Assembly: GCF_030064125.1 (NCBI RefSeq)
Contig: NZ_CP125957.1
Location: 5,140,501 to 5,204,500 of the forward strand
Reading direction: 5' to 3'
DNA: 64,000 bases
Origin: Pseudomonas sp. G2-4
GTDB lineage: Bacteria; Pseudomonadota; Gammaproteobacteria; Pseudomonadales; Pseudomonadaceae
How positions within the stretch are numbered: the first letter of the stretch is position 1; each line of letters opens with the position of its first letter. Below, piece by piece: positions 1-64,000 of this stretch. Under the pieces are notes generated by a model. That model saw nothing but the letters and a program-made list of their open reading frames with translations, was not told where the DNA came from and searched no databases. A program made the position numbers and the translations under genes.

Positions 1-757
1 CTTGCAGGATCCAATCCACCAGGCGCTGCGGCGAAGCGCCGGGCTCGCCGAGCAAGGGTTCGTCCGGCGGCAAAAAATGCACGGTCCCGCCAGCCAGCAG
101 CGGCAGATACGCGGCGGTCACTTGTTCCAGCAACAGACTCAAGGGCACCAAAGACAAATAACGACGATGGGCATTGGCGGGCATGCGTTGGCGCAACGAC
201 GCCAATACCGCGCCGACCGCCTGGGTACTCAGCCGCACCCCTTTCGGCCGGCTGGTGGTGCCCGAGGTGTGGATGACTTTGCAGATCCAGTCGCCCTCAC
301 TTTCCGGCGTATAGAGCAGCGGCTGCTCGAGCACCGGCTCGTTGATGCGTTGCAAACGGCTGTCGGGAAAATCCAACTTCCAGCGTTGTGCCAGGGTTCC
401 CTGCCCTGCGGCATCGACCAGAAACCCATCGCAACTCCCAGCCAGGTGCTCAGCCTGGGATTGGCTGAACGCCAGCGGCAACGGCAGCGCAGTGATTCCG
501 GCGAACAGGCAGGCCAGGTCGGCCACCAGCCAGTCACTGCTGTTGCGCGTCGCAATCCCCAATACCACTTGATCGCCTTGGGCCCGGCTTGCAAAACGCC
601 GCTGCAGTGTTGCCGCCAGATTGAGCGAGCGATGTTCCAGCTCGCCATAAGTCAACGCCACCGGTTCATTGCCTGCTGGCGACCAGTCAACCGCACAGAT
701 GGCCTGGCGATTGTCTTGTAACGCACGTTGCAACTGGCTGATAAATCCACTGCTCAT
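1..757 (-). CDS. AMP-dependent acyl ligase (acyl-CoA/acyl-ACP synthetase), C-terminal part outside window
   Basis: The first ~252 codons of an adenylate-forming enzyme that activates a carboxylic acid as acyl-AMP and transfers it to a thiol. The ATP-binding P-loop HTSGTTSRPKGV is visible near residue 165, followed by the usual helical region (SLVPLSLLLEQ). The reading frame stays open to base 1, so the C-terminal half of the domain lies outside. The ATG at 757 overlaps the stop of the upstream hemolysin-family gene by 4 bases, so the two are very probably translationally coupled and work in one pathway. The substrate cannot be read from this fragment; a fatty acid is likely from family resemblance. 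Confidence 0.85.
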   Translation of the reverse strand, partial: MSSGFISQLQRALQDNRQAICAVDWSPAGNEPVALTYGELEHRSLNLAATLQRRFASRAQGDQVVLGIATRNSSDWLVADLACLFAGITALPLPLAFSQSQAEHLAGSCDGFLVDAAGQGTLAQRWKLDFPDSRLQRINEPVLEQPLLYTPESEGDWICKVIHTSGTTSRPKGVRLSTQAVGAVLASLRQRMPANAHRRYLSLVPLSLLLEQVTAAYLPLLAGGTVHFLPPDEPLLGEPGASPQRLVDWILQ

Positions 758-1371
758 GGCTGCGCCCTCGCCAGAGAATCGCTGGGCAATTGAGTGAATG
801 AGGTATTGAGGGTCATGGCGGCGAAACGTGAACGTTGTGGGTCCACCCGGATAAAGCCCGTGACGGGCAACTTGGCGTAATAGCTCCCCCATTTCTTGCT
901 GCCGTCATCGGCCAGGCGCGTGGGGTCTGCGGTCAACAGCGGCTCGAAATCGATCTGGCAACTTTCCATCATTTGCCGAACCCGAGGTGTCACCGTGCAC
1001 AACAGGTAATGCCCACCCATGCACCAGGACAACAAGGGAATCATGTTGACCAGAATCATTCCGGCCGTCAGGTGATGGGAAATCAGGTTACCGATCTCGA
1101 CAATGTTCGAGCGATCAATGGTTTTCTCGAAGCGCCGGGACAATATCTCGTTTATCGGGTGTGTCAGGTATTGCTCGGAAAACAGTGTGCGATGGTCCGC
1201 AAACGTAATACCGGCGCACGCAAGAATACGATCTGCCGGATCCTGAGTAACCGCAAAGTATTGCGGGTTCGGTTCAACCGAAGCGGAATAAGAACTGCGA
1301 AATTTTTCCTTCACTACTTCTGTGGCTTGCACCCATAACGGCGTCTTAGTTTCAGCGACACGTATTTGCAT
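754..1371 (-). CDS. Thermostable hemolysin-family protein (T_hemolysin, GNAT-like)
   Basis: A 205-residue protein resembling the T_hemolysin family (Pfam PF12261), named after Vibrio delta-VPH. Family hallmarks seen are the LACAG strand near residue 50, the SEQYL..P..E motif near 65-75, and the VEIGNLISH helix near 92. The fold of this family is thought to resemble GNAT acyltransferases and autoinducer synthases, so a true pore-forming role is doubtful; an acyl-transfer job fits the coupled acyl ligase downstream. A strong ribosome binding site (AGGAGG) sits 5 bases before the ATG. The gene is divergent from the LysR-type regulator across a 147-base AT-rich gap, the usual layout of a LysR target. 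Confidence 0.75.
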   Translation of the reverse strand: MQIRVAETKTPLWVQATEVVKEKFRSSYSASVEPNPQYFAVTQDPADRILACAGITFADHRTLFSEQYLTHPINEILSRRFEKTIDRSNIVEIGNLISHHLTAGMILVNMIPLLSWCMGGHYLLCTVTPRVRQMMESCQIDFEPLLTADPTRLADDGSKKWGSYYAKLPVTGFIRVDPQRSRFAAMTLNTSFTQLPSDSLARAQP

Positions 1372-1518
1372 TTTGTCCTCCTCCGTCCTTGTGCAGGATT
1401 CCTGTAAAAAGCGAGGCGAGCATATTGGGGAAAACTCCTACAGACCATTTAAAAAGTAAATTGCATCCGCTAATATGTAAATAAACGTCTTTGTCATAAA
1501 AACATAGGACGCTAGTCC

Positions 1519-2478
1519 ATGGATTACGCCAAGAAGGATCTTATGCTCAATAGTAATTTGCTTAGAAAGCTGGACATGCAGGACTTGATGGTGTTTGTCG
1601 CGGTGTACGAGCAGAGCAGCGTCACCGAGGTATCCGAGGCCCTTTGCGTCAGCCAGTCGACCGTGAGCTATTGCTTGAAGAAGCTGCGCACGAGCTTCGA
1701 AGATGAACTTTTTGTTAATACCCGTAGTGGCATGCTGCCTACCGGCAAGGCCACCGCCATGTACAGCCACATACTGAAGATTCTCAAAACAATCAATATA
1801 TGCCATTCCGGAATTCAGACTTTTGACCCAACCCAGAAAGAAATAACATTCAATATTTGCGCACCTGAGTACTTTGAGCTTCTTATACTGCCAACATTAG
1901 TCAAATCTTTTATCGGCAGTCGCTTTCCCGTCATCATTAACATAACGAAATTTCACCGAGATATTCCAGCCGAAGAACTGATGGATGGCCGCTTCGACCT
2001 GGTCATTTGTTTCGGCCCCAACTTCCATCGTGGAACCAAAGGTTTGCGCTCGCAAGTATTGCTGGAAGATGAGTTGATTTGCGTGGTCGACAAGAAATTC
2101 ACAGGGCCCGAGGAGGCATTCAATCTGGAGACGTTTGCCGCGTGCCAGCATGTCTTTCCAACGCCCTGGACATCGGACACCAACATGATAGATGGATGGC
2201 TCGGTCGGCAAGGCTACAACCGACAGATTGTCGCCCGGGCCAACAGCTACGTGGCGGCACTCAATATGGTCACCGGGACCGACTTCATCCTGACCCTGCC
2301 TCGACGTATTCAGGCGCTGACCTGCGACGAAGACAAGTACGGCCTGCGCCAGCCACCGCCGGGCCTGCCGAACTTCACGCTGGATATGATGTGGAGCGAG
2401 AAACCGAGCCAGGACAGCGCCAACACCTGGTTTCGCGAGCAGATCGTAAAAGTATGTGCCGAGGACGGCCTGCTTTAA
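1519..2478 (+). CDS. LysR-type transcriptional regulator
   Basis: A 319-residue LysR regulator. The N-terminal winged helix-turn-helix is seen at residues ~18-75 (DLMVFVAVYEQSSVTEVSEA, then VSQSTVSYCLKKLR), and the C-terminal effector-binding domain follows. It is divergent from the hemolysin-family/acyl ligase pair and probably controls it from the shared 147-base gap. An alternative ATG at 1543, eight codons in, has a good Shine-Dalgarno (AAGGA) and gives the same domain set, so either start is possible. The middle of the gene is visibly more AT-rich than the housekeeping genes beyond the tRNA, which fits horizontal acquisition. The effector is unknown. Confidence 0.85.
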   Translation: MDYAKKDLMLNSNLLRKLDMQDLMVFVAVYEQSSVTEVSEALCVSQSTVSYCLKKLRTSFEDELFVNTRSGMLPTGKATAMYSHILKILKTINICHSGIQTFDPTQKEITFNICAPEYFELLILPTLVKSFIGSRFPVIINITKFHRDIPAEELMDGRFDLVICFGPNFHRGTKGLRSQVLLEDELICVVDKKFTGPEEAFNLETFAACQHVFPTPWTSDTNMIDGWLGRQGYNRQIVARANSYVAALNMVTGTDFILTLPRRIQALTCDEDKYGLRQPPPGLPNFTLDMMWSEKPSQDSANTWFREQIVKVCAEDGLL

Positions 2479-2488
2479 TCAGCCCGGG

Positions 2489-2512
2489 AACCACTCGACT
2501 CATCGAGTGGTT
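2489..2512 (+). terminator. Hairpin terminator after LysR gene
   Basis: A perfect 10-bp stem (AACCACTCGA / TCGAGTGGTT) with a 4-base loop, 10 bases after the LysR stop. Only a weak T-rich tail follows, so it may terminate inefficiently. Confidence 0.6.
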
Positions 2513-2603
2513 CTGGCTTCGACCGTCGACTTTATTCCAGGCAAAAAAAAATCCGGAAATCCTCACTTTCGTGGGCCTTCCAGACTTTTAAAACTGCTAA
2601 AAA

Positions 2604-2679
2604 TGGTGGGTCGTGTGGGATTCGAACCTACGACCAATTGGTTAAAAGCCAACTGCTCTACCAACTGAGCTAACGACCC
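2604..2679 (-). tRNA. tRNA-Lys (TTT anticodon), CCA encoded
   Basis: A 76-base cloverleaf on the minus strand. Acceptor arms GGGTCGT and ACGACCC pair, the D arm contains AGCTCAGTTGGTAGAGC, the anticodon loop CTTTTAA gives TTT (lysine), the T loop is TTCGAAT, and CCA is encoded. The 3' end faces the low-numbered, accessory-looking side of the window. In P. aeruginosa the tRNA-Lys beside queC is a known island attachment site (PAPI-2), which makes the adjacent segment suspect. Confidence 0.95.
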
Positions 2680-2742
2680 GCTGTGTGGTGGCGCGTATAA
2701 TACTGATTTCTAAGGACTATTCAACACTTAATTTGAAATAAA

Positions 2743-3435
2743 TCAAAAATAAAGGGTTGGATCGCTCACGCCCGCGGTTGCGAAGCCTTCTGCACGCAAG
2801 CGGCAGCTGTCGCATTTGCCGCAGGCACGGCCCTGATCATCGGCCTGGTAGCAGGAAACGGTCAGCCCATAGTTCACGCCAAGCTTCACACCCGCCCTGA
2901 CGATGTCGGCCTTGCTGAGATTCTGCAGCGGCGCCTGGATGCGGAAACCCTGCCCTTCTACACCGGCCTTGGTCGCCAGATTGGCCATGCGCTCAAAGGC
3001 TTCGACAAACTCCGGACGGCAATCCGGATAGCCGGAGTAATCCACGGCGTTGACGCCAATGAAAATGTCACGAGCACCCAGCACTTCGGCCCAACCCAGC
3101 GCCAGGGACAGGAACACGGTGTTACGTGCCGGCACATACGTCACCGGAATGCCTTCACTCGGCGCCTCGGGTACGTCGATGGAGCTATCGGTCAAAGCCG
3201 AACCGCCAATGCCGTTGAGGTTAAGGCCGATCACCTTGTGTTCTACCACGCCCAAATCCCGGGCAACCCGTTCAGCGGCGTGCAGTTCGACGCGATGGCG
3301 CTGGCCGTAGTCGAAACTCATGGTGTAGCAACGGTAGCCTTCGGCGCGGGCCATGGCCACGACCGTCGCCGAGTCCAGCCCCCCGGACAACAGGATGACC
3401 GCACGTTTTTCAGCAATGTTCGAGTGTTCCGTCAT
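2743..3435 (-). CDS. queC: 7-cyano-7-deazaguanine synthase QueC
   Basis: A 230-residue enzyme converting 7-carboxy-7-deazaguanine to preQ0 with ATP and ammonia, in the queuosine tRNA modification pathway in the cytoplasm. The PP-loop SGGLDS is at residues ~17-22, and the C-terminal zinc site is seen as Cys then CGKCDSC near residues 197-214. Length is normal for the family. It lies one base after queE, so the two form a short operon, and both feed modification of the queuosine tRNAs. Confidence 0.96.
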
Positions 3436-3436
3436 A

Positions 3437-4084
3437 TCAGCGCCCCGGCTCGTCGTTCCAAAGATATTTATGCAGCTGCAATTGCAGGCGCACCGGCAGA
3501 TTATCCGCCACCACCCAGTCCGCCAGATCCCGAGCGTTCAGGTCGTGATGGCTCGGCGACAACAATACCTCGCCGGCCCGTTGGTCGAGCCCGTATTGAA
3601 TCAGCTTGGACACGGCCCAGTCGTAGTCTTCCCGCGAACAGATCACGAACTTGACCTGGTCGTTGGGCGTCAGCAGCTCAATATTCTCATAACGGTTGCG
3701 GTGCGCTTCCTTGGAACCTGGGGTTTTCAGGTCCACTACACGACTGACGCGCGGGTCGACGGCCGAGATGTCCAAGGCGCCGCTGGTTTCCAGGGAAACC
3801 TCATAGCCGGCATCGCACAACTGCTTGAGCAAAGGAATGGCGTTGGGTTGCGCCAGTGGCTCGCCGCCCGTGACGCAGACGTAGCGCGGGCGATAGCCGG
3901 CCACTTGCTCAAGGATATCGTCGAGGGTTCGCAAGGTGCCGCCGCTGAACGCGTAGGCACTGTCGCAGTATTGGCAACGCAACGGGCAACCGGTGAGGCG
4001 CACAAAAACCGTGGGCAGCCCAGCCGTTCGCGTTTCACCCTGCAACGAGTAAAAAACTTCGGTGATTCTCAATGTGTCTTGCAT
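3437..4084 (-). CDS. queE: 7-carboxy-7-deazaguanine synthase QueE (radical SAM)
   Basis: A 215-residue radical SAM enzyme that contracts 6-carboxytetrahydropterin to 7-carboxy-7-deazaguanine in queuosine synthesis. The cluster motif CPLRCQYC (CxxxCxxC) is near residue 33, and the VCVTGGEPL motif near 70 binds S-adenosylmethionine. I start at the ATG at 4084 ([11 protein letters not shown]), which matches the usual N-terminus; an in-frame GTG lies three codons upstream. It immediately precedes queC. Confidence 0.95.
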
Positions 4085-4200
4085 AGTCGCCACGGGCGTA
4101 ACAGCTAAACAGGCTGTCCGCCTCCGTCAGGCACTTCAAGGAACCCCGCCAACGCGCAGATCCCAAAAAGCGTGTTTCATAAAAAGGGCGTGAATTCTAA

Positions 4201-4228
4201 CGAAAAAACCCGCGACAAGCGCGGGTTT
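4201..4228 (-). terminator. Rho-independent terminator of the tol-pal operon
   Basis: A 9-bp GC-rich stem (AAACCCGCG / CGCGGGTTT) with a 5-base loop. On the minus strand it is followed by a run of Ts. It lies 23 bases past the cpoB stop and separates the tol-pal genes from queE-queC. Confidence 0.85.
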
Positions 4229-4250
4229 CTTCAAAGCAGGTCAAACCAGC

Positions 4251-5081
4251 TTACATGCGTTGCAGATCACGCTGGGCCAACTGAGCGGCGGATGTACCCG
4301 GGTATTGGGCCACCACCTGCTGCAGAATGCCTTTTACCTTGTCAGTGTGACCGAGGCGGCGCTCTACGTCAGCGAGCTTGTACAGTGAATCCGGCACCTT
4401 GGCGTGCTTGGGATACAGCTGCGAAACCTTGGCGAACGCCTGGCCGGCGCCTTGCAGGTCGCCCTTGGCCAGGTTCACTTCGCCCAACCAGTACTGGGCG
4501 TTGCCCGAATACTGGCTGTTTGGGTATTTGCGCAGGAAAGCGGCAAAGGCTTGGCTGGCTTTGTCGAAATCCTTGGCCTTGATCAGGTCGAAGGCAGCAT
4601 CGTAATAGAGCTTTTCCTTCGCCGGATCAGCCGGTTCGCCACCGGCGGCCGGTGCTGGAGCAGTTGCCCCAGCGCCTGCGGCTGCACCGGGGGCGTTCAA
4701 ATCGCCACCGGCAGGAGAATTCTCAGGAGTCGCGGCAGGTGCAACACCGGTTCCTATGCGCCGATCAAGATCCTGGTATCGCTCCAGGTTTTCCTGCTTC
4801 ATGCGCGAAACATCATTTTGCAGTTCTTCGATCACACCCTGTTGGCGCGAGATCTGATCCTGCATTTGCTGCAGTTGGTTGAACAGCTGGCCCTGTGCCG
4901 AGACAGGGGCCGAAACCCCTCCCCCGGCATAGGCGCCGTTCGTACCGTAACCTGCAGGCGGATAACTGCTCCCGCTATTGTCATAGCCGGTTTGGTTATC
5001 GACCACAGGAACCGCAGCCCACGCCGCAAGCGGCGCGAGGCTGAGAGCCAGAACAGTTACAGCACGACGGCACGTTCGCAT
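4251..5081 (-). CDS. cpoB: Cell division coordinator CpoB (YbgF)
   Basis: A 276-residue periplasmic protein of the Tol-Pal cluster, known to coordinate outer-membrane constriction with peptidoglycan synthesis during division. It has a Sec signal peptide ending near AAWA (residue 22), then a coiled-coil trimerisation segment (residues ~65-105, QLQQMQDQISRQQG). An Ala/Pro-rich linker leads to C-terminal TPR repeats from ~155, including YPNSQYSGNAQYWLGE. It lies 6 bases after pal and is last in the operon before the terminator. Confidence 0.93.
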   Translation of the reverse strand: MRTCRRAVTVLALSLAPLAAWAAVPVVDNQTGYDNSGSSYPPAGYGTNGAYAGGGVSAPVSAQGQLFNQLQQMQDQISRQQGVIEELQNDVSRMKQENLERYQDLDRRIGTGVAPAATPENSPAGGDLNAPGAAAGAGATAPAPAAGGEPADPAKEKLYYDAAFDLIKAKDFDKASQAFAAFLRKYPNSQYSGNAQYWLGEVNLAKGDLQGAGQAFAKVSQLYPKHAKVPDSLYKLADVERRLGHTDKVKGILQQVVAQYPGTSAAQLAQRDLQRM

Positions 5082-5087
5082 GACGAA

Positions 5088-5585
5088 TTACTTACGCAGT
5101 TCGACGCGACGGTTTTGAGCCCAGGACTGCTCGTCGTTGCCGGTAGCAACTGGACGCTCTTCGCCGTAGGAAACCAGTTCCAGCTGAGCTGGGGAAACGC
5201 CTTGCAGTACCAGGTAGCGTTGAACGGCTTTCGCACGACGCTCGCCCAGTGCCATGTTGTACTCACGAGTACCACGTTCGTCGGTGTTGCCTTCCAGAAC
5301 AACGCGAGCGCCGTTTGCTTTCAGGTCTTTGGCGTGAACGTCCAGAGCGCGCATGGCTTCTGGCTTCAGGTCCGAGCTGTCGTATTCGAAGTAGAAGGTG
5401 GTGATTGCGCGCAGAGCAGCTTCTTCGCTCAGGGAGCCATCAACAGCACCAGTGTTAGCGCCGTAACCAGCGTTTGGATCAACAGCGCCTTCACCGGCGT
5501 TGTCGCCGCCTTTGGACGAGCAACCTACAGCTACAGCCATGGCCAGAGCCAGCGCAGCAAATTTACCAAACTTCAGCATTTCCAT
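5088..5585 (-). CDS. pal: Peptidoglycan-associated lipoprotein Pal (OprL)
   Basis: A 165-residue outer-membrane lipoprotein that anchors the envelope to peptidoglycan and binds TolB. The lipobox AVGC places the lipidated cysteine near residue 22. A low-complexity linker is followed by the OmpA-like domain, with the diaminopimelate-binding signature [12 protein letters not shown] near 98-109 and the closing NRRVELR motif. It follows tolB by ~50 bases and is highly codon-biased, as expected for an abundant protein. Confidence 0.97.
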
Positions 5586-5637
5586 CGTGAAACTCCTAAT
5601 GAACCCCAGTGTGTTAAGTAAAACGTATTGCGCCGCG

Positions 5638-6939
5638 TCAGTTCAGGTAAGGGGACCAGGACGGTTCTCTGACTTCGCCTTGTGCGGTAGGAAGCGGGAG
5701 CCTCACGCGTCCATTAATGGACACGAGCATCAAGACTCCCCGGCCCTGCTGGCGGGTGGCGTAGATTACCATGGTGCCGTTGGGCGCAACAGTAGGTGAC
5801 TCGTCCAGAGTGCTATCAGTGAGGATTTTTACACTTCCGCGCTGCAAATCCTGGGCCGCCACCTTGAAATTAGTGAAACCGTCCTGGCGATGGATCATCA
5901 CCAGGGTCTTTTCGTCCGCCGACAGCTTCGGGTTGGCGTTGTAGTTACCGACGAACGTCACGCGCTCTGCACCGCCACCGCCAGCACTGGTCTTGTAGAT
6001 CTGCGGCTTGCCGCCACGGTCGGAGGTGAAGTAGATGGTCGAGCCATCCTTGCCCCAGAACGGTTCGGTGTTGATGCCCGGACCGTTGGTCACGCGGGAG
6101 ATCGAACGCGAAGCCAGGTTCATCACGTAGATGTCCGGGTTACCGTCCTTGGACAGCACGAACGCCAGGCGAGTACCGTCCGGCGACCAGGCTGGCGCGC
6201 CGTTGAGGCCTTCGAAGTTGGTGATCTGCTCGCGGCGACCGGTGTCGATGTGCTGCATGAAGATGCGCGGACGCTTCTGCTCGAAAGAGACATAGGCGAT
6301 GCGCTTGCCATCAGGAGCGAAACGCGGCGACAGGATCGGCTCGCGCGATTGCAGCAGGGTCACTGCACGGGCGCCGTCATAGTCCGAGCGCTGCAGGGTG
6401 TAGCGGGTGTTGTTCTCGGAGAAGCGCTCTGCCGTCACGTAGAGCATGCGAGTGGAGAACGCGCCCTTGATGCCGGTGAGTTTCTCGAACGACTGGTCGG
6501 CGATGTAGTGCGACATGTCACGCAGTTGATCGACGCTGCCCGACACGCTGCCGGTCAGCACTTGCTGCTCGGTGGCGACGTTGAACAGGGCGTATTGGAC
6601 CTGCAGGCGACCGCCGGCCGGAACGATGCTGCCGACCATGATGTACTGGGCGCCCAAGGCCTTCCAGTCACGGTAGATGACTTCGCTGGCCTGGGTCGGC
6701 AGGCTGATCATGTTCTGTTTCGGAATCGGCGCGTAGTAACCCGAGTTGCGCAGGTCATTGCCGATGATCTCTGCCATGTCGTCCGGCAGGACGCTACCGC
6801 CCTGCCAGCCGAACGGTACGACGGCGATCGGGGTAGCCCGGTCGCTGCCGCTGGTGACCAGAATGTTCTTTTCCTCTGCTACCGCTATCCCTGCCAGGCA
6901 GCAGATAACGACAAGCATTCCTCGAAGAAGGTTTCTCAC
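5638..6939 (-). CDS. tolB: Tol-Pal system beta-propeller protein TolB
   Basis: A 433-residue periplasmic protein that shuttles between Pal and TolA. It has a signal peptide at residues 1-21 (ending AVAEE), an N-terminal alpha/beta domain, then a six-bladed propeller with repeated [12 protein letters not shown] and [12 protein letters not shown] type blades. The start codon is GTG and overlaps the TolA stop as GTGA, so translation is coupled to tolA. Confidence 0.97.
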
Positions 6940-8015
6940 AAGGCTAGATCCTCAGGTGTGAATGTCATCTTGAATGAACGATAGGGAGCAAAGTCGCTCG
7001 GTTTCATTCCTTGCATTTCCGTCAATCGTCCAATGTTCTTGACCGCTGCGACCGCCGAGGCGTCGAACGGACCGTCACCGCTGGACTTGGCGACGCTGAC
7101 CGAGGTAACCGTACCGTCGGGCAACATGCCGATTTGCAATACTACCGTCATGCCTTTACGTGCCGAAGGTGGACGAGCCCAGCCTTCTGCTGCACGAATC
7201 CGGATCAGGTCGTCATAATCGCCTGCCACTTGATCGCCGACCTCATCCGCCTTGGTCGCCTCACGCTCAGTCGTGTCCGAAAGCAGGTCTGCCAAGGCCT
7301 GGGCCTTCTTGTCTTCGGCAGATTTACGCGCTGCATCCTGGGCCTTTTTCTTGGCGGCGTCAGCGGCGGCTTTCTTCTTCGCGTCCTCGGCGACTTTCTT
7401 TTTCGCCTCGTCAGCTTCAGCTTTTTTCTTGGCGTCTTCGGCCGCTTTCTTCTTGGCGTCCTCGACGATCTTTTTCTTCGCTGCTTCAGCGGCCGCTTTC
7501 TTGGCCTCTTCTTCAGCGGCTTTCTTGGCTTCTTCTTCGGACTTCTTCTTGGCTATATCAGCCAATTGTTTCTCTTCGGCCTTTTTCGCCTCGGCGGTTT
7601 TCTTCGCTTCGTCGGCTTTCTTGGCTTCGTCAGCCTTTTTCGCCTCGTCCGCTTTCTTCGCCTCGTCGGCCTTCTTGGCTTCCTCGGCCTTTTGAGCCGC
7701 GTCCTCTTTCTTTTGTTCCGCAGCCTTTATCGCTTCCTGCTCGACCTTCTTCTGTTCCAACTGCTCGACTTCAGTCTGGCGCGCGGCGGTTTTCTTCGCC
7801 TCACCCGCAATCTTCTGATTGGTCTGGGTGGTGGCCGGACTTTTCGATTTAAGCTGGTAAAGGGTCGCCTGCACGATCGGCTTGGCCGGCGGCAGCTCCG
7901 GGGTCATGGCGAAACTGACGAACAGCATGCCGAACACCAGCACATGCAGGCCGATTGCCAGGACACTAGGCCAGAAGAAGCTTTCCGAGGCGGACGGCTC
8001 TCGCTGTTGCTGCAT
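6936..8015 (-). CDS. tolA: TolA inner-membrane energy transducer
   Basis: A 359-residue protein linking the TolQR motor to TolB/Pal. A single transmembrane helix (residues ~15-37) is followed by a very long Lys/Ala/Glu/Asp helix (residues ~70-245) and the C-terminal TolA-III domain, with the [13 protein letters not shown] region near 277. The helical stretch contains near-perfect hexapeptide repeats (see the 18-bp DNA repeat entry). It overlaps the tolR stop by one base and the tolB start by four, so the whole set is tightly coupled. Confidence 0.96.
7611..7682 (-). repeat. 18-bp tandem repeat inside tolA
   Basis: Four tandem 18-bp units encoding the hexapeptide EAKKAD in the TolA stalk. Units differ at third positions (TCG/TCA/TCC on the plus strand), so the protein repeat is better conserved than the DNA. 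Length changes here would alter stalk length by multiples of six residues. Confidence 0.75.
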
Positions 8016-8476
8016 CAGGGCGCCTCGGTGATCAAGCCAACGTTACCGACCCCGGCTTTCTGCAGACCGCCCATGGCGCCCATCACGGCACCGTAGTCGA
8101 CGGTCTTGTCGCCGCGAATGAAGACCTGGGTGCGCTTGCCGTTACCGTTGCCGGCATTGATGATCTTGGTCACCGCGTCGGTCATCTGCGGCAAGGTCAT
8201 GGCCCGGTCCTGCTGCTTCTCGGTGTCGACTTCGCTGCCAAGGTTCCAGTAATAGGTCTTGTCAGCCTTGATCGAAATGGTCAGGACCTGGGTGTTATTG
8301 TCCTGCGGCAAGGCTTCGCTGGAAACCTTGGGCAGATCGACCTTCACGCCCTGATTGAGCATGGGCGCGGTCACCATGAAGATGACCAGCAGCACCAACA
8401 TCACGTCGATGTAGGGCACCACGTTCATCTCGGCGACCGGCTTGCGCTTTTTTCGGGCTCGAGCGATTAAAGCCAT
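8015..8476 (-). CDS. tolR: TolR proton-channel subunit
   Basis: A 153-residue ExbD/TolR protein of the TolQRA motor. The single transmembrane helix (~18-38, NVVPYIDVMLVLLVIFMVT) carries the catalytic Asp that conducts protons; the rest is periplasmic. It follows tolQ by 14 bases and its stop overlaps the tolA start (TGATG). Confidence 0.97.
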   Translation of the reverse strand: MALIARARKKRKPVAEMNVVPYIDVMLVLLVIFMVTAPMLNQGVKVDLPKVSSEALPQDNNTQVLTISIKADKTYYWNLGSEVDTEKQQDRAMTLPQMTDAVTKIINAGNGNGKRTQVFIRGDKTVDYGAVMGAMGGLQKAGVGNVGLITEAP

Positions 8477-8490
8477 TGGGAAATACCTGC

Positions 8491-9186
8491 TTATTCTTCG
8501 CTGGTGTGCACTTTGCGGTGCAGGATCGCCTGGAATTCATCGGCGAAGGTGTAGTAACGGCCAGTCAGCGTTTCGCTGCGGGCGGCGAAGCGGTTGTAGG
8601 CAATAACAGCCGGGATGGCCGCGAACAGACCGATAGCGGTGGCGATCAGTGCCTCGGCGATACCCGGGGCCACGGTGGCCAGGGTCGCTTGCTGGGCGGA
8701 AGCCAGGCCACGGAAGGAGTTCATGATCCCCCACACGGTGCCGAACAGACCGATGTACGGGCTGACCGAACCGACAGTAGCCAGGAACGACAGGCCTTGT
8801 TCGAGTTTTTCTTCCTCGCGGGAAATGGCGACGCGCATGGCACGGGCCACGCCTTCCATCACCGCTTCCGGGTCAACACCGGGCTGCTGGCGCAGACGGG
8901 AGAACTCCTTGAAGCCGGCACGGAAGATCTGCTCCACGCCCGAATCCGGGTCCGGGTTGCTGCCGGCCTGGCGGTAGAGTTTGGACAGGTCGATGCCGGA
9001 CCAGAAGCGCTCTTCGAAGCTCTCCAGGGCACGGCGACCGGCACGCAGCATGTTGCTGCGCTGAAAGATCATGATCCATGAGGTCACCGATGCGGCTACC
9101 AGGATCAGCATTACCAGTTGCACCACGACGCTGGCATTGCTGACCAGGCTCCACATGGAGGAATGGTCGACGACGTTAGCTTCCAC
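8491..9186 (-). CDS. tolQ: TolQ motor subunit
   Basis: A 231-residue ExbB/TolQ-family protein with three transmembrane helices: residues ~17-38, then two in the C-terminal half including [16 protein letters not shown] and the [18 protein letters not shown] helix. It forms the proton-driven motor with TolR. Its start overlaps the end of ybgC by 11 bases. Confidence 0.97.
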
Positions 9187-9643
9187 GCTTTATCTCCTGC
9201 TCTGAGTGTGTACCCGCGCCGCTCACGCCGGCAAAGGCCGCACGTAGAGTTTCGGGAATGGCCCGGGGTTTCAAACTATGGGTGCGCACACAGGCCACCA
9301 AAAACTGCCCTTCGCAGAGCAGCACATTATCCGTAGCCCGCCTGACCTGCTGCTTGAAACGCAGGCTGACACGGTTCAATTCGATGACATCGGCACTTAC
9401 CAGAAGCTCGTCGTCCAGTCGCGCCGGCGCGTGATAGCGCGCTTCGCTGGAATGCACGACGAATAACAGGTCCTCCCCTGCCAGCGCGGATTGGGCAAAA
9501 CCCAGTTCCCGCAGCCGTTCGGTTCGAGCCCGTTCCATAAACTTGAGGTAATTGACGTAGTAAACGATGCCGCCGGCATCGGTGTCCTCGTAATAAACGC
9601 GACAGCGATGTGCGAACGACTCCAGCCCGTTTTGCGCGCGCAT
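9176..9643 (-). CDS. ybgC: Acyl-CoA thioesterase YbgC (hotdog fold)
   Basis: A 155-residue hotdog thioesterase, normally first gene of the tol-pal operon. The signature [20 protein letters not shown] (residues ~16-35) carries the catalytic Asp. Family members hydrolyse short acyl-CoA or interact with acyl carrier protein in phospholipid synthesis. It overlaps tolQ by 11 bases. The operon promoter should lie in the ~130 bases between here and ruvB. Confidence 0.93.
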
Positions 9644-9770
9644 ACTCTAGTGCTTACTCCTCAGGTTGCCAATCGGCCAGGCAACTGTTTTTTCATTCTC
9701 GAATGCATTGACGCTCCGGGTGTCGTCTGGGACAGCACGAACCCGGAAAAAGTCGCTGCACGGAGCTCGT

Positions 9771-10832
9771 TCAATCGTCCACGGCATCGAGGAATTCGTC
9801 TACCACCGGCATCTCACCCATTCGTGTCGGGATGTTTAAGCCGAAATGCAAATAAGCATGGCGGGTCACCACGCGTCCACGGGGGGTGCGCATGATGTAG
9901 CCCTGCTGAATCAGGTACGGTTCCAGCACATCTTCAATGGTGTGGCGCTCTTCGCTGATGGCCGCGGCCAGGCTGTCCACGCCCACCGGGCCACCGTCGA
10001 ATTTCTCGATCATGGTCAACAGCAGGCGCCGGTCCTGATGGTCGAAGCCGCGCTCATCGATGTCCAGCAGGTTCAACGCCAGGTCGGCGATCGGCTTGGT
10101 GATGTGCCCTTTGGCCCGGACCTCGGCGAAATCGCGAACCCTGCGCAGCAGCCGGTTGGCGATCCGCGGCGTGCCCCGGGCCCGACGGGCGATTTCATAA
10201 GCGCCGTCCGGATCCAGCGGCAAGCCAAGGATGCTCGCCGAACGACTGACAATCGTCGCCAGGTCCGCGTTGTTGTAGAACTCCAGCCGCTGGACGATAC
10301 CGAAACGGTCGCGCAGCGGGTTGGTCAGCATGCCGGCGCGGGTAGTGGCGCCCACCAGGGTGAAGGGCGGCAGGTCCAACTTGATGGAGCGCGCCGCCGG
10401 CCCTTCGCCGATCATGATGTCGAGCTGGAAATCCTCCATGGCCGGGTACAGCACTTCCTCGACGATCGGCGACAAGCGATGGATTTCGTCGATGAACAGC
10501 ACGTCATGAGGCTCAAGATTGGTCAGCAGCGCCGCCAGGTCGCCCGGCCGCTCGAGGACCGGCCCGGACGTGCTCTTGATCGACACGCCCATTTCCTGGG
10601 CAATGATGTTGGCCAGGGTGGTCTTGCCCAGTCCCGGCGGCCCGAAAATCAAGGTGTGGTCCAATGACTCGCTGCGCCCACGGGCCGCCTGGATGAACAG
10701 CTCCATCTGCTCGCGCACGGTCGGTTGACCGATGTAGTCGGCCAGGCTGACGGGACGAATCGCCCGGTCCTGGATTTCCTCGCGGTCACGGGGCGCGCCC
10801 GTGGCGGCGATCAGACGGTCAGCTTCAATCAC
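9771..10832 (-). CDS. ruvB: Holliday junction helicase RuvB
   Basis: A 353-residue AAA+ branch-migration motor. Walker [11 protein letters not shown] is near residue 65, Walker B DEIH near 116, and the C-terminal winged-helix domain includes TPRGRVVT. The start codon is GTG, directly adjacent to the ruvA stop (TAAGTG), so ruvA and ruvB are coupled. Confidence 0.97.
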
Positions 10833-11450
10833 TTAAATCATTCCCTTCAGGGCACGACGAATCATATCTTCAGTGCTCAAGCCTTTTTCCTTGATAGCGG
10901 AAATCGCCTTGCTGGCTTCCTGCGGCTTGTAGCCCAGGGAGATCAGCGCGGTCACCGCATCGTTTTCGGCGCTGGCCGCTGACAGAGACGCGTCCGGCTG
11001 GTTAGGCTGATTCGGTACTAGGGCGAACATCGCCGGCACGGCTTCCCAGGCCTTGAAGCGGTCCTTGAGCTCGACCAACAGGCGCTCGGCGGTTTTCTTG
11101 CCGACACCCGGCACCTTGGTCAGGGCCGAGGTGTCCTGGGACTGCACGCATCGCACCAGCTCGTCGACTTCCAGGCTCGACATCAAGGCCAGGGCCAGTT
11201 TCGGGCCGACACCGTTGAGGCGGATCAACTCGCGGAAGAAATCCCGCTCGCGCTTGCCGACGAAGCCATAGAGTAACTGCGCATCCTCGCGCACGACCAA
11301 ATGGGTGTGCAGCGTCAGCGGCTCACCGACCGACGGCAAGCGATACAGCGTGGTCATGGGCACTTCCAGCTCATAGCCGAGCCCGTTTACATCCAGAATC
11401 AGGTGCGGCGGCTGTTTCTCAGCCAGGGTGCCGCGCAAGCGTCCAATCAC
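10833..11450 (-). CDS. ruvA: Holliday junction DNA-binding protein RuvA
   Basis: A 205-residue tetrameric junction-binding protein. It has an N-terminal OB domain, two helix-hairpin-helix motifs (residues ~70-130, [10 protein letters not shown] and [12 protein letters not shown]), a linker, and the C-terminal domain III that contacts RuvB ([16 protein letters not shown]). The start is GTG. It lies between ruvC and ruvB in the standard order. Confidence 0.97.
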
Positions 11451-11564
11451 GTTTCAGATCCTTGGGCGTAGGCCAGCCGCTGGCTGGCGAGTAACAGCCG
11501 GAGCAGAAACGCCGACAACACAGGCGAAAAATGCTCGGGCTCACGAAAGATTGCGCTGATGCTA

Positions 11565-12089
11565 TCAGAGACGCAGGCGCCCGCCACGACTGCGTGCAGC
11601 TCCCAGACCGTGAGGCAACAAACTGGAACGGGTATGGGCATGGCAAATGGCGATGGCCAGGGCGTCGGAGGCGTCGATCTGCGGCTTGCTGACCAGCTTC
11701 AACAGATGCATCACCATCATCTGCACCTGCTCCTTGTTGGCCGCCCCCGTTCCGACGACCGCCTGCTTGACCTGGGTTGCCGTGTATTCGGCGATCTCCA
11801 GGCTTTCCTCGGCACCGGCGACGATCGCCGCGCCCCGGGCCTGCCCCAGTTTCAGGGCAGAATCGGCGTTGCGCGCCATGAACACCTTTTCGATGCCCAT
11901 GGTGACCGGGCCATAGGTCTGGATGACCTCGCGCACGCCGCGATAAACGATCTGCAGGCGCTCGTGCAGCTCGCCGGCCCCCGTGCGGATGCAGCCGGAC
12001 GCAACGTACACGCAGCCGCGCCCGGTATCACGAACCACGCCGTAGCCGGTGATGCGCGAACCGGGGTCGATGCCAAGGATTAAAGTCAT
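11565..12089 (-). CDS. ruvC: Holliday junction resolvase RuvC
   Basis: A 174-residue endonuclease that cuts Holliday junctions. Acidic active-site residues are seen in GIDPGSR (Asp7), IEKVF (Glu ~66) and the [12 protein letters not shown] helix near the C-terminus. I start at [12 protein letters not shown]. The frame is open for 26 codons further upstream, but that stretch is a translated REP element and is not protein. Separated from ruvA by ~115 bases. Confidence 0.97.
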
Positions 12090-12123
12090 AGCGCCTGCGG
12101 TTTGAAGAGGATTTGACCAGAGC

Positions 12124-12212
12124 TGTGGGAGCGAGCTTGCTCGCGATGGCGTCGGGTCAGCAAGCACAGTGTTGACTGAAATATCGCTATCGCGAGCAAG
12201 CTCGCTCCCACA
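12124..12212. repeat. REP family A, inverted pair (forward...reverse)
   Basis: A copy of the GGGAGCGAGCTTGCTCGCGA core followed ~35 bases later by its reverse complement, between ruvC and yebC. Such pairs can fold into a large stem-loop in RNA. Nothing else is visible in this gap. Confidence 0.9.
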
Positions 12213-12241
12213 TTGGCATTCGTGCAGTTAAATGGAAGCCA

Positions 12242-12988
12242 TCAGCCGAGTTGTTCGGCCACCGACTCCGGAATATCGGCATTGGAATAGACGTTCTGCA
12301 CGTCATCCAAATCTTCAAGCATGTCGATCAGCTTGAGCACCTTCTCCGCGCCGTCCAGGTCCAGTTCGGCGCTGGTGGTCGGTTGCATGACGATTTCCGC
12401 GTCGACCGGCTTGAAACCCGCCGCCTCCAACGCGTTACGCACGGCATAGAAGCTGGCGAACGAGGTGAACACGTCAAATGAGCCATCTTCATGGCTGACC
12501 ACGTCGTCGGCGTCGGCTTCCAGGGCCGCTTCCGTCAAGGCATCTTCATCGAGGCCCGGTGCGAAGCTGATTTGCCCCTTGCGCTCGAACAGGTAGGCCA
12601 CCGAACCGTCGGTACCCAGGTTCCCGCCGCATTTGCTGAAGGCGTGGCGCACGGCAGCGGCGGTACGGTTGCGGTTGTCGGTCATGCACTCGACCATCAC
12701 CGCCACGCCGCCCGGCCCATAACCCTCGTAGGTCAGCTCTTCAACGTTGTCGGCCTCGGTCGCACCCGCGCCACGGGCGATGGCCCGGTCGATGATGTCG
12801 CGGCTCATGTTCGCACTCAGCGCCTTGTCCAGGGCCAGGCGCAAACGCGGGTTGGAACCCGGCTCACCGCCACCCTGGCGAGCCGCGACCGTCAGCTCGC
12901 GGATCCACTTGGTGAAAATCTTGCCCCTCTTGGCATCCTGACGTTCTTTGCGGTGCTTGATGTTCGCCCACTTGGAATGACCTGCCAT
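12242..12988 (-). CDS. yebC: YebC/PmpR-family transcription/translation regulator
   Basis: A 248-residue YebC/TACO1 family protein, with the signature start [18 protein letters not shown] and the KGKIFTKW-like region. Family members have been described as DNA-binding regulators (PmpR represses quinolone signalling in P. aeruginosa) and, more recently, as ribosome-associated factors that relieve stalls. It sits between aspS and ruvC, the order I recall for P. aeruginosa pmpR. The ribosome site GGAG lies 7 bases upstream. Confidence 0.94.
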
Positions 12989-13107
12989 AACTCGCTCCGG
13001 TTTTGCCTTGGAACATTGCCCGCCCCGCGCTTACGCAGCAGCCGGCAACCAGAAATATCGACCCCAATGAAAAGGCGCATCCGAAGATGCGCCCTCAAGG
13101 GTCAGCC

Positions 13108-14883
13108 TTACTCAGCCTTAGGCTGTTCACGCAGACGGATGTGCAGCTCGCGCAACGCCTTGGCATCCACCAGGCCTGGTGCCTGGGTCATGACACAGGC
13201 CGCGCTCTGGGTTTTCGGGAACGCGATCACTTCACGGATCGACTGGGCACCGGTCATCAGCATCACCAGGCGATCCAGGCCGAAGGCCAGGCCACCGTGG
13301 GGCGGTGCACCGTACTTCAGCGCATCGAGCAGGAAGCCGAACTTCTCTTCCTGTTCCGCTTCGCTGATGCCCAGCAGACGGAAGACCGACTGTTGCATTT
13401 CCTTGCGGTGGATACGAATCGAACCGCCGCCCAGTTCGGTGCCGTTCAGCACCATGTCATAGGCACGGGACAGCGCGGTCGCCGGGTTGGCTTCCAGCTC
13501 CTGCGGTGTGCACTTGGGTGCTGTGAACGGGTGGTGCAGCGCGGTGAAGCTGCCGTCGTCGTTCTCTTCGAACATCGGGAAGTCGACAACCCACAACGGC
13601 GCCCACTCGGAGGTGAGCAGCTCCAGGTCGTGACCGACCTTGATCCGCAGCGCACCCAGGGCTTCGCTGACGATCTTGGCCTTGTCGGCACCGAAGAACA
13701 CGATGTCGCCATCGACCGCGCCAACGCGATCAAGGATCACGTTCAGGTTGGCCTCAGGGATGTTCTTGACGATCGGCGATTGCAGGCCTTCGACGCCCTT
13801 GGCGCGCTCGTTGACCTTGATGTACGCCAAGCCACGGGCACCGTAGATGCCGACAAACTTGGTGTAGTCGTCGATCTTGCTGCGCGGCATGCTCGCCCCG
13901 CCCGGTACGCGCAGGGCGGCAACGCGACTTTTCGGATCGTTGGCCGGGCCGCTGAAGACCTTGAATTCGACTTCCTTGAGCTGGTCGGCCACGTCCACCA
14001 GTTCCAGCGGGATACGCAGGTCCGGCTTGTCGGAACCGTAGCGGCGCATGGCCTCGTCCCAGGTCATGTGCGGGAATTCGCCGAATTCCAGACCCAGCAC
14101 TTCCTTGAACAGGTTGCGGATCATGCCTTCGGTCAGGCCCATGATGTCTTTTTCGTCGAGGAAACTGGTCTCGATGTCGATCTGAGTGAACTCAGGCTGA
14201 CGGTCGGCACGCAGGTCTTCGTCGCGGAAGCACTTGGCGATCTGGTAGTAACGGTCGAAGCCGGCCACCATCAGCAGCTGCTTGAACAACTGCGGCGACT
14301 GCGGCAAGGCGAAGAAGCTGCCGGGGTGGGTACGGCTTGGCACCAGGTAGTCGCGGGCGCCTTCCGGGGTGGCGCGGGTCAGGATCGGCGTCTCGACGTC
14401 GAGGAAACCGTTCTCGTCCAGGTAACGACGGATGCTGGTGGTCATGCGCGAGCGCAGACGCAGCTTCTCGGCCATTTCAGGACGACGCAGGTCGATGAAG
14501 CGATAGCGCAGGCGGGTTTCTTCGCCCACGTCGGAGTATTCGTTGAGTGGGAACGGCGGGGTTTCCGCTTCGTTCAGCACTTCCAGCTCATAGCCCAGCA
14601 CTTCGATCATGCCGGATGCCATGTTGGCATTGCCGGCGCCGGCCGGACGCAGGCGCACCTTGCCGGTGATCTTGACCACGTATTCGCTGCGCACGCGGTC
14701 GGCGGCGGCGAAGGTTTCAGCGCGGTCCGGATCGAACACCACCTGGGCCAGGCCTTCACGATCACGGATATCGAGGAAAATCACCCCGCCATGGTCACGG
14801 CGACGATGGACCCATCCGCAAAGAGTAACTTCCTGACCTTCCAGGCTTTCGTTCAGTTGGCCGCAATAATGGCTGCGCATCAT
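13108..14883 (-). CDS. aspS: Aspartyl-tRNA synthetase (bacterial/nondiscriminating type)
   Basis: A 591-residue class II synthetase charging tRNA-Asp, and in Pseudomonas probably also tRNA-Asn. It has an N-terminal OB anticodon domain (residues ~15-105, [15 protein letters not shown]), then class II motifs: motif 2 near [16 protein letters not shown] and motif 3 near [11 protein letters not shown] at the end, with the bacterial GAD insertion between. Length is typical. The region upstream leads to the FmdB zinc-ribbon gene in the same direction, 75 bases away. Confidence 0.97.
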
Positions 14884-14958
14884 GGTAGTGGTTTCACTTC
14901 TCGTAATTCGAAATTCGGTTGGAGGCCCTGCCCGTGCAAGAACTCGCGCGTGTTCAAC

Positions 14959-15180
14959 TCAATCAGCTTTGTCGCCACCGGCCAGGTTCTTCTTGGCGCC
15001 GGTCTTGAAGTCGGTTTCATACCAGCCAGTGCCGCCGAGGCGGAAACCTGGCATGGACAGCATCTTTTTCAGTTCCGGCGCCTGGCAGGCAGGGCAGTCG
15101 ACCAGCGGTGCCGCGCTGATCTTTTGAATGGCTTCCATCTGATGACCACAGGAAGCACATTGATAGTCGTACATCGGCAT
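14959..15180 (-). CDS. FmdB-family zinc ribbon protein
   Basis: A 73-residue protein with the N-terminal zinc ribbon MPMYDYQCASCGH and a second CPAC pair, the FmdB/CxxC_CxxC_SSSS pattern. The family was named after a regulator of formamidase expression; its role here is unknown. I start at MPMYDYQC (15180), because the longer open frame upstream has no homology-like content. It is probably co-transcribed with aspS. Confidence 0.85.
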   Translation of the reverse strand: MPMYDYQCASCGHQMEAIQKISAAPLVDCPACQAPELKKMLSMPGFRLGGTGWYETDFKTGAKKNLAGGDKAD

Positions 15181-15327
15181 GGGGGTTGTCTCGGCGATCA
15201 GGTTACTCGCGCAAAGGCTGGGCTTTGCGGCAAAGAGCGGGATTATATCCATTAAATGCGGCCTGTGCAGCCGTAAGCGCACAGGCCGTTACCGGTCCGG
15301 CTCAGGCACCGACAGGGCCACGCCCCA

Positions 15328-15672
15328 TCAATGACGGTCCGCGACCTCCAGTGCGGCGCCCTTCAAACCGTGTACCACGCAGACCACACGCACCAGCCCA
15401 CTGAAATTGCGCACCCCACCATGACGCAGATGCACCTCCCGATCCACGTGGGACAGCAAGGAACTGATGGAGCAATTGTTGAGCTGGGCCATGTCGCCGA
15501 GGATATCCCAATAGACTTGCTCCAACCGCAGACAGGTGGCGAACCCATTCAGACGGATGGATCGGGCCAGGGGCTGGACCAGTCGCATATCGAACCCCCT
15601 GACGAACGGGTCGACGTGTATGGGTTGAAAACGCCCACGCACACTCTCCCCGGGTTCTTTTCCTTGAATCAT
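15328..15672 (-). CDS. Ribbon-helix-helix domain protein (RHH_4 type)
   Basis: A 114-residue protein with a central segment (residues ~48-90) of the RHH_4 type: RSIRLNGFATCLRLEQVYWD then a helix ending SISSLLSHVD. Such domains usually bind DNA as dimers. I chose the ATG at 15672 because AAGGAG lies 10 bases upstream; the frame is open further but lacks support. No partner gene is obvious. It is convergently flanked by short gaps on both sides, and the target is unknown. Confidence 0.7.
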   Translation of the reverse strand: MIQGKEPGESVRGRFQPIHVDPFVRGFDMRLVQPLARSIRLNGFATCLRLEQVYWDILGDMAQLNNCSISSLLSHVDREVHLRHGGVRNFSGLVRVVCVVHGLKGAALEVADRH

Positions 15673-15856
15673 ACCGTTGACACTCCTTTGCCATACGAAC
15701 CTCTCAGTTGGAACAACCCATCTGTGGCCCTTATGGAAGCTCAACGGCATCGCCAGATCCAGACGACTTTATGACCATCCCCCGTAGGACAAGCCAACAG
15801 CAGGCAGGCGATGAGTTACACCGTCCTACACAAGGAGGCGCGGGCAATATCGCGCC

Positions 15857-16330
15857 TTATTGGTTTTCCAGCAGCGAACGCAGCATCCACGCAGTCTTTT
15901 CGTGGACCTGCATGCGCTGGGTCAACAGATCGGCGGTCGGCTCGTCACTGACCTTGTCCAATAAAGGAAAGATGCCACGGGCCGTACGCGTCACCGCCTC
16001 CTGGCCCTCGACCAATTGCCGGATCATGTCTTCGGCGCCCGGCACGCCCTCTTCTTCCTTAATAGAAGACAGACACGCATACACCGAGTAGGCGCCCGGG
16101 GCCGGGAAGCCGAGGGCGCGAATGCGCTCGGCGATCAGGTCCACTGCCAGCGCCAGCTCGTTGTATTGTTCCTCGAACATCAGGTGCAGGGTCCGAAACA
16201 TCGGGCCCGTGACGTTCCAGTGGAAATTGTGGGTCTTGAGGTACAGCACATAGGTGTCCGACAGCAATCGTGACAATCCGTCGACGATGGACTTGCGATC
16301 CTCTTCACTGATACCGATATCAATAGCCAT
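15857..16330 (-). CDS. dps: Dps-family ferritin-like DNA protection protein
   Basis: A 157-residue four-helix ferritin-like protein that oxidises and stores iron and protects DNA. The ferroxidase signature [16 protein letters not shown] is near residue 37, followed by [10 protein letters not shown] start at [12 protein letters not shown], 9 bases after AGGAG. In P. aeruginosa a Dps-like gene occupies the same position near aspS. Confidence 0.9.
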
Positions 16331-16725
16331 ATGGGTTAATCTCCTGACGGTGATGATTTTGGCAGCGGCCACTCCACTCTAGTGGCTTTTGCCGCCTACA
16401 GCCTGCGACAGATCGCCAGCCTTCCTGAACCGACAAGCCCGGACACCGGACGGTTCCGGCAAACAGGGCATTCAACGCCCTTTGCCAGACACTTTTAAGA
16501 ACCGGTGGCCTTTTTCCAGCCGACGAACAGCGCGGCGCACCTCCGTAACGAGTTTGAGAAGGCCGGGGCTTTGCTGTTAAATAGGCAGTGTGTCGCTACG
16601 CCTATTTTTCCAGGCGTGACGCATAGGCTGATTCGGGTACGTGTCCAACGCCTCTCATTGTTCCGAAGCGAACCGACCCCGACCAGCTCTTCCTTGTGAT
16701 CCGTCTTAACCGTGAGCCAATCAAA
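16331..16725. other. Gap between dps and the cold-shock gene
   Basis: 395 bases between two divergently transcribed genes. It must hold both promoters. The part just before 16726 is a long possible leader for the cold-shock gene. I see no ORF, repeat or clear terminator here. Confidence 0.5.
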
Positions 16726-17331
16726 ATGTTGAAAATCGTCCACTTGCTAATGGGCGCAGCTGCCCTGCTGCTGTCCTTCATCCCTAGCCTGGGTTCCGAA
16801 GCCACACCTTACCTGCAACACCCCGACGCACTGTACCTGGCCTTTTTCGGCCTGCTCAACCTGACCCTCGCACCGGTTATCCCTTACTGGAACAAAGGTC
16901 CACGTCACCAACTGCAAAACCTTGTCAGCGCCCTGCTGGTGCTGGCCGTCGCCCTGCAAACCCTGGCCCTGCTGGCGCCCATGCCGGAAATCGGTGGTCA
17001 ACCGGCCATTGTATTCAGCCTGGCCGCGGCACTGTTCGCAGTAGCACTGCACCTGGCTGTCAGCTTCTACAAAAAATCGTCGCCGGCCGCCGCGCCTCAG
17101 AACTACGACATGTCCAACCGTGATACCGGTACCGTGAAGTGGTTCAACACGTCCAAGGGGTTCGGCTTCATCTCCCGCGACTCCGGCGATGACATCTTCG
17201 TGCATTTCCGGGCCATTCGTGGCGAAGGCCACCGCGTCCTGGTAGAAGGCCAGCGCGTGGAGTTCTCCGTCATGAATCGCGACAAGGGCCTGCAGGCCGA
17301 AGACGTGATCGCCGCGCTCCCGCGCCGCTGA
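16726..17331 (+). CDS. Membrane-anchored cold-shock domain protein
   Basis: A 201-residue protein with four predicted transmembrane helices (residues ~1-25, 38-57, 66-90, 95-122) followed by a C-terminal cold-shock domain (residues ~135-200). The RNA-binding motifs KGFGFI and DIFVHF are intact. Ordinary cold-shock proteins are ~70-residue soluble RNA chaperones, so this architecture would hold the nucleic-acid-binding domain at the inner membrane. I start at MLKIVHLL, which begins the first helix; the ribosome site is weak. P. aeruginosa has, as I recall, a similar-length cold-shock protein at the same locus. Confidence 0.88.
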
Positions 17332-17340
17332 TCCAGACGT

Positions 17341-17379
17341 AAAAAAACCGCGATGCAGCCAGGCTGCTCGCGGTTTTTT
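17341..17379. terminator. Bidirectional terminator
   Basis: A long stem (AAAAAACCGCGA / TCGCGGTTTTTT, with inner GCAGCC/GGCTGC) flanked by A and T runs. It lies between the convergent cold-shock gene and slyX, so it can serve both strands. Confidence 0.88.
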
Positions 17380-17402
17380 AACGCCTGCCGCTCAGCGACA
17401 GA

Positions 17403-17609
17403 TCAGTAATGAGGGGGCGGCGCCTCTTCTTCGAAGGTCTCGAATTGCCCGGCCATTTCTTCCTGGCGCTTGAGCAGCGCCGCCATCTGCAGCTGCAGGC
17501 GCTCGACAACCCGCTGCTGCGCCACCAACACATCATTCAATGCCTGGATGGTGTCATCCTGAAACGCCAGGCGGCTTTCCAGGTCGGTTACACGCTCTTC
17601 AAGGTTCAT
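17403..17609 (-). CDS. slyX: SlyX-family coiled-coil protein
   Basis: A 68-residue protein, nearly all coiled coil ([20 protein letters not shown]), ending in the conserved PPPHY. The function of SlyX is not established. It starts at the ATG at 17609, four bases from the HIT gene's stop, so the two are co-transcribed. Confidence 0.92.
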
Positions 17610-17613
17610 GGTT

Positions 17614-18069
17614 TCAGCCCTCCAGAAACTTGAAATCATCGGACAAGGCCCCGCGCAATCGCTCGCGGATAGCCGAGACCTGTTCTGCATTATACGGCTT
17701 GGCCGGATGCTTGCCCCAGACCGGCGCCGGCCAGGCGGCATCATCACGCTTACGCACGATGACATGCATATGCAATTGACTGACGACGTTACCTAAGGTT
17801 GCAACGTTCAACTTGTCGGCGTCGAAGGAGTCCTTGAGCGTTTCGGCCAGCGCCGTGGTTTCTTTCCACAGCTGCTGTTGATCGGCGTCATCCAATTGAA
17901 ATAATTCGCTGATATCTTCCCGCCGCGGTACGAGGATGAACCACGGGTAGTTCGAGTCATTGGACAAGAGCAACCGGCACAGCGGGAAATCGCCGATAGG
18001 CAATGTGTCTTGTTGCAGTCGTGGATCTAAAGCAAACACCGCGCGTACTCCTCGCTCGTTATCGGTCAT
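17614..18069 (-). CDS. HIT-family nucleotide hydrolase/transferase
   Basis: A 151-residue HIT protein with the histidine triad in [10 protein letters not shown] near residue 100. Family members hydrolyse nucleoside phosphoramidates or dinucleotides. I start at [12 protein letters not shown]. It lies upstream of slyX. Confidence 0.88.
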
Positions 18070-18695
18070 GTCCAGCTTGGCGGCCTGCAGGCCTGGGCCG
18101 GGCACAGACAGGCAGCATACCTGCGAACGCCGACTCGTTCACGGGGTACTGCCCATACCCTGGCCCGAGGTTGATATTCGCGATAAATTTTTTGGGCCTG
18201 GCATGAACAAGTGCAGCCGCGCGCACCAATACAGCGCAATGCTTGTGCAAGGGCCTGAAACGTCCCCCGCCAAGGGTTGGGCATCACGCTGGACCTGTAT
18301 GATTTTCGTACAGCTTGAAAATTTTTTGCACCAAAACGGCACAGTGAGGCTACGCTCAGTGCACGAAGCATCCGGGATTTACTCACTTGGAGGGTGAACC
18401 GGTAACGTTTTTGGTTGTCTGGCGACGTTTATGGACGCCAAACATGATAGCTGCATGGCAGTCAACCCTATTTAAAACAAGGCCTTTGGAGCCCGGTTTC
18501 ATGAGGTTTCACCGCGACCCCAGGCAGAATGTGAAAAAAATGTGAAGGAAACTCGGGTTTGTGCATGCTTGTTGCATTCATCCCCACATCGTCTACAGGG
18601 CGTCGCCGGAAGCGGGAACCTGCAGACCTATAAATTAAAGTGGCAAGGCTGCCCTCAGGAGCTTCAAGCGTGGTAACTACGGACTCTTTACACCG
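18070..18695. other. Gap upstream of the porin region
   Basis: About 625 bases with no convincing gene. Open frames here on both strands lack ribosome sites and coding character. It presumably holds the HIT/slyX promoter on one side and the long porin upstream region on the other. Confidence 0.45.
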
Positions 18696-18842
18696 ATGCC
18701 AGAGAAAAACAACAACGTCAAAGTTGTGAGCCTGAGTGCGTCGGGACAGCTGAAATACGACATGGATCGAGCCATTGGCGACATGGTCGTAAAGAAGCTG
18801 AAAGGTTGGATGGGCAAGTATCGCCAAGTAATGTCGTCGTGA
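18696..18842 (+). CDS. Candidate small protein, 48 residues
   Basis: A short ORF (MPEKNNNVKVVSL...), basic and hydrophilic, ending VMSS, 95 bases before the porin gene. The codons look like real Pseudomonas coding sequence, and the frame is open for another 19 codons upstream without an ATG. The Shine-Dalgarno is poor. I do not recognise a family. It could be a small gene of its own or the 3' remnant of a longer one. Confidence 0.4.
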   Translation: MPEKNNNVKVVSLSASGQLKYDMDRAIGDMVVKKLKGWMGKYRQVMSS

Positions 18843-18937
18843 TATAAGTTTGCGCCGACACAAAAAGAAAGAGCCGCCCAGATAAAAAAACAGGTGGGAC
18901 GGCAGTACTCTTCTAAAAACCAAAGGAGCAAATCACG

Positions 18938-20188
18938 ATGCGCGTGATGAAGTGGAGCATGATCGCACTGGCTGTATCGGCCAGTACCTCGCAGTTCGCA
19001 ATGGCCTCTTCCCAGGAAGAATCCAAGGGCTTTTTTGAAGATCAAAGTCTGAATGTACTTAGCCGTGCGCTGTACATGAACCGTGATTTCAAACAACACG
19101 GCGCCCCACAAAGCTACCGTGAAGAATCCGGCCTTGGTGTACGCGCCATGTACGAGTCGGGCTTCACTCAAGGCACCGTTGGCGTAGGCGTTGACGCCTT
19201 TGCATTCGGCACTGTGCGATTCGACGGTGGCACTGGCCGTGCCGGTAACGGTCTGTTCGCCCAGGACAGCGACGGCAATCTGGAAGATACTCAATCGAAG
19301 GCTGGTGGCGCGGTTAAATTCCGTCTCTCCGACACTGTCCTGAAGTACGGTAATCAAATCGTTGCCAGCCCAGTTTTCTCTACTGACGACAGCCGTCTGC
19401 TGCCGGAAGTTGCCACTGGCACCTTGATCACCAGCAAGGAAATCAAGGGCCTGGAGCTGACCGCAGGTCGCTTCACTTCCCTGAGCGGGCAGACTGGCAT
19501 GGGCCGTGACACCGTCAACGGCACCGGCCTGAAATCCGCCAACATTGCGGGTGCAACCTACCAATTCACTGACAATTTTGTAGCCGGCGTAGCTGCTTCG
19601 GATATCGAAGACCACTACAAAAAGAAATACATCAACCTGAACTACACCCTGCCGATCAACGAAGATCAGTCCCTGAACTTCGACTTCAACGGCTACGACA
19701 CCAAAGGTGAGGGTCAGGAGCTCAGCGGTGAGGCCGACAACCGCATCTGGTCTCTCGCAGCAGCTTACAGCCTTGGCGCCCACAAATTCACCGTCGCGCA
19801 TCAACGTGCCACCGGTGACGCTGGCTACAAGTATGGCGCAGATGGTAACGGCACTATCTTCCTCGCCAACTCCATCCAATACTCCGACTTCAACAACGAA
19901 GACGAACGCTCCTGGCAGGCTCGTTACGACCTGAACATGAAGACCTACGGCGTTCCTGGCCTGAGCTTCATGACTCGTTATGTTCGTGGTGACAACATCA
20001 CCACTGCTACTGAAGAAGGCAAGGAACGCGAGCTGGACTTCGAAACCAAGTACGTCCTGCAAAGCGGTCCAGCCAAAGACCTGTCTTTCCGCGTACGTAC
20101 CGCGTTCTATCGTTCGAATACCGCGCTTAGTGGCGGCGATAACAACGATACCCGTCTGATCATCGAATACCCACTGAGCATCTTGTAA
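18938..20188 (+). CDS. OprD-family outer membrane porin
   Basis: A 416-residue substrate-specific porin of the OprD (Occ) family. It has a signal peptide at residues 1-24 (ending FAMA), then alternating beta-strands typical of an 18-strand barrel, a family N-terminal region with SRALYMNRDFK, and a C-terminus ending in a hydrophobic residue (PLSIL). A strong AAAGGAG precedes the ATG. The locus corresponds, by gene order, to oprD of P. aeruginosa, but which substrate this paralogue takes cannot be read; basic amino acids or small carboxylates are the family range. Confidence 0.92.
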   Translation: MRVMKWSMIALAVSASTSQFAMASSQEESKGFFEDQSLNVLSRALYMNRDFKQHGAPQSYREESGLGVRAMYESGFTQGTVGVGVDAFAFGTVRFDGGTGRAGNGLFAQDSDGNLEDTQSKAGGAVKFRLSDTVLKYGNQIVASPVFSTDDSRLLPEVATGTLITSKEIKGLELTAGRFTSLSGQTGMGRDTVNGTGLKSANIAGATYQFTDNFVAGVAASDIEDHYKKKYINLNYTLPINEDQSLNFDFNGYDTKGEGQELSGEADNRIWSLAAAYSLGAHKFTVAHQRATGDAGYKYGADGNGTIFLANSIQYSDFNNEDERSWQARYDLNMKTYGVPGLSFMTRYVRGDNITTATEEGKERELDFETKYVLQSGPAKDLSFRVRTAFYRSNTALSGGDNNDTRLIIEYPLSIL

Positions 20189-20223
20189 TTCAGTGCTAAT
20201 TCGATAGCTACACCCGCAACAAA

Positions 20224-20261
20224 CAAAAACCGCTCACATGTTTCCATGTGAGCGGTTTTTT
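20224..20261. terminator. Strong bidirectional terminator after porin gene
   Basis: A perfect 16-bp stem (AAAAACCGCTCACATG and its complement) with loop TTTC, followed by eight Ts. It sits between the convergent porin and MscS genes. Confidence 0.93.
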
Positions 20262-20335
20262 TGTGCGTGCAATTAACTTAAATAGCAAGCTAACTAAACA
20301 TAACCTGACTCCAGCGCCAGGTTATATTCAAACCA

Positions 20336-21178
20336 TTATTGCGCCACCCCTTCCTGAACCACTCGAATCACTCGCTGGGGAAACGGAATATCAATACCCG
20401 CGTCTTTCAAACGATCCCGAGCCTGTTCATTGAACATGAACATCACGTTCCAATAATCCGCCGTCTTCACCCATACCCGCAACGACACCGTGATGGAACT
20501 GTCGCCCAAGGTGGAAATCACCGCTTCAGGCGCGGGCTCGGCCAGTACACGCTCGTCCTTTGCCAACTCCAGCAACACTTCCCGGGCCTTTTGCAGATCG
20601 GCCTGGTAATCCACACCCACATCGAACACCACCTTGCGGGTCGGCTGGCGATTGGTGTTGGTGATGATGCCGTTCGACAGGTTGCCGTTGGGCACGATGA
20701 CGGTTTTGTTGTCACCGGTGCGAATCACCGTGTGGAAGATCTGGATGCTGTCGACCGTACCGGCCACGCCCTGGGCTTCGATCCAGTCGCCGATGCGGAA
20801 CGGACGGAACAACAGAATCAGCACGCCGCCGGCGAAGTTCGCCAGGCTGCCCTGCAACGCCAGGCCGATCGCCAAGCCTGCCGCACCAATGGCGGCGACG
20901 AATGAGGTGGTTTCCACACCGATCATCGACGCGACGCTGACGATCAGCAATATTTTCAGGATGATGTTCGCCAGGGTACTGATAAACCCCTGCAACGCCA
21001 GGTCGGCGTTACGCAGGGCCAGCAAAGCACCCAGTTTTTGCGTGACCATGTTGATCAGCCACCAGCCGATGGCCAGGGTGATGATCGCCAGCAGCACCCG
21101 GCTGCCGTATTCCATGATCATGGGGATCCAGGTCTGGGAAGCCTTGACCAGGTTGTCCACTTCAGCGTTCAAATCCAT
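20336..21178 (-). CDS. Small-conductance mechanosensitive channel (MscS)
   Basis: A 280-residue MscS-type channel that opens on membrane tension during osmotic downshock. Three N-terminal transmembrane helices (residues ~25-120) are present. The pore helix has GAAGLAIGLALQGSLANFAG, then the beta domain begins at FRPFRIGDWIE. Length matches the E. coli MscS class. I start at MDLNAEVDNL (21178). Confidence 0.93.
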   Translation of the reverse strand: MDLNAEVDNLVKASQTWIPMIMEYGSRVLLAIITLAIGWWLINMVTQKLGALLALRNADLALQGFISTLANIILKILLIVSVASMIGVETTSFVAAIGAAGLAIGLALQGSLANFAGGVLILLFRPFRIGDWIEAQGVAGTVDSIQIFHTVIRTGDNKTVIVPNGNLSNGIITNTNRQPTRKVVFDVGVDYQADLQKAREVLLELAKDERVLAEPAPEAVISTLGDSSITVSLRVWVKTADYWNVMFMFNEQARDRLKDAGIDIPFPQRVIRVVQEGVAQ

Positions 21179-21226
21179 CGTTCTTTCCTTATTGCTGTTG
21201 CCACTAAAAGACCTGCAGAGGCACAT

Positions 21227-21317
21227 TGTGGCGAGGGAGCTTGCTCCCGCTGGCTGCGTAGCAGCCCCTTATAGGTGGGCGCTTCGCACCCAAGCGGGAG
21301 CAAGCTCCCTCGCCACA
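21227..21317. repeat. REP family B, inverted pair
   Basis: GTGGCGAGGGAGCTTGCTCC and its reverse complement ~45 bases apart, between the MscS gene and yajQ. Confidence 0.88.
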
Positions 21318-21339
21318 GGATCTCCATACAACTGAAGTA

Positions 21340-21819
21340 TCAGTCGCGGAAGTTATTGAACTGCAGCGGCATGCCGAATTCCTTGCCGCGAAGTGCCGCG
21401 ATGGCTTCCTGCAAGTCGTCACGCTTCTTGCCGGTGACACGCACCTGCTCGCCTTGGATCGCCGCTTGTACCTTGAGCTTGGCGTCCTTGATATGAGCGA
21501 CGATTTTCTTCGCCAGTTCCTTGTCGATGCCTTCCTTGAGCACGGCTTCCTGCTTCATCAGCTTGCCCGAGGCATAGGCGTCCTTGACCTCGAGGCACTG
21601 CACGTCGATCTTGCGCTTGACCAGGGCCAGCTTGAGGATTTCGATCATCGCCTCGAGCTGGAACTCGGCCTCGGCGGTCAGGTTGACGGTCAGCTCCTTG
21701 AACTCGAAACTGCCCTTGCCCTTGAGGTCATAACGACGGTCGAGTTCCTTGACGGCGTTTTCAACGGCGTTGGTGACTTCGTGTTTGTCCAGTTCGGATA
21801 CCACGTCGAATGACGGCAT
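21340..21819 (-). CDS. yajQ: YajQ-family nucleotide-binding protein
   Basis: A 159-residue YajQ protein ([19 protein letters not shown], ending FNNFRD). In Xanthomonas and Pseudomonas the family binds cyclic di-GMP and partners with transcription factors. Two RNP-like ferredoxin folds make up the protein. Its leader is unusual: the Shine-Dalgarno follows an intrinsic-terminator-like hairpin directly (see separate entry). Confidence 0.95.
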
Positions 21820-21831
21820 GTAGTGTTCTCC

Positions 21832-21863
21832 AAATAAAAAGGCGCGCCAGTAACAAGGCGCGC
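21832..21863 (-). promoter_or_regulatory. Terminator-like hairpin in the yajQ leader
   Basis: On the minus strand a 7-bp GC stem (GCGCGCC / GGCGCGC, 8-base loop) is followed immediately by TTTTTATTT, then GGAG and the yajQ ATG. A perfect -10 box (TATAAT) lies upstream at 21891-21896, so a transcript starting near 21884 would include this hairpin before the ribosome site. That geometry fits attenuation or an RNA switch; a leftover terminator is the alternative. Confidence 0.55.
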
Positions 21864-21880
21864 GCTTGGCTTGTGGTTAA

Positions 21881-22879
<999 letters not shown>

Positions 22880-22925
22880 GCAGCGGCTACGCTGGCCCTC
22901 GTATCCCTTTTTAGCGACGAGTCTG

Positions 22926-24962
22926 ATGCCATTGCGCCAGCGCCTTGAAAACCTCCCGGTCGGCCAGAAACTGCTGGCGGCCCTGTTGGTGTTGTTGACC
23001 ACTGTCCTGTTGGTGGCCAACCTGACCTTTATCAGCGCCGCCTATTACATTTCCCAGGAAAGCATGGCGCCCCAGGCCCTGCAGACCATCGGCCGGCTGA
23101 TAGCCAATCCGAGCCTGATCGCCGACGCACTGCAATCGCCACAAAGTGCCAAACGCCTGCTCGATGAACTCAACAGCTATGCGCCGCTACGGGCGGCGGC
23201 ACTGTATGACGGCCAGGGTGAGCGCCTGGCGCAACTGCAACATGCCGAAAAACTCAAGCTTCCAGACCATTATCGCCATATGCAGGCCTGGCAGGCCGGT
23301 GAATTCCGCAGCAACCAGGTCATCACCCTGCCCCGTCCCGGCACGGAACCGGGCCACCTGCTGCTGGTGGCCAGCAGCGAACTGCCAACGGCGTTCTACA
23401 CCGGCACCCTGACCGCCAGCCTGGGCATCCTGATTTTCAGCGTGTTGCTGTGGCTGATCATTGCCCAGCAGATCAAACGCCTGATCACCCAGCCGATCCA
23501 TCAGCTCGAAGAACTGTCACGCCAGGTGACCCGCGAAGAGAACTATTCCCTGCGCGCCGCCCGTGGCAACCACGACGAGATCGGCAGCCTGGCCGAAGCG
23601 TTCAACACCATGCTGTCGCGGATCGAAGCCCGCGAGCAACAGCTCAAGCGTGCCCGGGACGACTCCCAGGCCGCCTATGACCAAGCCCAGGGCCTGGCCG
23701 AAGAAACCCGCCACACCAACCGCAAGCTGGAGCTGGAGGTCCAGGTGCGCAGCAAGATCGAGAAAAAACTCACCGGTTTCCAGAACTACCTCAACAGCAT
23801 CATCGACTCCATGCCCTCGGCGCTGATCGCCCTCGACGAGCAGCTCTACGTCACCCAATGGAACCAGGAGGCCAGCGCGCTCTCCGGTACGCGGCTGGAC
23901 GAGGCGCTGAACCAGCCGATCTTCCTCGCCTTCGAACCGCTCAAGCCCTACCTGCCGCAGCTCAAGCAAACGGTCGAGCAGCACACGGTGGCCAAGATCG
24001 AGCGCGTCACCTGGACCAAGGACGATGAGGCCCGGCACTACGCCCTCACCTTCTACCCGCTGATGGGCGGCGCCGGGCGCGGGGTGGTGATCCGCATCGA
24101 TGACATCACCCAGCGCCTGTCGCTGGAGGAAATGATGGTGCAATCGGAAAAAATGCTCTCGGTCGGCGGCCTCGCGGCAGGCATGGCCCATGAGATCAAC
24201 AACCCGCTGGGGGCCATCCTGCACAACGTGCAGAACATCCGCCGACGCCTGTCGCCGGAATTGCCCAAGAACCTCGAACAGGCCGAGCAACTGGGGATCG
24301 AGTTGCCGGTGGTCAATCGTTACCTGCAGAGCCGGGAGATCCCGCAGTTGCTCGACGGCATCCAGCAGGCTGGCGCGCGGGCGGCGAAAATCGTCACCCA
24401 CATGCTCAGCTTCAGCCGTCGCAGCACACGGCAGATGGCACCGTGCGACCTGCCGGCACTGATCGACCAGGCGGTGGAAATCGCCGGCAACGACTTCGAC
24501 CTGGCAATCGGTTTCGACTTCAAGGGCCAGGCCATCACCCGTCAGTTCGACCCGAGCCTGGGCCCGGTGCCCGGCACGGCCAACGAACTCGAACAGGTGC
24601 TACTCAACCTGCTGAAAAACGCGGCCCAGGCGATCCACCAACGCCAGGACGACAGCGAACCCGGGCGCATTATCCTGCGCACGCGCTTGAATCCACCGTG
24701 GGCGGAAATCCAGGTCGAGGACAACGGCATCGGCATGAGCGAGAACGTACGCAAGCGGACCTTCGAGCCGTTTTTCACCACCAAGGAGATCGGCCAGGGC
24801 ACAGGCCTCGGGCTGTCGGTGTCGTATTTCATCATCACCAATAACCACAAGGGCCAGATGGAAGTGCAGTCGGCACCGGGCCAGGGCACCTGCTTTACCT
24901 TGCGCCTGCCCCTGGCGGGCACTTCGATGGTGGCCCAGGAACACAAGCAACTGGAGCGTTGA
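22926..24962 (+). CDS. Orphan sensor histidine kinase (HAMP-PAS-HisKA)
   Basis: A 678-residue membrane kinase. Transmembrane helix 1 is at ~15-38, a ~115-residue periplasmic domain follows, and helix 2 is at ~160-185. A HAMP linker, a coiled coil (~230-290) and a PAS domain (~295-400) precede the dimerisation/phosphoacceptor site GMAHEINNPL (His422). The ATPase domain has NLLKNAAQAI, DNGIGM and GTGLGLSVS. No response regulator is adjacent. By gene order it corresponds to P. aeruginosa PA4398, reported to affect swarming and biofilm formation. I start at MPLRQRLENLPVG. Confidence 0.92.
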   Translation: MPLRQRLENLPVGQKLLAALLVLLTTVLLVANLTFISAAYYISQESMAPQALQTIGRLIANPSLIADALQSPQSAKRLLDELNSYAPLRAAALYDGQGERLAQLQHAEKLKLPDHYRHMQAWQAGEFRSNQVITLPRPGTEPGHLLLVASSELPTAFYTGTLTASLGILIFSVLLWLIIAQQIKRLITQPIHQLEELSRQVTREENYSLRAARGNHDEIGSLAEAFNTMLSRIEAREQQLKRARDDSQAAYDQAQGLAEETRHTNRKLELEVQVRSKIEKKLTGFQNYLNSIIDSMPSALIALDEQLYVTQWNQEASALSGTRLDEALNQPIFLAFEPLKPYLPQLKQTVEQHTVAKIERVTWTKDDEARHYALTFYPLMGGAGRGVVIRIDDITQRLSLEEMMVQSEKMLSVGGLAAGMAHEINNPLGAILHNVQNIRRRLSPELPKNLEQAEQLGIELPVVNRYLQSREIPQLLDGIQQAGARAAKIVTHMLSFSRRSTRQMAPCDLPALIDQAVEIAGNDFDLAIGFDFKGQAITRQFDPSLGPVPGTANELEQVLLNLLKNAAQAIHQRQDDSEPGRIILRTRLNPPWAEIQVEDNGIGMSENVRKRTFEPFFTTKEIGQGTGLGLSVSYFIITNNHKGQMEVQSAPGQGTCFTLRLPLAGTSMVAQEHKQLER

Positions 24963-24964
24963 AC

Positions 24965-25546
24965 ATGGGTTTTCGCCTGTCGAAAATTTACACCCGCACC
25001 GGCGACAAAGGTGAAACCGGGCTAGGCGATGGTCGTCGCGTGGCGAAGGACCACCCGCGGGTCGAGGCGATTGGCGAGGTGGATACACTGAACAGTCAGC
25101 TGGGATTGTTGCTGGCCGGCCTCGCGGTCGAATCAGCTCAGTATCCGGCATTGAAGGAGATCAGCGATGTGTTGGCGCCGTGTCAGCATCGGCTGTTCGA
25201 CCTGGGCGGGGAACTGGCGATGCCGGCTTATCAAGCGCTGACCGTCGCGGAAGTCGAACGACTGGAAGCCGCGATCGATGTGTGGAACGAGGAAGTGGGG
25301 CCGCTGGAGAACTTCATCCTGCCCGGTGGCTCGCCCCTGATTGCCCAGGCCCACGTCTGCCGCAGCCTCGCCCGCGGGGCCGAGCGGCGTTGCCAACAGT
25401 TGAACGCGGTGGAACCCCTGGAAGGCCCGGGACTGGCCTACATCAATCGCTTGTCGGACCTGCTGTTCGTGGCGGCGCGGGTCATTGCCCGGCGACAAGG
25501 GGTGGCGGAGGTGCTTTGGGAGGCGGCGGCCAAGCCCGGGGGTTGA
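24965..25546 (+). CDS. Cob(I)alamin adenosyltransferase, PduO type
   Basis: A 193-residue enzyme transferring the adenosyl group of ATP to cob(I)alamin. The family signature KIYTRTGDKGETGLGDG is at residues ~5-21, and the substrate region has CRSLARGAERR and YINRLSDLLFVAAR. It begins three bases after the kinase stop; I use the ATG at 24965 rather than the TTG two codons earlier. Confidence 0.93.
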   Translation: MGFRLSKIYTRTGDKGETGLGDGRRVAKDHPRVEAIGEVDTLNSQLGLLLAGLAVESAQYPALKEISDVLAPCQHRLFDLGGELAMPAYQALTVAEVERLEAAIDVWNEEVGPLENFILPGGSPLIAQAHVCRSLARGAERRCQQLNAVEPLEGPGLAYINRLSDLLFVAARVIARRQGVAEVLWEAAAKPGG

Positions 25547-25572
25547 TCAGAGAAGTGTATGGCCTGTCAGGC

Positions 25573-25672
25573 CGCTATCGCGAGCAAGCTCGCTCCCACA
25601 GGGATCCGTTTCGTACACAAAGTCTGTGCTCTCTGAAGATCTCCTGTGGGAGCGAGCTTGCTCGCGATGGCG
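25573..25672. repeat. REP family A, inverted pair (reverse...forward)
   Basis: CGCGAGCAAGCTCGCTCCCA followed ~45 bases later by its complement, between the convergent adenosyltransferase and Nudix/ThiE genes. The Nudix gene stop lies just beyond. Confidence 0.9.
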
Positions 25673-25692
25673 TCAGTGGCCGCGGCACAGCA

Positions 25693-26637
25693 TCAAGCCC
25701 CAGGCCAAAACGCCCGAATCCCCGCCACACCCTGCGCCCCGGCCTCCCAGGCTTGTTGCCGTTCGCCAGGCCCTACCCCGCCCAACAGATAAACCGGCCG
25801 GTTGAAGCCCTCGATCAACCGCGTCGCCTCTGCCCAACCCAATGGCTGGGCCTCGGGATGGGTCTGGGTCGGTTGAACAGGCGAAAGCGTCACGAAATCC
25901 ACATCCATCTGCTGCGCCAGGGACAACTCCTCGGCGTTATGGCAGGAGGCCGCCAACCAGCGGTCTTTGCCGAACGGTCGACCGGCCGCCGCATGCTTGC
26001 GCAATTGCGCGGCAGTGATGTGCCAGCCCGCAGAAGGGAAATCCCCCAGCCATTCGAACGGCCCCTTGAGCATCAGTTGGGCCTTGCCGGCGCACAGGCC
26101 CGCCGCATCTACCGCCAGGTCGCGGTATTGCGGGTCGTAGCCATTGGGCGCGCGTAGCTGGAGCAATTTGATCCCGCCAGCGATCGCCTTCTGCATGCCG
26201 CGCAGCAAGGCCGGTGTTTCGAGGCCTTCAGGGGTAATCAGGTACTCGCCCGGCAACCGGGCCGCCGCGACGATCGGCTGATTGGCCGCCGGAAACGCGT
26301 AGTTCGCCAGATCGCGGGCCGCCACCCAGGCCAGCGGTTGTCCTTCGGCGCCATGGGGCTCGCCGGTGAATGCCGAGACTTCCCAGACATCCAGCAACAC
26401 CTGTTTGTCCGGGTAATCGTGGCGCACCTTGATCAACGGCCGGGCGGAGTCGACGACAATGCCCAACTCTTCATGAAGCTCCCGGGCCAGGGCGGTTTCG
26501 ACGGACTCATCCGCCTCGACCTTGCCGCCGGGAAACTCCCAAAGGCCGCCCTGGTGCTGAGTGTCGGCCCGTCGGGCGATCAGGATCTTGCCGGCGGCGT
26601 CACGAATGACCGCCGCCGCTACGTGTACTCGTTTCAC
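25693..26637 (-). CDS. Bifunctional Nudix hydrolase / thiamine-phosphate-synthase-like protein
   Basis: A 314-residue fusion. Residues ~1-130 form a MutT-type Nudix domain, with the box GGKVEADESVETALARELHEELGI, that would hydrolyse oxidised nucleotides such as 8-oxo-dGTP. Residues ~135-314 are a ThiE-like TIM barrel (VTLSPVQPTQTHP, YLLGGVGPG) with unclear activity. This fusion is common in gamma-proteobacteria beside argJ and secA. The start is GTG, preceded by GGAGG. Confidence 0.92.
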   Translation of the reverse strand: MKRVHVAAAVIRDAAGKILIARRADTQHQGGLWEFPGGKVEADESVETALARELHEELGIVVDSARPLIKVRHDYPDKQVLLDVWEVSAFTGEPHGAEGQPLAWVAARDLANYAFPAANQPIVAAARLPGEYLITPEGLETPALLRGMQKAIAGGIKLLQLRAPNGYDPQYRDLAVDAAGLCAGKAQLMLKGPFEWLGDFPSAGWHITAAQLRKHAAAGRPFGKDRWLAASCHNAEELSLAQQMDVDFVTLSPVQPTQTHPEAQPLGWAEATRLIEGFNRPVYLLGGVGPGERQQAWEAGAQGVAGIRAFWPGA

Positions 26638-26669
26638 CGCTCAGTTTCCTCCAGGCCGGCCTGTTCGGT

Positions 26670-27887
26670 TTAAGTCCGATACTCAGCGTTGATCTTGACG
26701 TACTCGTGGGACAGGTCGGTGGTCCAGATGGTTTCGCTGCAATCACCTCTCCCCAACTCGATACGGATGGTGATTTCTTCCTGTTGCATCACCGCCGCGC
26801 CCTGGGCTTCGGTGTAGGTAGCCGCGCGTGCACCTTCGCTCGCAATACAGACTTCACCGAGGAACACGTCGATCTTGCTCACGTCCAGGTCCGGCACGCC
26901 GGCACGGCCGACGGCGGCAAGGATCCGGCCCCAGTTCGGATCGGAGGCGAACAGCGCGGTCTTGATCAGCGGCGAGTGCGCCACGGTGTAGCCGACGTCC
27001 AGGCATTCCTGATGATTGCCACCGCCGTTGACCTGCACAGTCACGAACTTGGTCGCGCCTTCGCCGTCACGGACGATGGCCTGAGCCACTTCCATGCACA
27101 CCTCAAACACAGCCCGCTTCAAAGCCTCGAACAGCGCACCGCTGGCTTCGGTGATTTCCGGCAGGTTGGCCTTGCCGGTGGCGATCAGCATGCAGCAGTC
27201 GTTGGTGGAGGTGTCGCCGTCGATGGTGATGCGGTTGAATGACTTGTTCGCGCCGTCGAGCATCAGGTCTTGCAGCACCTGACGGGACACCTTGGCGTCG
27301 GTGGCGATGTAGCCGAGCATGGTCGCCATGTTCGGGCGGATCATGCCGGCGCCTTTGCTGATACCCGTAACGGTGACGGTCACGCCGTCGTGCTGGAACT
27401 GGCGGCTCGCGCCCTTGGGCAGGGTGTCGGTGGTCATGATGCCGGCGGCGGCGGCGGCCCAGTTGTTTTCCGACAGGTCATCGAGCGCGGCCTGCAGCGC
27501 ACCCTCGATCTTCTCGACCGGCAGCGGTTCGCCAATCACCCCAGTGGAATACGGCAGCACCTGGCTGGCGTCGACACCGGTCAGCTCGGCCAGCTTGGCG
27601 CAGGTACGTTCGGCGGCAGCCAGGCCGGGCGCGCCGGTGCCGGCGTTGGCATTACCGGTGTTGGTCAGCAGATAGCGCACCGGCCCCTGCACACGTTGCT
27701 TGGCCAGGATGACCGGCGCGGCGCAAAAAGCGTTGAGGGTGAACACGCCGGCCACCGTCGAACCTTCGGCGCAACGCATCACCACGACATCCTTGCGCCC
27801 AGGGCGCTTGATGCCCGCCGAGGCAATACCGAGTTCAAAACCGGCAACCGGGTGCAACGTTGGCAACGGACCAAGACCAACAGCCAT
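26670..27887 (-). CDS. argJ: Ornithine acetyltransferase / N-acetylglutamate synthase ArgJ
   Basis: A 405-residue enzyme of arginine synthesis that recycles the acetyl group. It is made as a precursor that self-cleaves before the Thr of the MATML motif (residues ~190-195, preceded by KGAGMIRPN). The C-terminus ends NAEYRT as in the family. AAGGAG lies 7 bases before the ATG at 27887. It lies between secA and the Nudix fusion, in the same direction. Confidence 0.96.
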
Positions 27888-28007
27888 GAATGCGCTCCTT
27901 AATAGATGTATATCGGCACCGTCTTTTCGGGACGATGGATCAAATGGCAAAACGCCGCGACGGCTGGGAGCCGGTCGCGGCGCGGGTGGTTCAGCGTTGA
28001 AACGGGG

Positions 28008-30743
28008 TTACTGGATCTGCCCGTGGCAATGCTTGTATTTCTTGCCCGAACCGCAATAACACAGTTCGTTACGGCCCAGCTTCTGCTCGTTGCGCACCGG
28101 CGCGGTGGCCAGGGCGACGTCCACATCGACGCCCTCTTCGGCGACCACTTCCAGACCAGGGGCCTGGGCGTGTTCGAACTGCATGCGCGCGGCCAGGGCT
28201 TCGGCTTCCTGGCGCAGGCGGGCTTCTTCTTCGACCGGGTCTTCGCGACGAACCTGAACGTGGGACAACACACGGATCGAGTCGCGCTTGATCGAATCCA
28301 GCAGCTCGGAGAACAGCGTAAAGGACTCGCGCTTGTACTCCTGCTTCGGGTTCTTCTGGGCGTAACCGCGCAAATGGATACCGTGACGCAGGTGGTCCAT
28401 GGTCGACAGGTGGTCTTTCCACAGGTCGTCCAGGACGCGCAGCACGATTTGCTTCTCGAAGGAGCGCAGCGCTTCGGCGCCGGCCTGATCTTCTTTCTCG
28501 TTATAAGCGGCGATCAGTTCGGCCAGCAGCTTCTCGCGCAGGGTTTCTTCGTACAGGTGGTCGTCTTCGTCGAGCCATTGCTGGATCGGCAAGGCCACGC
28601 CGAAGTCGCTCTGCAAGGCGGCTTCCAGGCCAGCGACATCCCACTGCTCCGGCAGCGATTGCGGCGGAATGTGGGCGCTGACGGTGGCGTTGAGCACGTC
28701 CTGGCGGAAGTCGGCGATGGTTTCGCCAATGTTGTCGGCGGCCAACAAACTGTTACGCATGTGATAGATCACTTTACGTTGTTCGTTGTTGACGTCGTCG
28801 AACTCAAGCAGTTGCTTACGAATATCGAAGTTGCGACCTTCGACCTTGCGCTGGGCCTTCTCGATGGCGTTGGTCACCATGCGGTGCTCGATCGCCTCGC
28901 CCGGCTGCATGCCCAGGGCCTTCATGAAGTTCTTCACCCGGTCAGAGGCGAAGATGCGCATCAGGCTGTCTTCCAGGGACAGGTAGAAGCGGCTGGAACC
29001 GGCGTCGCCCTGGCGACCGGCACGGCCACGCAGTTGGTTGTCGATACGGCGCGATTCGTGACGTTCGGACGCAATCACCTGCAAACCGCCAGACTCGAGC
29101 ACCTGCTGGTGACGCTTCTGCCAATCGGCCTTGATCTGCGCGATCTGCTCGGGGGTCGGGTTCTCCAGGCTGGCGACTTCCACTTCCCAGTTGCCGCCCA
29201 GCAGGATGTCGGTACCACGGCCGGCCATGTTGGTGGCGATGGTCAGCGCACCCGGACGACCGGCCTGGGCGATGATCTCGGCTTCCTTCTCGTGGAACTT
29301 GGCGTTGAGGACCTTGTGCTCGATGCCTTCCTTGTTGAGCAAGGCGGACATGTGCTCGGAGGTCTCGATGGTGGCAGTACCCACCAGGATCGGACGGCCC
29401 TGGGCCATGCACTCCTTGATGTCGGCGATGATCGCCGCGTATTTCTCTTCGGCGGTCAGGAACACCAGGTCGTTGTAGTCTTTACGGGCCAACGGTTTGT
29501 TCGGCGGAATCACCATCACTTGCAGACCGTAGATCTGATGGAATTCGAACGCTTCGGTGTCGGCGGTACCGGTCATGCCGGACAGTTTGTTGTACAGGCG
29601 GAAGTAGTTCTGGAAGGTGGTCGAGGCCAGGGTCTGGCTCTCGGCCTGGATGTTCAGGTTTTCCTTGGCCTCGATGGCCTGGTGCAGGCCTTCGGACAGA
29701 CGACGACCCGGCATGGTACGGCCGGTGTGTTCGTCCACCAGCACGACCTGGCCGTCCTGCACGATGTATTCGACGTTGCGATGGAACAGCTTGTGGGCAC
29801 GCAGGCCGGCATAAACGTGGGTCAACAGGCCCAGGTTGTGGGCCGAGTACAGGCTCTCGCCTTCAGCCAGCAAGCCGACGCGGGTGAGCATTTCCTCGAC
29901 GAACTGGTGACCGGCTTCGTTGAGCTCGACCTGACGGGTCTTCTCGTCAACGGTGTAGTGCCCGGGCTGGGTCACTTCGCCTTCGACTTCCTCGACGTGC
30001 AACGTGAGCTGCGGGATCAGTTTGTTGATCTCGATGTACAGCTTGGAGCTGTCCTCGGCCTGACCGGAAATGATCAGCGGGGTACGGGCTTCATCGATGA
30101 GGATGGAGTCGACTTCGTCGATCACGGCAAAGTTGAGTTCACGCTGGAATTTTTCTTCCATGCTGAACGCCATGTTGTCGCGCAGGTAGTCGAAACCGAA
30201 TTCGTTGTTGGTGCCGTAGGTAATGTCGGAGGCGTAGGCGGCGCGCTTCTCTTCCGGCGGCTGGAACGGCGTGACAACGCCAACAGTCAGGCCGAGGAAT
30301 TCGTAGAGCGGGCGCATCCAGTTGGCGTCGCGGCGGGCGAGGTAGTCGTTGACCGTCACCACGTGCACGCCCTTGCCGGACAGTGCGTTGAGGTAGACGC
30401 CCAGGGTCGCCACGAGGGTCTTGCCCTCACCGGTGCGCATTTCGGCGATCTTACCTTCGTGCAGGGTCATGCCGCCGATCAACTGAACGTCGAAGTGGCG
30501 CATGCCCATGACCCGCTTACCGGCTTCACGAGCGACCGCAAAGGCTTCGGGCAGGAGCTGGTCAAGGGTTTCCCCCTTGGCGATGCGGTCCTTGAATTCG
30601 GCAGTCTTGGCGCGTAACTGATCGTCCGAAAGGGCCACCATTTGCTCTTCGAAGGCATTGACAGTCTGTACCGTCTTGAGCATGCGTTTGACTTCACGCT
30701 CGTTCTTGCTTCCAAAAAGTTTCTTTAACAAAGGCGCAAACAT
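28008..30743 (-). CDS. secA: Preprotein translocase ATPase SecA
   Basis: A 911-residue motor that drives secretory proteins through SecYEG. Walker A is in [12 protein letters not shown] (~residue 103), the DEVDSIL box follows near 210, and helicase motifs such as [10 protein letters not shown] are seen near 510. The C-terminal zinc site [14 protein letters not shown] binds SecB. I start at [15 protein letters not shown] 903-codon open frame on the opposite strand is a by-product of its codon bias. Confidence 0.98.
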
Positions 30744-31051
30744 ATCGGCAGGATCTTCCACACTAAAGGGATGGAGGGCGGCCCCGTGAGTCGCCCGTGC
30801 AGCCCTCATGGCCGCATGCGAACGAGCATTCTACCCGGAAACGATGGAGAGGAAAGTGGCGTTATTCCACGATGCTGGCACAGCGCTGTGACGGGGCCTC
30901 CCTAAAATAAGGGCTTTTGCGCGAACTTCAACCCACCAGGCGCAGAAGTTACTCTTTTGATTGCGCAGGAAAAAACCGCCGGGCGCCAGGGTCGAGGCGC
31001 GCCCGGCGCTTTCTGCTACCATGGCGCCTCTGTCACTTGCGGTATTCGTTC
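30744..31051. other. Divergent promoter region secA/dciA
   Basis: 308 bases between divergent genes. A GC-rich inverted repeat lies at about 30978-31008 (GCCGGGCGC ... GCGCCCGGC), just before a -10-like TACCAT ahead of dciA. No ORF is convincing. Confidence 0.5.
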
Positions 31052-31507
31052 ATGGCCTTTCGCCCCCTTCCAGCCAAGGCTCCCGCCGTTCTGCTGCGCG
31101 AAGCCAAACCGCTAAAAGCCATCTTCGGCCACGCCAAACGCCTGGGTCATCTGCAGCGCTTGCTGGACAGCCAGTTGCAGCCTGCCGCCCGCGAGCATTG
31201 CCACGTGGCGTCCTGGCGCGAAGGCAGTTTGTTGCTGATCGTCACCGACGGGCATTGGGCCACGCGTTTGCGCTATCAGCAAAAGCGTCTGCTGCGGCAA
31301 CTGCAGGTGTTCGAAGAGTTTGCCAGCCTGACGCGGATTTTGTTCAAGGTGCAGCCGCCTACGGTGCAGGTTGGCGTCAAGGGGCATACCTTGGACCTGT
31401 CTATTGATGCGGCCGCGACTATCCAGGCTACGGCGGATGGTATTAGCGATCCTAATCTGCGGGCGGCGTTGGAGCGGTTGGCGGCGCATGCTCGGCCCAA
31501 GGATTGA
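31052..31507 (+). CDS. dciA: DciA-family replicative helicase loader (DUF721)
   Basis: A 151-residue DUF721/DciA protein, the ancestral loader of the DnaB helicase in bacteria lacking DnaC. The conserved region ASWREGSLLLIVTDGHWATR...RLRYQQKRLLRQL is at residues ~47-85. It is divergent from secA, a position I recall for P. aeruginosa. I start at MAFRPLPAK; the frame is open upstream without support. Confidence 0.85.
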   Translation: MAFRPLPAKAPAVLLREAKPLKAIFGHAKRLGHLQRLLDSQLQPAAREHCHVASWREGSLLLIVTDGHWATRLRYQQKRLLRQLQVFEEFASLTRILFKVQPPTVQVGVKGHTLDLSIDAAATIQATADGISDPNLRAALERLAAHARPKD

Positions 31508-31557
31508 CCTGGGTTTCTTGGTTGGGTGTAGGACCGCTATGGGTGGGGGGTTTGTAG

Positions 31558-31822
31558 TTTGTGTGTATATCCGTTTTTTTTGTAACGGCTACTGACGGTT
31601 CCGCTCTTACAGCGGCTCACTTTTGAGAAGCGCAAAAGTAAGCAAAACGCTACATGCCCCACCACTTGGTGCCTCGCCTAGGCTCGGCATGCCCTCACTC
31701 CGGCATTGCTCCGTGGGCCCGCTGCGAAGGGCCATCCATGGCCCAGCGCAGCTATCCCGGCATCCATGCCGGGATGCCCACTGCGCAATGCCTGCGTTCG
31801 GCCAGCGTGGTTAATGGGGCGC
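31558..31822 (+). repeat. Left arm of giant inverted repeat
   Basis: About 265 bases matching the reverse complement of 32126-32402. Recognisable blocks include TATATCCGTTTTTTT, CTCTTACAGCGGCTCACTTT, the GCCTAGGCTCGGCATGCCC block and GCATTGCGCAGTGGGCA read in reverse. It carries shorter nested palindromes such as CCCGGCATCCATGCCGGG. It holds no plausible gene. Confidence 0.85.
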
Positions 31823-31887
31823 TGAGATCAACGTCCGTCGCGAGGCGGCCTGAGAGCCGACCTGGTTGGGAGTGAACGCGTTCCTCC

Positions 31888-32051
31888 TGTGGGAGCGAGC
31901 CTGCTCGCGAAGGCGGTGTCACTGTCAATGGAGATGTTGAATGGGCTGGCCTCATCGCGAGCAAGCTCGCTCCCACAGGTTTTTGTGTCGTGTGCAGATG
32001 CTATGAGCACCCACAAACCCATGTGGGAGCGAGCTTGCTCGCGATAGCGGT
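31888..32051. repeat. Three REP family A copies in the centre of the inverted repeat
   Basis: A forward copy at 31888-31915 (variant CCTGCTCGCGA), a reverse copy at 31951-31977 and a forward copy at 32022-32050. They fill the spacer between the two long arms. Confidence 0.88.
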
Positions 32052-32082
32052 GGTTCAGCCACATAGATGCTGGAAGTGCCCT

Positions 32083-32112
32083 GCTCTTGCTCTTGCTCTT
32101 GCTCTTGCTCTG
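32083..32112. repeat. Hexanucleotide microsatellite GCTCTT
   Basis: Four perfect tandem GCTCTT units and a fifth ending GCTCTG, just before the right arm of the giant inverted repeat. Likely to change copy number. Confidence 0.9.
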
Positions 32113-32125
32113 CTTTTGATCCGGG

Positions 32126-32402
32126 CGCCCCGTTAAACCACGCTGGCCGAACGCAGGCATTGCGCAGTGGGCACCTCGGCATGGATGCCGAGGTAGCCGC
32201 GCTGGACCATGGATGGTCCTTCGCGGCGGGCCCACGGAGCAATGCCGGAGTGAGGGCATGCCGAGCCTAGGCGAGGCACCGAGTGGTGGGGCAAGAGCGT
32301 TTTGCTTACTTTTCGCCGGGCCGCGCAGGCTTCTCAAAAGTGAGCCGCTGTAAGAGCGGAACCGCCAGCAGCCGTCACAAAAAAAACGGATATACACACA
32401 AA
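32126..32402 (-). repeat. Right arm of giant inverted repeat
   Basis: About 277 bases complementary to 31558-31822, ending at the AT-rich ATATACACACA edge. A ~15-base segment (CGGGCCGCGCAGG) is present in this arm and absent from the left, and the small inner palindrome differs (CCTCGGCATGGATGCCGAGG here). Confidence 0.85.
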
Positions 32403-32452
32403 ATACACCCCCCCCTGTGAACGCGATCTTGAAGGGGCTAACTCAGTCTTGC

Positions 32453-33940
32453 CTACCGACGCTTGCTCCCCCCCAACAACGACCCCATCAACCCCCGCAC
32501 CAATTGCCGCCCCAACTGATTGGCCGCCTGGCGCATCGCCGATTTCAACGCCTGGCCAGCCGCCGTACCGAGGAACTCCCCAGCCTTTTCGGTAAAACTC
32601 GGCTCTTCACCCGCCGGTTTACCCGGAACCACTTCGGCCTGAGGCTCCAACCCCTTACGCCCCATCAACACTTCATAGGCCGACTCACGATCAATCGGCT
32701 TGTCATAACGCCCCCGCAACGGCGAACTGGCGATCAACCCGGCACGCTCAGCCTCGCTCAGCGGCCCGATGCGCGACTGCGGTGGCGCCACCAACACGCG
32801 CTGGACCATCTCCGGCGTGCCTTTTTCCTGCAAGGTGCCCACCAAGGCCTCACCAATGCCAAGTTCGGTCAGTACCGCCAGGGCATCGAATTGCGGATTG
32901 GGCCGAAAACCGTCCGCCACTGCCCGCAACGACTTCTGCTCCTTGGCAGTAAAGGCCCGCAGGCCATGCTGGATGCGCAACCCCAACTGCGCCAGCACGT
33001 CATCAGGCAAGTCCCCCGGCGACTGGGTCACGAAATACACCCCGACGCCCTTGGAACGAATCAGCCGCACCACTTGCTCCAAACGCTCCTGCAAAGCCTT
33101 GGGCGTGCCGGCAAATAACAGATGCGCCTCGTCGAAGAACAGCGCCAGCAACGGTTTGTCCGCATCGCCACGCTCGGGCAACTGCTCGAACAGCTCGGCC
33201 AGCAGCCACAGCAGGAACGTCGCGTAGACCTTCGGTGCTTCATGCACCAGACGGCTGGCGTCCAGCAAGTGAATGCGACCACGGCCATCGCCGGCCGGTT
33301 GCAGGATGTCTTCGAGCTGCAAGGCCGGCTCGCCAAACAACGCGTCCGCGCCCTGCTGTTCCAAGGTCGACAAGCGCCGCAACAAAGCCTGGCTGGAGCC
33401 GGTGGTCATCAAGGCCGCGTCGTCCCCCAGCAACTCGGGGTTGTCCTTGAGGTGATTGAGCAGCGCCTTCAGGTCCTTGAGATCCAGCAGCAGCAAGCCT
33501 TCACGGTCGGCAACCTTGAAAGCGGCATACAACGCCGATTGCTGGCTGTCCGTCAGTTCAAGCAGGCTGCCGATCAACAAGGGGCCCATTTCACTCAGCG
33601 TGGTGCGCAACGGATGACCCGACTGACCATGGATGTCCCACAACGTCACGGGATAAGCCTGAGGCTTGTGGCCCAGCCAAGGCATTCCGGCGATACGCTC
33701 GGCGATCTTGCCCTGGGGGTTGCCGGCGGCGCCGAGGCCGCACAGGTCACCCTTGATGTCGGCGGCGAACACCGCCACGCCGGCATCGCTGAACAGCTCG
33801 GCCAAGCGCTGCAAGGTGACGGTCTTGCCGGTACCGGTGGCGCCCGCCACCAAGCCATGACGATTGGCCAGGCGCATGGCCTGGGCGATGGGCTGGCCGG
33901 CAAGGTCGGCCCCGATAACGAGTTGCGATGAGTCAGGCAT
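32453..33940 (-). CDS. HerA-like DNA translocase/helicase (DUF853, YjgR type)
   Basis: A 495-residue P-loop ATPase of the HerA/FtsK branch. Walker A ATGTGKTVTLQ is near residue 35, and Walker B LLALFFDEAHLLF near 265. An arginine-rich C-terminal tail follows. The cellular role of this bacterial family is not settled. I start at MPDSSQLVIGADL, with AGGTGA 4 bases upstream. The gene ends 50 bases from the giant inverted repeat. Confidence 0.9.
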   Translation of the reverse strand: MPDSSQLVIGADLAGQPIAQAMRLANRHGLVAGATGTGKTVTLQRLAELFSDAGVAVFAADIKGDLCGLGAAGNPQGKIAERIAGMPWLGHKPQAYPVTLWDIHGQSGHPLRTTLSEMGPLLIGSLLELTDSQQSALYAAFKVADREGLLLLDLKDLKALLNHLKDNPELLGDDAALMTTGSSQALLRRLSTLEQQGADALFGEPALQLEDILQPAGDGRGRIHLLDASRLVHEAPKVYATFLLWLLAELFEQLPERGDADKPLLALFFDEAHLLFAGTPKALQERLEQVVRLIRSKGVGVYFVTQSPGDLPDDVLAQLGLRIQHGLRAFTAKEQKSLRAVADGFRPNPQFDALAVLTELGIGEALVGTLQEKGTPEMVQRVLVAPPQSRIGPLSEAERAGLIASSPLRGRYDKPIDRESAYEVLMGRKGLEPQAEVVPGKPAGEEPSFTEKAGEFLGTAAGQALKSAMRQAANQLGRQLVRGLMGSLLGGSKRR

Positions 33941-34050
33941 TTGGTCACCTGTGATAGTTGCGATATGACGCCATTTTGCACGCTTATATAAAAGCACGCC
34001 CGCAGCATTTAGACCCGGGCACCAGGAACAAAAGCCTGCGAGCCCGGGCT

Positions 34051-34135
34051 GGCCTCATCGCGAGCAAGCTCGCTCCCACATTGGATCTGTGTTCCAGCCG
34101 AGCCCTGTGGGAGCGAGCTTGCTCGCGATGAGGCC
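34051..34135. repeat. REP family A, inverted pair (reverse...forward)
   Basis: A near-perfect dyad with GGCCTCATCGCG at one end and CGCGATGAGGCC at the other. It is in the ~300-base gap between divergent genes, which otherwise shows only AT-rich promoter sequence. Confidence 0.9.
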
Positions 34136-34246
34136 CTGTCAAACAAACCAATCCCCGCTGGCATCCCGCTGCCACACAACCCCAACCGAACATCTATTCT
34201 TACTAAAGGTCAACACAGGAGAACACAGACCGGAGGGACGTTCATC

Positions 34247-35359
34247 GTGCATATAGCGGACATAACCATGTTCTACGCCCCCGCCAGTGGAGGCGTGCGC
34301 ACTTATCTGGATGCCAAGCACCGGCGCCTGGGCGATCGGCCCGGTATTCGCCACAGCCTGTTGATCCCCGGCGCGCATTTGAGCGAGCACGATGGAATCT
34401 ACAAGGTTCCGGCCCCCGCCCTGCCATTCGGCAAAGGCTATCGTTTTCCACTTCGCCTGGCGCCCTGGCGTAATGTCCTGCGTGATCTACAGCCGGATCT
34501 GATTGAGGTCGGCGATCCCTACCTCACCGCGTGGGCCGCCCTGGATGCCCGGCGTCAGCTCGACGTGCCCGTGATCGGTTTTTATCATTCCGACCTGCCG
34601 TTGCTGGTGAGCAACCGCATGGGCAACTGGTTCACGCCCAACATCGAAGCCTACGTCAGCAAGCTGTACGGCAATTTCGATCGGGTCCTGGCGCCGAGCC
34701 AAGTCATGGCTGACAAACTGACCGGGCTGGGCGTCAAGAACGTCTACGTGCAGCCTTTGGGCGTGGACTTGCAAACCTTCAATCCCGCTGCTCGCGACCC
34801 GGAGTTGCGCGCCGAACTGGGTATCGCCGAAGACACGCGCCTGCTGATTTTTGCCGGCCGCGGTTCCAAGGAAAAAAACCTGCCGGTGCTGCTCAAGTGC
34901 ATGAAACGCCTGGGCGAGCGTTACCACCTGCTGTTGGTGGGTTCGTCGATGCCCGCCGTGGTGCCGGACAACGTCACGGTGGTCGATGAGTTCTGCCCGG
35001 CGCCGCAAGTTGCCCGGCTCATGGCCAGTGCCGATGCCCTGCTGCACGCCGGAGACCAGGAGACCTTCGGCCTGGTGATCCTCGAAGCCATGGCCTGCGG
35101 TATTCCCGTGGTGGCGGTGGCCGCCGGGGCCTTCACTGAAATCGTCCACGAAGACTGCGGCTTGCTGTGCACACCCGACAACCCACAGGCCATGGCCAAC
35201 GCCGTGCGGCAACTCTTTGCCGAGGGCTGCCAGCGCCGTGGCGCGATGGCGCGGCGTCATGTGGAGCGCTATTACGCTTGGGATTCAGTGGTCAACAGCT
35301 TGCTGGGGCATTATTACGCCGTGCTCGGCGAACAGATGCCGCTGCTGGCCAATGGTTGA
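34247..35359 (+). CDS. Glycosyltransferase family 4
   Basis: A 370-residue GT-B enzyme. The N-terminal acceptor half begins with IADITMFYAPASGGVRTYLD. The C-terminal donor half has FAGRGSKEKNLPVLL and the E-x7-E catalytic motif within HAGDQETFGLVILEAMACGIPVV read from ETFGLVILEAM. The start codon is GTG preceded by GGAGG. It is first in a three-gene cluster with a DUF2334 deacetylase and a UPF0104 membrane protein, suggesting a mannosyl- or hexosyl-lipid or envelope glycan pathway; the acceptor is unknown. Confidence 0.9.
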   Translation: MHIADITMFYAPASGGVRTYLDAKHRRLGDRPGIRHSLLIPGAHLSEHDGIYKVPAPALPFGKGYRFPLRLAPWRNVLRDLQPDLIEVGDPYLTAWAALDARRQLDVPVIGFYHSDLPLLVSNRMGNWFTPNIEAYVSKLYGNFDRVLAPSQVMADKLTGLGVKNVYVQPLGVDLQTFNPAARDPELRAELGIAEDTRLLIFAGRGSKEKNLPVLLKCMKRLGERYHLLLVGSSMPAVVPDNVTVVDEFCPAPQVARLMASADALLHAGDQETFGLVILEAMACGIPVVAVAAGAFTEIVHEDCGLLCTPDNPQAMANAVRQLFAEGCQRRGAMARRHVERYYAWDSVVNSLLGHYYAVLGEQMPLLANG

Positions 35360-35374
35360 GACGAGGCCCTGTCG

Positions 35375-36142
35375 ATGACTCATTCACCCAGCGTGTTACT
35401 GGTGCTGCACGACGTGGCACCGCAAACCTGGCCCGACTACCAGCCCTTTGTCGAAGCCGTCGATGCCCTCGGCCAGGTGCCGATGACTTGGTTGGTAGTG
35501 CCTGACTTTCACCGCAACAATGCCCTGGAGGCTCACCCGGGTTTTCGGCGTCTGCTCGACAGTCGGGTCGAGCGCGGCGACGAACTGGTGTTGCATGGTT
35601 ATTACCACTGCGACGACGGTCCTGCGGCCCGGCACCCCAAGGACTGGTTCATGCGCCGGGTCTATACCCATGAAGGTGAGTTCTACAACCTGTCCGAGCA
35701 AGCCGCCCTCGCCCGCCTGCGCGCTGGTATCGAGATCTTTGAGCGTTACCACTGGCCGCTGGAAGGTTTCGTCGCCCCGGCCTGGCTGATGAGCGAAGGT
35801 ACCCGCCAGGCCTTGCGCCAGTTGCCCCTGAGCTACACCAGCGATACCCAACACCTTTATCGCCTGCCCGACTTCACCGCCATCGACGCCCCGGGGTTGG
35901 TCTGGAGCGCCCGCAGTGCCTGGCGCCGCGGCCTGTCGAAAGTCCTCAGCGACCAAAGGGAAACGCGCTGGCGCCAGGCCCCGGTGATTCGCCTGGGCCT
36001 GCACCCAGTGGACATGCGCCACGGGTTTTCCCGGGATTACTGGCTGCGCACCCTCGAACGCCTGCTCAATGACGGTCGCATGCCGATGACCAAGGCCGGC
36101 TGGCTGGCGACTCAGGGCCTGCGGGTCAGCAGCGCCGCATGA
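35375..36142 (+). CDS. DUF2334 polysaccharide deacetylase-like protein
   Basis: A 255-residue protein resembling DUF2334 (PF10096), a branch of the carbohydrate deacetylase superfamily. The metal-site motifs LVLHDVAPQTW (residues ~9-19) and ELVLHGYYHCD (~70) are visible, with LGLHPVDMRHG near 207. It would remove acetyl groups from a sugar made by the upstream glycosyltransferase. Start 15 bases after that gene; its end overlaps the next by four bases. Confidence 0.85.
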   Translation: MTHSPSVLLVLHDVAPQTWPDYQPFVEAVDALGQVPMTWLVVPDFHRNNALEAHPGFRRLLDSRVERGDELVLHGYYHCDDGPAARHPKDWFMRRVYTHEGEFYNLSEQAALARLRAGIEIFERYHWPLEGFVAPAWLMSEGTRQALRQLPLSYTSDTQHLYRLPDFTAIDAPGLVWSARSAWRRGLSKVLSDQRETRWRQAPVIRLGLHPVDMRHGFSRDYWLRTLERLLNDGRMPMTKAGWLATQGLRVSSAA

Positions 36143-37134
36143 AACGGCTGATCTGGCTGGCCGCCGCGCTGCTCACGGCGCTTCTGGTTCCGCTGCTGGT
36201 GGGCGGCGGGGAGATGTGGACGCGGGTACAACGTTTTCCCTTATCGCTGCTGCTGATCATGCTCGGCATGATCGTGCTGTGCTGGGGTTTGAACTCCATG
36301 CGCCTGCGTTTGCTGCTGGGTGAACACCGCGGGCGTATCGGCGGACTGAAAAGCATGGGCGTGGTGATGTCCACCGAGTTCGCCATGTGCGCAACGCCCG
36401 GCGGCAGTGGTGGGCCGCTGACACTGATGGCCCTGCTGGCGCGCAATGGCGTGCGCCCGGCCCATGGCAGTGCGGTATTTGCCATGGATCAGTTGAGCGA
36501 CCTGCTGTTCTTCCTCTGCGCCTTGGTGGGCATCCTGTTTTATGCGCTGTTCCAGAATCTCAGCCAACGCATGGAATGGATGCTGGGATTGAGTGCAGTT
36601 TCAATGTTTGGCGGGTTGTTCGCCTGTGCGCTGGTGGCCCGCTACCACCGCCGGCTGATTCTGCTGGGCGCTCGGCTACTGTGTCATTTGCGGGTAAAGA
36701 GCAGCACCCGTCGACGCTGGGCACGCAAGATCCTGCACTTTCTCGCGGCGTTTACTGACACCTTGAAATTGCCACGGCAAACCCTGTTCCAAGTCTTCGG
36801 CCTGACGTGTCTCCATTGGGTATTGCGCTACAGCGTGCTGTACCTGGCGTTGAAAGGGCTGGGGGCGGATTTGCAGTGGGCCTGGAGTTTCCTGATCCAG
36901 ATGCTGTCCCTGAGCGCCGGGCAATTCAGCCTGCTGCCGGGCGGTGCCGGGGCTGCGGAACTGACCTCGGCGGCGCTGTTGGCACCCATGGTGGGTAAAT
37001 CCACTGCCGCGGCGGCGATTCTGATCTGGCGAGCAGTGACTTATTACTTTTACCTGGTGGCGGGCGGGCCGGTGTTCTTCTTGATGGTCGGGCGACCGTT
37101 GATCAAGAAGCTGATAAAGCTCAGGCAGGCCTGA
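36139..37134 (+). CDS. UPF0104 / lysylphosphatidylglycerol synthase transmembrane-domain protein
   Basis: A 331-residue integral membrane protein with about eight transmembrane helices (first at ~4-22 and 34-52). The family motif MGVVMSTEFAMCATPGGSGG is near 72, and LSLSAGQFSLLPGGAGAAEL near 256. It matches the flippase-like domain of MprF without its synthase part, so lipid or glycolipid translocation is the natural guess. The ATG overlaps the deacetylase stop (ATGA). Confidence 0.88.
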   Translation: MKRLIWLAAALLTALLVPLLVGGGEMWTRVQRFPLSLLLIMLGMIVLCWGLNSMRLRLLLGEHRGRIGGLKSMGVVMSTEFAMCATPGGSGGPLTLMALLARNGVRPAHGSAVFAMDQLSDLLFFLCALVGILFYALFQNLSQRMEWMLGLSAVSMFGGLFACALVARYHRRLILLGARLLCHLRVKSSTRRRWARKILHFLAAFTDTLKLPRQTLFQVFGLTCLHWVLRYSVLYLALKGLGADLQWAWSFLIQMLSLSAGQFSLLPGGAGAAELTSAALLAPMVGKSTAAAAILIWRAVTYYFYLVAGGPVFFLMVGRPLIKKLIKLRQA

Positions 37135-37138
37135 TCGA

Positions 37139-37312
37139 TCAGCGTTTCTGTTCGGGCTCATCCTGGGGATGCGTCTGTTTCCAGAGTTCGGCGGCGTCAG
37201 GAAACTCAGTGCCGTCCTCTGGTCCCAACGCATCCGGGTCGTAGCGACTCAGGCAGCCTTCGCCCAATGTGGCCGGTGCACGGGAGGTGGCTTTGTCCAA
37301 TGGATCGGTCAT
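37139..37312 (-). CDS. Small conserved-looking hypothetical protein, 57 residues
   Basis: A 57-residue acidic ORF starting MTDPLDKATSRAPATLG and ending DEPEQKR, convergent with the UPF0104 gene (4-base gap). AGGGACAG lies upstream of the ATG. Coding character is good and it is too polar for a membrane protein. No family recognised. It is followed upstream by a lone family B REP, then purU. Confidence 0.65.
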   Translation of the reverse strand: MTDPLDKATSRAPATLGEGCLSRYDPDALGPEDGTEFPDAAELWKQTHPQDEPEQKR

Positions 37313-37347
37313 GGTGCAACGCTGTCCCTGAGGGTTTCATGAATCAT

Positions 37348-37377
37348 TGTGGCGAGGGAGCTTGCTCCCTTGCCACG
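37348..37377. repeat. REP family B, single copy
   Basis: GTGGCGAGGGAGCTTGCTCC followed by CTTGCCAC, a compact near-palindrome between the 57-codon gene and purU. Confidence 0.8.
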
Positions 37378-37401
37378 GGTCATCTTTTTCCTTGAGTGTA
37401 G

Positions 37402-38250
37402 TCAGAACACCACAGTCTTGTTGCCGTGCACCAACACCCGGTCTTCCAGGTGATAGCGCAGGCCCCGCGCCAACACCATCTTCTCTACGTCACGGCCGAA
37501 ACGCACCATGTCTTCGATGCTGTCGCTGTGGCTGACGCGCACCACGTCCTGCTCGATGATCGGGCCGGCGTCCAGCTCTTCGGTCACGTAATGGCAGGTG
37601 GCGCCAATCAGTTTCACGCCGCGCAGGGAAGCCTGGTGGTACGGCTTGGCGCCGACGAACGACGGCAGGAAACTGTGATGGATGTTGATGACCTGGTGGG
37701 CGTATTCGCGGCACAAGGCCGGCGGCAGGATTTGCATGTAGCGGGCCAGCACCACCACTTCGGCCTCGTGCTGCTTGACCAGCCTCGAGACTTCGGCGAA
37801 CGCCGGCTGCTTGTCCTGCGGGTCGACCGGTACATGGTAGTACGGGATGCCGTGCCACTCCACCATGCTGCGCAAGTCGTCATGGTTGGAAATGACACAG
37901 GCAATGTCGCAATCGAGCTCATCGCTGTGCCAGCGGTGCAGCAAGTCAGCCAGGCAGTGAGACTCGCGACTGGCCATCAGCACGACGCGTTTTTTCTGCG
38001 CGGTGTCGGTGATGCGCCAGTCCATCGAGAACTCTTCGGCAATCGGTGCAAAAGCCTCGCGAAAGGCTTCGATGCCGAAGGGCAGCGAGTCGGCACGAAT
38101 CTCGTGACGCATGAAGAACCAGCCACTGTGATTGTCCGAGTGATGGCTCGCTTCAGTGATCCAGCCGTTATGGGACGCCAGAAAGTTACTGACTTTAGCA
38201 ACGATACCGACGCGGTCCGGGCAAGCAATCACCAGCCGAAAAGTGCGCAT
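37402..38250 (-). CDS. purU: Formyltetrahydrofolate deformylase PurU
   Basis: A 282-residue enzyme hydrolysing 10-formyl-THF to formate and THF, balancing one-carbon pools and supplying formate for PurT. It has an N-terminal ACT domain (residues ~5-80), then the formyltransferase fold with the catalytic INIHHSFLPSFVGAKPYHQA (Asn, His) near residue 217 and the late Asp of LDAGPIIEQD. I start at MRTFRLVIACPDRVG. The longer upstream frame is not supported. Confidence 0.96.
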   Translation of the reverse strand: MRTFRLVIACPDRVGIVAKVSNFLASHNGWITEASHHSDNHSGWFFMRHEIRADSLPFGIEAFREAFAPIAEEFSMDWRITDTAQKKRVVLMASRESHCLADLLHRWHSDELDCDIACVISNHDDLRSMVEWHGIPYYHVPVDPQDKQPAFAEVSRLVKQHEAEVVVLARYMQILPPALCREYAHQVINIHHSFLPSFVGAKPYHQASLRGVKLIGATCHYVTEELDAGPIIEQDVVRVSHSDSIEDMVRFGRDVEKMVLARGLRYHLEDRVLVHGNKTVVF

Positions 38251-38554
38251 TAGGGGAACTCCAGAACTTCGCAAAGGCGGCCATTCTAGCCATTGCGCAG
38301 GAAAACTGCAGTATCGATGACGCACCGTACCCTCGCGATGGCCCTGGATCGCGAAAGGCGTGGCGTGTGGCACCAGGCTATATGCGCAAACAGATGTGAG
38401 ACCGCTCACAGTATTTAACTGCAATGCCCGTTTTTTCTGGCGTTGCACTAATTAATTAAATAAAACACGGCTTAAATGTTTACTTGATGAAACTGTCTGA
38501 TTACTATTGCCGCACTGTCTCCTTGTCACCCGCACCCTACATAAGGTAGTCCAA
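38251..38554. other. mvaT upstream region
   Basis: 304 bases, increasingly AT-rich toward mvaT (TTAATTAAATAAAAC near 38452). Such A/T tracts are typical MvaT binding sites, so autoregulation is plausible. No gene is seen. Confidence 0.5.
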
Positions 38555-38932
38555 ATGTCCTTGATCAATGAATACCGCGCCACTGAAGAAGCCATCAAAG
38601 AACTGCAAGCGCGCCTGAAAAACCTGTCCCAAGACGACAAACTGCAAACCGAACTGGAATTCGAAGGCAAACTGCGCACGCTGATGGGCGAGTACTCCAA
38701 GTCCCTGCGCGACATCATTGCCCTGCTGGATCCAGAAGCCAAGTCGAGCAAAGCACCACGTGGCGCGGTAAAAACTACCGGCACCAAACGCGCTCGCAAA
38801 GTTAAGCAATACAAAAACCCGCACAACGGTGAAGTCATCGAAACCAAAGGTGGCAACCACAAGACCCTGAAAGAGTGGAAAGCCAAGTGGGGCGGTGACG
38901 TGGTTGAAGGCTGGGCAACCCTGCTGGGTTAA
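38555..38932 (+). CDS. mvaT: MvaT-family H-NS-like xenogeneic silencer
   Basis: A 125-residue nucleoid protein that binds AT-rich DNA and silences foreign genes. Its N-terminal coiled coil (residues ~1-60, INEYRATEEAIKELQARLKN) drives oligomerisation, and the C-terminal DNA-binding part has YKNPHNGEVIETKGGNHKTL with WKAKWG. I start at MSLINEYRATEE. Length and motifs match MvaT (PA4315 position beside sbcB). Confidence 0.96.
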   Translation: MSLINEYRATEEAIKELQARLKNLSQDDKLQTELEFEGKLRTLMGEYSKSLRDIIALLDPEAKSSKAPRGAVKTTGTKRARKVKQYKNPHNGEVIETKGGNHKTLKEWKAKWGGDVVEGWATLLG

Positions 38933-38968
38933 GCCTCACCGGTTCGCGCCGTTCTTTGCGAACACAAT

Positions 38969-38995
38969 AACGCCAGCGATTGCTGGCGTTTTTTT
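38969..38995 (+). terminator. Rho-independent terminator of mvaT
   Basis: A 9-bp stem AACGCCAGC / GCTGGCGTT with a 4-base loop and T run. It lies between convergent mvaT and sbcB. Confidence 0.93.
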
Positions 38996-39025
38996 ATGCC
39001 TGTCTTTTTTACTTCTGGACACCGC

Positions 39026-40453
39026 TCATAGGCTTAAACGTTTACGCAATTGCTGGCTGTAGCCCTGCCATTGCATGAGGACCTCTTGCTGCAATGGCGT
39101 AGAGAGCGCCATCCATTCTCCCATTGCCTCATCAAAACTTTTCAAGGTATTAGGCGCTCCCAATTCCGGGGATGACAGACGTTGTTGACAGAAAAGTCTC
39201 CAACGCCCCTGCTCTTCGGGATTCAGCGTGTCTGGAAAGTTGCGCGCGCGATATCGAAACAATAATTCCGGCAAGCGCTCGTCATCGAATGGCCAGCGTT
39301 GTTGAGCCAATTGCACCGGGTCCGCCAAGCGGACTTGTTCACATAAACGACGATCACGGTCGCCGATGAAGCCCGCGTATAACTGTTGTTCGGGATCCTC
39401 ACTGGCGGTGAAATCCTCGCGGCCATAAATAGCTTGAAGTTTATCCTGCCAAACTTCCTGTGCGTCAGTTAGTCGCAATGCCCGCTGCTGATAGCCGTCC
39501 ATGTCCAGTTGCAGCCGCTGTTGATCCTCGGCGCGCAGCACCGACAACGGCGCGACCACCGGACACTTGTTGATATGGATGAGCTTGAGCGGCACCGGCA
39601 ATTCACCATCGAGCAGTTCTTCACGGCGCGTGTACAAACCCTGGCGCAACCGGTCGGCATCGTGGTCGAGCAGCCCCTGGGGATCCAGGTGCAGGTCGCA
39701 GACAATCAGGGCGTTGCGGTTTTTCGGGTGCCAGGCCAGCGGCAGGACGACGCCGATGTAATTGCGTGCCGCCGAGAAGCGTCCGGAGATGTGCACCATC
39801 GGCTGCAGCAGGCGGATCTGGTCCATCACCTTCTGTTTGCTGCGCAGCTGGAACAGCCAGTCGTAGAGCCGGGGCTGCTGCTGGCGAATCAGGCGGGCCA
39901 GGGCGATGGTCGCGCGCACGTCCGACAACGCATCGTGCGCCTGGCCATGGTCGATGCCATTGGCGGCGGTCAGGCGCTCGAGCTTGAGGGTGACGCGACC
40001 CTCCTCCTGCGGCCAGACGATGCCTTGCGGGCGTAGGGCATAGGCGGCGCGCACCAGGTCGATCAGGTCCCAGCGACTGTTGCCGCCCTGCCATTCCCGC
40101 GCATAGGGGTCGAAAAAATTCCGATAAAGGCTGTAGCGGGTCATTTCATCGTCGAAGCGCAGGGTGTTATAACCAGCGCCACACGTACCGGGAGCGGCCA
40201 GTTGGGCGTGGACACGGGTCATGAAATCGGCTTCGCTCAAGCCTTTTTCGGCCAGGCACGCCGGAGTGATGCCGGTGATCGCACAGGCCGCCGGATGGGG
40301 CAGGATGTCATCGCTGGGCTGGCAATACAGGTTCACCGGTTCGTCGATTTCATTGAGCTCGAAATCGGTACGGATACCCGCCACTTGCAAGGGCCGGTCG
40401 CAACGCGGGTTGATGCCGGTGGTTTCGTAGTCGTACCAGAAGATGGAAGTCAC
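39026..40453 (-). CDS. sbcB: Exodeoxyribonuclease I (SbcB)
   Basis: A 475-residue DnaQ-fold 3'-5' exonuclease acting on single-stranded DNA in recombination and mismatch repair. Exo I FWYDYETTGINPR is at residues ~5-17, Exo II near RFDDEMTRYSLYRNFFDPY, and Exo III HGQAHDALSDVRATIALA near 180. The start is GTG (VTSIFWYDYETTG) after AGGAAC; the further upstream frame translates a REP and is excluded. Confidence 0.96.
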   Translation of the reverse strand: MTSIFWYDYETTGINPRCDRPLQVAGIRTDFELNEIDEPVNLYCQPSDDILPHPAACAITGITPACLAEKGLSEADFMTRVHAQLAAPGTCGAGYNTLRFDDEMTRYSLYRNFFDPYAREWQGGNSRWDLIDLVRAAYALRPQGIVWPQEEGRVTLKLERLTAANGIDHGQAHDALSDVRATIALARLIRQQQPRLYDWLFQLRSKQKVMDQIRLLQPMVHISGRFSAARNYIGVVLPLAWHPKNRNALIVCDLHLDPQGLLDHDADRLRQGLYTRREELLDGELPVPLKLIHINKCPVVAPLSVLRAEDQQRLQLDMDGYQQRALRLTDAQEVWQDKLQAIYGREDFTASEDPEQQLYAGFIGDRDRRLCEQVRLADPVQLAQQRWPFDDERLPELLFRYRARNFPDTLNPEEQGRWRLFCQQRLSSPELGAPNTLKSFDEAMGEWMALSTPLQQEVLMQWQGYSQQLRKRLSL

Positions 40454-40539
40454 GGGCTGTTCCTGAACTGAAGACTGGCGAAGTCTAGGCGCTCGAACCC
40501 GCCCCAGGCCAGCGGTCCTGTAACTTTTGAAACATCCAA

Positions 40540-40626
40540 TGTGGGAGCGAGCTTGCTCGCGATAGCGGTGGGTCAGCCTGCGGTGATGCTGGCTGTGCAG
40601 CCGCCATCGCGAGCAAGCTCGCACAC
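40540..40626. repeat. REP family A, inverted pair (forward...reverse)
   Basis: Pair in the ~330-base gap between divergent sbcB and the RDD gene. The second copy is degenerate at its end (CTCGCACACACGG). Confidence 0.88.
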
Positions 40627-40783
40627 ACGGGACCTGCTGGATGGCCCAGATCGTGTTCGCACCCTCAGTCACGTTGCGATCCATGAAATGAAATGACTGG
40701 CATCGACATATCGTTTGCCCGCACGAAGGCTGCTAGCATCGCCGACATTGAATGTTCGACCCGGCCCATCACTCAGGTAGCCC

Positions 40784-41509
40784 ATGCTCGACACACCAGC
40801 ACTGCAAAGGAACGCGACGCTGCCGGCGCCCCTGGACACGCGCTATCAGGTCGAAACGCCCGAAGGCATCGACCTGCCACTGCGTCCGGCGGGGTTGATG
40901 CCCCGTTCACTGGCCTTTGCCATCGACCTGGGCATACGCGGGCTGGTCCTGGGGCTGCTCTTTCTGATCCTGGCGTTTTTCGGTGAGCTGGGCATCGGCC
41001 TGGGGTCCATCCTGCTGTTCATTATCAGCTGGTGGTACATGGTGCTGTTCGAAGTGCTGAACCAGGGCCGCTCCCCCGGCAAGCAGATCATGGGGTTGCG
41101 CGTGGTGCAGGACGACGGTCGCCCCATTGGCTGGTCCGCCTCACTGATCCGCAACCTGTTGCGCTTCGTCGACATGCTGCCCTTCGCCTATGCCTTCGGG
41201 GCAATCAGTTGCCTGCAGCATCCGGCCTTCAAACGCCTGGGCGACCTCGCGGCCGGCACACTGGTGGTATATCGCGAACAACCGGTCAAACGCCCCACCC
41301 TGCCATTGGTACAACCGATACGCCCGCCGTTTGCCCTGAGCCTGAACGAGCAACGCGCCGTGCTGAGTTTCGCCGAGCGCCAGGCCGAACTGTCCCCGGC
41401 GCGGGTCAACGAACTGGCGAGCATCCTGGCCGCACCCTTGAACGTCCAGGCGCCCAGCGCCGTGGCCGAACTCAATGGCATTGCCCGCGGCCTGTTGGGG
41501 CCAACATGA
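40784..41509 (+). CDS. RDD-family membrane protein
   Basis: A 241-residue protein with an RDD domain: three transmembrane helices (~42-62, 66-86, and near 115-130) and the motif GRSPGKQIMGLRVV near 100. The C-terminal ~70 residues are soluble. Function is unknown. It is first gene of the RDD/SpoIIM-like/DUF4129/DUF4350/MoxR/DUF58 cluster, and its stop overlaps the next start (ATGA). Confidence 0.88.
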   Translation: MLDTPALQRNATLPAPLDTRYQVETPEGIDLPLRPAGLMPRSLAFAIDLGIRGLVLGLLFLILAFFGELGIGLGSILLFIISWWYMVLFEVLNQGRSPGKQIMGLRVVQDDGRPIGWSASLIRNLLRFVDMLPFAYAFGAISCLQHPAFKRLGDLAAGTLVVYREQPVKRPTLPLVQPIRPPFALSLNEQRAVLSFAERQAELSPARVNELASILAAPLNVQAPSAVAELNGIARGLLGPT

Positions 41510-42480
41510 AGCAAAGCCTGTTTGAAAGCCGCCATCAAGAAGAATGGGCACATCTGTCGGGCCTGCTCGATCAATTGGAACGCAGTCGCAACGCGCCCCA
41601 GAGCAGCGATTTCCCACCCGCCTATCGGCGACTTTGCCATCACCTGGCACTGGCCCAGGCGCGGGGCTACAGCAGCTTGCTGATCGACACGCTGCAACAA
41701 CTGGCCCTGCGCGGTCACCAGCAGCTCTACCGGGACCGCAGCCGACCCTCGGCCAGTCTCTCGGCCTTTATCCTCGCCGGGTTTCCTCGACTGGTCCGCG
41801 AACAATGGCGCTTCGTGCTGGTCGCCAGCCTGATGTTCCTGGGCAGCCTGGCGGGCATCGGGCTGTTGGTCTATCTGTTTCCGGAACTGGTCTACAGCGT
41901 GTTGGGCGCCGACGAAATCAGCCAGATACGCAGCATGTACGACCCGGCCGCCGGGCACCTGGGGCGCTCGATCGAACGGGCCGCCAGCGAGGATTGGGTC
42001 ATGTTCGGCTACTACATCATGCACAACATCGGCATTGCCTTTCAGACGTTCGCCAGTGGCCTGATGTTTGGCCTGGGCAGCGCGTTCTTCCTGTTTTTCA
42101 ATGGCCTGACCATTGGCGCGGTGGCCGGACACCTGACCCAGATCGGTTCGGGAAGCACATTCTGGTCGTTCGTGATCGGCCATGGCGCCTTCGAACTCAC
42201 CGCCATCGCCCTGGCCGGCGCCGCCGGACTGCAACTGGGTTGGGCCTTGATCGCGCCGGGGCGCCTGACCCGGGGCGAGGCCTTGCGGCTCGCCGCGGGC
42301 AAAAGCGTGCTGATGATCGGCGGGGTGATGCTGTTGCTGCTCATCGCCGCGTTCATCGAGGCCTACTGGTCCTCCAGCGCCGTATCGCCCGCCATCAAAT
42401 ACACGGTGGGCGCATTGTTATGGCTGCTGGTGCTCAGTTATCTGTTGTTTGCCGGACGGGACCGCCATGCGCCTGAGTGA
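41506..42480 (+). CDS. Stage II sporulation protein M-like membrane protein (DUF95)
   Basis: A 324-residue membrane protein of the SpoIIM/DUF95 family. The soluble N-terminus leads to a first transmembrane helix near 100-125 and about four more. Family motif MFGYYIMHNIGIAFQTFASG is near 167, followed by IGHGAFELTAIALAGAAGL. Pseudomonas does not sporulate, so the name refers only to the fold. The gene overlaps the next by 14 bases. Confidence 0.88.
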   Translation: MKQSLFESRHQEEWAHLSGLLDQLERSRNAPQSSDFPPAYRRLCHHLALAQARGYSSLLIDTLQQLALRGHQQLYRDRSRPSASLSAFILAGFPRLVREQWRFVLVASLMFLGSLAGIGLLVYLFPELVYSVLGADEISQIRSMYDPAAGHLGRSIERAASEDWVMFGYYIMHNIGIAFQTFASGLMFGLGSAFFLFFNGLTIGAVAGHLTQIGSGSTFWSFVIGHGAFELTAIALAGAAGLQLGWALIAPGRLTRGEALRLAAGKSVLMIGGVMLLLLIAAFIEAYWSSSAVSPAIKYTVGALLWLLVLSYLLFAGRDRHAPE

Positions 42481-44011
42481 CGCCACCGTAGTCATCCGCC
42501 CGCGAACCGCCTGGGAAGCCATGGACCTGGGTGTGCTGATGAGCCAGCGGCATCGACGGTTGCTGATGACCAGTTGGGCCATCGTCACACTGCCGGTGTA
42601 TGTGCTGCTGACCCTGTTGCTGTGGGATTCGCCGTCCCTGGTCGTGCTGGTGTTCTGGTGGTTGAAACCGGCCTTTGACCGACTGCCGCTGTTCATTCTT
42701 TCCAAGGCGCTGTTTGGCGAAACGCCCACGTTGAAACAGGCCTTGCGCGCGTGGCCCGCGCTGCTCAAGCCCCAGTTGTTGGCGAGCCTGAGCTGGCGAC
42801 GGTTGAGCCTGAGCCGCAGCTTCCTGATGCCCGTGGTGCAACTTGAGGGGCTTGCCGGCGATGCGCGCGAGCAGCGCTTGCGGGTCCTGCTGCAACGCAA
42901 TGGCGGCGCGGCGCAATGGCTGACCCTTATCGGCGTGCACCTGGAAACCGCCTTGTGGTTCGGCCTGATGGCCCTGTTCTATCTATTCGTGCCGCAACAA
43001 GTCGAATTGGAATGGGACTGGCAGATGCTGGTGGCAGCGGCCGAACACGACTGGTTGTGGTTCGAACACCTGGTCAACTTCCTGTATCCCCTGCTGCTGA
43101 TCGTCTGGGAGCCGATCTATGTCGCCTGCGGCTTCAGCCTCTACTTGAACCGGCGCACGATTCTCGAGGGCTGGGACATCGAACTGGCCTTCCGCCGCCT
43201 GCGCCAACGCCAACGCCTGAGCAGTACAGTTCCCGTGCTGATGCTGCTGGCACTGTTGCTGCTACCCCCGGCCCCCCCGGCCTGGGCCGCCGAAGACAGC
43301 AGCGCACCCGACAGCCCCCGCCTGCTCCATCAACCCCTCACCAGCGAAGGGGCCCGGGACAGCATCAAGGCGATCCTCGAAGCCCCACCGTTCAAGACCC
43401 CGGAAACGGTCACCCGTTATCGTTTCGGCGAAGAAGCCACCGAGGCTCCCGAGAAGGGCGAAACCCCGGGTTGGCTCAAGGCATTGTTCAAATGGATGGG
43501 CAGCCAACGCTTCGACATCATCGCCACGTTGATCCAGATCGCCCTGTGGGCCTGCCTGGTGGGCGCGATTGTCTGGCTGGCCTGGCACTACCGGGAAAGA
43601 CTCAAGGCCTTGGTGAATCTCCGGCCGACGCAACGGGTAACCCTTGAACGACCGGCACCGACCCAAATGTTCGGCCTGGATATCCGCCAAGAGAGCCTGC
43701 CAGTCGACGTGGCCACCAGCGTCGAGCAGTTATGGTCCGCCAATCCCCGCGAGGCGCTGGGCCTGCTTTACCGCGCCCTGCTCAGTCGGCTGCATCATGA
43801 CTTCCAGGTCCCATTGACGCCGGCCGACACCGAAGGCCAAGTGCTGCAACGCATCGAACAGCTTCAACAGGCCAACCTGCTGGGCTTCAGCGAAAGCCTG
43901 ACCCGGCACTGGCAGAACATCGCCTATGGGCACCGTACACCGCCGCCCCACCTTCAACAGGAACTGTGTGACGGCTGGCGCGGGCTGTTCGGTCCGGGAG
44001 CGTCTCGATGA
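42467..44011 (+). CDS. DUF4129-containing membrane protein
   Basis: A 514-residue protein. The N-terminal half has several membrane helices (near 34-56, 160-180 and 255-275) and an AWAAED processing-like site near 275. A further helix lies near 368-388, and the C-terminal DUF4129 domain is at ~420-510 (NPREALGLLYRALLSRLHHD). DUF4129 occurs beside transglutaminase-like and MoxR/DUF58 genes. Coupled to both neighbours by overlaps. Confidence 0.85.
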   Translation: MRLSDATVVIRPRTAWEAMDLGVLMSQRHRRLLMTSWAIVTLPVYVLLTLLLWDSPSLVVLVFWWLKPAFDRLPLFILSKALFGETPTLKQALRAWPALLKPQLLASLSWRRLSLSRSFLMPVVQLEGLAGDAREQRLRVLLQRNGGAAQWLTLIGVHLETALWFGLMALFYLFVPQQVELEWDWQMLVAAAEHDWLWFEHLVNFLYPLLLIVWEPIYVACGFSLYLNRRTILEGWDIELAFRRLRQRQRLSSTVPVLMLLALLLLPPAPPAWAAEDSSAPDSPRLLHQPLTSEGARDSIKAILEAPPFKTPETVTRYRFGEEATEAPEKGETPGWLKALFKWMGSQRFDIIATLIQIALWACLVGAIVWLAWHYRERLKALVNLRPTQRVTLERPAPTQMFGLDIRQESLPVDVATSVEQLWSANPREALGLLYRALLSRLHHDFQVPLTPADTEGQVLQRIEQLQQANLLGFSESLTRHWQNIAYGHRTPPPHLQQELCDGWRGLFGPGASR

Positions 44012-45171
44012 GCCGGCGTACAGGGTTGCTGACCGGCGCACTGGTGGTCGCGCTGGTGGGTGCGTTGGGCGTCTATCTCTACGTGAAGGCCGTGCCCTAT
44101 CAGGAAACCCTCGATCACGGCCCCTCCCCCGAAGCCCGGGCCAACCCGTACCTGGCCGCCGAACATTTCCTGCGCCAGCAGGGCATCAATGTCGAACATG
44201 CCAATGACCTGAGCGTGCTTCCCAGCCTGGAGCCTCGCCAGCACAGCCTGCTGTTGCTGGGTGAGCGCACCCACATGACGCCACGGGAAGTCGACCAATT
44301 GATGAACTGGACCCGCGCCGGCGGGCGCTTGCTGTTTGTCGCCGAGGCCTTGTGGGATGACAACACCAAGAGCAGCGGCGACTTGCTGCTGGACCGCGTG
44401 CACCTGCGCCAACTCCTGAGCGAAGACCTCAAGGAGCCGGCCCCCGAGCTCATCAAGGATCGCTACCCGGAGCTGACCAAGCTGTACCTGGAAGACGAAG
44501 AGGCGCCTGCGTATATCGGCTTCGACACCGACTTCCACCTCGAAGACCCGCAGAACCTCGCCCAGGCCTGGGCCAACAGCGCCCTGGCGACCCACATGAT
44601 GCAACTGACCCTCGGCCTGGGCTCGATCACGGTGATCACCGACGCCGAGCTGTGGAAGAACGAGCACATCGACCAGTACGACAACGCCTGGCTGCTCTGG
44701 TATTTGGGCGCCGATACCGACGTCACGCTGCTGTTCAACACCGATCACGACGACCTGCTGACCCTGCTGCTGCGCTATTTCCCCCAGGCATTGGTGGCGC
44801 TGCTGGCCTTGGTGGCCCTGTGGCTCTGGCGCTCGGCGGTACGCCATGGCCCGCTGCAGCAACCGGCACCCAAGGCACGGCGCCAACTGGAGGAACACTT
44901 GCAGGCCAGCGCCGGTTTCCACCTGCGCCACAACGGCCAACAGCAGTTGTTGCAGACCTTGCAGCAGGACATCCTGCGCCGCGCCCGCCATCTTCATCCC
45001 GGTTTCGAACAACTGGCCGTCGCCGAACAATGGCAAGTACTCGCCCGCCTGACCCGCCAACCCACGCGAGCCATCAGCCAAGCCTTGAGCCCACGGCCGA
45101 AACAGCGGATGTCCAGCGCAGAGTTCTGCCGCCAGGTCGCCCATTTGCAAACCCTTAGGAATGCCTTATGA
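44008..45171 (+). CDS. DUF4350-domain protein
   Basis: A 387-residue protein with one N-terminal helix (~8-26), a periplasmic DUF4350 domain (~35-260, SLLLLGERTHMTPREVDQL, GGRLLFVAEA) resembling a GATase1-like fold, a second helix near 255-275, and a cytoplasmic tail. Its start overlaps the DUF4129 stop (ATGA). In most related clusters MoxR would follow directly; here the Fic gene intervenes. Confidence 0.85.
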   Translation: MSRRTGLLTGALVVALVGALGVYLYVKAVPYQETLDHGPSPEARANPYLAAEHFLRQQGINVEHANDLSVLPSLEPRQHSLLLLGERTHMTPREVDQLMNWTRAGGRLLFVAEALWDDNTKSSGDLLLDRVHLRQLLSEDLKEPAPELIKDRYPELTKLYLEDEEAPAYIGFDTDFHLEDPQNLAQAWANSALATHMMQLTLGLGSITVITDAELWKNEHIDQYDNAWLLWYLGADTDVTLLFNTDHDDLLTLLLRYFPQALVALLALVALWLWRSAVRHGPLQQPAPKARRQLEEHLQASAGFHLRHNGQQQLLQTLQQDILRRARHLHPGFEQLAVAEQWQVLARLTRQPTRAISQALSPRPKQRMSSAEFCRQVAHLQTLRNAL

Positions 45172-45172
45172 G

Positions 45173-45199
45173 TTTTCCGCAGATAAATCCGCAAGAATG
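45173..45199 (+). promoter_or_regulatory. Upstream direct repeat A of Fic gene
   Basis: TTTTCCGCAGATAAATCCGC followed by AAGAAT, almost the same as a second copy at 45264. Each contains two CCGCA half-sites about one helical turn apart. It begins two bases after the DUF4350 stop. Probably an operator or the edge of the inserted unit. Confidence 0.55.
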
Positions 45200-45238
45200 C
45201 TCGAAATCATCTATCGTACGGCGTTACCAAACCTAGTA

Positions 45239-45252
45239 ATAACGGGCGTTAT
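45239..45252. promoter_or_regulatory. Palindrome ATAACG-GG-CGTTAT
   Basis: A perfect 6-bp inverted repeat between the two direct repeats upstream of the Fic gene; a candidate protein-binding site. Confidence 0.4.
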
Positions 45253-45263
45253 AGCCGATTTTG

Positions 45264-45290
45264 TTTTCCGCATAAATTTCCGCAGGAATC
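45264..45290 (+). promoter_or_regulatory. Upstream direct repeat B of Fic gene
   Basis: TTTTCCGCATAAATTTCCGC followed by AGGAAT, 91 bases (nine helical turns) after copy A and 40 bases before the Fic start. Confidence 0.55.
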
Positions 45291-45329
45291 ACCGAGTAAG
45301 TAGCCGTTTAAGGGCGCCGGAATCAAACG

Positions 45330-46517
45330 ATGATCACCTCGAAAACGTACCTTGACCCAGTACTGCCAGAAAGTCTGCCCGACTCGATCATTCAGGCTGC
45401 GGATCAGTTGCCCCGCAAGGCAGAATTTCTTGCCGGAAGGCTTGCCGATGAGACCTCGAAGCAGCTGGCGGGCCTGCTGCGCATCACCAATACCTACTAC
45501 TCGAACCTGATCGAAGGGCATCGAACCGAGATCGCTGACCTCCAGACTGCTCGCACGACACCGAAACGGGAAAGAAAGGCGCTCAAAGAGCTCGCAGTGC
45601 AACACATGACCCAGCAGGAGGTGATGGAGCGGCTGCTGCGCATGCGGCCAGCGGACAGCTTCTCTGCCATGTTCGATCCCAAGTTGATCGCGACGATCCA
45701 TCGTCGACTTTTCAAGGACGCGTCTACGCAGGAACTGACCCTGGGCGATGGTCGCATGATGGAACCGGGCAGACTGCGGGCCGAACAGAATGAACAGGTC
45801 CAGGTTGGCGCACATGTCGCTCCAGCGGCTGCAGCGGTATTGCCCATGCTTGAGCATTTGCAGTTGCACTACGGACGAATAAAAGACCCGCGGCGCCAAT
45901 TGATCGCCGCCCTGGCAGGCCATCACCGAGTGGCGCTTGTTCACCCCTTCCTGGATGGCAATGGTCGAGTGATTCGGATGCTCACCCACCTGCAACTTGT
46001 TCACCTCGGGCTAAAACCTTTCCTATGGTCACTGTCCCGTGGCCTGGCTCGCAGGCAAGATGAGTACTATCGCTTCCTGGCGTTGGCTGATCGTCCTCGT
46101 GAAGGTGACTATGACGGGCGCGGCCAACTCTCACAGCGTCACTACTTCAACTTCATCGAGTTCATGCTCGATGTTTGCCACGACCAGATTGATTACATGA
46201 CCACCGCGCTAGACCCAGCCAAGCTGCGCGAGCAGGTTGTTCATGTGTTCTCAACGGATCCTGACCTTCGCCGTGCCGGCATCAGGCCCACCAGTGCAGC
46301 GGCTGTGTTAGCGCTGCTCACCCAAGGTGCGATGCCGCGTGCGGAGTTCAAGGTGTTCACAGGCTTGAAGGATCGGCTTGCAACGGAAGAACTGAGTCGC
46401 TTGATCGAAGCGGGGATAGTGGTCAGCAGTACCCCCAGGTCCCGAACGGTGGAAGCGGGTTTGCCCGCCCGCTTCGCCGGATCGATCTTTGCGAACCTGC
46501 ATTTTCAAATGGGCTAA
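45330..46517 (+). CDS. Fic-domain protein (AMPylator type) with inhibitory motif and wHTH
   Basis: A 395-residue Fic protein. The active site HPFLDGNGR is complete (His205-Arg213), so AMP or another nucleotide monophosphate transfer is expected. The N-terminal inhibitory motif SNLIEG (Ser58-Gly63, matching (S/T)xxxE(G/N)) marks a class II self-inhibited enzyme. The C-terminal ~100 residues look like a winged helix-turn-helix (TSAAAVLALLTQ to EAGIVVSS). It lies between DUF4350 and MoxR genes that are usually adjacent, with its own 158-base upstream region carrying repeated sites; its codon use is slightly less GC-rich than the flanking operon. The target is unknown; self-regulation or phage defence are possibilities only. 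Confidence 0.93.
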   Translation: MITSKTYLDPVLPESLPDSIIQAADQLPRKAEFLAGRLADETSKQLAGLLRITNTYYSNLIEGHRTEIADLQTARTTPKRERKALKELAVQHMTQQEVMERLLRMRPADSFSAMFDPKLIATIHRRLFKDASTQELTLGDGRMMEPGRLRAEQNEQVQVGAHVAPAAAAVLPMLEHLQLHYGRIKDPRRQLIAALAGHHRVALVHPFLDGNGRVIRMLTHLQLVHLGLKPFLWSLSRGLARRQDEYYRFLALADRPREGDYDGRGQLSQRHYFNFIEFMLDVCHDQIDYMTTALDPAKLREQVVHVFSTDPDLRRAGIRPTSAAAVLALLTQGAMPRAEFKVFTGLKDRLATEELSRLIEAGIVVSSTPRSRTVEAGLPARFAGSIFANLHFQMG

Positions 46518-46598
46518 TTGTGCCGGTGACTCGGGCCTCAGCTGCTTGAAGTGAGCGCACCATCATAGGATTTAACCGTTAGGAGAACGCCAGAACCC

Positions 46599-47603
<1,005 letters not shown>

Positions 47604-47667
47604 ATACAAACTTCATGATGGAGAAACTCATTGTGGCAAGAGCACTCTCTGTGGCCAGAGTGCTTTT

Positions 47668-47778
47668 TGTGGCGAAGGAGCTTGCTCCCGCTGGGCTGCG
47701 AAGCAGACCCCGGGGTTTGCCTGACACACCGCAAGGGGACGCTGCGCGTCCAGCGGGAGCAAGCTCCCTCGCCACGGG
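47668..47778. repeat. REP family B, inverted pair inside the moxR-DUF58 cluster
   Basis: GTGGCGAAGGAGCTTGCTCC and its complement ~70 bases apart, between two genes expected to be co-transcribed. The pair could fold in the mRNA and set unequal expression of MoxR and DUF58. Confidence 0.88.
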
Positions 47779-47838
47779 GAACCTCACCGCAGCACATTCC
47801 TTCGCCAAGGCTAATGCCCCCTGCGAGGGAATGCACTC

Positions 47839-49170
47839 ATGAAACCCTCGCGCCTGCTATTGATCTGGCTCGCGGCACTGCTGGCCCTTGGCATCGTGCT
47901 AGGCGCATTGCGGGCGTTGGGCGTGGCGGTTCCATCGGCCCTGCTGTCCATCAACTGGGGCTTGCTGCTGGCCTTGCTGGCCCTGGCGCTGCTCGACGCC
48001 GTGCGGCTCAGGCGCTTGCCTTTGCCCCGAGTACAACGGCAGATGCCGGCAAGCCTGGCCCTCGGTCGATGGGGCGAGGTCCGCTTGGAGATCAGCCATG
48101 ACTTCGAGCAGCCGCTGCAGGTTGAGCTCTTCGATCATGTCCCCGATGGCCTGGACTTCGAAAACCTCCCCCTGACGGTTGAGCTTCAACCCGGCCAGCT
48201 CAGCCAGATCGGCTACCGCCTACGCCCGCTCAAGCGCGGCCACTTCACCTTCGAACACTGCGAAGTCAACCTGCCGAGCCCGTTGGGCCTGTGGGCGCAA
48301 AAACGCCTGATGAACGAGGTCGAAGAGATCCGCGTCTACCCGGATTTCGCCAAGCTCTACGACGGCCAGCTACTGGCTGTGGATAACTGGCTCAGCCAAC
48401 TCGGCATCCGCCAGCGTCAACGGCGTGGCCAGGGGCAGGAATTCCATCAACTGCGCGAATTTCGCGAGGGCGACAGCCTGCGCCAGATCGATTGGAAAGC
48501 CACCGCCCGCCACCGCACGCCGATTGCCCGGGAGTACGAAGACGAGCGTGACCAACAGATCATTTTCATGCTCGATTGCGGCCGGCGCATGCGCAGCCAG
48601 GATGGCGAACTGTCGCACTTCGATCACGCCCTCAACGCCTGCCTGCTGCTCAGCTACACCGCGCTGCGCCAGGGCGACGCTGTCGGCCTGAGCACCTTCG
48701 CCAGCGAGCAAACCCGCTACCTCGCCCCGGTCAAAGGCACGGGCCAGCTCAACGTGTTGCTCAACACCGTGTACGACCTCGACAGCAGCCAACGTCCCGC
48801 CGACTACCAGGCCGCCGTGACCCAACTGCTGGCCCGGCAAAAACGTCGGGCCCTGGTGGTGCTGGTGACCAACCTGCGGGATGAGGACGATGCGGAACTG
48901 CTGGCCGCCGTGAAACGGCTGGGCCAACAGCATCGGGTGCTGGTGGCCAGCCTGCGGGAAGAAGCCCTCGACCGCTTGCGCCAGTCGCCGGTGCAAACCC
49001 TGCCTGAAGCCTTGGCCTATTGCGGGACGGTGGACTACCTGAATGCCCGGGCCGAACTGCATCAGCAATTGAGCGCCCATGGCATCCCGGCCCTGGACTC
49101 ACGCCCGAGTGAATTAGGGGCGCAATTGGTGACGCAATATCTCGCATGGAAAAAGGCGGGGACCGTATAG
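47839..49170 (+). CDS. DUF58 protein
   Basis: A 443-residue protein with two N-terminal helices (~5-27 and 37-53) and a soluble part. The DUF58 signature GQGQEFHQLREFREGDSLRQ leads into IDWKATARHRTPI near residues 195-230, followed by a VWA-like domain (FMLDCGRRMRSQDG, a degenerate MIDAS). It is the usual partner of MoxR ATPases. It is last in the cluster. Confidence 0.92.
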   Translation: MKPSRLLLIWLAALLALGIVLGALRALGVAVPSALLSINWGLLLALLALALLDAVRLRRLPLPRVQRQMPASLALGRWGEVRLEISHDFEQPLQVELFDHVPDGLDFENLPLTVELQPGQLSQIGYRLRPLKRGHFTFEHCEVNLPSPLGLWAQKRLMNEVEEIRVYPDFAKLYDGQLLAVDNWLSQLGIRQRQRRGQGQEFHQLREFREGDSLRQIDWKATARHRTPIAREYEDERDQQIIFMLDCGRRMRSQDGELSHFDHALNACLLLSYTALRQGDAVGLSTFASEQTRYLAPVKGTGQLNVLLNTVYDLDSSQRPADYQAAVTQLLARQKRRALVVLVTNLRDEDDAELLAAVKRLGQQHRVLVASLREEALDRLRQSPVQTLPEALAYCGTVDYLNARAELHQQLSAHGIPALDSRPSELGAQLVTQYLAWKKAGTV

Positions 49171-49307
49171 GTCCTACAGCGAGCAAGCAAAACTCCGGTT
49201 GACTACGGCGCCTTGCGCAACGGACTACAGATCCGCCAGAATCCGCCGGCTTGTGTGCCTTGGCCTTGCCCCGTAACTTGATTCGCGTCGCTGATATCCA
49301 GCGATCG

Positions 49308-49472
49308 GGTTTAGTCGCCCGGTGTTGAAGTGATGTGCACAAGCGTCATCCAGTCGGGTTCCCCTATCCCCGCACTTGATGGTGGCTGTGCGCAGGGCGC
49401 CCTCGGGCGCGCCGGTTTCACTTCTCACCGGTCGACTAACCTGCGTCCAGCCGCCACCCCTCGTTTAGTCGC
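49308..49472 (+). ncRNA. Candidate structured leader (three-way junction) before DUF6124 gene
   Basis: A fold can be drawn by eye. The outer stem GGTGGCTG (49381-49388) pairs with CAGCCGCCACC (49448-49458, 3-base bulge). Inside are hairpin 1 GCGCCC-TC-GGGCGC (49397-49410) and hairpin 2 CCGGT...ACCGG (49412-49431). The decamer GTTTAGTCGC occurs at 49309 and again at 49463, bracketing the fold. I recall similar sequence ahead of other DUF3077/DUF6124 genes in Pseudomonas. It could be a regulatory RNA or a mobile repeat. Confidence 0.4.
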
Positions 49473-49507
49473 GAGCCGGATGGCAGCGCCACCGAAGAGA
49501 AGTGAAT

Positions 49508-49875
49508 ATGATCAAGCCAACCCCCAATCCACCCCATACCGACCCGCTCTCCCCCAAGAAACCCTCGACCCCGAAAAGCTCGACCAAGCCGCCCAAGGAG
49601 CCCTGGACTACTACCTCAAGCCCAACAACGGCCAGCCCGAGCAGAAAACCGCCAAGCAAGTGGATTACTTCATCGTCGCCCCTGACGCCGATCCCGAAGG
49701 CATGCTCGCGCACACCTACGAAACCTTCTGCTCGGTGAGCACGCTGATCCTGGATTTATCGGAAGACCTGGAAGGCGCCCCGCGCAACCTGGCCCTGGCG
49801 ATTCACCAGATGGGCGAGATGGGGGTGTTGTTGCTGGAGAGGATGCTGGATAACGAAGCGAAGGTTCAGCGCTAA
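49508..49875 (+). pseudogene. DUF6124 (DUF3077-type) gene, frameshifted
   Basis: The N-terminus MIKPTPNPPHTDPLSP matches the usual start of this Pseudomonas-specific family and has AGAGAAG upstream. The rest, ETLDPEKLDQAAQ to the stop at 49875, is in another frame. Adding one C to the five-C run at 49551-49555 restores a single 123-residue protein. Either the gene is inactivated, the base was missed in sequencing, or the run is used for frameshifting. A longer in-frame start at 49480 exists but has no family resemblance. Function of the family is unknown. Confidence 0.7.
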
Positions 49876-49903
49876 CGGTCAAACGAACTGTTGCAGCGAA
49901 ACC

Positions 49904-49993
49904 TGTGGGAGCGAGCTTGCTCGCGATGACGGTGGGTCAGCTGACATCAATACTGAATGTGCCGACGCCTTCGCGAGCAAGCTCGCTCCCACA
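49904..49993. repeat. REP family A, inverted pair (forward...reverse)
   Basis: Pair in the gap between the DUF6124 gene and the PilZ gene (convergent), the usual position after gene 3' ends. Confidence 0.9.
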
Positions 49994-50055
49994 GTTGATT
50001 GAAGTACACCCGCAAGAGCCAGGCGTTACGCCCTGGCTCCCTCAGAGAGATAGCC

Positions 50056-50415
50056 TCAAGCCGATTCCGGCATCGGATAAAAACTGAAATATTGCCGCAA
50101 CGAACTGATCAGTTGCCCGTATTCCGGCGGTGCCCATTTCAGGCTGAAACCGGCGTCGAAATGCATCGGCGTCACGTCTTCATGGCACCACAGGCAATTG
50201 GCTTTCAACTTGATGTTCTGCTGCGGTCCCTCATCGGAAGGGATTTTCAGATGCAGTTCAAAGTCCGCCCCCACCATCAATGGCAGATGACTGATCAGCA
50301 TCAGGCCATCTTCAGAGACGTTACCCAAAAAGCCGATGGGCCTGTCATTGACGCCGTTGAACACCCGCAAAAAACACGGCAACTGATGCCGCTCGATTCG
50401 CCTTTTTTTGTACAT
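50056..50415 (-). CDS. PilZ-domain cyclic di-GMP-binding protein
   Basis: A 119-residue single PilZ domain. The ligand-binding motifs RRIERHQLP (RxxxR type, residues ~5-9) and GNVSEDGLML (N-x-S-x-x-G, ~31-36) are both present, so cyclic di-GMP binding is likely. I start at the ATG at 50415; a TTG start 21 codons earlier is possible. By order it matches P. aeruginosa PA4324. A SadC-like cyclase lies 4 kb away. Confidence 0.85.
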   Translation of the reverse strand: MYKKRRIERHQLPCFLRVFNGVNDRPIGFLGNVSEDGLMLISHLPLMVGADFELHLKIPSDEGPQQNIKLKANCLWCHEDVTPMHFDAGFSLKWAPPEYGQLISSLRQYFSFYPMPESA

Positions 50416-50707
50416 GTCTTGTATCGCTTTTTCAACGACCCCGGACAGGGGCAAACGAATACTTCGGAACGAGCCCAAGCCTGCCCGCTCTCCCCGATCC
50501 CGGTGCCAGACACGTGAAGTGCTTGGCTAGACTTTCTGCCGGTCACAGGTGCTCTTCAACATTAGAGACCTGACTCTAATACGACTTGTACAAATATAGC
50601 TGAAGGTTGGGCAACAGCCAGTTTCGCCACGCACCTTTCATCTACCTCAACGGTACAAGAAGGAGATGACCAGGGGTCGCCCCTGGCCGTGGAACTGACG
50701 AGCGGTA

Positions 50708-51082
50708 TCAGGACGCTGCAGGACGGATCGCCGCAGCGCTGCGGGTTGGATAATGACCCAGGCTCTGCAATGTTTCGAGGCGGGCACGGGCGCGGAACGC
50801 GTATTCGCTGTTAGGGTACTGCGTGATGATGAACTGGTAGGTTTGCGCTGCATCGATGAACAGCTTCTGCCGCTCCAGACACTGGCCGCGCAGCATCGAG
50901 ACTTCCGGCTGCATGTAGCGGCGGGCCCGGCTGGCGCGGTCGACCTTCGACAGCTCGAGCATCACTTGCTCGCAATTGCCGCGGTCATAGGCCTTGTAGG
51001 CCAGGTTCATGTGGTGGTTCATCGACCAACGGGTGCAGCCCGTGACGCTCAGGGCCAGGGCAACAAAAAGCACGAATCGCAT
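50708..51082 (-). CDS. Outer-membrane lipoprotein with TPR repeats
   Basis: A 124-residue lipoprotein with lipobox VTGC (Cys16) and two TPR-like helices pairs (MNLAYKAYDRGNCEQVMLEL, then AAQTYQFIITQYPNSEYAFRA). Likely a scaffold on the inner face of the outer membrane; the partner is unknown. It is preceded by a family B REP pair. Confidence 0.85.
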   Translation of the reverse strand: MRFVLFVALALSVTGCTRWSMNHHMNLAYKAYDRGNCEQVMLELSKVDRASRARRYMQPEVSMLRGQCLERQKLFIDAAQTYQFIITQYPNSEYAFRARARLETLQSLGHYPTRSAAAIRPAAS

Positions 51083-51168
51083 GGGAGGTTCTCCTGTCTT
51101 GAGCTCTGTATCGACCTGGCTGGAAAAATCTTCAGCCTGAAAAACACTGCTGCGGCACGCACCTATCC

Positions 51169-51300
51169 TGTGGCGAGGGAGCTTGCTCCCGCTGGGCTGC
51201 GCAGCAGCCCCAAAACCTGGCCCGTCGGTCTATCAGGCAGCCCGAGTTCAACTTGCTTGGGGTCGCTTCGCAACCCAGCGGGAGCAAGCTCCCTCGCCAC
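51169..51300. repeat. REP family B, inverted pair
   Basis: GTGGCGAGGGAGCTTGCTCC and its complement ~85 bases apart in the 365-base gap between the divergent lipoprotein and pyruvate kinase genes. AT-rich pyk promoter sequence follows. Confidence 0.88.
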
Positions 51301-51447
51301 AAGAGCCTGTGCAAGGATTTAAAGAGGCGCAAAAATTTTCAAGAATGTTCATTTCGAAAAACAAACGAAAAAGTAGTGCATATGAACAATGACTACACCC
51401 AAAGAGCATAGTAGCCTTCGCTGGCGCTTGAACCTGAGGAGTCATGC

Positions 51448-52899
51448 ATGTCCGTCCGTCGCACCAAAATCGTCGCTACCCTTGGCCCGGCCAGTAATTC
51501 GCCGGAAGTTCTCGAACAGCTGATTCTGGCTGGCCTGGACGTTGCCCGCCTGAACTTTTCCCACGGCACCCCCGAAGAACACAAGGCGCGTGCCAAGCTG
51601 GTACGCGACCTCGCGGCCAAGCACGGCCGTTTCGTCGCCCTGCTGGGTGACCTGCAAGGCCCGAAGATCCGTATCGCCAAATTCGCCAACAAGCGCATTG
51701 AGCTGAAGATCGGTGACAAATTCACCTTCTCCACCAGCCATCCGCTGACCGAAGGCAACCAGCAGGTGGTGGGTATCGACTACCCGGACCTGGTCAAGGA
51801 CTGCGGCGTGGGCGACGAGCTGCTGCTCGACGACGGCCGCGTGGTGATGCGCGTCGATACCGCGACCGCCACCGAACTGAACTGCACCGTGACCATCGGC
51901 GGCCCGCTGTCGGACCACAAAGGCATCAACCGCCGCGGCGGCGGCCTGACGGCACCGGCCCTGACCGAAAAAGACAAGGCCGACATCAAGCTGGCCGCGG
52001 AAATGGAAGTCGACTACCTCGCCGTGTCCTTCCCCCGTGACGCCGCCGACATGGAATACGCCCGCCAACTGCGTGACGAATCCGGCGGTACGGCCTGGCT
52101 GGTGGCCAAGATCGAACGCGCCGAAGCGGTGGCCGACGACGAAACCCTCGACGGCCTGATCAAGGCGTCCGACGCCGTGATGGTGGCCCGTGGCGACCTG
52201 GGCGTGGAAATCGGCGACGCCGAGCTGGTGGGTATCCAGAAGAAGATCATCCTGCACGCACGCCGCCACAACAAAGCGGTGATCGTTGCAACCCAGATGA
52301 TGGAGTCGATGATCCAGAACCCGATGCCGACCCGCGCCGAAGTGTCCGACGTAGCCAACGCCGTGCTCGACTACACCGACGCCGTGATGCTCTCGGCCGA
52401 GAGCGCCGCCGGCCTCTACCCGCTCGAAGCGGTGCAAGCCATGGCGCGTATCTGCATCGGCGCGGAAAAGCACCCGACCAGCAAGACTTCCAGCCATCGC
52501 ATCGGCAAGACCTTCGAGCGTTGCGACGAAAGCATCGCCCTGGCGACGATGTACACCGCCAACCACTTCCCGGGTGTGAAGGCGATCATCGCCCTGACCG
52601 AAAGTGGCTACACGCCGCTGATCATGTCGCGCATCCGCTCCTCGGTGCCGATCTACGCGTTCTCCCCGCACCGTGGAACCCAGGCCCGGGCTGCCATGTT
52701 CCGTGGCGTCTACACCGTGCCGTTCGACCCAGCCGCCCTGCAACCGGGCGAAGTCAGCCAGGCGGCGGTGGATGAACTGGTCAAGCGTGGCGTGGTGCAA
52801 ACCGGTGATTGGGTCATCCTCACCAAGGGCGACAGCTACCACACCATCGGCGGCACCAACGGGATGAAAATCCTGCACGTTGGCGACCCCATGGTCTGA
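51448..52899 (+). CDS. pykA: Pyruvate kinase, type II (PykA)
   Basis: A 483-residue enzyme making ATP and pyruvate from phosphoenolpyruvate and ADP. It starts MSVRRTKIVATLGPAS. The catalytic region has RLNFSHG, GDLQGPKIRI, the LVAKIERAEAV lysine strand near residue 220 and the MVARGDLGVEIG motif. TQMMESMI follows near 290. Length and the ENRxx-less C-terminus match the PykA class. A strong bidirectional terminator follows. Confidence 0.95.
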   Translation: MSVRRTKIVATLGPASNSPEVLEQLILAGLDVARLNFSHGTPEEHKARAKLVRDLAAKHGRFVALLGDLQGPKIRIAKFANKRIELKIGDKFTFSTSHPLTEGNQQVVGIDYPDLVKDCGVGDELLLDDGRVVMRVDTATATELNCTVTIGGPLSDHKGINRRGGGLTAPALTEKDKADIKLAAEMEVDYLAVSFPRDAADMEYARQLRDESGGTAWLVAKIERAEAVADDETLDGLIKASDAVMVARGDLGVEIGDAELVGIQKKIILHARRHNKAVIVATQMMESMIQNPMPTRAEVSDVANAVLDYTDAVMLSAESAAGLYPLEAVQAMARICIGAEKHPTSKTSSHRIGKTFERCDESIALATMYTANHFPGVKAIIALTESGYTPLIMSRIRSSVPIYAFSPHRGTQARAAMFRGVYTVPFDPAALQPGEVSQAAVDELVKRGVVQTGDWVILTKGDSYHTIGGTNGMKILHVGDPMV

Positions 52900-52920
52900 G
52901 TGACCGGTTGCTCGAAAAGC

Positions 52921-52954
52921 AAAAAGCCCCGCCGTGTGAATGGCGGGGCTTTTT
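52921..52954 (+). terminator. Rho-independent terminator of pyk
   Basis: A 13-bp stem AAAAAGCCCCGCC / GGCGGGGCTTTTT with an 8-base loop, 21 bases after the pyk stop. Confidence 0.93.
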
Positions 52955-52989
52955 GGTTTCTGCATTCTGGGAATGCAGTGCCTGAACTG

Positions 52990-53092
52990 GCGCCTTCGCG
53001 AGCAAGCTCGCTCCCACACTGGACCGACGGCAGTCCGCGATTTTCCGGCCAACCCAAATCCCCTGTGGGAGCGAGCTTGCTCGCGATAGCGG
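52990..53092. repeat. REP family A, inverted pair (reverse...forward)
   Basis: Between the pyk terminator and the 3' end of the convergent reductase gene. Its forward copy abuts the reductase stop. Confidence 0.9.
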
Positions 53093-53096
53093 TGGG

Positions 53097-54044
53097 TCAG
53101 CTTGCGCTGCTCTCGCGGGGGAGAAAAACATCAGCCAGCAGTTGATTACGCGGCAGGCCGGCCAAGTACAAACGCTTGGCAAAGGCCTCTACCCGGTCGG
53201 GATGGCCGCAGAGCAAGGCTTGGGTTTGCCGGGAAACAAGCCGCAGTTGCGCCAGCGCGGCGGGCGCCTCGGCCGCGGTCAGCAGCTCGACGGTGAGGTT
53301 CTCGTGCTTGGCCGCCAGCGCCACCAGGGGTTTGGCCAAATAATGTCCCGTCGCATCATGGGCCACGTGAATAAGGCGAATAGTGCCCTGGTGGTGCTGG
53401 CGCAGGGCTTCGCGCAGCAGGCCGAACAATGGCGCCAGGCCGGTGCCAGCGGCGAGCAGCCAGAGGGGTTTGTCGTGCCAGTCGGGGTTGTAATGCAAGG
53501 CACCACCGCGCAGTTCGCCGAGGCGGATCGGATCGCCGCCTTTCAGTTTTCGAGCCGCATCGATGAAGCGGCCGGGTTCGCGGCAATCGAGGTGGAACTC
53601 CAGGAAACGGTCCTCCTCCGGCAAACTCGCCAGGGAATACGGCCGGGCCACGTCACCGGCCCACAGCACCAAATGCTGCCCGGCCTGGTAACGCAACGCC
53701 CGCTCAGGCGTCACTCGCAAGCGCAGCACATCGGCGCCCAGCCAATCCGCCGCCGTCACTTGGGCCGCCTGGCCGTCGCGCTGCGGGTCGAAGGTGTGGA
53801 TCTGCACATCCTCGACCACCTGGCATTGGCAGGCCAGCCGCCAGCCTTGATCGCGTTGCGTCGGGCTCAGGGCATCGGGCCGGCTGTCACGCACATCGCC
53901 GCCCACGCATTGCACCAGGCACGCATGGCAACTGCCGGCGCGACAACTATAGGGCACCGGCACCCCGGACTGATTCAACGCGTCCAGCAGGTTACTGCCC
54001 GCCGCTACCGTCCAGTGCCGACCGGCGACTGTCAGCTCAGGCAT
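53097..54044 (-). CDS. 2Fe-2S ferredoxin-NAD(P)H reductase
   Basis: A 315-residue reductase. The N-terminal plant-type 2Fe-2S ferredoxin has the C-x4-C-x2-C motif in SCRAGSCHACLV (residues ~33-44) and a later Cys in WRLACQCQV. It is followed by an FAD-binding barrel (RPYSLASLPEE) and an NAD domain (LLAAGTGLAPLFGLLREAL). I start at MPELTVAGRHW; this overlaps the end of the diguanylate cyclase gene by 8 bases, so they are translationally linked. The partner oxygenase, if any, is not here. Confidence 0.9.
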   Translation of the reverse strand: MPELTVAGRHWTVAAGSNLLDALNQSGVPVPYSCRAGSCHACLVQCVGGDVRDSRPDALSPTQRDQGWRLACQCQVVEDVQIHTFDPQRDGQAAQVTAADWLGADVLRLRVTPERALRYQAGQHLVLWAGDVARPYSLASLPEEDRFLEFHLDCREPGRFIDAARKLKGGDPIRLGELRGGALHYNPDWHDKPLWLLAAGTGLAPLFGLLREALRQHHQGTIRLIHVAHDATGHYLAKPLVALAAKHENLTVELLTAAEAPAALAQLRLVSRQTQALLCGHPDRVEAFAKRLYLAGLPRNQLLADVFLPRESSAS

Positions 54045-55158
54045 CGGCGTTCTCCCAGGCGGCGGCACAACGATTGCGGCCGTCTCGCTTGGCCCGGTAC
54101 AACGCCTGGTCGGCTCGTTGCAAGGCGTTGTCCAGGTCGTCCCCCATCTCCAACATGGTCAACCCCGCCGACAGACTGAGGGGCCCGACCCGCAGGCCGA
54201 CCAATTCGACTTCCGTAAACGCCAGCCGCAACCGCTCAGTGCAGGCCGTCAGCCGCGACGGGTCGCAGGCCGGTAGCAGCATGACGAATTCTTCGCCACC
54301 GTAACGGGCCAGCACATCGCCCTCGCGCAGGCAGGCCGTGGCAACGCCGGCAAACGCCTGGAGCACCTGATCGCCAGCGGCGTGCCCGTGCAGGTCGTTG
54401 ATGCGCTTGAAATGGTCGAGATCGATCAAGGCCAGGCCATGGGCGACGCCAGGCCTGAGGGTGTTGAGCTCACGGGAGGCCAGGCGCAGAAAGTGCCGGC
54501 GGTTGAACAGGCCCGTCAATTCGTCAGTGGCCACCAGGTCTTCGAGCTGGCGCATCATGCCGCGCAAGGTGTCCTGGTGGGCCTGCAGGGCAAACCGTCG
54601 CTGGCGCATGCGCTGGCGGGAGGTCTGGACGTAGCGGGCGTAAAACACTAGCCACACCAGCACGATAAACAGCACGCACACTTGCAACCCGGCCAGCGTG
54701 GGGTCAGGCAGTTGAAAGAAGTAGCCGTCCCACAGGGTAATACCGGTGAAGCTGATAAACACCAACGTCGCACAGCGCAAAAAGGCCCGTCGGGACAGGT
54801 GAAACAGCCCGAACAGCAGGATCAGCACATAGAACACCAGGAACACGCCCCGGGCCTGGTCCAGGTGCGCCATCATCCAGGTCTGCCAGCCGAGGCCGAT
54901 CAGCACCTGTATTTCCGTGAGGCTGGGGTCGGCGAAGCGCAGATTGCGGCCGGAGATAAACAGCGCGAACAGCCCTGCCTGGCACAGCACCACCAACACA
55001 CTGCCGATGATCACATCGCGCAAGGAATCGAGGTAATGACCACTGAAAAATGCCAGCCACAACAACACCAGTGCCAGCGCGTAAGTCGCGGCGGCCAAGG
55101 CGAAGCGTTTCAGCAAAAGACGTTGGATGGCGTTATGGGTCAATCGTTGACTCACCAT
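54037..55158 (-). CDS. sadC: Membrane diguanylate cyclase, SadC-like
   Basis: A 373-residue cyclase making cyclic di-GMP. About six N-terminal transmembrane helices (residues ~15-195), a short coiled coil, then a GGDEF domain with the active signature GGEEF (287-291). An intact allosteric I-site REGD (278-281) sits exactly five residues before it, so product inhibition is expected. The locus (next to fumarase, with a reductase and pyruvate kinase) matches P. aeruginosa sadC (PA4332), a promoter of surface attachment. I start at MVSQRLTHNAIQ; the gene symbol rests on gene order. Confidence 0.85.
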   Translation of the reverse strand: MVSQRLTHNAIQRLLLKRFALAAATYALALVLLWLAFFSGHYLDSLRDVIIGSVLVVLCQAGLFALFISGRNLRFADPSLTEIQVLIGLGWQTWMMAHLDQARGVFLVFYVLILLFGLFHLSRRAFLRCATLVFISFTGITLWDGYFFQLPDPTLAGLQVCVLFIVLVWLVFYARYVQTSRQRMRQRRFALQAHQDTLRGMMRQLEDLVATDELTGLFNRRHFLRLASRELNTLRPGVAHGLALIDLDHFKRINDLHGHAAGDQVLQAFAGVATACLREGDVLARYGGEEFVMLLPACDPSRLTACTERLRLAFTEVELVGLRVGPLSLSAGLTMLEMGDDLDNALQRADQALYRAKRDGRNRCAAAWENADA

Positions 55159-55316
55159 GGGAAAGGAAACTGACAGGAGGCGTCCTACGCTACAGGCCAG
55201 ACGCCACTTTAGTGGCGTGTAGGGCAAATGACCATTCAATTCTGGAGCAGAAAAATGGCGTCAAAGCAATGGCCCAAATTGACGCATTTGTTTGATGGCC
55301 CTGGCGAACGTTTACC

Positions 55317-55409
55317 TGTGGCGAGGGAGCTTGCTCCCGCTCGGTTGCGCAGCGACCGCAAAATCCTGGGGCCGCTACGCAGCCCAGCGGGATCAAGCTC
55401 CCTCGCCAC
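55317..55409. repeat. REP family B, inverted pair
   Basis: A pair (second copy has GATC for GAGC) in the 455-base gap between the divergent sadC-like and fumarase genes. Confidence 0.85.
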
Positions 55410-55440
55410 AAGATTCCATATCCACCTCGCCTTTGCGTTG

Positions 55441-55467
55441 TGATCGCGAGCAAGCTCGCTCCCACAG
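55441..55467 (-). repeat. REP family A, single copy
   Basis: A lone reverse copy (CGCGAGCAAGCTCGCTCCCA) right after the family B pair, just upstream of the fumarase promoter. This is the one gap where both families meet. Confidence 0.85.
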
Positions 55468-55535
55468 GGTGCCTGCCTGCGATATACTGCCGCGCCTTTT
55501 TAGCGTCGCGCCAGCATGCCCGGCGTGCCTTAAGA

Positions 55536-55575
55536 GGTGCCGTCCGTCGACCGATGCACCCAAACGGGCGGCACC
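55536..55575 (+). promoter_or_regulatory. Hairpin in the fumarase leader
   Basis: A 12-bp stem (GGTGCCGTCCGT / ACGGGCGGCACC, with one G-U pair) and a 16-base loop, 38 bases before the fumarase ATG. A -10-like TATACT lies at 55483-55488, so the hairpin should be in the mRNA leader. No T run follows, so it is not a terminator. Confidence 0.5.
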
Positions 55576-55613
55576 TTATTGAATGTTCCCGTCTTTAGAG
55601 AGGAGCGCGACTC

Positions 55614-57137
55614 ATGACCGTGATCAAGCAAGACGACCTGATTCAGAGCGTTGCCGACGCCCTGCAGTTCATTTCCTATTACCACCCCGTGGATTTCATC
55701 CAGGCGATGCACGAGGCCTACCTGCGCGAAGAATCGCCGGCGGCCCGCGACTCCATGGCGCAGATCCTGATCAACTCGCGCATGTGCGCCACCGGCCACC
55801 GGCCGATCTGCCAGGACACCGGCATCGTGACCGTGTTCGTGCGCGTGGGCATGGACGTGCGTTGGGATGGCGCGACCATGGGCCTGGACGACATGATCAA
55901 CGAGGGCGTGCGTCGCGCCTACAACCTGCCGGAAAACGTCCTGCGTGCGTCCATCCTCGCCGACCCGGCAGGCGCGCGGAAAAACACCAAGGACAACACC
56001 CCGGCGGTCATCCACTACTCCATCGTCCCGGGTAATACCGTGGAAGTGGACGTGGCGGCCAAGGGTGGCGGTTCCGAGAACAAGTCGAAGATGGCCATGC
56101 TCAACCCGTCCGACTCCATCGTCGACTGGGTGCTCAAGACCGTCCCGACCATGGGCGCCGGCTGGTGCCCACCGGGCATGCTGGGCATCGGCATCGGCGG
56201 CACCGCCGAGAAAGCCGCGGTCATGGCCAAGGAAGTGTTGATGGAATCCATCGACATCCACGAGCTCAAGGCCCGCGGCCCGCAGAACCGTATCGAAGAA
56301 ATGCGCCTGGAGCTGTTCGAGAAGGTCAACCAGCTGGGCATCGGCGCCCAGGGCCTGGGTGGCCTGACCACCGTGCTCGACGTGAAGATCATGGACTACC
56401 CGACCCACGCCGCCTCCCTGCCGGTGTGCATGATCCCCAACTGCGCCGCCACCCGTCACGCCCACTTCGTGCTCGACGGCAGCGGCCCGGCGTCGCTGGA
56501 AGCGCCACCGCTGGACGCCTACCCGGAAATCGTCTGGGAAGCTGGCCCATCGGCTCGCCGCGTCAACCTCGACACCCTGACCCCGGAAGACGTGCAGAGC
56601 TGGAAACCGGGCGAAACCGTGCTGCTCAACGGCAAGATGCTCACCGGTCGCGATGCGGCACACAAGCGCATGGTGGAAATGCTGAACAAGGGTGAAACCT
56701 TGCCGGTGGACCTCAAGGGTCGCTTCATCTACTACGTCGGCCCAGTCGACCCGGTAGGTGACGAAGTCGTCGGCCCGGCCGGCCCGACCACGGCCACGCG
56801 GATGGACAAGTTCACCCGCCAGATCCTCGAGCAGACCGGCCTGTTGGGCATGATCGGCAAATCCGAGCGCGGCCCGACCGCCATCGAAGCGATCAAGGAC
56901 AACAAGGCCGTCTACCTGATGGCCGTCGGCGGTGCCGCGTACCTGGTGGCTCAGGCGATCAAGAAATCCAAGGTCCTGGCGTTCGCCGAGCTGGGGATGG
57001 AAGCGATCTACGAGTTCGAGGTCAAGGACATGCCGGTGACCGTTGCGGTCGATAGCAAGGGCGAGTCGGTGCACATCACCGGCCCGGCCATCTGGCAGAA
57101 AAAGATCAGCGACAGCCTGGCGGTCGAAGTGCAGTAA
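55614..57137 (+). CDS. fumA: Fumarate hydratase, class I (iron-sulfur)
   Basis: A 507-residue [4Fe-4S] fumarase interconverting fumarate and malate in the TCA cycle. The N-terminal alpha domain has CATGHRPICQDTGIVTVF (residues ~57-74), with further cluster cysteines near WCPPGMLGIGIGG and IPNCAATRH. The C-terminal beta domain includes GRDAAHKRM near 347. AGAGAGGAG lies upstream of the ATG. The gene is strongly codon-biased, as for an abundant enzyme. Confidence 0.95.
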   Translation: MTVIKQDDLIQSVADALQFISYYHPVDFIQAMHEAYLREESPAARDSMAQILINSRMCATGHRPICQDTGIVTVFVRVGMDVRWDGATMGLDDMINEGVRRAYNLPENVLRASILADPAGARKNTKDNTPAVIHYSIVPGNTVEVDVAAKGGGSENKSKMAMLNPSDSIVDWVLKTVPTMGAGWCPPGMLGIGIGGTAEKAAVMAKEVLMESIDIHELKARGPQNRIEEMRLELFEKVNQLGIGAQGLGGLTTVLDVKIMDYPTHAASLPVCMIPNCAATRHAHFVLDGSGPASLEAPPLDAYPEIVWEAGPSARRVNLDTLTPEDVQSWKPGETVLLNGKMLTGRDAAHKRMVEMLNKGETLPVDLKGRFIYYVGPVDPVGDEVVGPAGPTTATRMDKFTRQILEQTGLLGMIGKSERGPTAIEAIKDNKAVYLMAVGGAAYLVAQAIKKSKVLAFAELGMEAIYEFEVKDMPVTVAVDSKGESVHITGPAIWQKKISDSLAVEVQ

Positions 57138-57159
57138 CAGGCACTTTGGTGTCATGACC

Positions 57160-57195
57160 AAGGCCGGTGGGCGACAAGCTCACCGGCCTTTTTTT
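57160..57195 (+). terminator. Rho-independent terminator of fumarase
   Basis: Stem AAGGCCGGTG / CACCGGCCTT, then eight Ts. Confidence 0.93.
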
Positions 57196-57256
57196 GTGCG
57201 TTTAGCAAACCCTGTCCTCTCAAGGTTTATACCCATCATTCAGGTAACCTGAGCCT

Positions 57257-57360
57257 CCGCCATCGCGAGCAAGCTCGCTCCCACACGGGGTCTCAGGTGA
57301 CCACAACACCTCAATCCACCACCCATCCCCTGTGGGAGCGAGCTTGCTCGCGATGGCGGT
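57257..57360. repeat. REP family A, inverted pair (reverse...forward)
   Basis: Between the fumarase terminator and the sensor-kinase gene. The forward copy is close enough to the kinase start that a false N-terminal extension reads through it. Confidence 0.9.
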
Positions 57361-57427
57361 GGTGCAGACTCCAAGACGTTCCACCATGCTATCGTGCCCG
57401 CCCGACTTTCCACTGGTTTACGCCAGC

Positions 57428-59194
57428 ATGCTGCCAACTACCCGTACCTTGCGCCTGTCGTTGTACACCCTGCTGATCCTCACCGGAGCGGCCGTAGCCG
57501 CCACCCTGGCCATGCGTCACGCCGAACGCCAGGCCTTGGAGGAAGACGCCAGCCGGGCAAGCCAGCAGCTGGCGCTGTACGCCAACTCGTTGCACACCCT
57601 GATCGAGCGCTACCGCGCCCTGCCCGCCGTACTGGCGCTGGACCCGGAGTTGCGCTCGGCCCTCACGGGCCCGGTCAGCGCGGCGCAGCAGGACGCGCTG
57701 AACCGCAAACTGGAACAGATCAACGGTGCTGCGCAATCGTCCACCTTGGAACTGCTCGACCACAGCGGCCTGGCAGTGGCGGCCAGCAACTGGCGGCTGC
57801 CCAGCAGTTATGTCGGGCACAACTATGGCTTTCGCCCCTATTTCCTCCAGACCCGCACCCAGGGCACCGGACGGTTTTATGCGGTGGGCGTGACCAGCGG
57901 TATTCCGGGGTACTTCCTCTCCAGTGCAGTGACCGGCGACAACGGTGAGTTCCTCGGCGCGATGGTGGTGAAGCTGGAGTTTCCCGAGCTTGAACGCGAA
58001 TGGCGCCAGGGCAGCGACACCCTGCTGGTCAGCGATGCCAAGGGGATTATCTTCATCGCCAACCGACCCGGCTGGCGTTACCGGCACCTGCAGCCCTTGG
58101 CCGACAGCGACCGCGCCGAACTCAAGGCCACCCGCCAATACGACAAGCAACCGCTGCAACCCCTGGCCTTTGAGCCCCTGCGACACTTTGACGACAACAG
58201 TCGCCTGGTCCAGGTCGAAGCACCCGATGGCCCGGCGGACTACCTGTGGGAATCCTTGCCGTTGACCGCCGAAGGCTGGACGCTGCATTTGCTGCGCCGC
58301 CCGCAGATCGCATTCGAAGACCGCCGCAATGCCGGGCTCGCCGCCGCCGGCTTGTGGTTGGCGCTGGTGTTCCTGCTGTTGTTTCTCAACCAGCGCTGGC
58401 GCCTGGCAAAACTGCGCCAGCGCAGCCGCGAAGAGCTTGAACGCTTGGTGGAAGAGCGCACCCGGGATCTGCGCACGGCCCAGGACGGATTGGTGCAATC
58501 GGCCAAGCTGGCGGCTTTGGGGCAGATGTCGGCGGCCCTGGCCCATGAAATCAACCAGCCGCTGACCGCCCAGCGCATGCAACTGGCAACCTTGCGTCTG
58601 CTGTTGGATCACGGCCGGGTCGACGATGCCTACAAGGCCCTCAAGCCGGTAGACGAGATGCTGACCCGCATGGCTGCCCTCACCGGCCACCTGAAAACCT
58701 TCGCCCGCAAAAGCCCCAGCGGCCTGCGCGAACGCCTGGACCTGGCGACGGTGGTCGACCAGGCGCTGCAACTGCTGGACACGCGCCTGCGGGACGAGCA
58801 GGTCAGCACTGTGCTGCACCTGACCCGCCCGGCGTGGGTACGTGGCGATGCGATCCGCCTCGAACAGGTGTTGATCAACCTGCTGCGCAACGCCCTCGAC
58901 GCCATGGCCGAGCAACCCCTCAAACGCCTGGAAGTGCGCCTGGAAGCGGATGACCAATTGTGGCGCCTGACCGTCAGTGACAGCGGTACCGGCATCGCGG
59001 AAGAACACCTAGCCCAGGTGTTCGACCCCTTCTTCACCACCAAGGCAGTGGGCGACGGCCTGGGCTTGGGACTGGCGGTTTCGTTTGCGATCATTCATGA
59101 ATCCGGCGGGCGACTGACGGCGGACAACCATGAGAATGGCGCGGTGTTCTGCGTGACCTTGCCCATCGACCAGGAGGCGCAACTGCATGCTTAG
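57428..59194 (+). CDS. mifS: C4-dicarboxylate-type sensor kinase, MifS/DctB-like
   Basis: A 588-residue kinase. It has a helix at ~8-29, a double-PAS-like periplasmic sensor (~35-300, with YGFRPYFLQTRTQGTGRFYA, typical of DctB), a second helix at ~300-320, a coiled coil and the phosphoacceptor ALAHEINQPLTAQ (His373). The ATPase domain has NLLRNALDAM and GLGLGLAVS. Length matches what I recall for P. aeruginosa MifS, which with MifR controls alpha-ketoglutarate use. I start at MLPTTRTLRLSLY; an ATG at 57386 is an alternative. It overlaps the regulator gene by 8 bases. Confidence 0.9.
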   Translation: MLPTTRTLRLSLYTLLILTGAAVAATLAMRHAERQALEEDASRASQQLALYANSLHTLIERYRALPAVLALDPELRSALTGPVSAAQQDALNRKLEQINGAAQSSTLELLDHSGLAVAASNWRLPSSYVGHNYGFRPYFLQTRTQGTGRFYAVGVTSGIPGYFLSSAVTGDNGEFLGAMVVKLEFPELEREWRQGSDTLLVSDAKGIIFIANRPGWRYRHLQPLADSDRAELKATRQYDKQPLQPLAFEPLRHFDDNSRLVQVEAPDGPADYLWESLPLTAEGWTLHLLRRPQIAFEDRRNAGLAAAGLWLALVFLLLFLNQRWRLAKLRQRSREELERLVEERTRDLRTAQDGLVQSAKLAALGQMSAALAHEINQPLTAQRMQLATLRLLLDHGRVDDAYKALKPVDEMLTRMAALTGHLKTFARKSPSGLRERLDLATVVDQALQLLDTRLRDEQVSTVLHLTRPAWVRGDAIRLEQVLINLLRNALDAMAEQPLKRLEVRLEADDQLWRLTVSDSGTGIAEEHLAQVFDPFFTTKAVGDGLGLGLAVSFAIIHESGGRLTADNHENGAVFCVTLPIDQEAQLHA

Positions 59195-60527
59195 CCACTC
59201 CACATTAAAAAAGGTCATGCTCGTCGACGACGAAGTCAGCATCCGTAGCGCCGTCGAGCAATGGTTGAGCCTGTCGGGGTTCGACGTGCAGTTGTTCAGC
59301 CGCGCCGAAGAATGCCTGGCGCAGTTGCCCGAGCATTTCCCCGGGGTGATCCTCAGCGACGTGCGCATGCCCGGGCTCAGTGGCCTGGAACTGTTGGCCG
59401 AAGTGCGCCGCCGCGATCCGGACCTGCCAGTGATTCTATTGACCGGCCATGGCGACGTGCCGATGGCTGTGGAAGCCATGCGCGACGGCGCCTACGACTT
59501 CCTGGAAAAACCCTTCAGCCCCGAAGCCCTGCTCGGCAGCCTGCGCCGAGCCTTGGACAAGCGCACGCTGGTGCTGGAGAACCGCCGCCTGCATGAGCAG
59601 GCCGACGCCAAGGCCCGGCTCGACGGGACGCTGCTGGGGGTATCGCGGGCGCTGCAAAACCTGCGGCGCCAGGTGCTGGACTTGGCAACCCTGCCGGTCA
59701 ATGTGTTGATCCGTGGCGAAACCGGCAGCGGCAAGGAGCTCGTCGCCCGTTGCCTGCACGACTTCGGCCCGAGGGCCAGCAAGCCCTTCGTCGCGTTGAA
59801 CTGCGCGGCCATTCCCGAACCTTTGTTCGAAGCGGAACTGTTCGGCCATGAAAGCGGTGCGTTCACCGGCGCCCAGGGCAAGCGCATCGGCAAGCTCGAA
59901 TACGCCGATGGCGGCACGTTGTTCCTCGATGAAATCGAGAGCATGCCCCTGGCCCAGCAGGTCAAGTTGCTGCGGGTGTTGCAGGAGCAGAAGCTCGAAC
60001 GCCTGGGCTCCAATCAGAGCATCAATGTGGACCTGCGCATCATCGCCGCCACCAAACCCGACCTGTTGGATGAAGCCCGGGCCGGGCGTTTTCGCGAAGA
60101 CCTGGCCTATCGCCTGAACGTCGCCGAACTGCGCCTGCCGCCGCTTCGGGAACGGCGCGAAGACATCCCCTTGCTGTTCGAGCATTTCACCCACAGCGCC
60201 GCCGAACGCCTGGGCCGCGCTGCCGCGCCCCTGAGCGGTCCGCAATTGAGCCATCTGCTCAGCCACGACTGGCCGGGCAACGTCCGTGAACTGGCCAACG
60301 TTGCCGAGCGCCAGGTGCTGGGGCTGGATCAACCCCTTGCCTTGGAGAGCGAGCCCGGCCAGTCCCTCGCCGCCCAGCAGGAAGCCTTCGAAGCCCAATG
60401 CCTGCGCGCCGCCCTGACGCGGCACAAAGGCGATGTGAAAGCGGTGCTCGAAGAACTGCAACTGCCACGCCGCACCTTCAATGAAAAGATGCAGCGGCAT
60501 GGGTTGAGTCGGGAGATGTTTTTGTAG
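59187..60527 (+). CDS. mifR: Sigma-54-dependent response regulator, MifR/DctD-like
   Basis: A 446-residue NtrC-family activator. The receiver domain has the phosphoacceptor in LSDVRMPG (Asp58). The AAA+ domain has Walker A RGETGSGKELVA (~residue 175), the sigma-54-contacting GAFTGA loop (224-229) and Walker B GGTLFLDEIES. The C-terminal Fis-type helix-turn-helix is QLPRRTFNEKMQRHGL. It should activate the sigma-54 promoter of the permease gene downstream by binding the twin dyads in the gap. Confidence 0.93.
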   Translation: MLSHSTLKKVMLVDDEVSIRSAVEQWLSLSGFDVQLFSRAEECLAQLPEHFPGVILSDVRMPGLSGLELLAEVRRRDPDLPVILLTGHGDVPMAVEAMRDGAYDFLEKPFSPEALLGSLRRALDKRTLVLENRRLHEQADAKARLDGTLLGVSRALQNLRRQVLDLATLPVNVLIRGETGSGKELVARCLHDFGPRASKPFVALNCAAIPEPLFEAELFGHESGAFTGAQGKRIGKLEYADGGTLFLDEIESMPLAQQVKLLRVLQEQKLERLGSNQSINVDLRIIAATKPDLLDEARAGRFREDLAYRLNVAELRLPPLRERREDIPLLFEHFTHSAAERLGRAAAPLSGPQLSHLLSHDWPGNVRELANVAERQVLGLDQPLALESEPGQSLAAQQEAFEAQCLRAALTRHKGDVKAVLEELQLPRRTFNEKMQRHGLSREMFL

Positions 60528-60556
60528 GGGGAGCTGAATTTTCTGCGCCTGTTCCG

Positions 60557-60639
60557 GCCTCATCGCGAGCAAGCTCGCTCCCACACTTTATCCTGTGTAC
60601 ACATGACCCTGTGGGAGCGAGCTTGCTCGCGATGAGGCC
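60557..60639. repeat. REP family A, inverted pair (reverse...forward)
   Basis: Immediately downstream of the response regulator and upstream of its probable binding sites, so it separates the regulator operon from the permease promoter. Confidence 0.9.
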
Positions 60640-60668
60640 AGCACAAACAACACAGTCCCCTTCAAGTA

Positions 60669-60682
60669 AGCGGATTCCCGCT
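60669..60682. promoter_or_regulatory. Enhancer dyad 1 (UAS), AGCGG-ATTC-CCGCT
   Basis: A 5-bp inverted repeat with a 4-base centre, about 90 bases before the sigma-54 promoter. It shares the form AGCGGATTYCCGCT, followed by CA, with dyad 2; likely a dimer site for the Fis-type HTH of the MifR-like regulator. Confidence 0.7.
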
Positions 60683-60700
60683 CACGCCGAATCCAAAACA

Positions 60701-60714
60701 AGCGGATTTCCGCT
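60701..60714. promoter_or_regulatory. Enhancer dyad 2 (UAS), AGCGG-ATTT-CCGCT
   Basis: Centre 32 bases from the centre of dyad 1, about three helical turns, so two dimers would sit on the same face of DNA, as is usual for NtrC-type enhancers. Confidence 0.7.
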
Positions 60715-60756
60715 CACTCAACGCCAAAAACCCCTCTAGACCGGCCCTCCACCCTG

Positions 60757-60772
60757 TGGCACGGCTCCTGCT
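60757..60772 (+). promoter_or_regulatory. Sigma-54 promoter of the permease gene
   Basis: TGGCACGGCTCCTGCT against the consensus TGGCACG-N4-TTGCW: one mismatch (C for the first T of TTGC). GG at -24 and GC at -12 are 10 bases apart as required. Expected start near 60783, giving a ~52-base leader to the ATG at 60835. Confidence 0.78.
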
Positions 60773-60834
60773 ATAGCTCTGGCAGGCTGCGTTCCTACGC
60801 GCTCCACAAAAACAATTAAACGAAGGATCCTTCA

Positions 60835-62154
60835 ATGGATAACTCCAACGCCCTGCCCATTGGGTCGGCTGCCGTGCCCGCCCGTGAAAGAACCACCGCC
60901 AGCCGGATCAAATCGATTTTCAGCGGCTCGGTCGGCAACATGGTCGAGTGGTATGACTGGTACGTCTACGCCGCTTTCTCGTTGTACTTCGCCAAAGCCT
61001 TCTTCCCGAAAGGCGACACCACCGCCCAGTTGCTCAACACCGCCGCGATTTTCGCCGTGGGTTTCCTGATGCGCCCGATTGGCGGGTGGTTGATGGGCCT
61101 GTACGCTGACCGCGCCGGTCGCAAACGGGCGCTGATGGCCTCGGTGTACCTGATGTGCTTCGGCTCGCTGATCATCGCCCTGAGCCCCGGCTACGAAACC
61201 ATCGGCGTCGGCGCGCCGATCCTGCTGGTATTCGCCCGTCTGCTACAGGGTCTGTCGGTGGGTGGCGAATACGGCACCTCGGCGACCTACCTGAGCGAGA
61301 TGGCGACCAAGGAACGTCGCGGCTTCTTCTCCAGCTTCCAGTACGTGACCCTGATCTCCGGCCAGCTCATCGCCCTTGGCGTGTTGATCGTGTTGCAACG
61401 GTTCCTCACCACCGAAGAGCTGTACGCCTGGGGCTGGCGCATTCCATTCGCCATCGGCGCGTTGTGCGCGGTGGTGGCGCTGTACCTGCGTCGTGGCATG
61501 GAAGAAACCGAGTCGTTCACCAAAAAGGAAAAAGCCAAGGAAAGCGCCATGCGCACCTTGATGCGCCATCCCAAGGAACTGATGACTGTGGTCGGCCTGA
61601 CCATGGGCGGTACGCTGGCGTTCTACACCTACACCACCTACATGCAGAAGTACCTGGTGAACACCGTCGGCATGAGCATCTCCGACTCCACCACCATTTC
61701 CGCCGCCACGCTGTTCCTGTTCATGTGCCTGCAACCGTTGATCGGCGGGCTGTCGGACAAGGTCGGGCGGCGGCCGATCCTGATCGCCTTCGGCATCCTG
61801 GGCACGCTGTTCACCGTGCCGATCCTCACCACTCTGCACACCATCCAGACCTGGTGGGGCGCGTTCTTCCTGATCATGGCCGCGCTGATCATCGTCAGCG
61901 GCTACACCTCGATCAACGCCGTGGTGAAAGCCGAGCTGTTCCCCACCGAAATCCGCGCCCTGGGCGTCGGCCTGCCCTACGCACTGACCGTGTCGATCTT
62001 CGGCGGCACCGCTGAATACATCGCGCTGTGGTTCAAGAGCATCGGCATGGAAACCGGCTATTACTGGTACGTCACGGCGTGCATCGCTGTATCGCTGCTG
62101 GTCTACATCACCATGAAAGACACCCGCAAGCATTCCCGGATCGTGACCGACTGA
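60835..62154 (+). CDS. kgtP: Alpha-ketoglutarate permease (MFS, MHS family)
   Basis: A 439-residue major facilitator of the metabolite:H+ symporter branch with twelve transmembrane helices. The family signature GNMVEWYDWYVYAAFSLYF is near residue 33, and the helix 2-3 loop motif YADRAGRKRAL near 95. LSVGGEYGTSATYLSE near 141 is typical of KgtP. The neighbouring MifS/MifR-like pair and the sigma-54 promoter support alpha-ketoglutarate or a similar dicarboxylate as substrate. Confidence 0.88.
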   Translation: MDNSNALPIGSAAVPARERTTASRIKSIFSGSVGNMVEWYDWYVYAAFSLYFAKAFFPKGDTTAQLLNTAAIFAVGFLMRPIGGWLMGLYADRAGRKRALMASVYLMCFGSLIIALSPGYETIGVGAPILLVFARLLQGLSVGGEYGTSATYLSEMATKERRGFFSSFQYVTLISGQLIALGVLIVLQRFLTTEELYAWGWRIPFAIGALCAVVALYLRRGMEETESFTKKEKAKESAMRTLMRHPKELMTVVGLTMGGTLAFYTYTTYMQKYLVNTVGMSISDSTTISAATLFLFMCLQPLIGGLSDKVGRRPILIAFGILGTLFTVPILTTLHTIQTWWGAFFLIMAALIIVSGYTSINAVVKAELFPTEIRALGVGLPYALTVSIFGGTAEYIALWFKSIGMETGYYWYVTACIAVSLLVYITMKDTRKHSRIVTD

Positions 62155-62175
62155 CATCCTGATTGCAGCAAATGG

Positions 62176-62211
62176 AAGGGGCGCACCTGAACAGGTCCGC
62201 CCCTTCTTTTA
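62176..62211 (+). terminator. Rho-independent terminator of the permease gene
   Basis: Stem AAGGGGCG / CGCCCCTT enclosing ACCTG...CAGGT, with TCTTTTATT after it. Confidence 0.88.
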
Positions 62212-62456
62212 TTGCGCATGTATGAAGATTTATCTGACATTAATCTCTGGTTAATGCCTGCCCTCCATCCTCATTCTCAACAAAAGACAGTCCGCCATGG
62301 CGGTGAGGAGGATTCCCTTCCGTTCCGAGACGACCGCATACATATCTAATTAATCGATTTGTTTAAGCGTTTTTTTGCGCTTTTTAATCAAATTAACAAG
62401 CGTAATATGAATTCCACACCCAAGGCACTTAACGCCAACCACTCTGGAGCACGACC
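62212..62456. other. AT-rich upstream region of the repeat-protein gene
   Basis: About 245 bases, markedly AT-rich from 62340 (TAATTAATCGATTTG, then T-rich tracts). Likely promoter and MvaT-binding DNA. No ORF is seen. Confidence 0.5.
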
Positions 62457-62945
62457 ATGAAAACCAAACTGATCCTTGCCCTGACCCTGTCCGTACTGGC
62501 TGCCAACACCTTCGCCGCCGATGGCTTCGACCGCACCAGCTCGGCGATTGCCGCTGACGGATACGACCGCACTGGCACCGCCACTGTTGCTGCTGATGGT
62601 TACGACCGTACCGGTGGCGCTACCGTTGCTGAAGATGGTTTTGATCGCACTAACGGCGCTACCGTCGCTGAAGATGGTTTCGATCGCACTGGCGGCGCTA
62701 CCGTCGCTGCTGATGGCTTCGACCGCACTAACGGCGCTACCGTCGCTGAAGATGGTTTCGACCGCACCAACGGCGCTACCGTTGCTGAAGATGGTTTCGA
62801 TCGCACCAACGGCGCGACCGTCGCTGAAGATGGTTTCGATCGCACCAACGGCGCTACCGTTGCTGAAGATGGTTTTGACCGCACTAACGGCGCTACCGTT
62901 GCTGAAGATGGTTTCGATCGCACTAATACTGCTGCCATCAGCTAA
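62457..62945 (+). CDS. Secreted/periplasmic protein of tandem 13-residue repeats
   Basis: A 162-residue protein: a clear signal peptide (MKTKLILALTLSVLAANTFA) and then only repeats, 11 units with consensus EDGFDRTNGATVA (first unit 12 residues). Asp/Glu are dense and the DG-(F/Y)-DRT core is invariant, so metal or ligand binding is possible, but no family is recognised. TGGAGC precedes the ATG. It has its own terminator and promoter region, so it is monocistronic. Confidence 0.82.
   Translation: MKTKLILALTLSVLAANTFAADGFDRTSSAIAADGYDRTGTATVAADGYDRTGGATVAEDGFDRTNGATVAEDGFDRTGGATVAADGFDRTNGATVAEDGFDRTNGATVAEDGFDRTNGATVAEDGFDRTNGATVAEDGFDRTNGATVAEDGFDRTNTAAIS
62517..62942 (+). repeat. 39-bp tandem coding repeat
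   Basis: Eleven units (one of 36 bp, then ten of 39 bp). Units 6-10 are nearly identical in DNA, which points to recent expansion by slippage or unequal recombination; early units are more diverged. Copy number should vary between strains. Confidence 0.93.
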
Positions 62946-62965
62946 TCCGATAACGACACCCTTAC

Positions 62966-62996
62966 AGCCCGGCCTCGGCCGGGCTTAGTTGTTTTT
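62966..62996 (+). terminator. Rho-independent terminator of the repeat-protein gene
   Basis: Stem AGCCCGGC / GCCGGGCT with loop CTCG, then TAGTTGTTTTT. Confidence 0.85.
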
Positions 62997-63057
62997 GGGG
63001 TATGGGAATTGCACAGCCTCAAGAAACGGATACAGTTTTTCTGATTCAAGAGATCAA

Positions 63058-63148
63058 TGTGGGAGCGAGCTTGCTCGCGATAGCGTCGGATCAGCTTGCA
63101 TCAATTGGTGAATGCCAGACCGCTATCGCGAGCAAGCTCGCTCCCACA
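63058..63148. repeat. REP family A, inverted pair (forward...reverse)
   Basis: In the ~315-base gap between the repeat-protein gene and the flavin reductase gene. Confidence 0.9.
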
Positions 63149-63260
63149 TTGGATCACCGGCAGCCAAAAAACCGCGTTCGGCGCGGCCAGTGCTGACAAA
63201 GTCCTTGCCCCGCTGCACTATTGCCGACATCTCCTTGAATTCGACTGGACCCGCAGCCCC

Positions 63261-63881
63261 ATGCCCGACGACATCCACTACTACGAACCCGCCCAAGGCC
63301 ACGGCCTGCCCCACGACCCGTTCAATGCCATCGTCGGCCCGCGTCCCATCGGCTGGATTTCCTCCCAGAATGCCGAGGGTCGCCTGAACCTGGCGCCCTA
63401 CAGTTTCTTCAACGCCTTCAACTACATCCCGCCAATCATTGGTTTTTCCAGCGTCGGGCGCAAAGACAGCCTGAACAACATCGAACAGACCGGCGAGTTC
63501 GCCTGGAACCTGGCCACACGCCCGCTGGCCGAGCAGATGAACCAGAGCTGCGCGATGGTCGCGCCAGAGGTCAATGAGTTCGAACTGGCGGGTTTGACAG
63601 CGGCGGCGTCGCGGGTGATCCAGGTGCCGCGGGTGGCTGAAAGCCCGGTGTCCTTCGAATGCAAGGTCACGCAAATCATTCAGTTGCAACGGGCGGACAA
63701 GGGATTGGTGCCGAGCTGGCTGATCCTCGGCGAAGTGGTCGCCGTGCATATCGCCAAGTGGCTGTTGAAGGATGGGGTGTACGACACCGCCGCCGCCGAG
63801 CCGATTCTGCGCGGCGGCGGGCCGGCGGATTATTTCCAGGTGGGGCCTGAGGCGTTGTTCAGGATGCATCGCCCGAAGTAG
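63261..63881 (+). CDS. Flavin reductase-like FMN-binding protein
   Basis: A 206-residue protein of the flavin reductase-like (FMN-binding split barrel) family. The signature VGPRPIGWISSQNAEGRLNLAPYSFFNAF (seen from residue ~25, core PRPIGWISS and NLAPYSFFN) is clear. Members reduce free flavin or bind FMN for partner oxygenases. I start at MPDDIHYYEPAQG; the upstream frame translates a REP. No partner oxygenase is visible. Confidence 0.88.
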   Translation: MPDDIHYYEPAQGHGLPHDPFNAIVGPRPIGWISSQNAEGRLNLAPYSFFNAFNYIPPIIGFSSVGRKDSLNNIEQTGEFAWNLATRPLAEQMNQSCAMVAPEVNEFELAGLTAAASRVIQVPRVAESPVSFECKVTQIIQLQRADKGLVPSWLILGEVVAVHIAKWLLKDGVYDTAAAEPILRGGGPADYFQVGPEALFRMHRPK

Positions 63882-63901
63882 AAGGTTGCCCATCGCACCC
63901 T

Positions 63902-63931
63902 TGTGGCGAGGGAGCTTGCTCCCTCGCCACA
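63902..63931. repeat. REP family B, single compact palindrome
   Basis: GTGGCGAGGGAGC-TT-GCTCCCTCGCCAC, a perfect 13-bp inverted repeat 20 bases after the flavin reductase gene. It may serve as a transcript 3' end. Confidence 0.88.
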
Positions 63932-64000
63932 AAAGCACTCTCATCAAGGTGGATTTACCAAACCAACCCACCATCCTCGCTGACGCCCTGAAGATGGGTT

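Follow-up and report, generated by a model that had tools for sequence, protein, structure and literature searches.

We identified a Fic gene that, with a probability of roughly 0.7, is the core of a portable, self-regulating module, in which the winged helix of the Fic protein would read two repeat pairs upstream of its own gene and thereby autoregulate it. The gene lies in the window (a stretch of 64,000 nucleotides, analysed as a whole) of the 6.65-Mb genome of Pseudomonas sp. G2-4, where genes of the RDD, SpoIIM, DUF4129, DUF4350, MoxR-type AAA and DUF58 families (Pfam) follow one another in series on the + strand. The inserted Fic unit (45172-46598, +) extends from the stop of the DUF4350 gene (44008-45171, +; ORF, Pfam) to the start of the moxR-type AAA+ gene (46599-47603, +; ORF, Pfam; ATG at 46599). 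Within it, fic (45330-46517, +; ATG at 45330, stop at 46517) encodes 395 residues comprising a class II Fic domain and a C-terminal winged helix, and is preceded by 158 bp of DNA after the DUF4350 stop (45172-45329). An earlier note on this DNA had described at this place a complete Fic gene with an inhibitory motif, a winged helix-turn-helix (HTH) and an upstream region of its own of 158 bases; both the coordinates and the description proved correct. Farther along the window, intergenic sequences at 47667-47777 and 49900-49994 recur, partly inverted, elsewhere in the window and in relatives (blastn), and are probably REP-like.

The encoded protein has the hallmarks of the family. Its Fic domain (PF02661) scores 49.9 bits against a Pfam cut-off of 24, and the catalytic motif HPFLDGNGRVIR at residues 205-216 is intact, with HPFLDGNGR (residues 205-213) fitting the catalytic pattern HPFx[D/E]GN[G/K]R. 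Class II enzymes carry an inhibitory motif of the pattern [S/T]xxxE[G/N], represented at the N-terminal side of the window Fic by S58-xxx-E62-G63 (S58NLIE62G63), and S58, E62, H205, G210, N211 and R213 are invariant in 18 homologues. On these motifs the window Fic is a class II Fic/Doc enzyme, for which AMP transfer would be the expected activity. The AlphaFold2 model (mean pLDDT 86.7) shows the winged helix at the C-terminus, and in Foldseek searches it matched Fic proteins with a winged-helix domain and, weakly (E about 0.2-0.3), MarR-type proteins; by model and Foldseek, a C-terminal HTH is therefore carried in the same chain as the Fic domain, as in CccR (see below). A second Fic gene of another subfamily is present in the same genome (G000:C1:5766542-5766886; L001), and was placed in the control set used below.

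The element upstream of fic consists of two direct-repeat pairs, TCCGCA-N6-TCCGCA, 91 bp apart. Putative operator 1 (TTTCCGCAGATAAATCCGCA; 45174-45193, +; column identity 0.92 over 10 orthologues) has its TCCGCA cores at 45176-45181 and 45188-45193 (+), a period of 12, and putative operator 2 (TTTCCGCATAAATTTCCGCA; 45265-45284, +; column identity 0.96 over 10 orthologues) at 45267-45272 and 45279-45284 (+), while the 71-bp spacer between the pairs (45194-45264, +), the supposed promoter site, has an identity of 0.69 in the 10 orthologues. Across these orthologues the mean pairwise column identity of the repeat cores was 0.976, compared to 0.717 for the rest of the upstream region. The exact TCCGCA-N6-TCCGCA pattern occurs twice in the 6.65-Mb genome, both times upstream of fic. 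A dispersed regulon was considered and rejected: beyond the two exact sites, sites with one mismatch were not in excess (43 versus 128 for a reversed control pattern).

Repeats with the same period recur throughout the family. We scanned 220-260 bp upstream of fic genes for repeated exact 5-mers containing two or more G or C, taking each repeat distance in turn, and excluded two partial loci (L113 and L207) from the counts. A repeat at distance 12 was found in 17 of 23 cluster representatives (the set in which the pattern had been noticed), in 25 of 28 loci of an independent set obtained by searching 369 genomes of the class, and in 8 of 10 plasmid loci chosen for diversity out of 188 records. 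Upstream of Fic genes of other subfamilies, with start codons set mechanically and one of 24 loci too short, it was present in 4/23, within the range for other distances (1 to 10), so that some of the distance-12 repeats counted will be due to chance. Distance 24, a double period, came second (9/23 and 12/28). Two pairs could be called (score of at least 23) in 31 of 54 loci, and were not called in the other 23; in 16 of the 31 they are 87-91 bp apart, the distances seen being 68-69, 77-78, 82, 87-91, 101-102, 109-110, 123-124 and 147 bp. Triple repeats that add 12 bp account for part of this spread, and we do not argue for helical phasing. On one Agrobacterium plasmid (L216), two Fic genes lie in tandem (1532-2713 and 2986-4224), and distance-12 repeats precede the second gene but were not found before the first. 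Promoter scans recognised no sigma-70 promoter in the unit, and the spacers between pairs were no more promoter-like than shuffled sequences (mean 9.52 versus 9.36, with 2 of 23 loci below 0.1), leaving a sigma-70 promoter between the pairs without support in these scans.

Additional support for a reading of the repeats by Fic came from covariation between the two. Codons 343-355 (FTGLKDRLATEEL; 46356-46394, +) encode, according to alignment and model, the turn and the start of the recognition helix, including T352 and R349, the latter invariant in 18 proteins. The half-site letters vary among family members (TCCGCA, TGTGAA, TCTGCA, CCGGCA, GCGGAC and others), the G at the fourth place being part of our site definition, as suggested by the examples seen. 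Because looser half-site calls include false sites, we relied on a strict rule, under which 35 of 53 representatives had sites and 18 had none; partial or broken members (L076, L112, L200 and L205) were excluded from the tables. Residue 352 ranked first of 373 alignment columns in covariation with half-site base 3 (0.62; next best 0.50), with Arg accompanying G in 19 of 20 cases, Thr accompanying C in 6 of 7 (one a tie) and Ile accompanying T in 6 of 8 (the other two being C/T ties). The other columns serve as a control here because they share a common ancestry with column 352. Under the looser rule residue 352 again came first, of 366 columns (R-G 20/25, T-C 5/6, I-T 6/7). Tree reconstruction placed six changes each at residue 352 and at the base, three of the six on the same branches and the others with ambiguous ancestors. 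For half-site base 5, no column stood out clearly across the whole set of representatives (best 0.13, looser rule). Thirteen close proteins (87-100% identity to two reference members) form a cluster in which the ten with TPRP at residues 347-350 carry A as base 5 of their operator sites, while in the three with SSRL both pairs read TGTGAA then TGTGCA, the second half-site being TGTGCA in place of TGTGAA. Nine residues differ throughout between these groups, three of them being 347, 348 and 350, and the switch was probably one event. R349 probably contacts the conserved half-site G, and residue 352 the base before it.

These observations can be assembled into a scheme. The module would comprise the 5' control region and one class II Fic gene; the Fic winged helix would bind the TCCGCA half-sites, arranged as two tandem pairs (12-bp period) ∼90 bp apart, and bound Fic would, most likely, limit its own transcription, such that a potentially growth-stopping enzyme stays scarce through autoregulation. 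Conservation and covariation are what point to Fic repressing its own promoter; direct binding by Fic, repression rather than activation, the placing of a promoter between or near the pairs, AMP transfer and toxicity are likewise presumed in this scheme. Should the DNA switching described for CbFic2 hold here as well, the operator would control the activity of Fic in addition to its amount.

The place at which the unit resides bears on its nature. In 26 of the 29 relatives in which DUF4350 and the right flank could be read, the DUF4350 stop overlaps the moxR start (25 ATGA, 1 GTGA), as expected from the earlier proposal that the two host families are normally adjacent and that Fic is an insertion between them. 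Unrelated DNA parts the two genes in the other three, which are more distant Pseudomonas: ∼2.7 kb with a globin-flavoprotein (flavohaemoglobin) and a nitronate monooxygenase (G018, L232), ∼10 kb with a Na+/H+ antiporter, a BCCT transporter, a mechanosensitive channel, a DUF294 protein and others (G026, L231), and ∼2.4 kb with short frames only (G032, L230). As 3 of 29 relatives hold unrelated genes there, the junction takes up DNA repeatedly. A 701-bp empty-junction query matched 397 of 398 Pseudomonas genomes, and among the best 150 of the 397 matches by score 143 were unbroken across the junction and 7 were cut, a proportion that overstates the empty share because ranking by score sinks cut junctions (e.g. 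those of G293, G018, G026 and G032).

The unit might be inserted cargo for single-gene anti-phage defence of the SoFic kind, a possible if doubtful role that would be compatible with autoregulation. The PADLOC SoFic model (PDLC03963, from a library without a cut-off) matched residues 20-371 with 105.7 bits (E 8.3e-31), the patchy presence at a fixed site together with a second locus in Pseudomonas sp. Q11 resembles accessory cargo, and 3 of 10 plasmid neighbourhoods contain toxin-antitoxin, TIR or caspase genes. As opposed to this, the protein scored 31.3 bits against a cut-off of 550 for the NCBI equivalog model (NF046030), a search of 50,697 phage records, at the limits used, gave no match, and the other junction cargo (an FMN dehydrogenase, the flavohaemoglobin with nitronate monooxygenase, and transporters) is metabolic or transport-related. 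The suggestion that the unit is cargo thus fits, whereas the neighbouring cases, being ordinary genes rather than defence genes, point to a site that tolerates inserts, not to a defence island. On a Bradyrhizobium BTAi1 plasmid (L210), the annotation places Fic between TIR-domain, caspase family and ImmA/IrrE genes.

Regulation of the host operon by the unit, with bound Fic or the fic promoter setting moxR-DUF58 expression, seems rather unlikely to us. The insert did end the DUF4350-moxR overlap (both host genes are open in the window) and put fic control DNA upstream of moxR, and a terminator-like site was not found after fic. However, the 3' segment (46518-46598, +), the last part of which (ATAGGATTTAACCGTTAGGAGAACGCCAGAA) is largely conserved in occupied species, probably gives moxR a ribosome-binding site of its own in place of the overlap: TTAGGAGAACGCCAGAA or close variants precede moxR in the occupied species, most of them with TTG as the likely start, and it is from this shared segment that we infer the site. 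Moreover, 40 of the 51 family loci checked have no host gene of this operon beside fic, so that any such influence would be a local side effect only.

A more far-reaching version of the autoregulatory scheme can be formulated, and we consider it unlikely as a whole: the operator would act as a molecular antitoxin across a widespread family of stand-alone AMPylators, the two iteron-like pairs holding Fic DNA-bound and inactive (deAMPylating) and silencing fic, possibly by looping ∼90 bp, while loss or titration of the DNA would free active enzyme; recognition would follow a simple residue-352 code, and the module would also govern downstream host genes where it had landed in an operon (e.g. before moxR-DUF58). 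It is quite unlikely that the repeats are instead bound by some other regulator of these hosts. Many regulators do bind direct tandem repeats, yet the half-site varies between paralogues in one genus, with one Fic residue tracking that variation, and 12-bp repeats recur in Alphaproteobacterial plasmid members. Autoregulation through the winged helix is the preferred reading.

The residence of Fic at the DUF4350-moxR junction is about as old as the separation of the species in this Pseudomonas subgroup, and the presence of Fic there has kept changing. The close set comprised 21 genomes, that of the window (G000) included, with DUF4350 at least 84% identical: 7 have Fic at the junction, 13 lack any insert and show the exact ATGA overlap, and in one (G318) an FMN-dependent dehydrogenase gene (L133:1504-2703, minus) stands in place of fic. 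After the dehydrogenase, G318 retains the last 26 fic codons (88% identical) and the 3' segment, a scar of former occupancy. Eight other species-level genomes, including those of P. citri and P. zanjanensis, have a Fic orthologue (93-96%) at this junction, and hence the position of Fic there is not due to chance; the named orthologue sources are P. kilonensis, P. citri, P. zanjanensis, P. agronomica, P. fluorescens ISL-33 and Pseudomonas sp. Q11. Fourfold-site distances over 21 pairs were 0.17-0.37 for fic and 0.11-0.36 for DUF4350, with 0.11-0.27 for MoxR and 0.11-0.25 for gyrB, and these fic distances, together with the same-junction orthologues, give the age stated above. Individual pairs were discordant, fic being more diverged than DUF4350 between G287 and G409 (0.20 versus 0.11) and less diverged between G000 and G060 (0.19 versus 0.26), which suggests some exchange of fic alleles between genomes.

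The gyrB-region tree places occupied beside empty genomes three times: G000-G288 (support 1.0), G060-G301 (0.89) and G293-G174 (1.0). The gyrB loci of G230, G236 and G035 matched only ∼3.9 of 5.4 kb, making those branches unreliable. In left-flank trees all three sisterhoods hold to within 400 bp, whereas in the first 400 bp of the right flank two of the three hold and the position of the window is unresolved. Because the left flanks follow the gyrB tree this closely, we rejected transfer with long homologous flanks. Deletion does not easily produce a precise empty site, given that the one clear loss left a scar, and switching between occupied and empty states is therefore likely to proceed by short-tract recombination between alleles. 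A recent insertion by a single transfer into this strain, as the earlier note had proposed, is by comparison very unlikely. The nearest relative found (G288, DUF4350 96%) does have an exact empty site, and the first 400 bp on the right miss the window-G288 sisterhood (support 0.45-0.56), so that a short recombined tract is possible there; on the other hand, orthologues lie at the same junction in the eight other species, fic is on the whole as diverged as DUF4350, and on the left, as well as on the right from 400 bp onwards, the window and its empty sister group together (support 0.94-1.0). Nor is Fic an old operon member common to all relatives, the outcome that the same note had named as its refutation, as it is absent from 14 of the 21 close genomes, one of which has the remnant.

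The module also occurs away from this operon. Pseudomonas sp. Q11 carries, at another locus (L091, 2600-4310), a fic that is 95% identical and preceded by the same element, behind a DUF6124 gene of which ∼52 bp of the 3' end are repeated after fic, and has an unbroken DUF4350-moxR junction, although this arrangement rests on one short assembly piece (a contig of 4.5 kb). The unit is self-contained, as had been supposed, in that repeats, leader and fic also stand together at the Q11 locus. Its open reading frames include no integrase or transposase, and besides fic they are only mechanical antisense frames; its score with mobile mystery protein B (TIGR02613) was 38.6 bits against a cut-off of 124.4. 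A target-site duplication was rejected: in the window ATGA stands at either end of the unit, but most of the other occupied species have TAG or TAA at the left end and TTGACG at the right. In Pseudomonas indica (L112, 4001-5163) a Fic homologue matches in two pieces with a frame that stops early (157 aa), and is either a broken copy or a sequencing error. That the repeats are an integration or replication feature for module movement (att-like or iteron-like) instead of an operator is very unlikely. In its favour, the left edge of the module falls at the first repeat pair in Q11 as well as at the junction, and 188 of 72,556 plasmid records contain relatives. Against it, the sequences read showed no repeats of this kind on their 3' side, the unit lacks an integrase, and the repeat letters stay with fic in unrelated surroundings and vary with a recognition-helix residue.

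Taken together, our data describe a recurring direct-repeat operator of class II Fic enzymes, apparently read by the enzymes themselves through a residue-base code, a variant of the autoregulated Fic-HTH arrangement, within a family of at least 1632 protein clusters at E 1e-40 or better. A direct-repeat operator combined with a residue-to-base code would define the exact DNA ligands of dozens of these enzymes, and such defined ligands make control of Fic amount and activity by DNA directly testable; the junction, in turn, offers a natural series (occupied, empty, replaced) for the effect of one accessory Fic gene on a conserved operon. Searches by title or abstract, with most subscription papers outside their coverage, found no paper on direct-repeat operators of Fic proteins. 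In the accessible parts of the sources, the DNA associated so far with class II Fic winged helices is the inverted-repeat operator of CccR and the random DNA used with CbFic2.

Among the known systems, Fic-1-AntF of Pseudomonas 2P24 is akin to the window Fic in being a Fic enzyme of a related Pseudomonas, said in the part of the source accessible to us to AMPylate GyrB, and differs in that Fic-1 works with a separate antitoxin, AntF. We take Fic-1-AntF to be a class I system. SoFic (3EQX) shares the domain order and class II type of the window Fic, and its PADLOC model covers most of the protein, whereas the window protein falls below the NCBI SoFic cut-off; DNA binding by SoFic had not been shown, as far as the accessible text states (PMC10628234), and EcSofic is described, in the available portion of its report, with a 47-residue antitoxin gene downstream (PMC12249575). 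CbFic2 of Coxiella burnetii (8CIL) is likewise a class II Fic protein with a winged helix, in which, according to the sections available, DNA binding switches AMPylation to deAMPylation via dimerisation; those sections report tests with random DNA, name no specific site, and give a host histone as the target (PMC10628234). A further counterpart is CccR of Yersinia pseudotuberculosis (7XUX), the first-ranked PDB match of the window model in Foldseek, which has a Fic domain, class II-type inhibition and a C-terminal HTH and, in the accessible part of its description, is a T6SS effector that represses its own promoter through two inverted 10-bp AGATAATCAT boxes 26 bp apart (PMC9755527). The two proteins are 17-19% identical in the Foldseek alignment, CccR has Ala where the family of the window Fic has R349, and the inverted AGATAATCAT boxes of CccR, as given there, contrast with the direct TCCGCA pairs that precede fic in the window.
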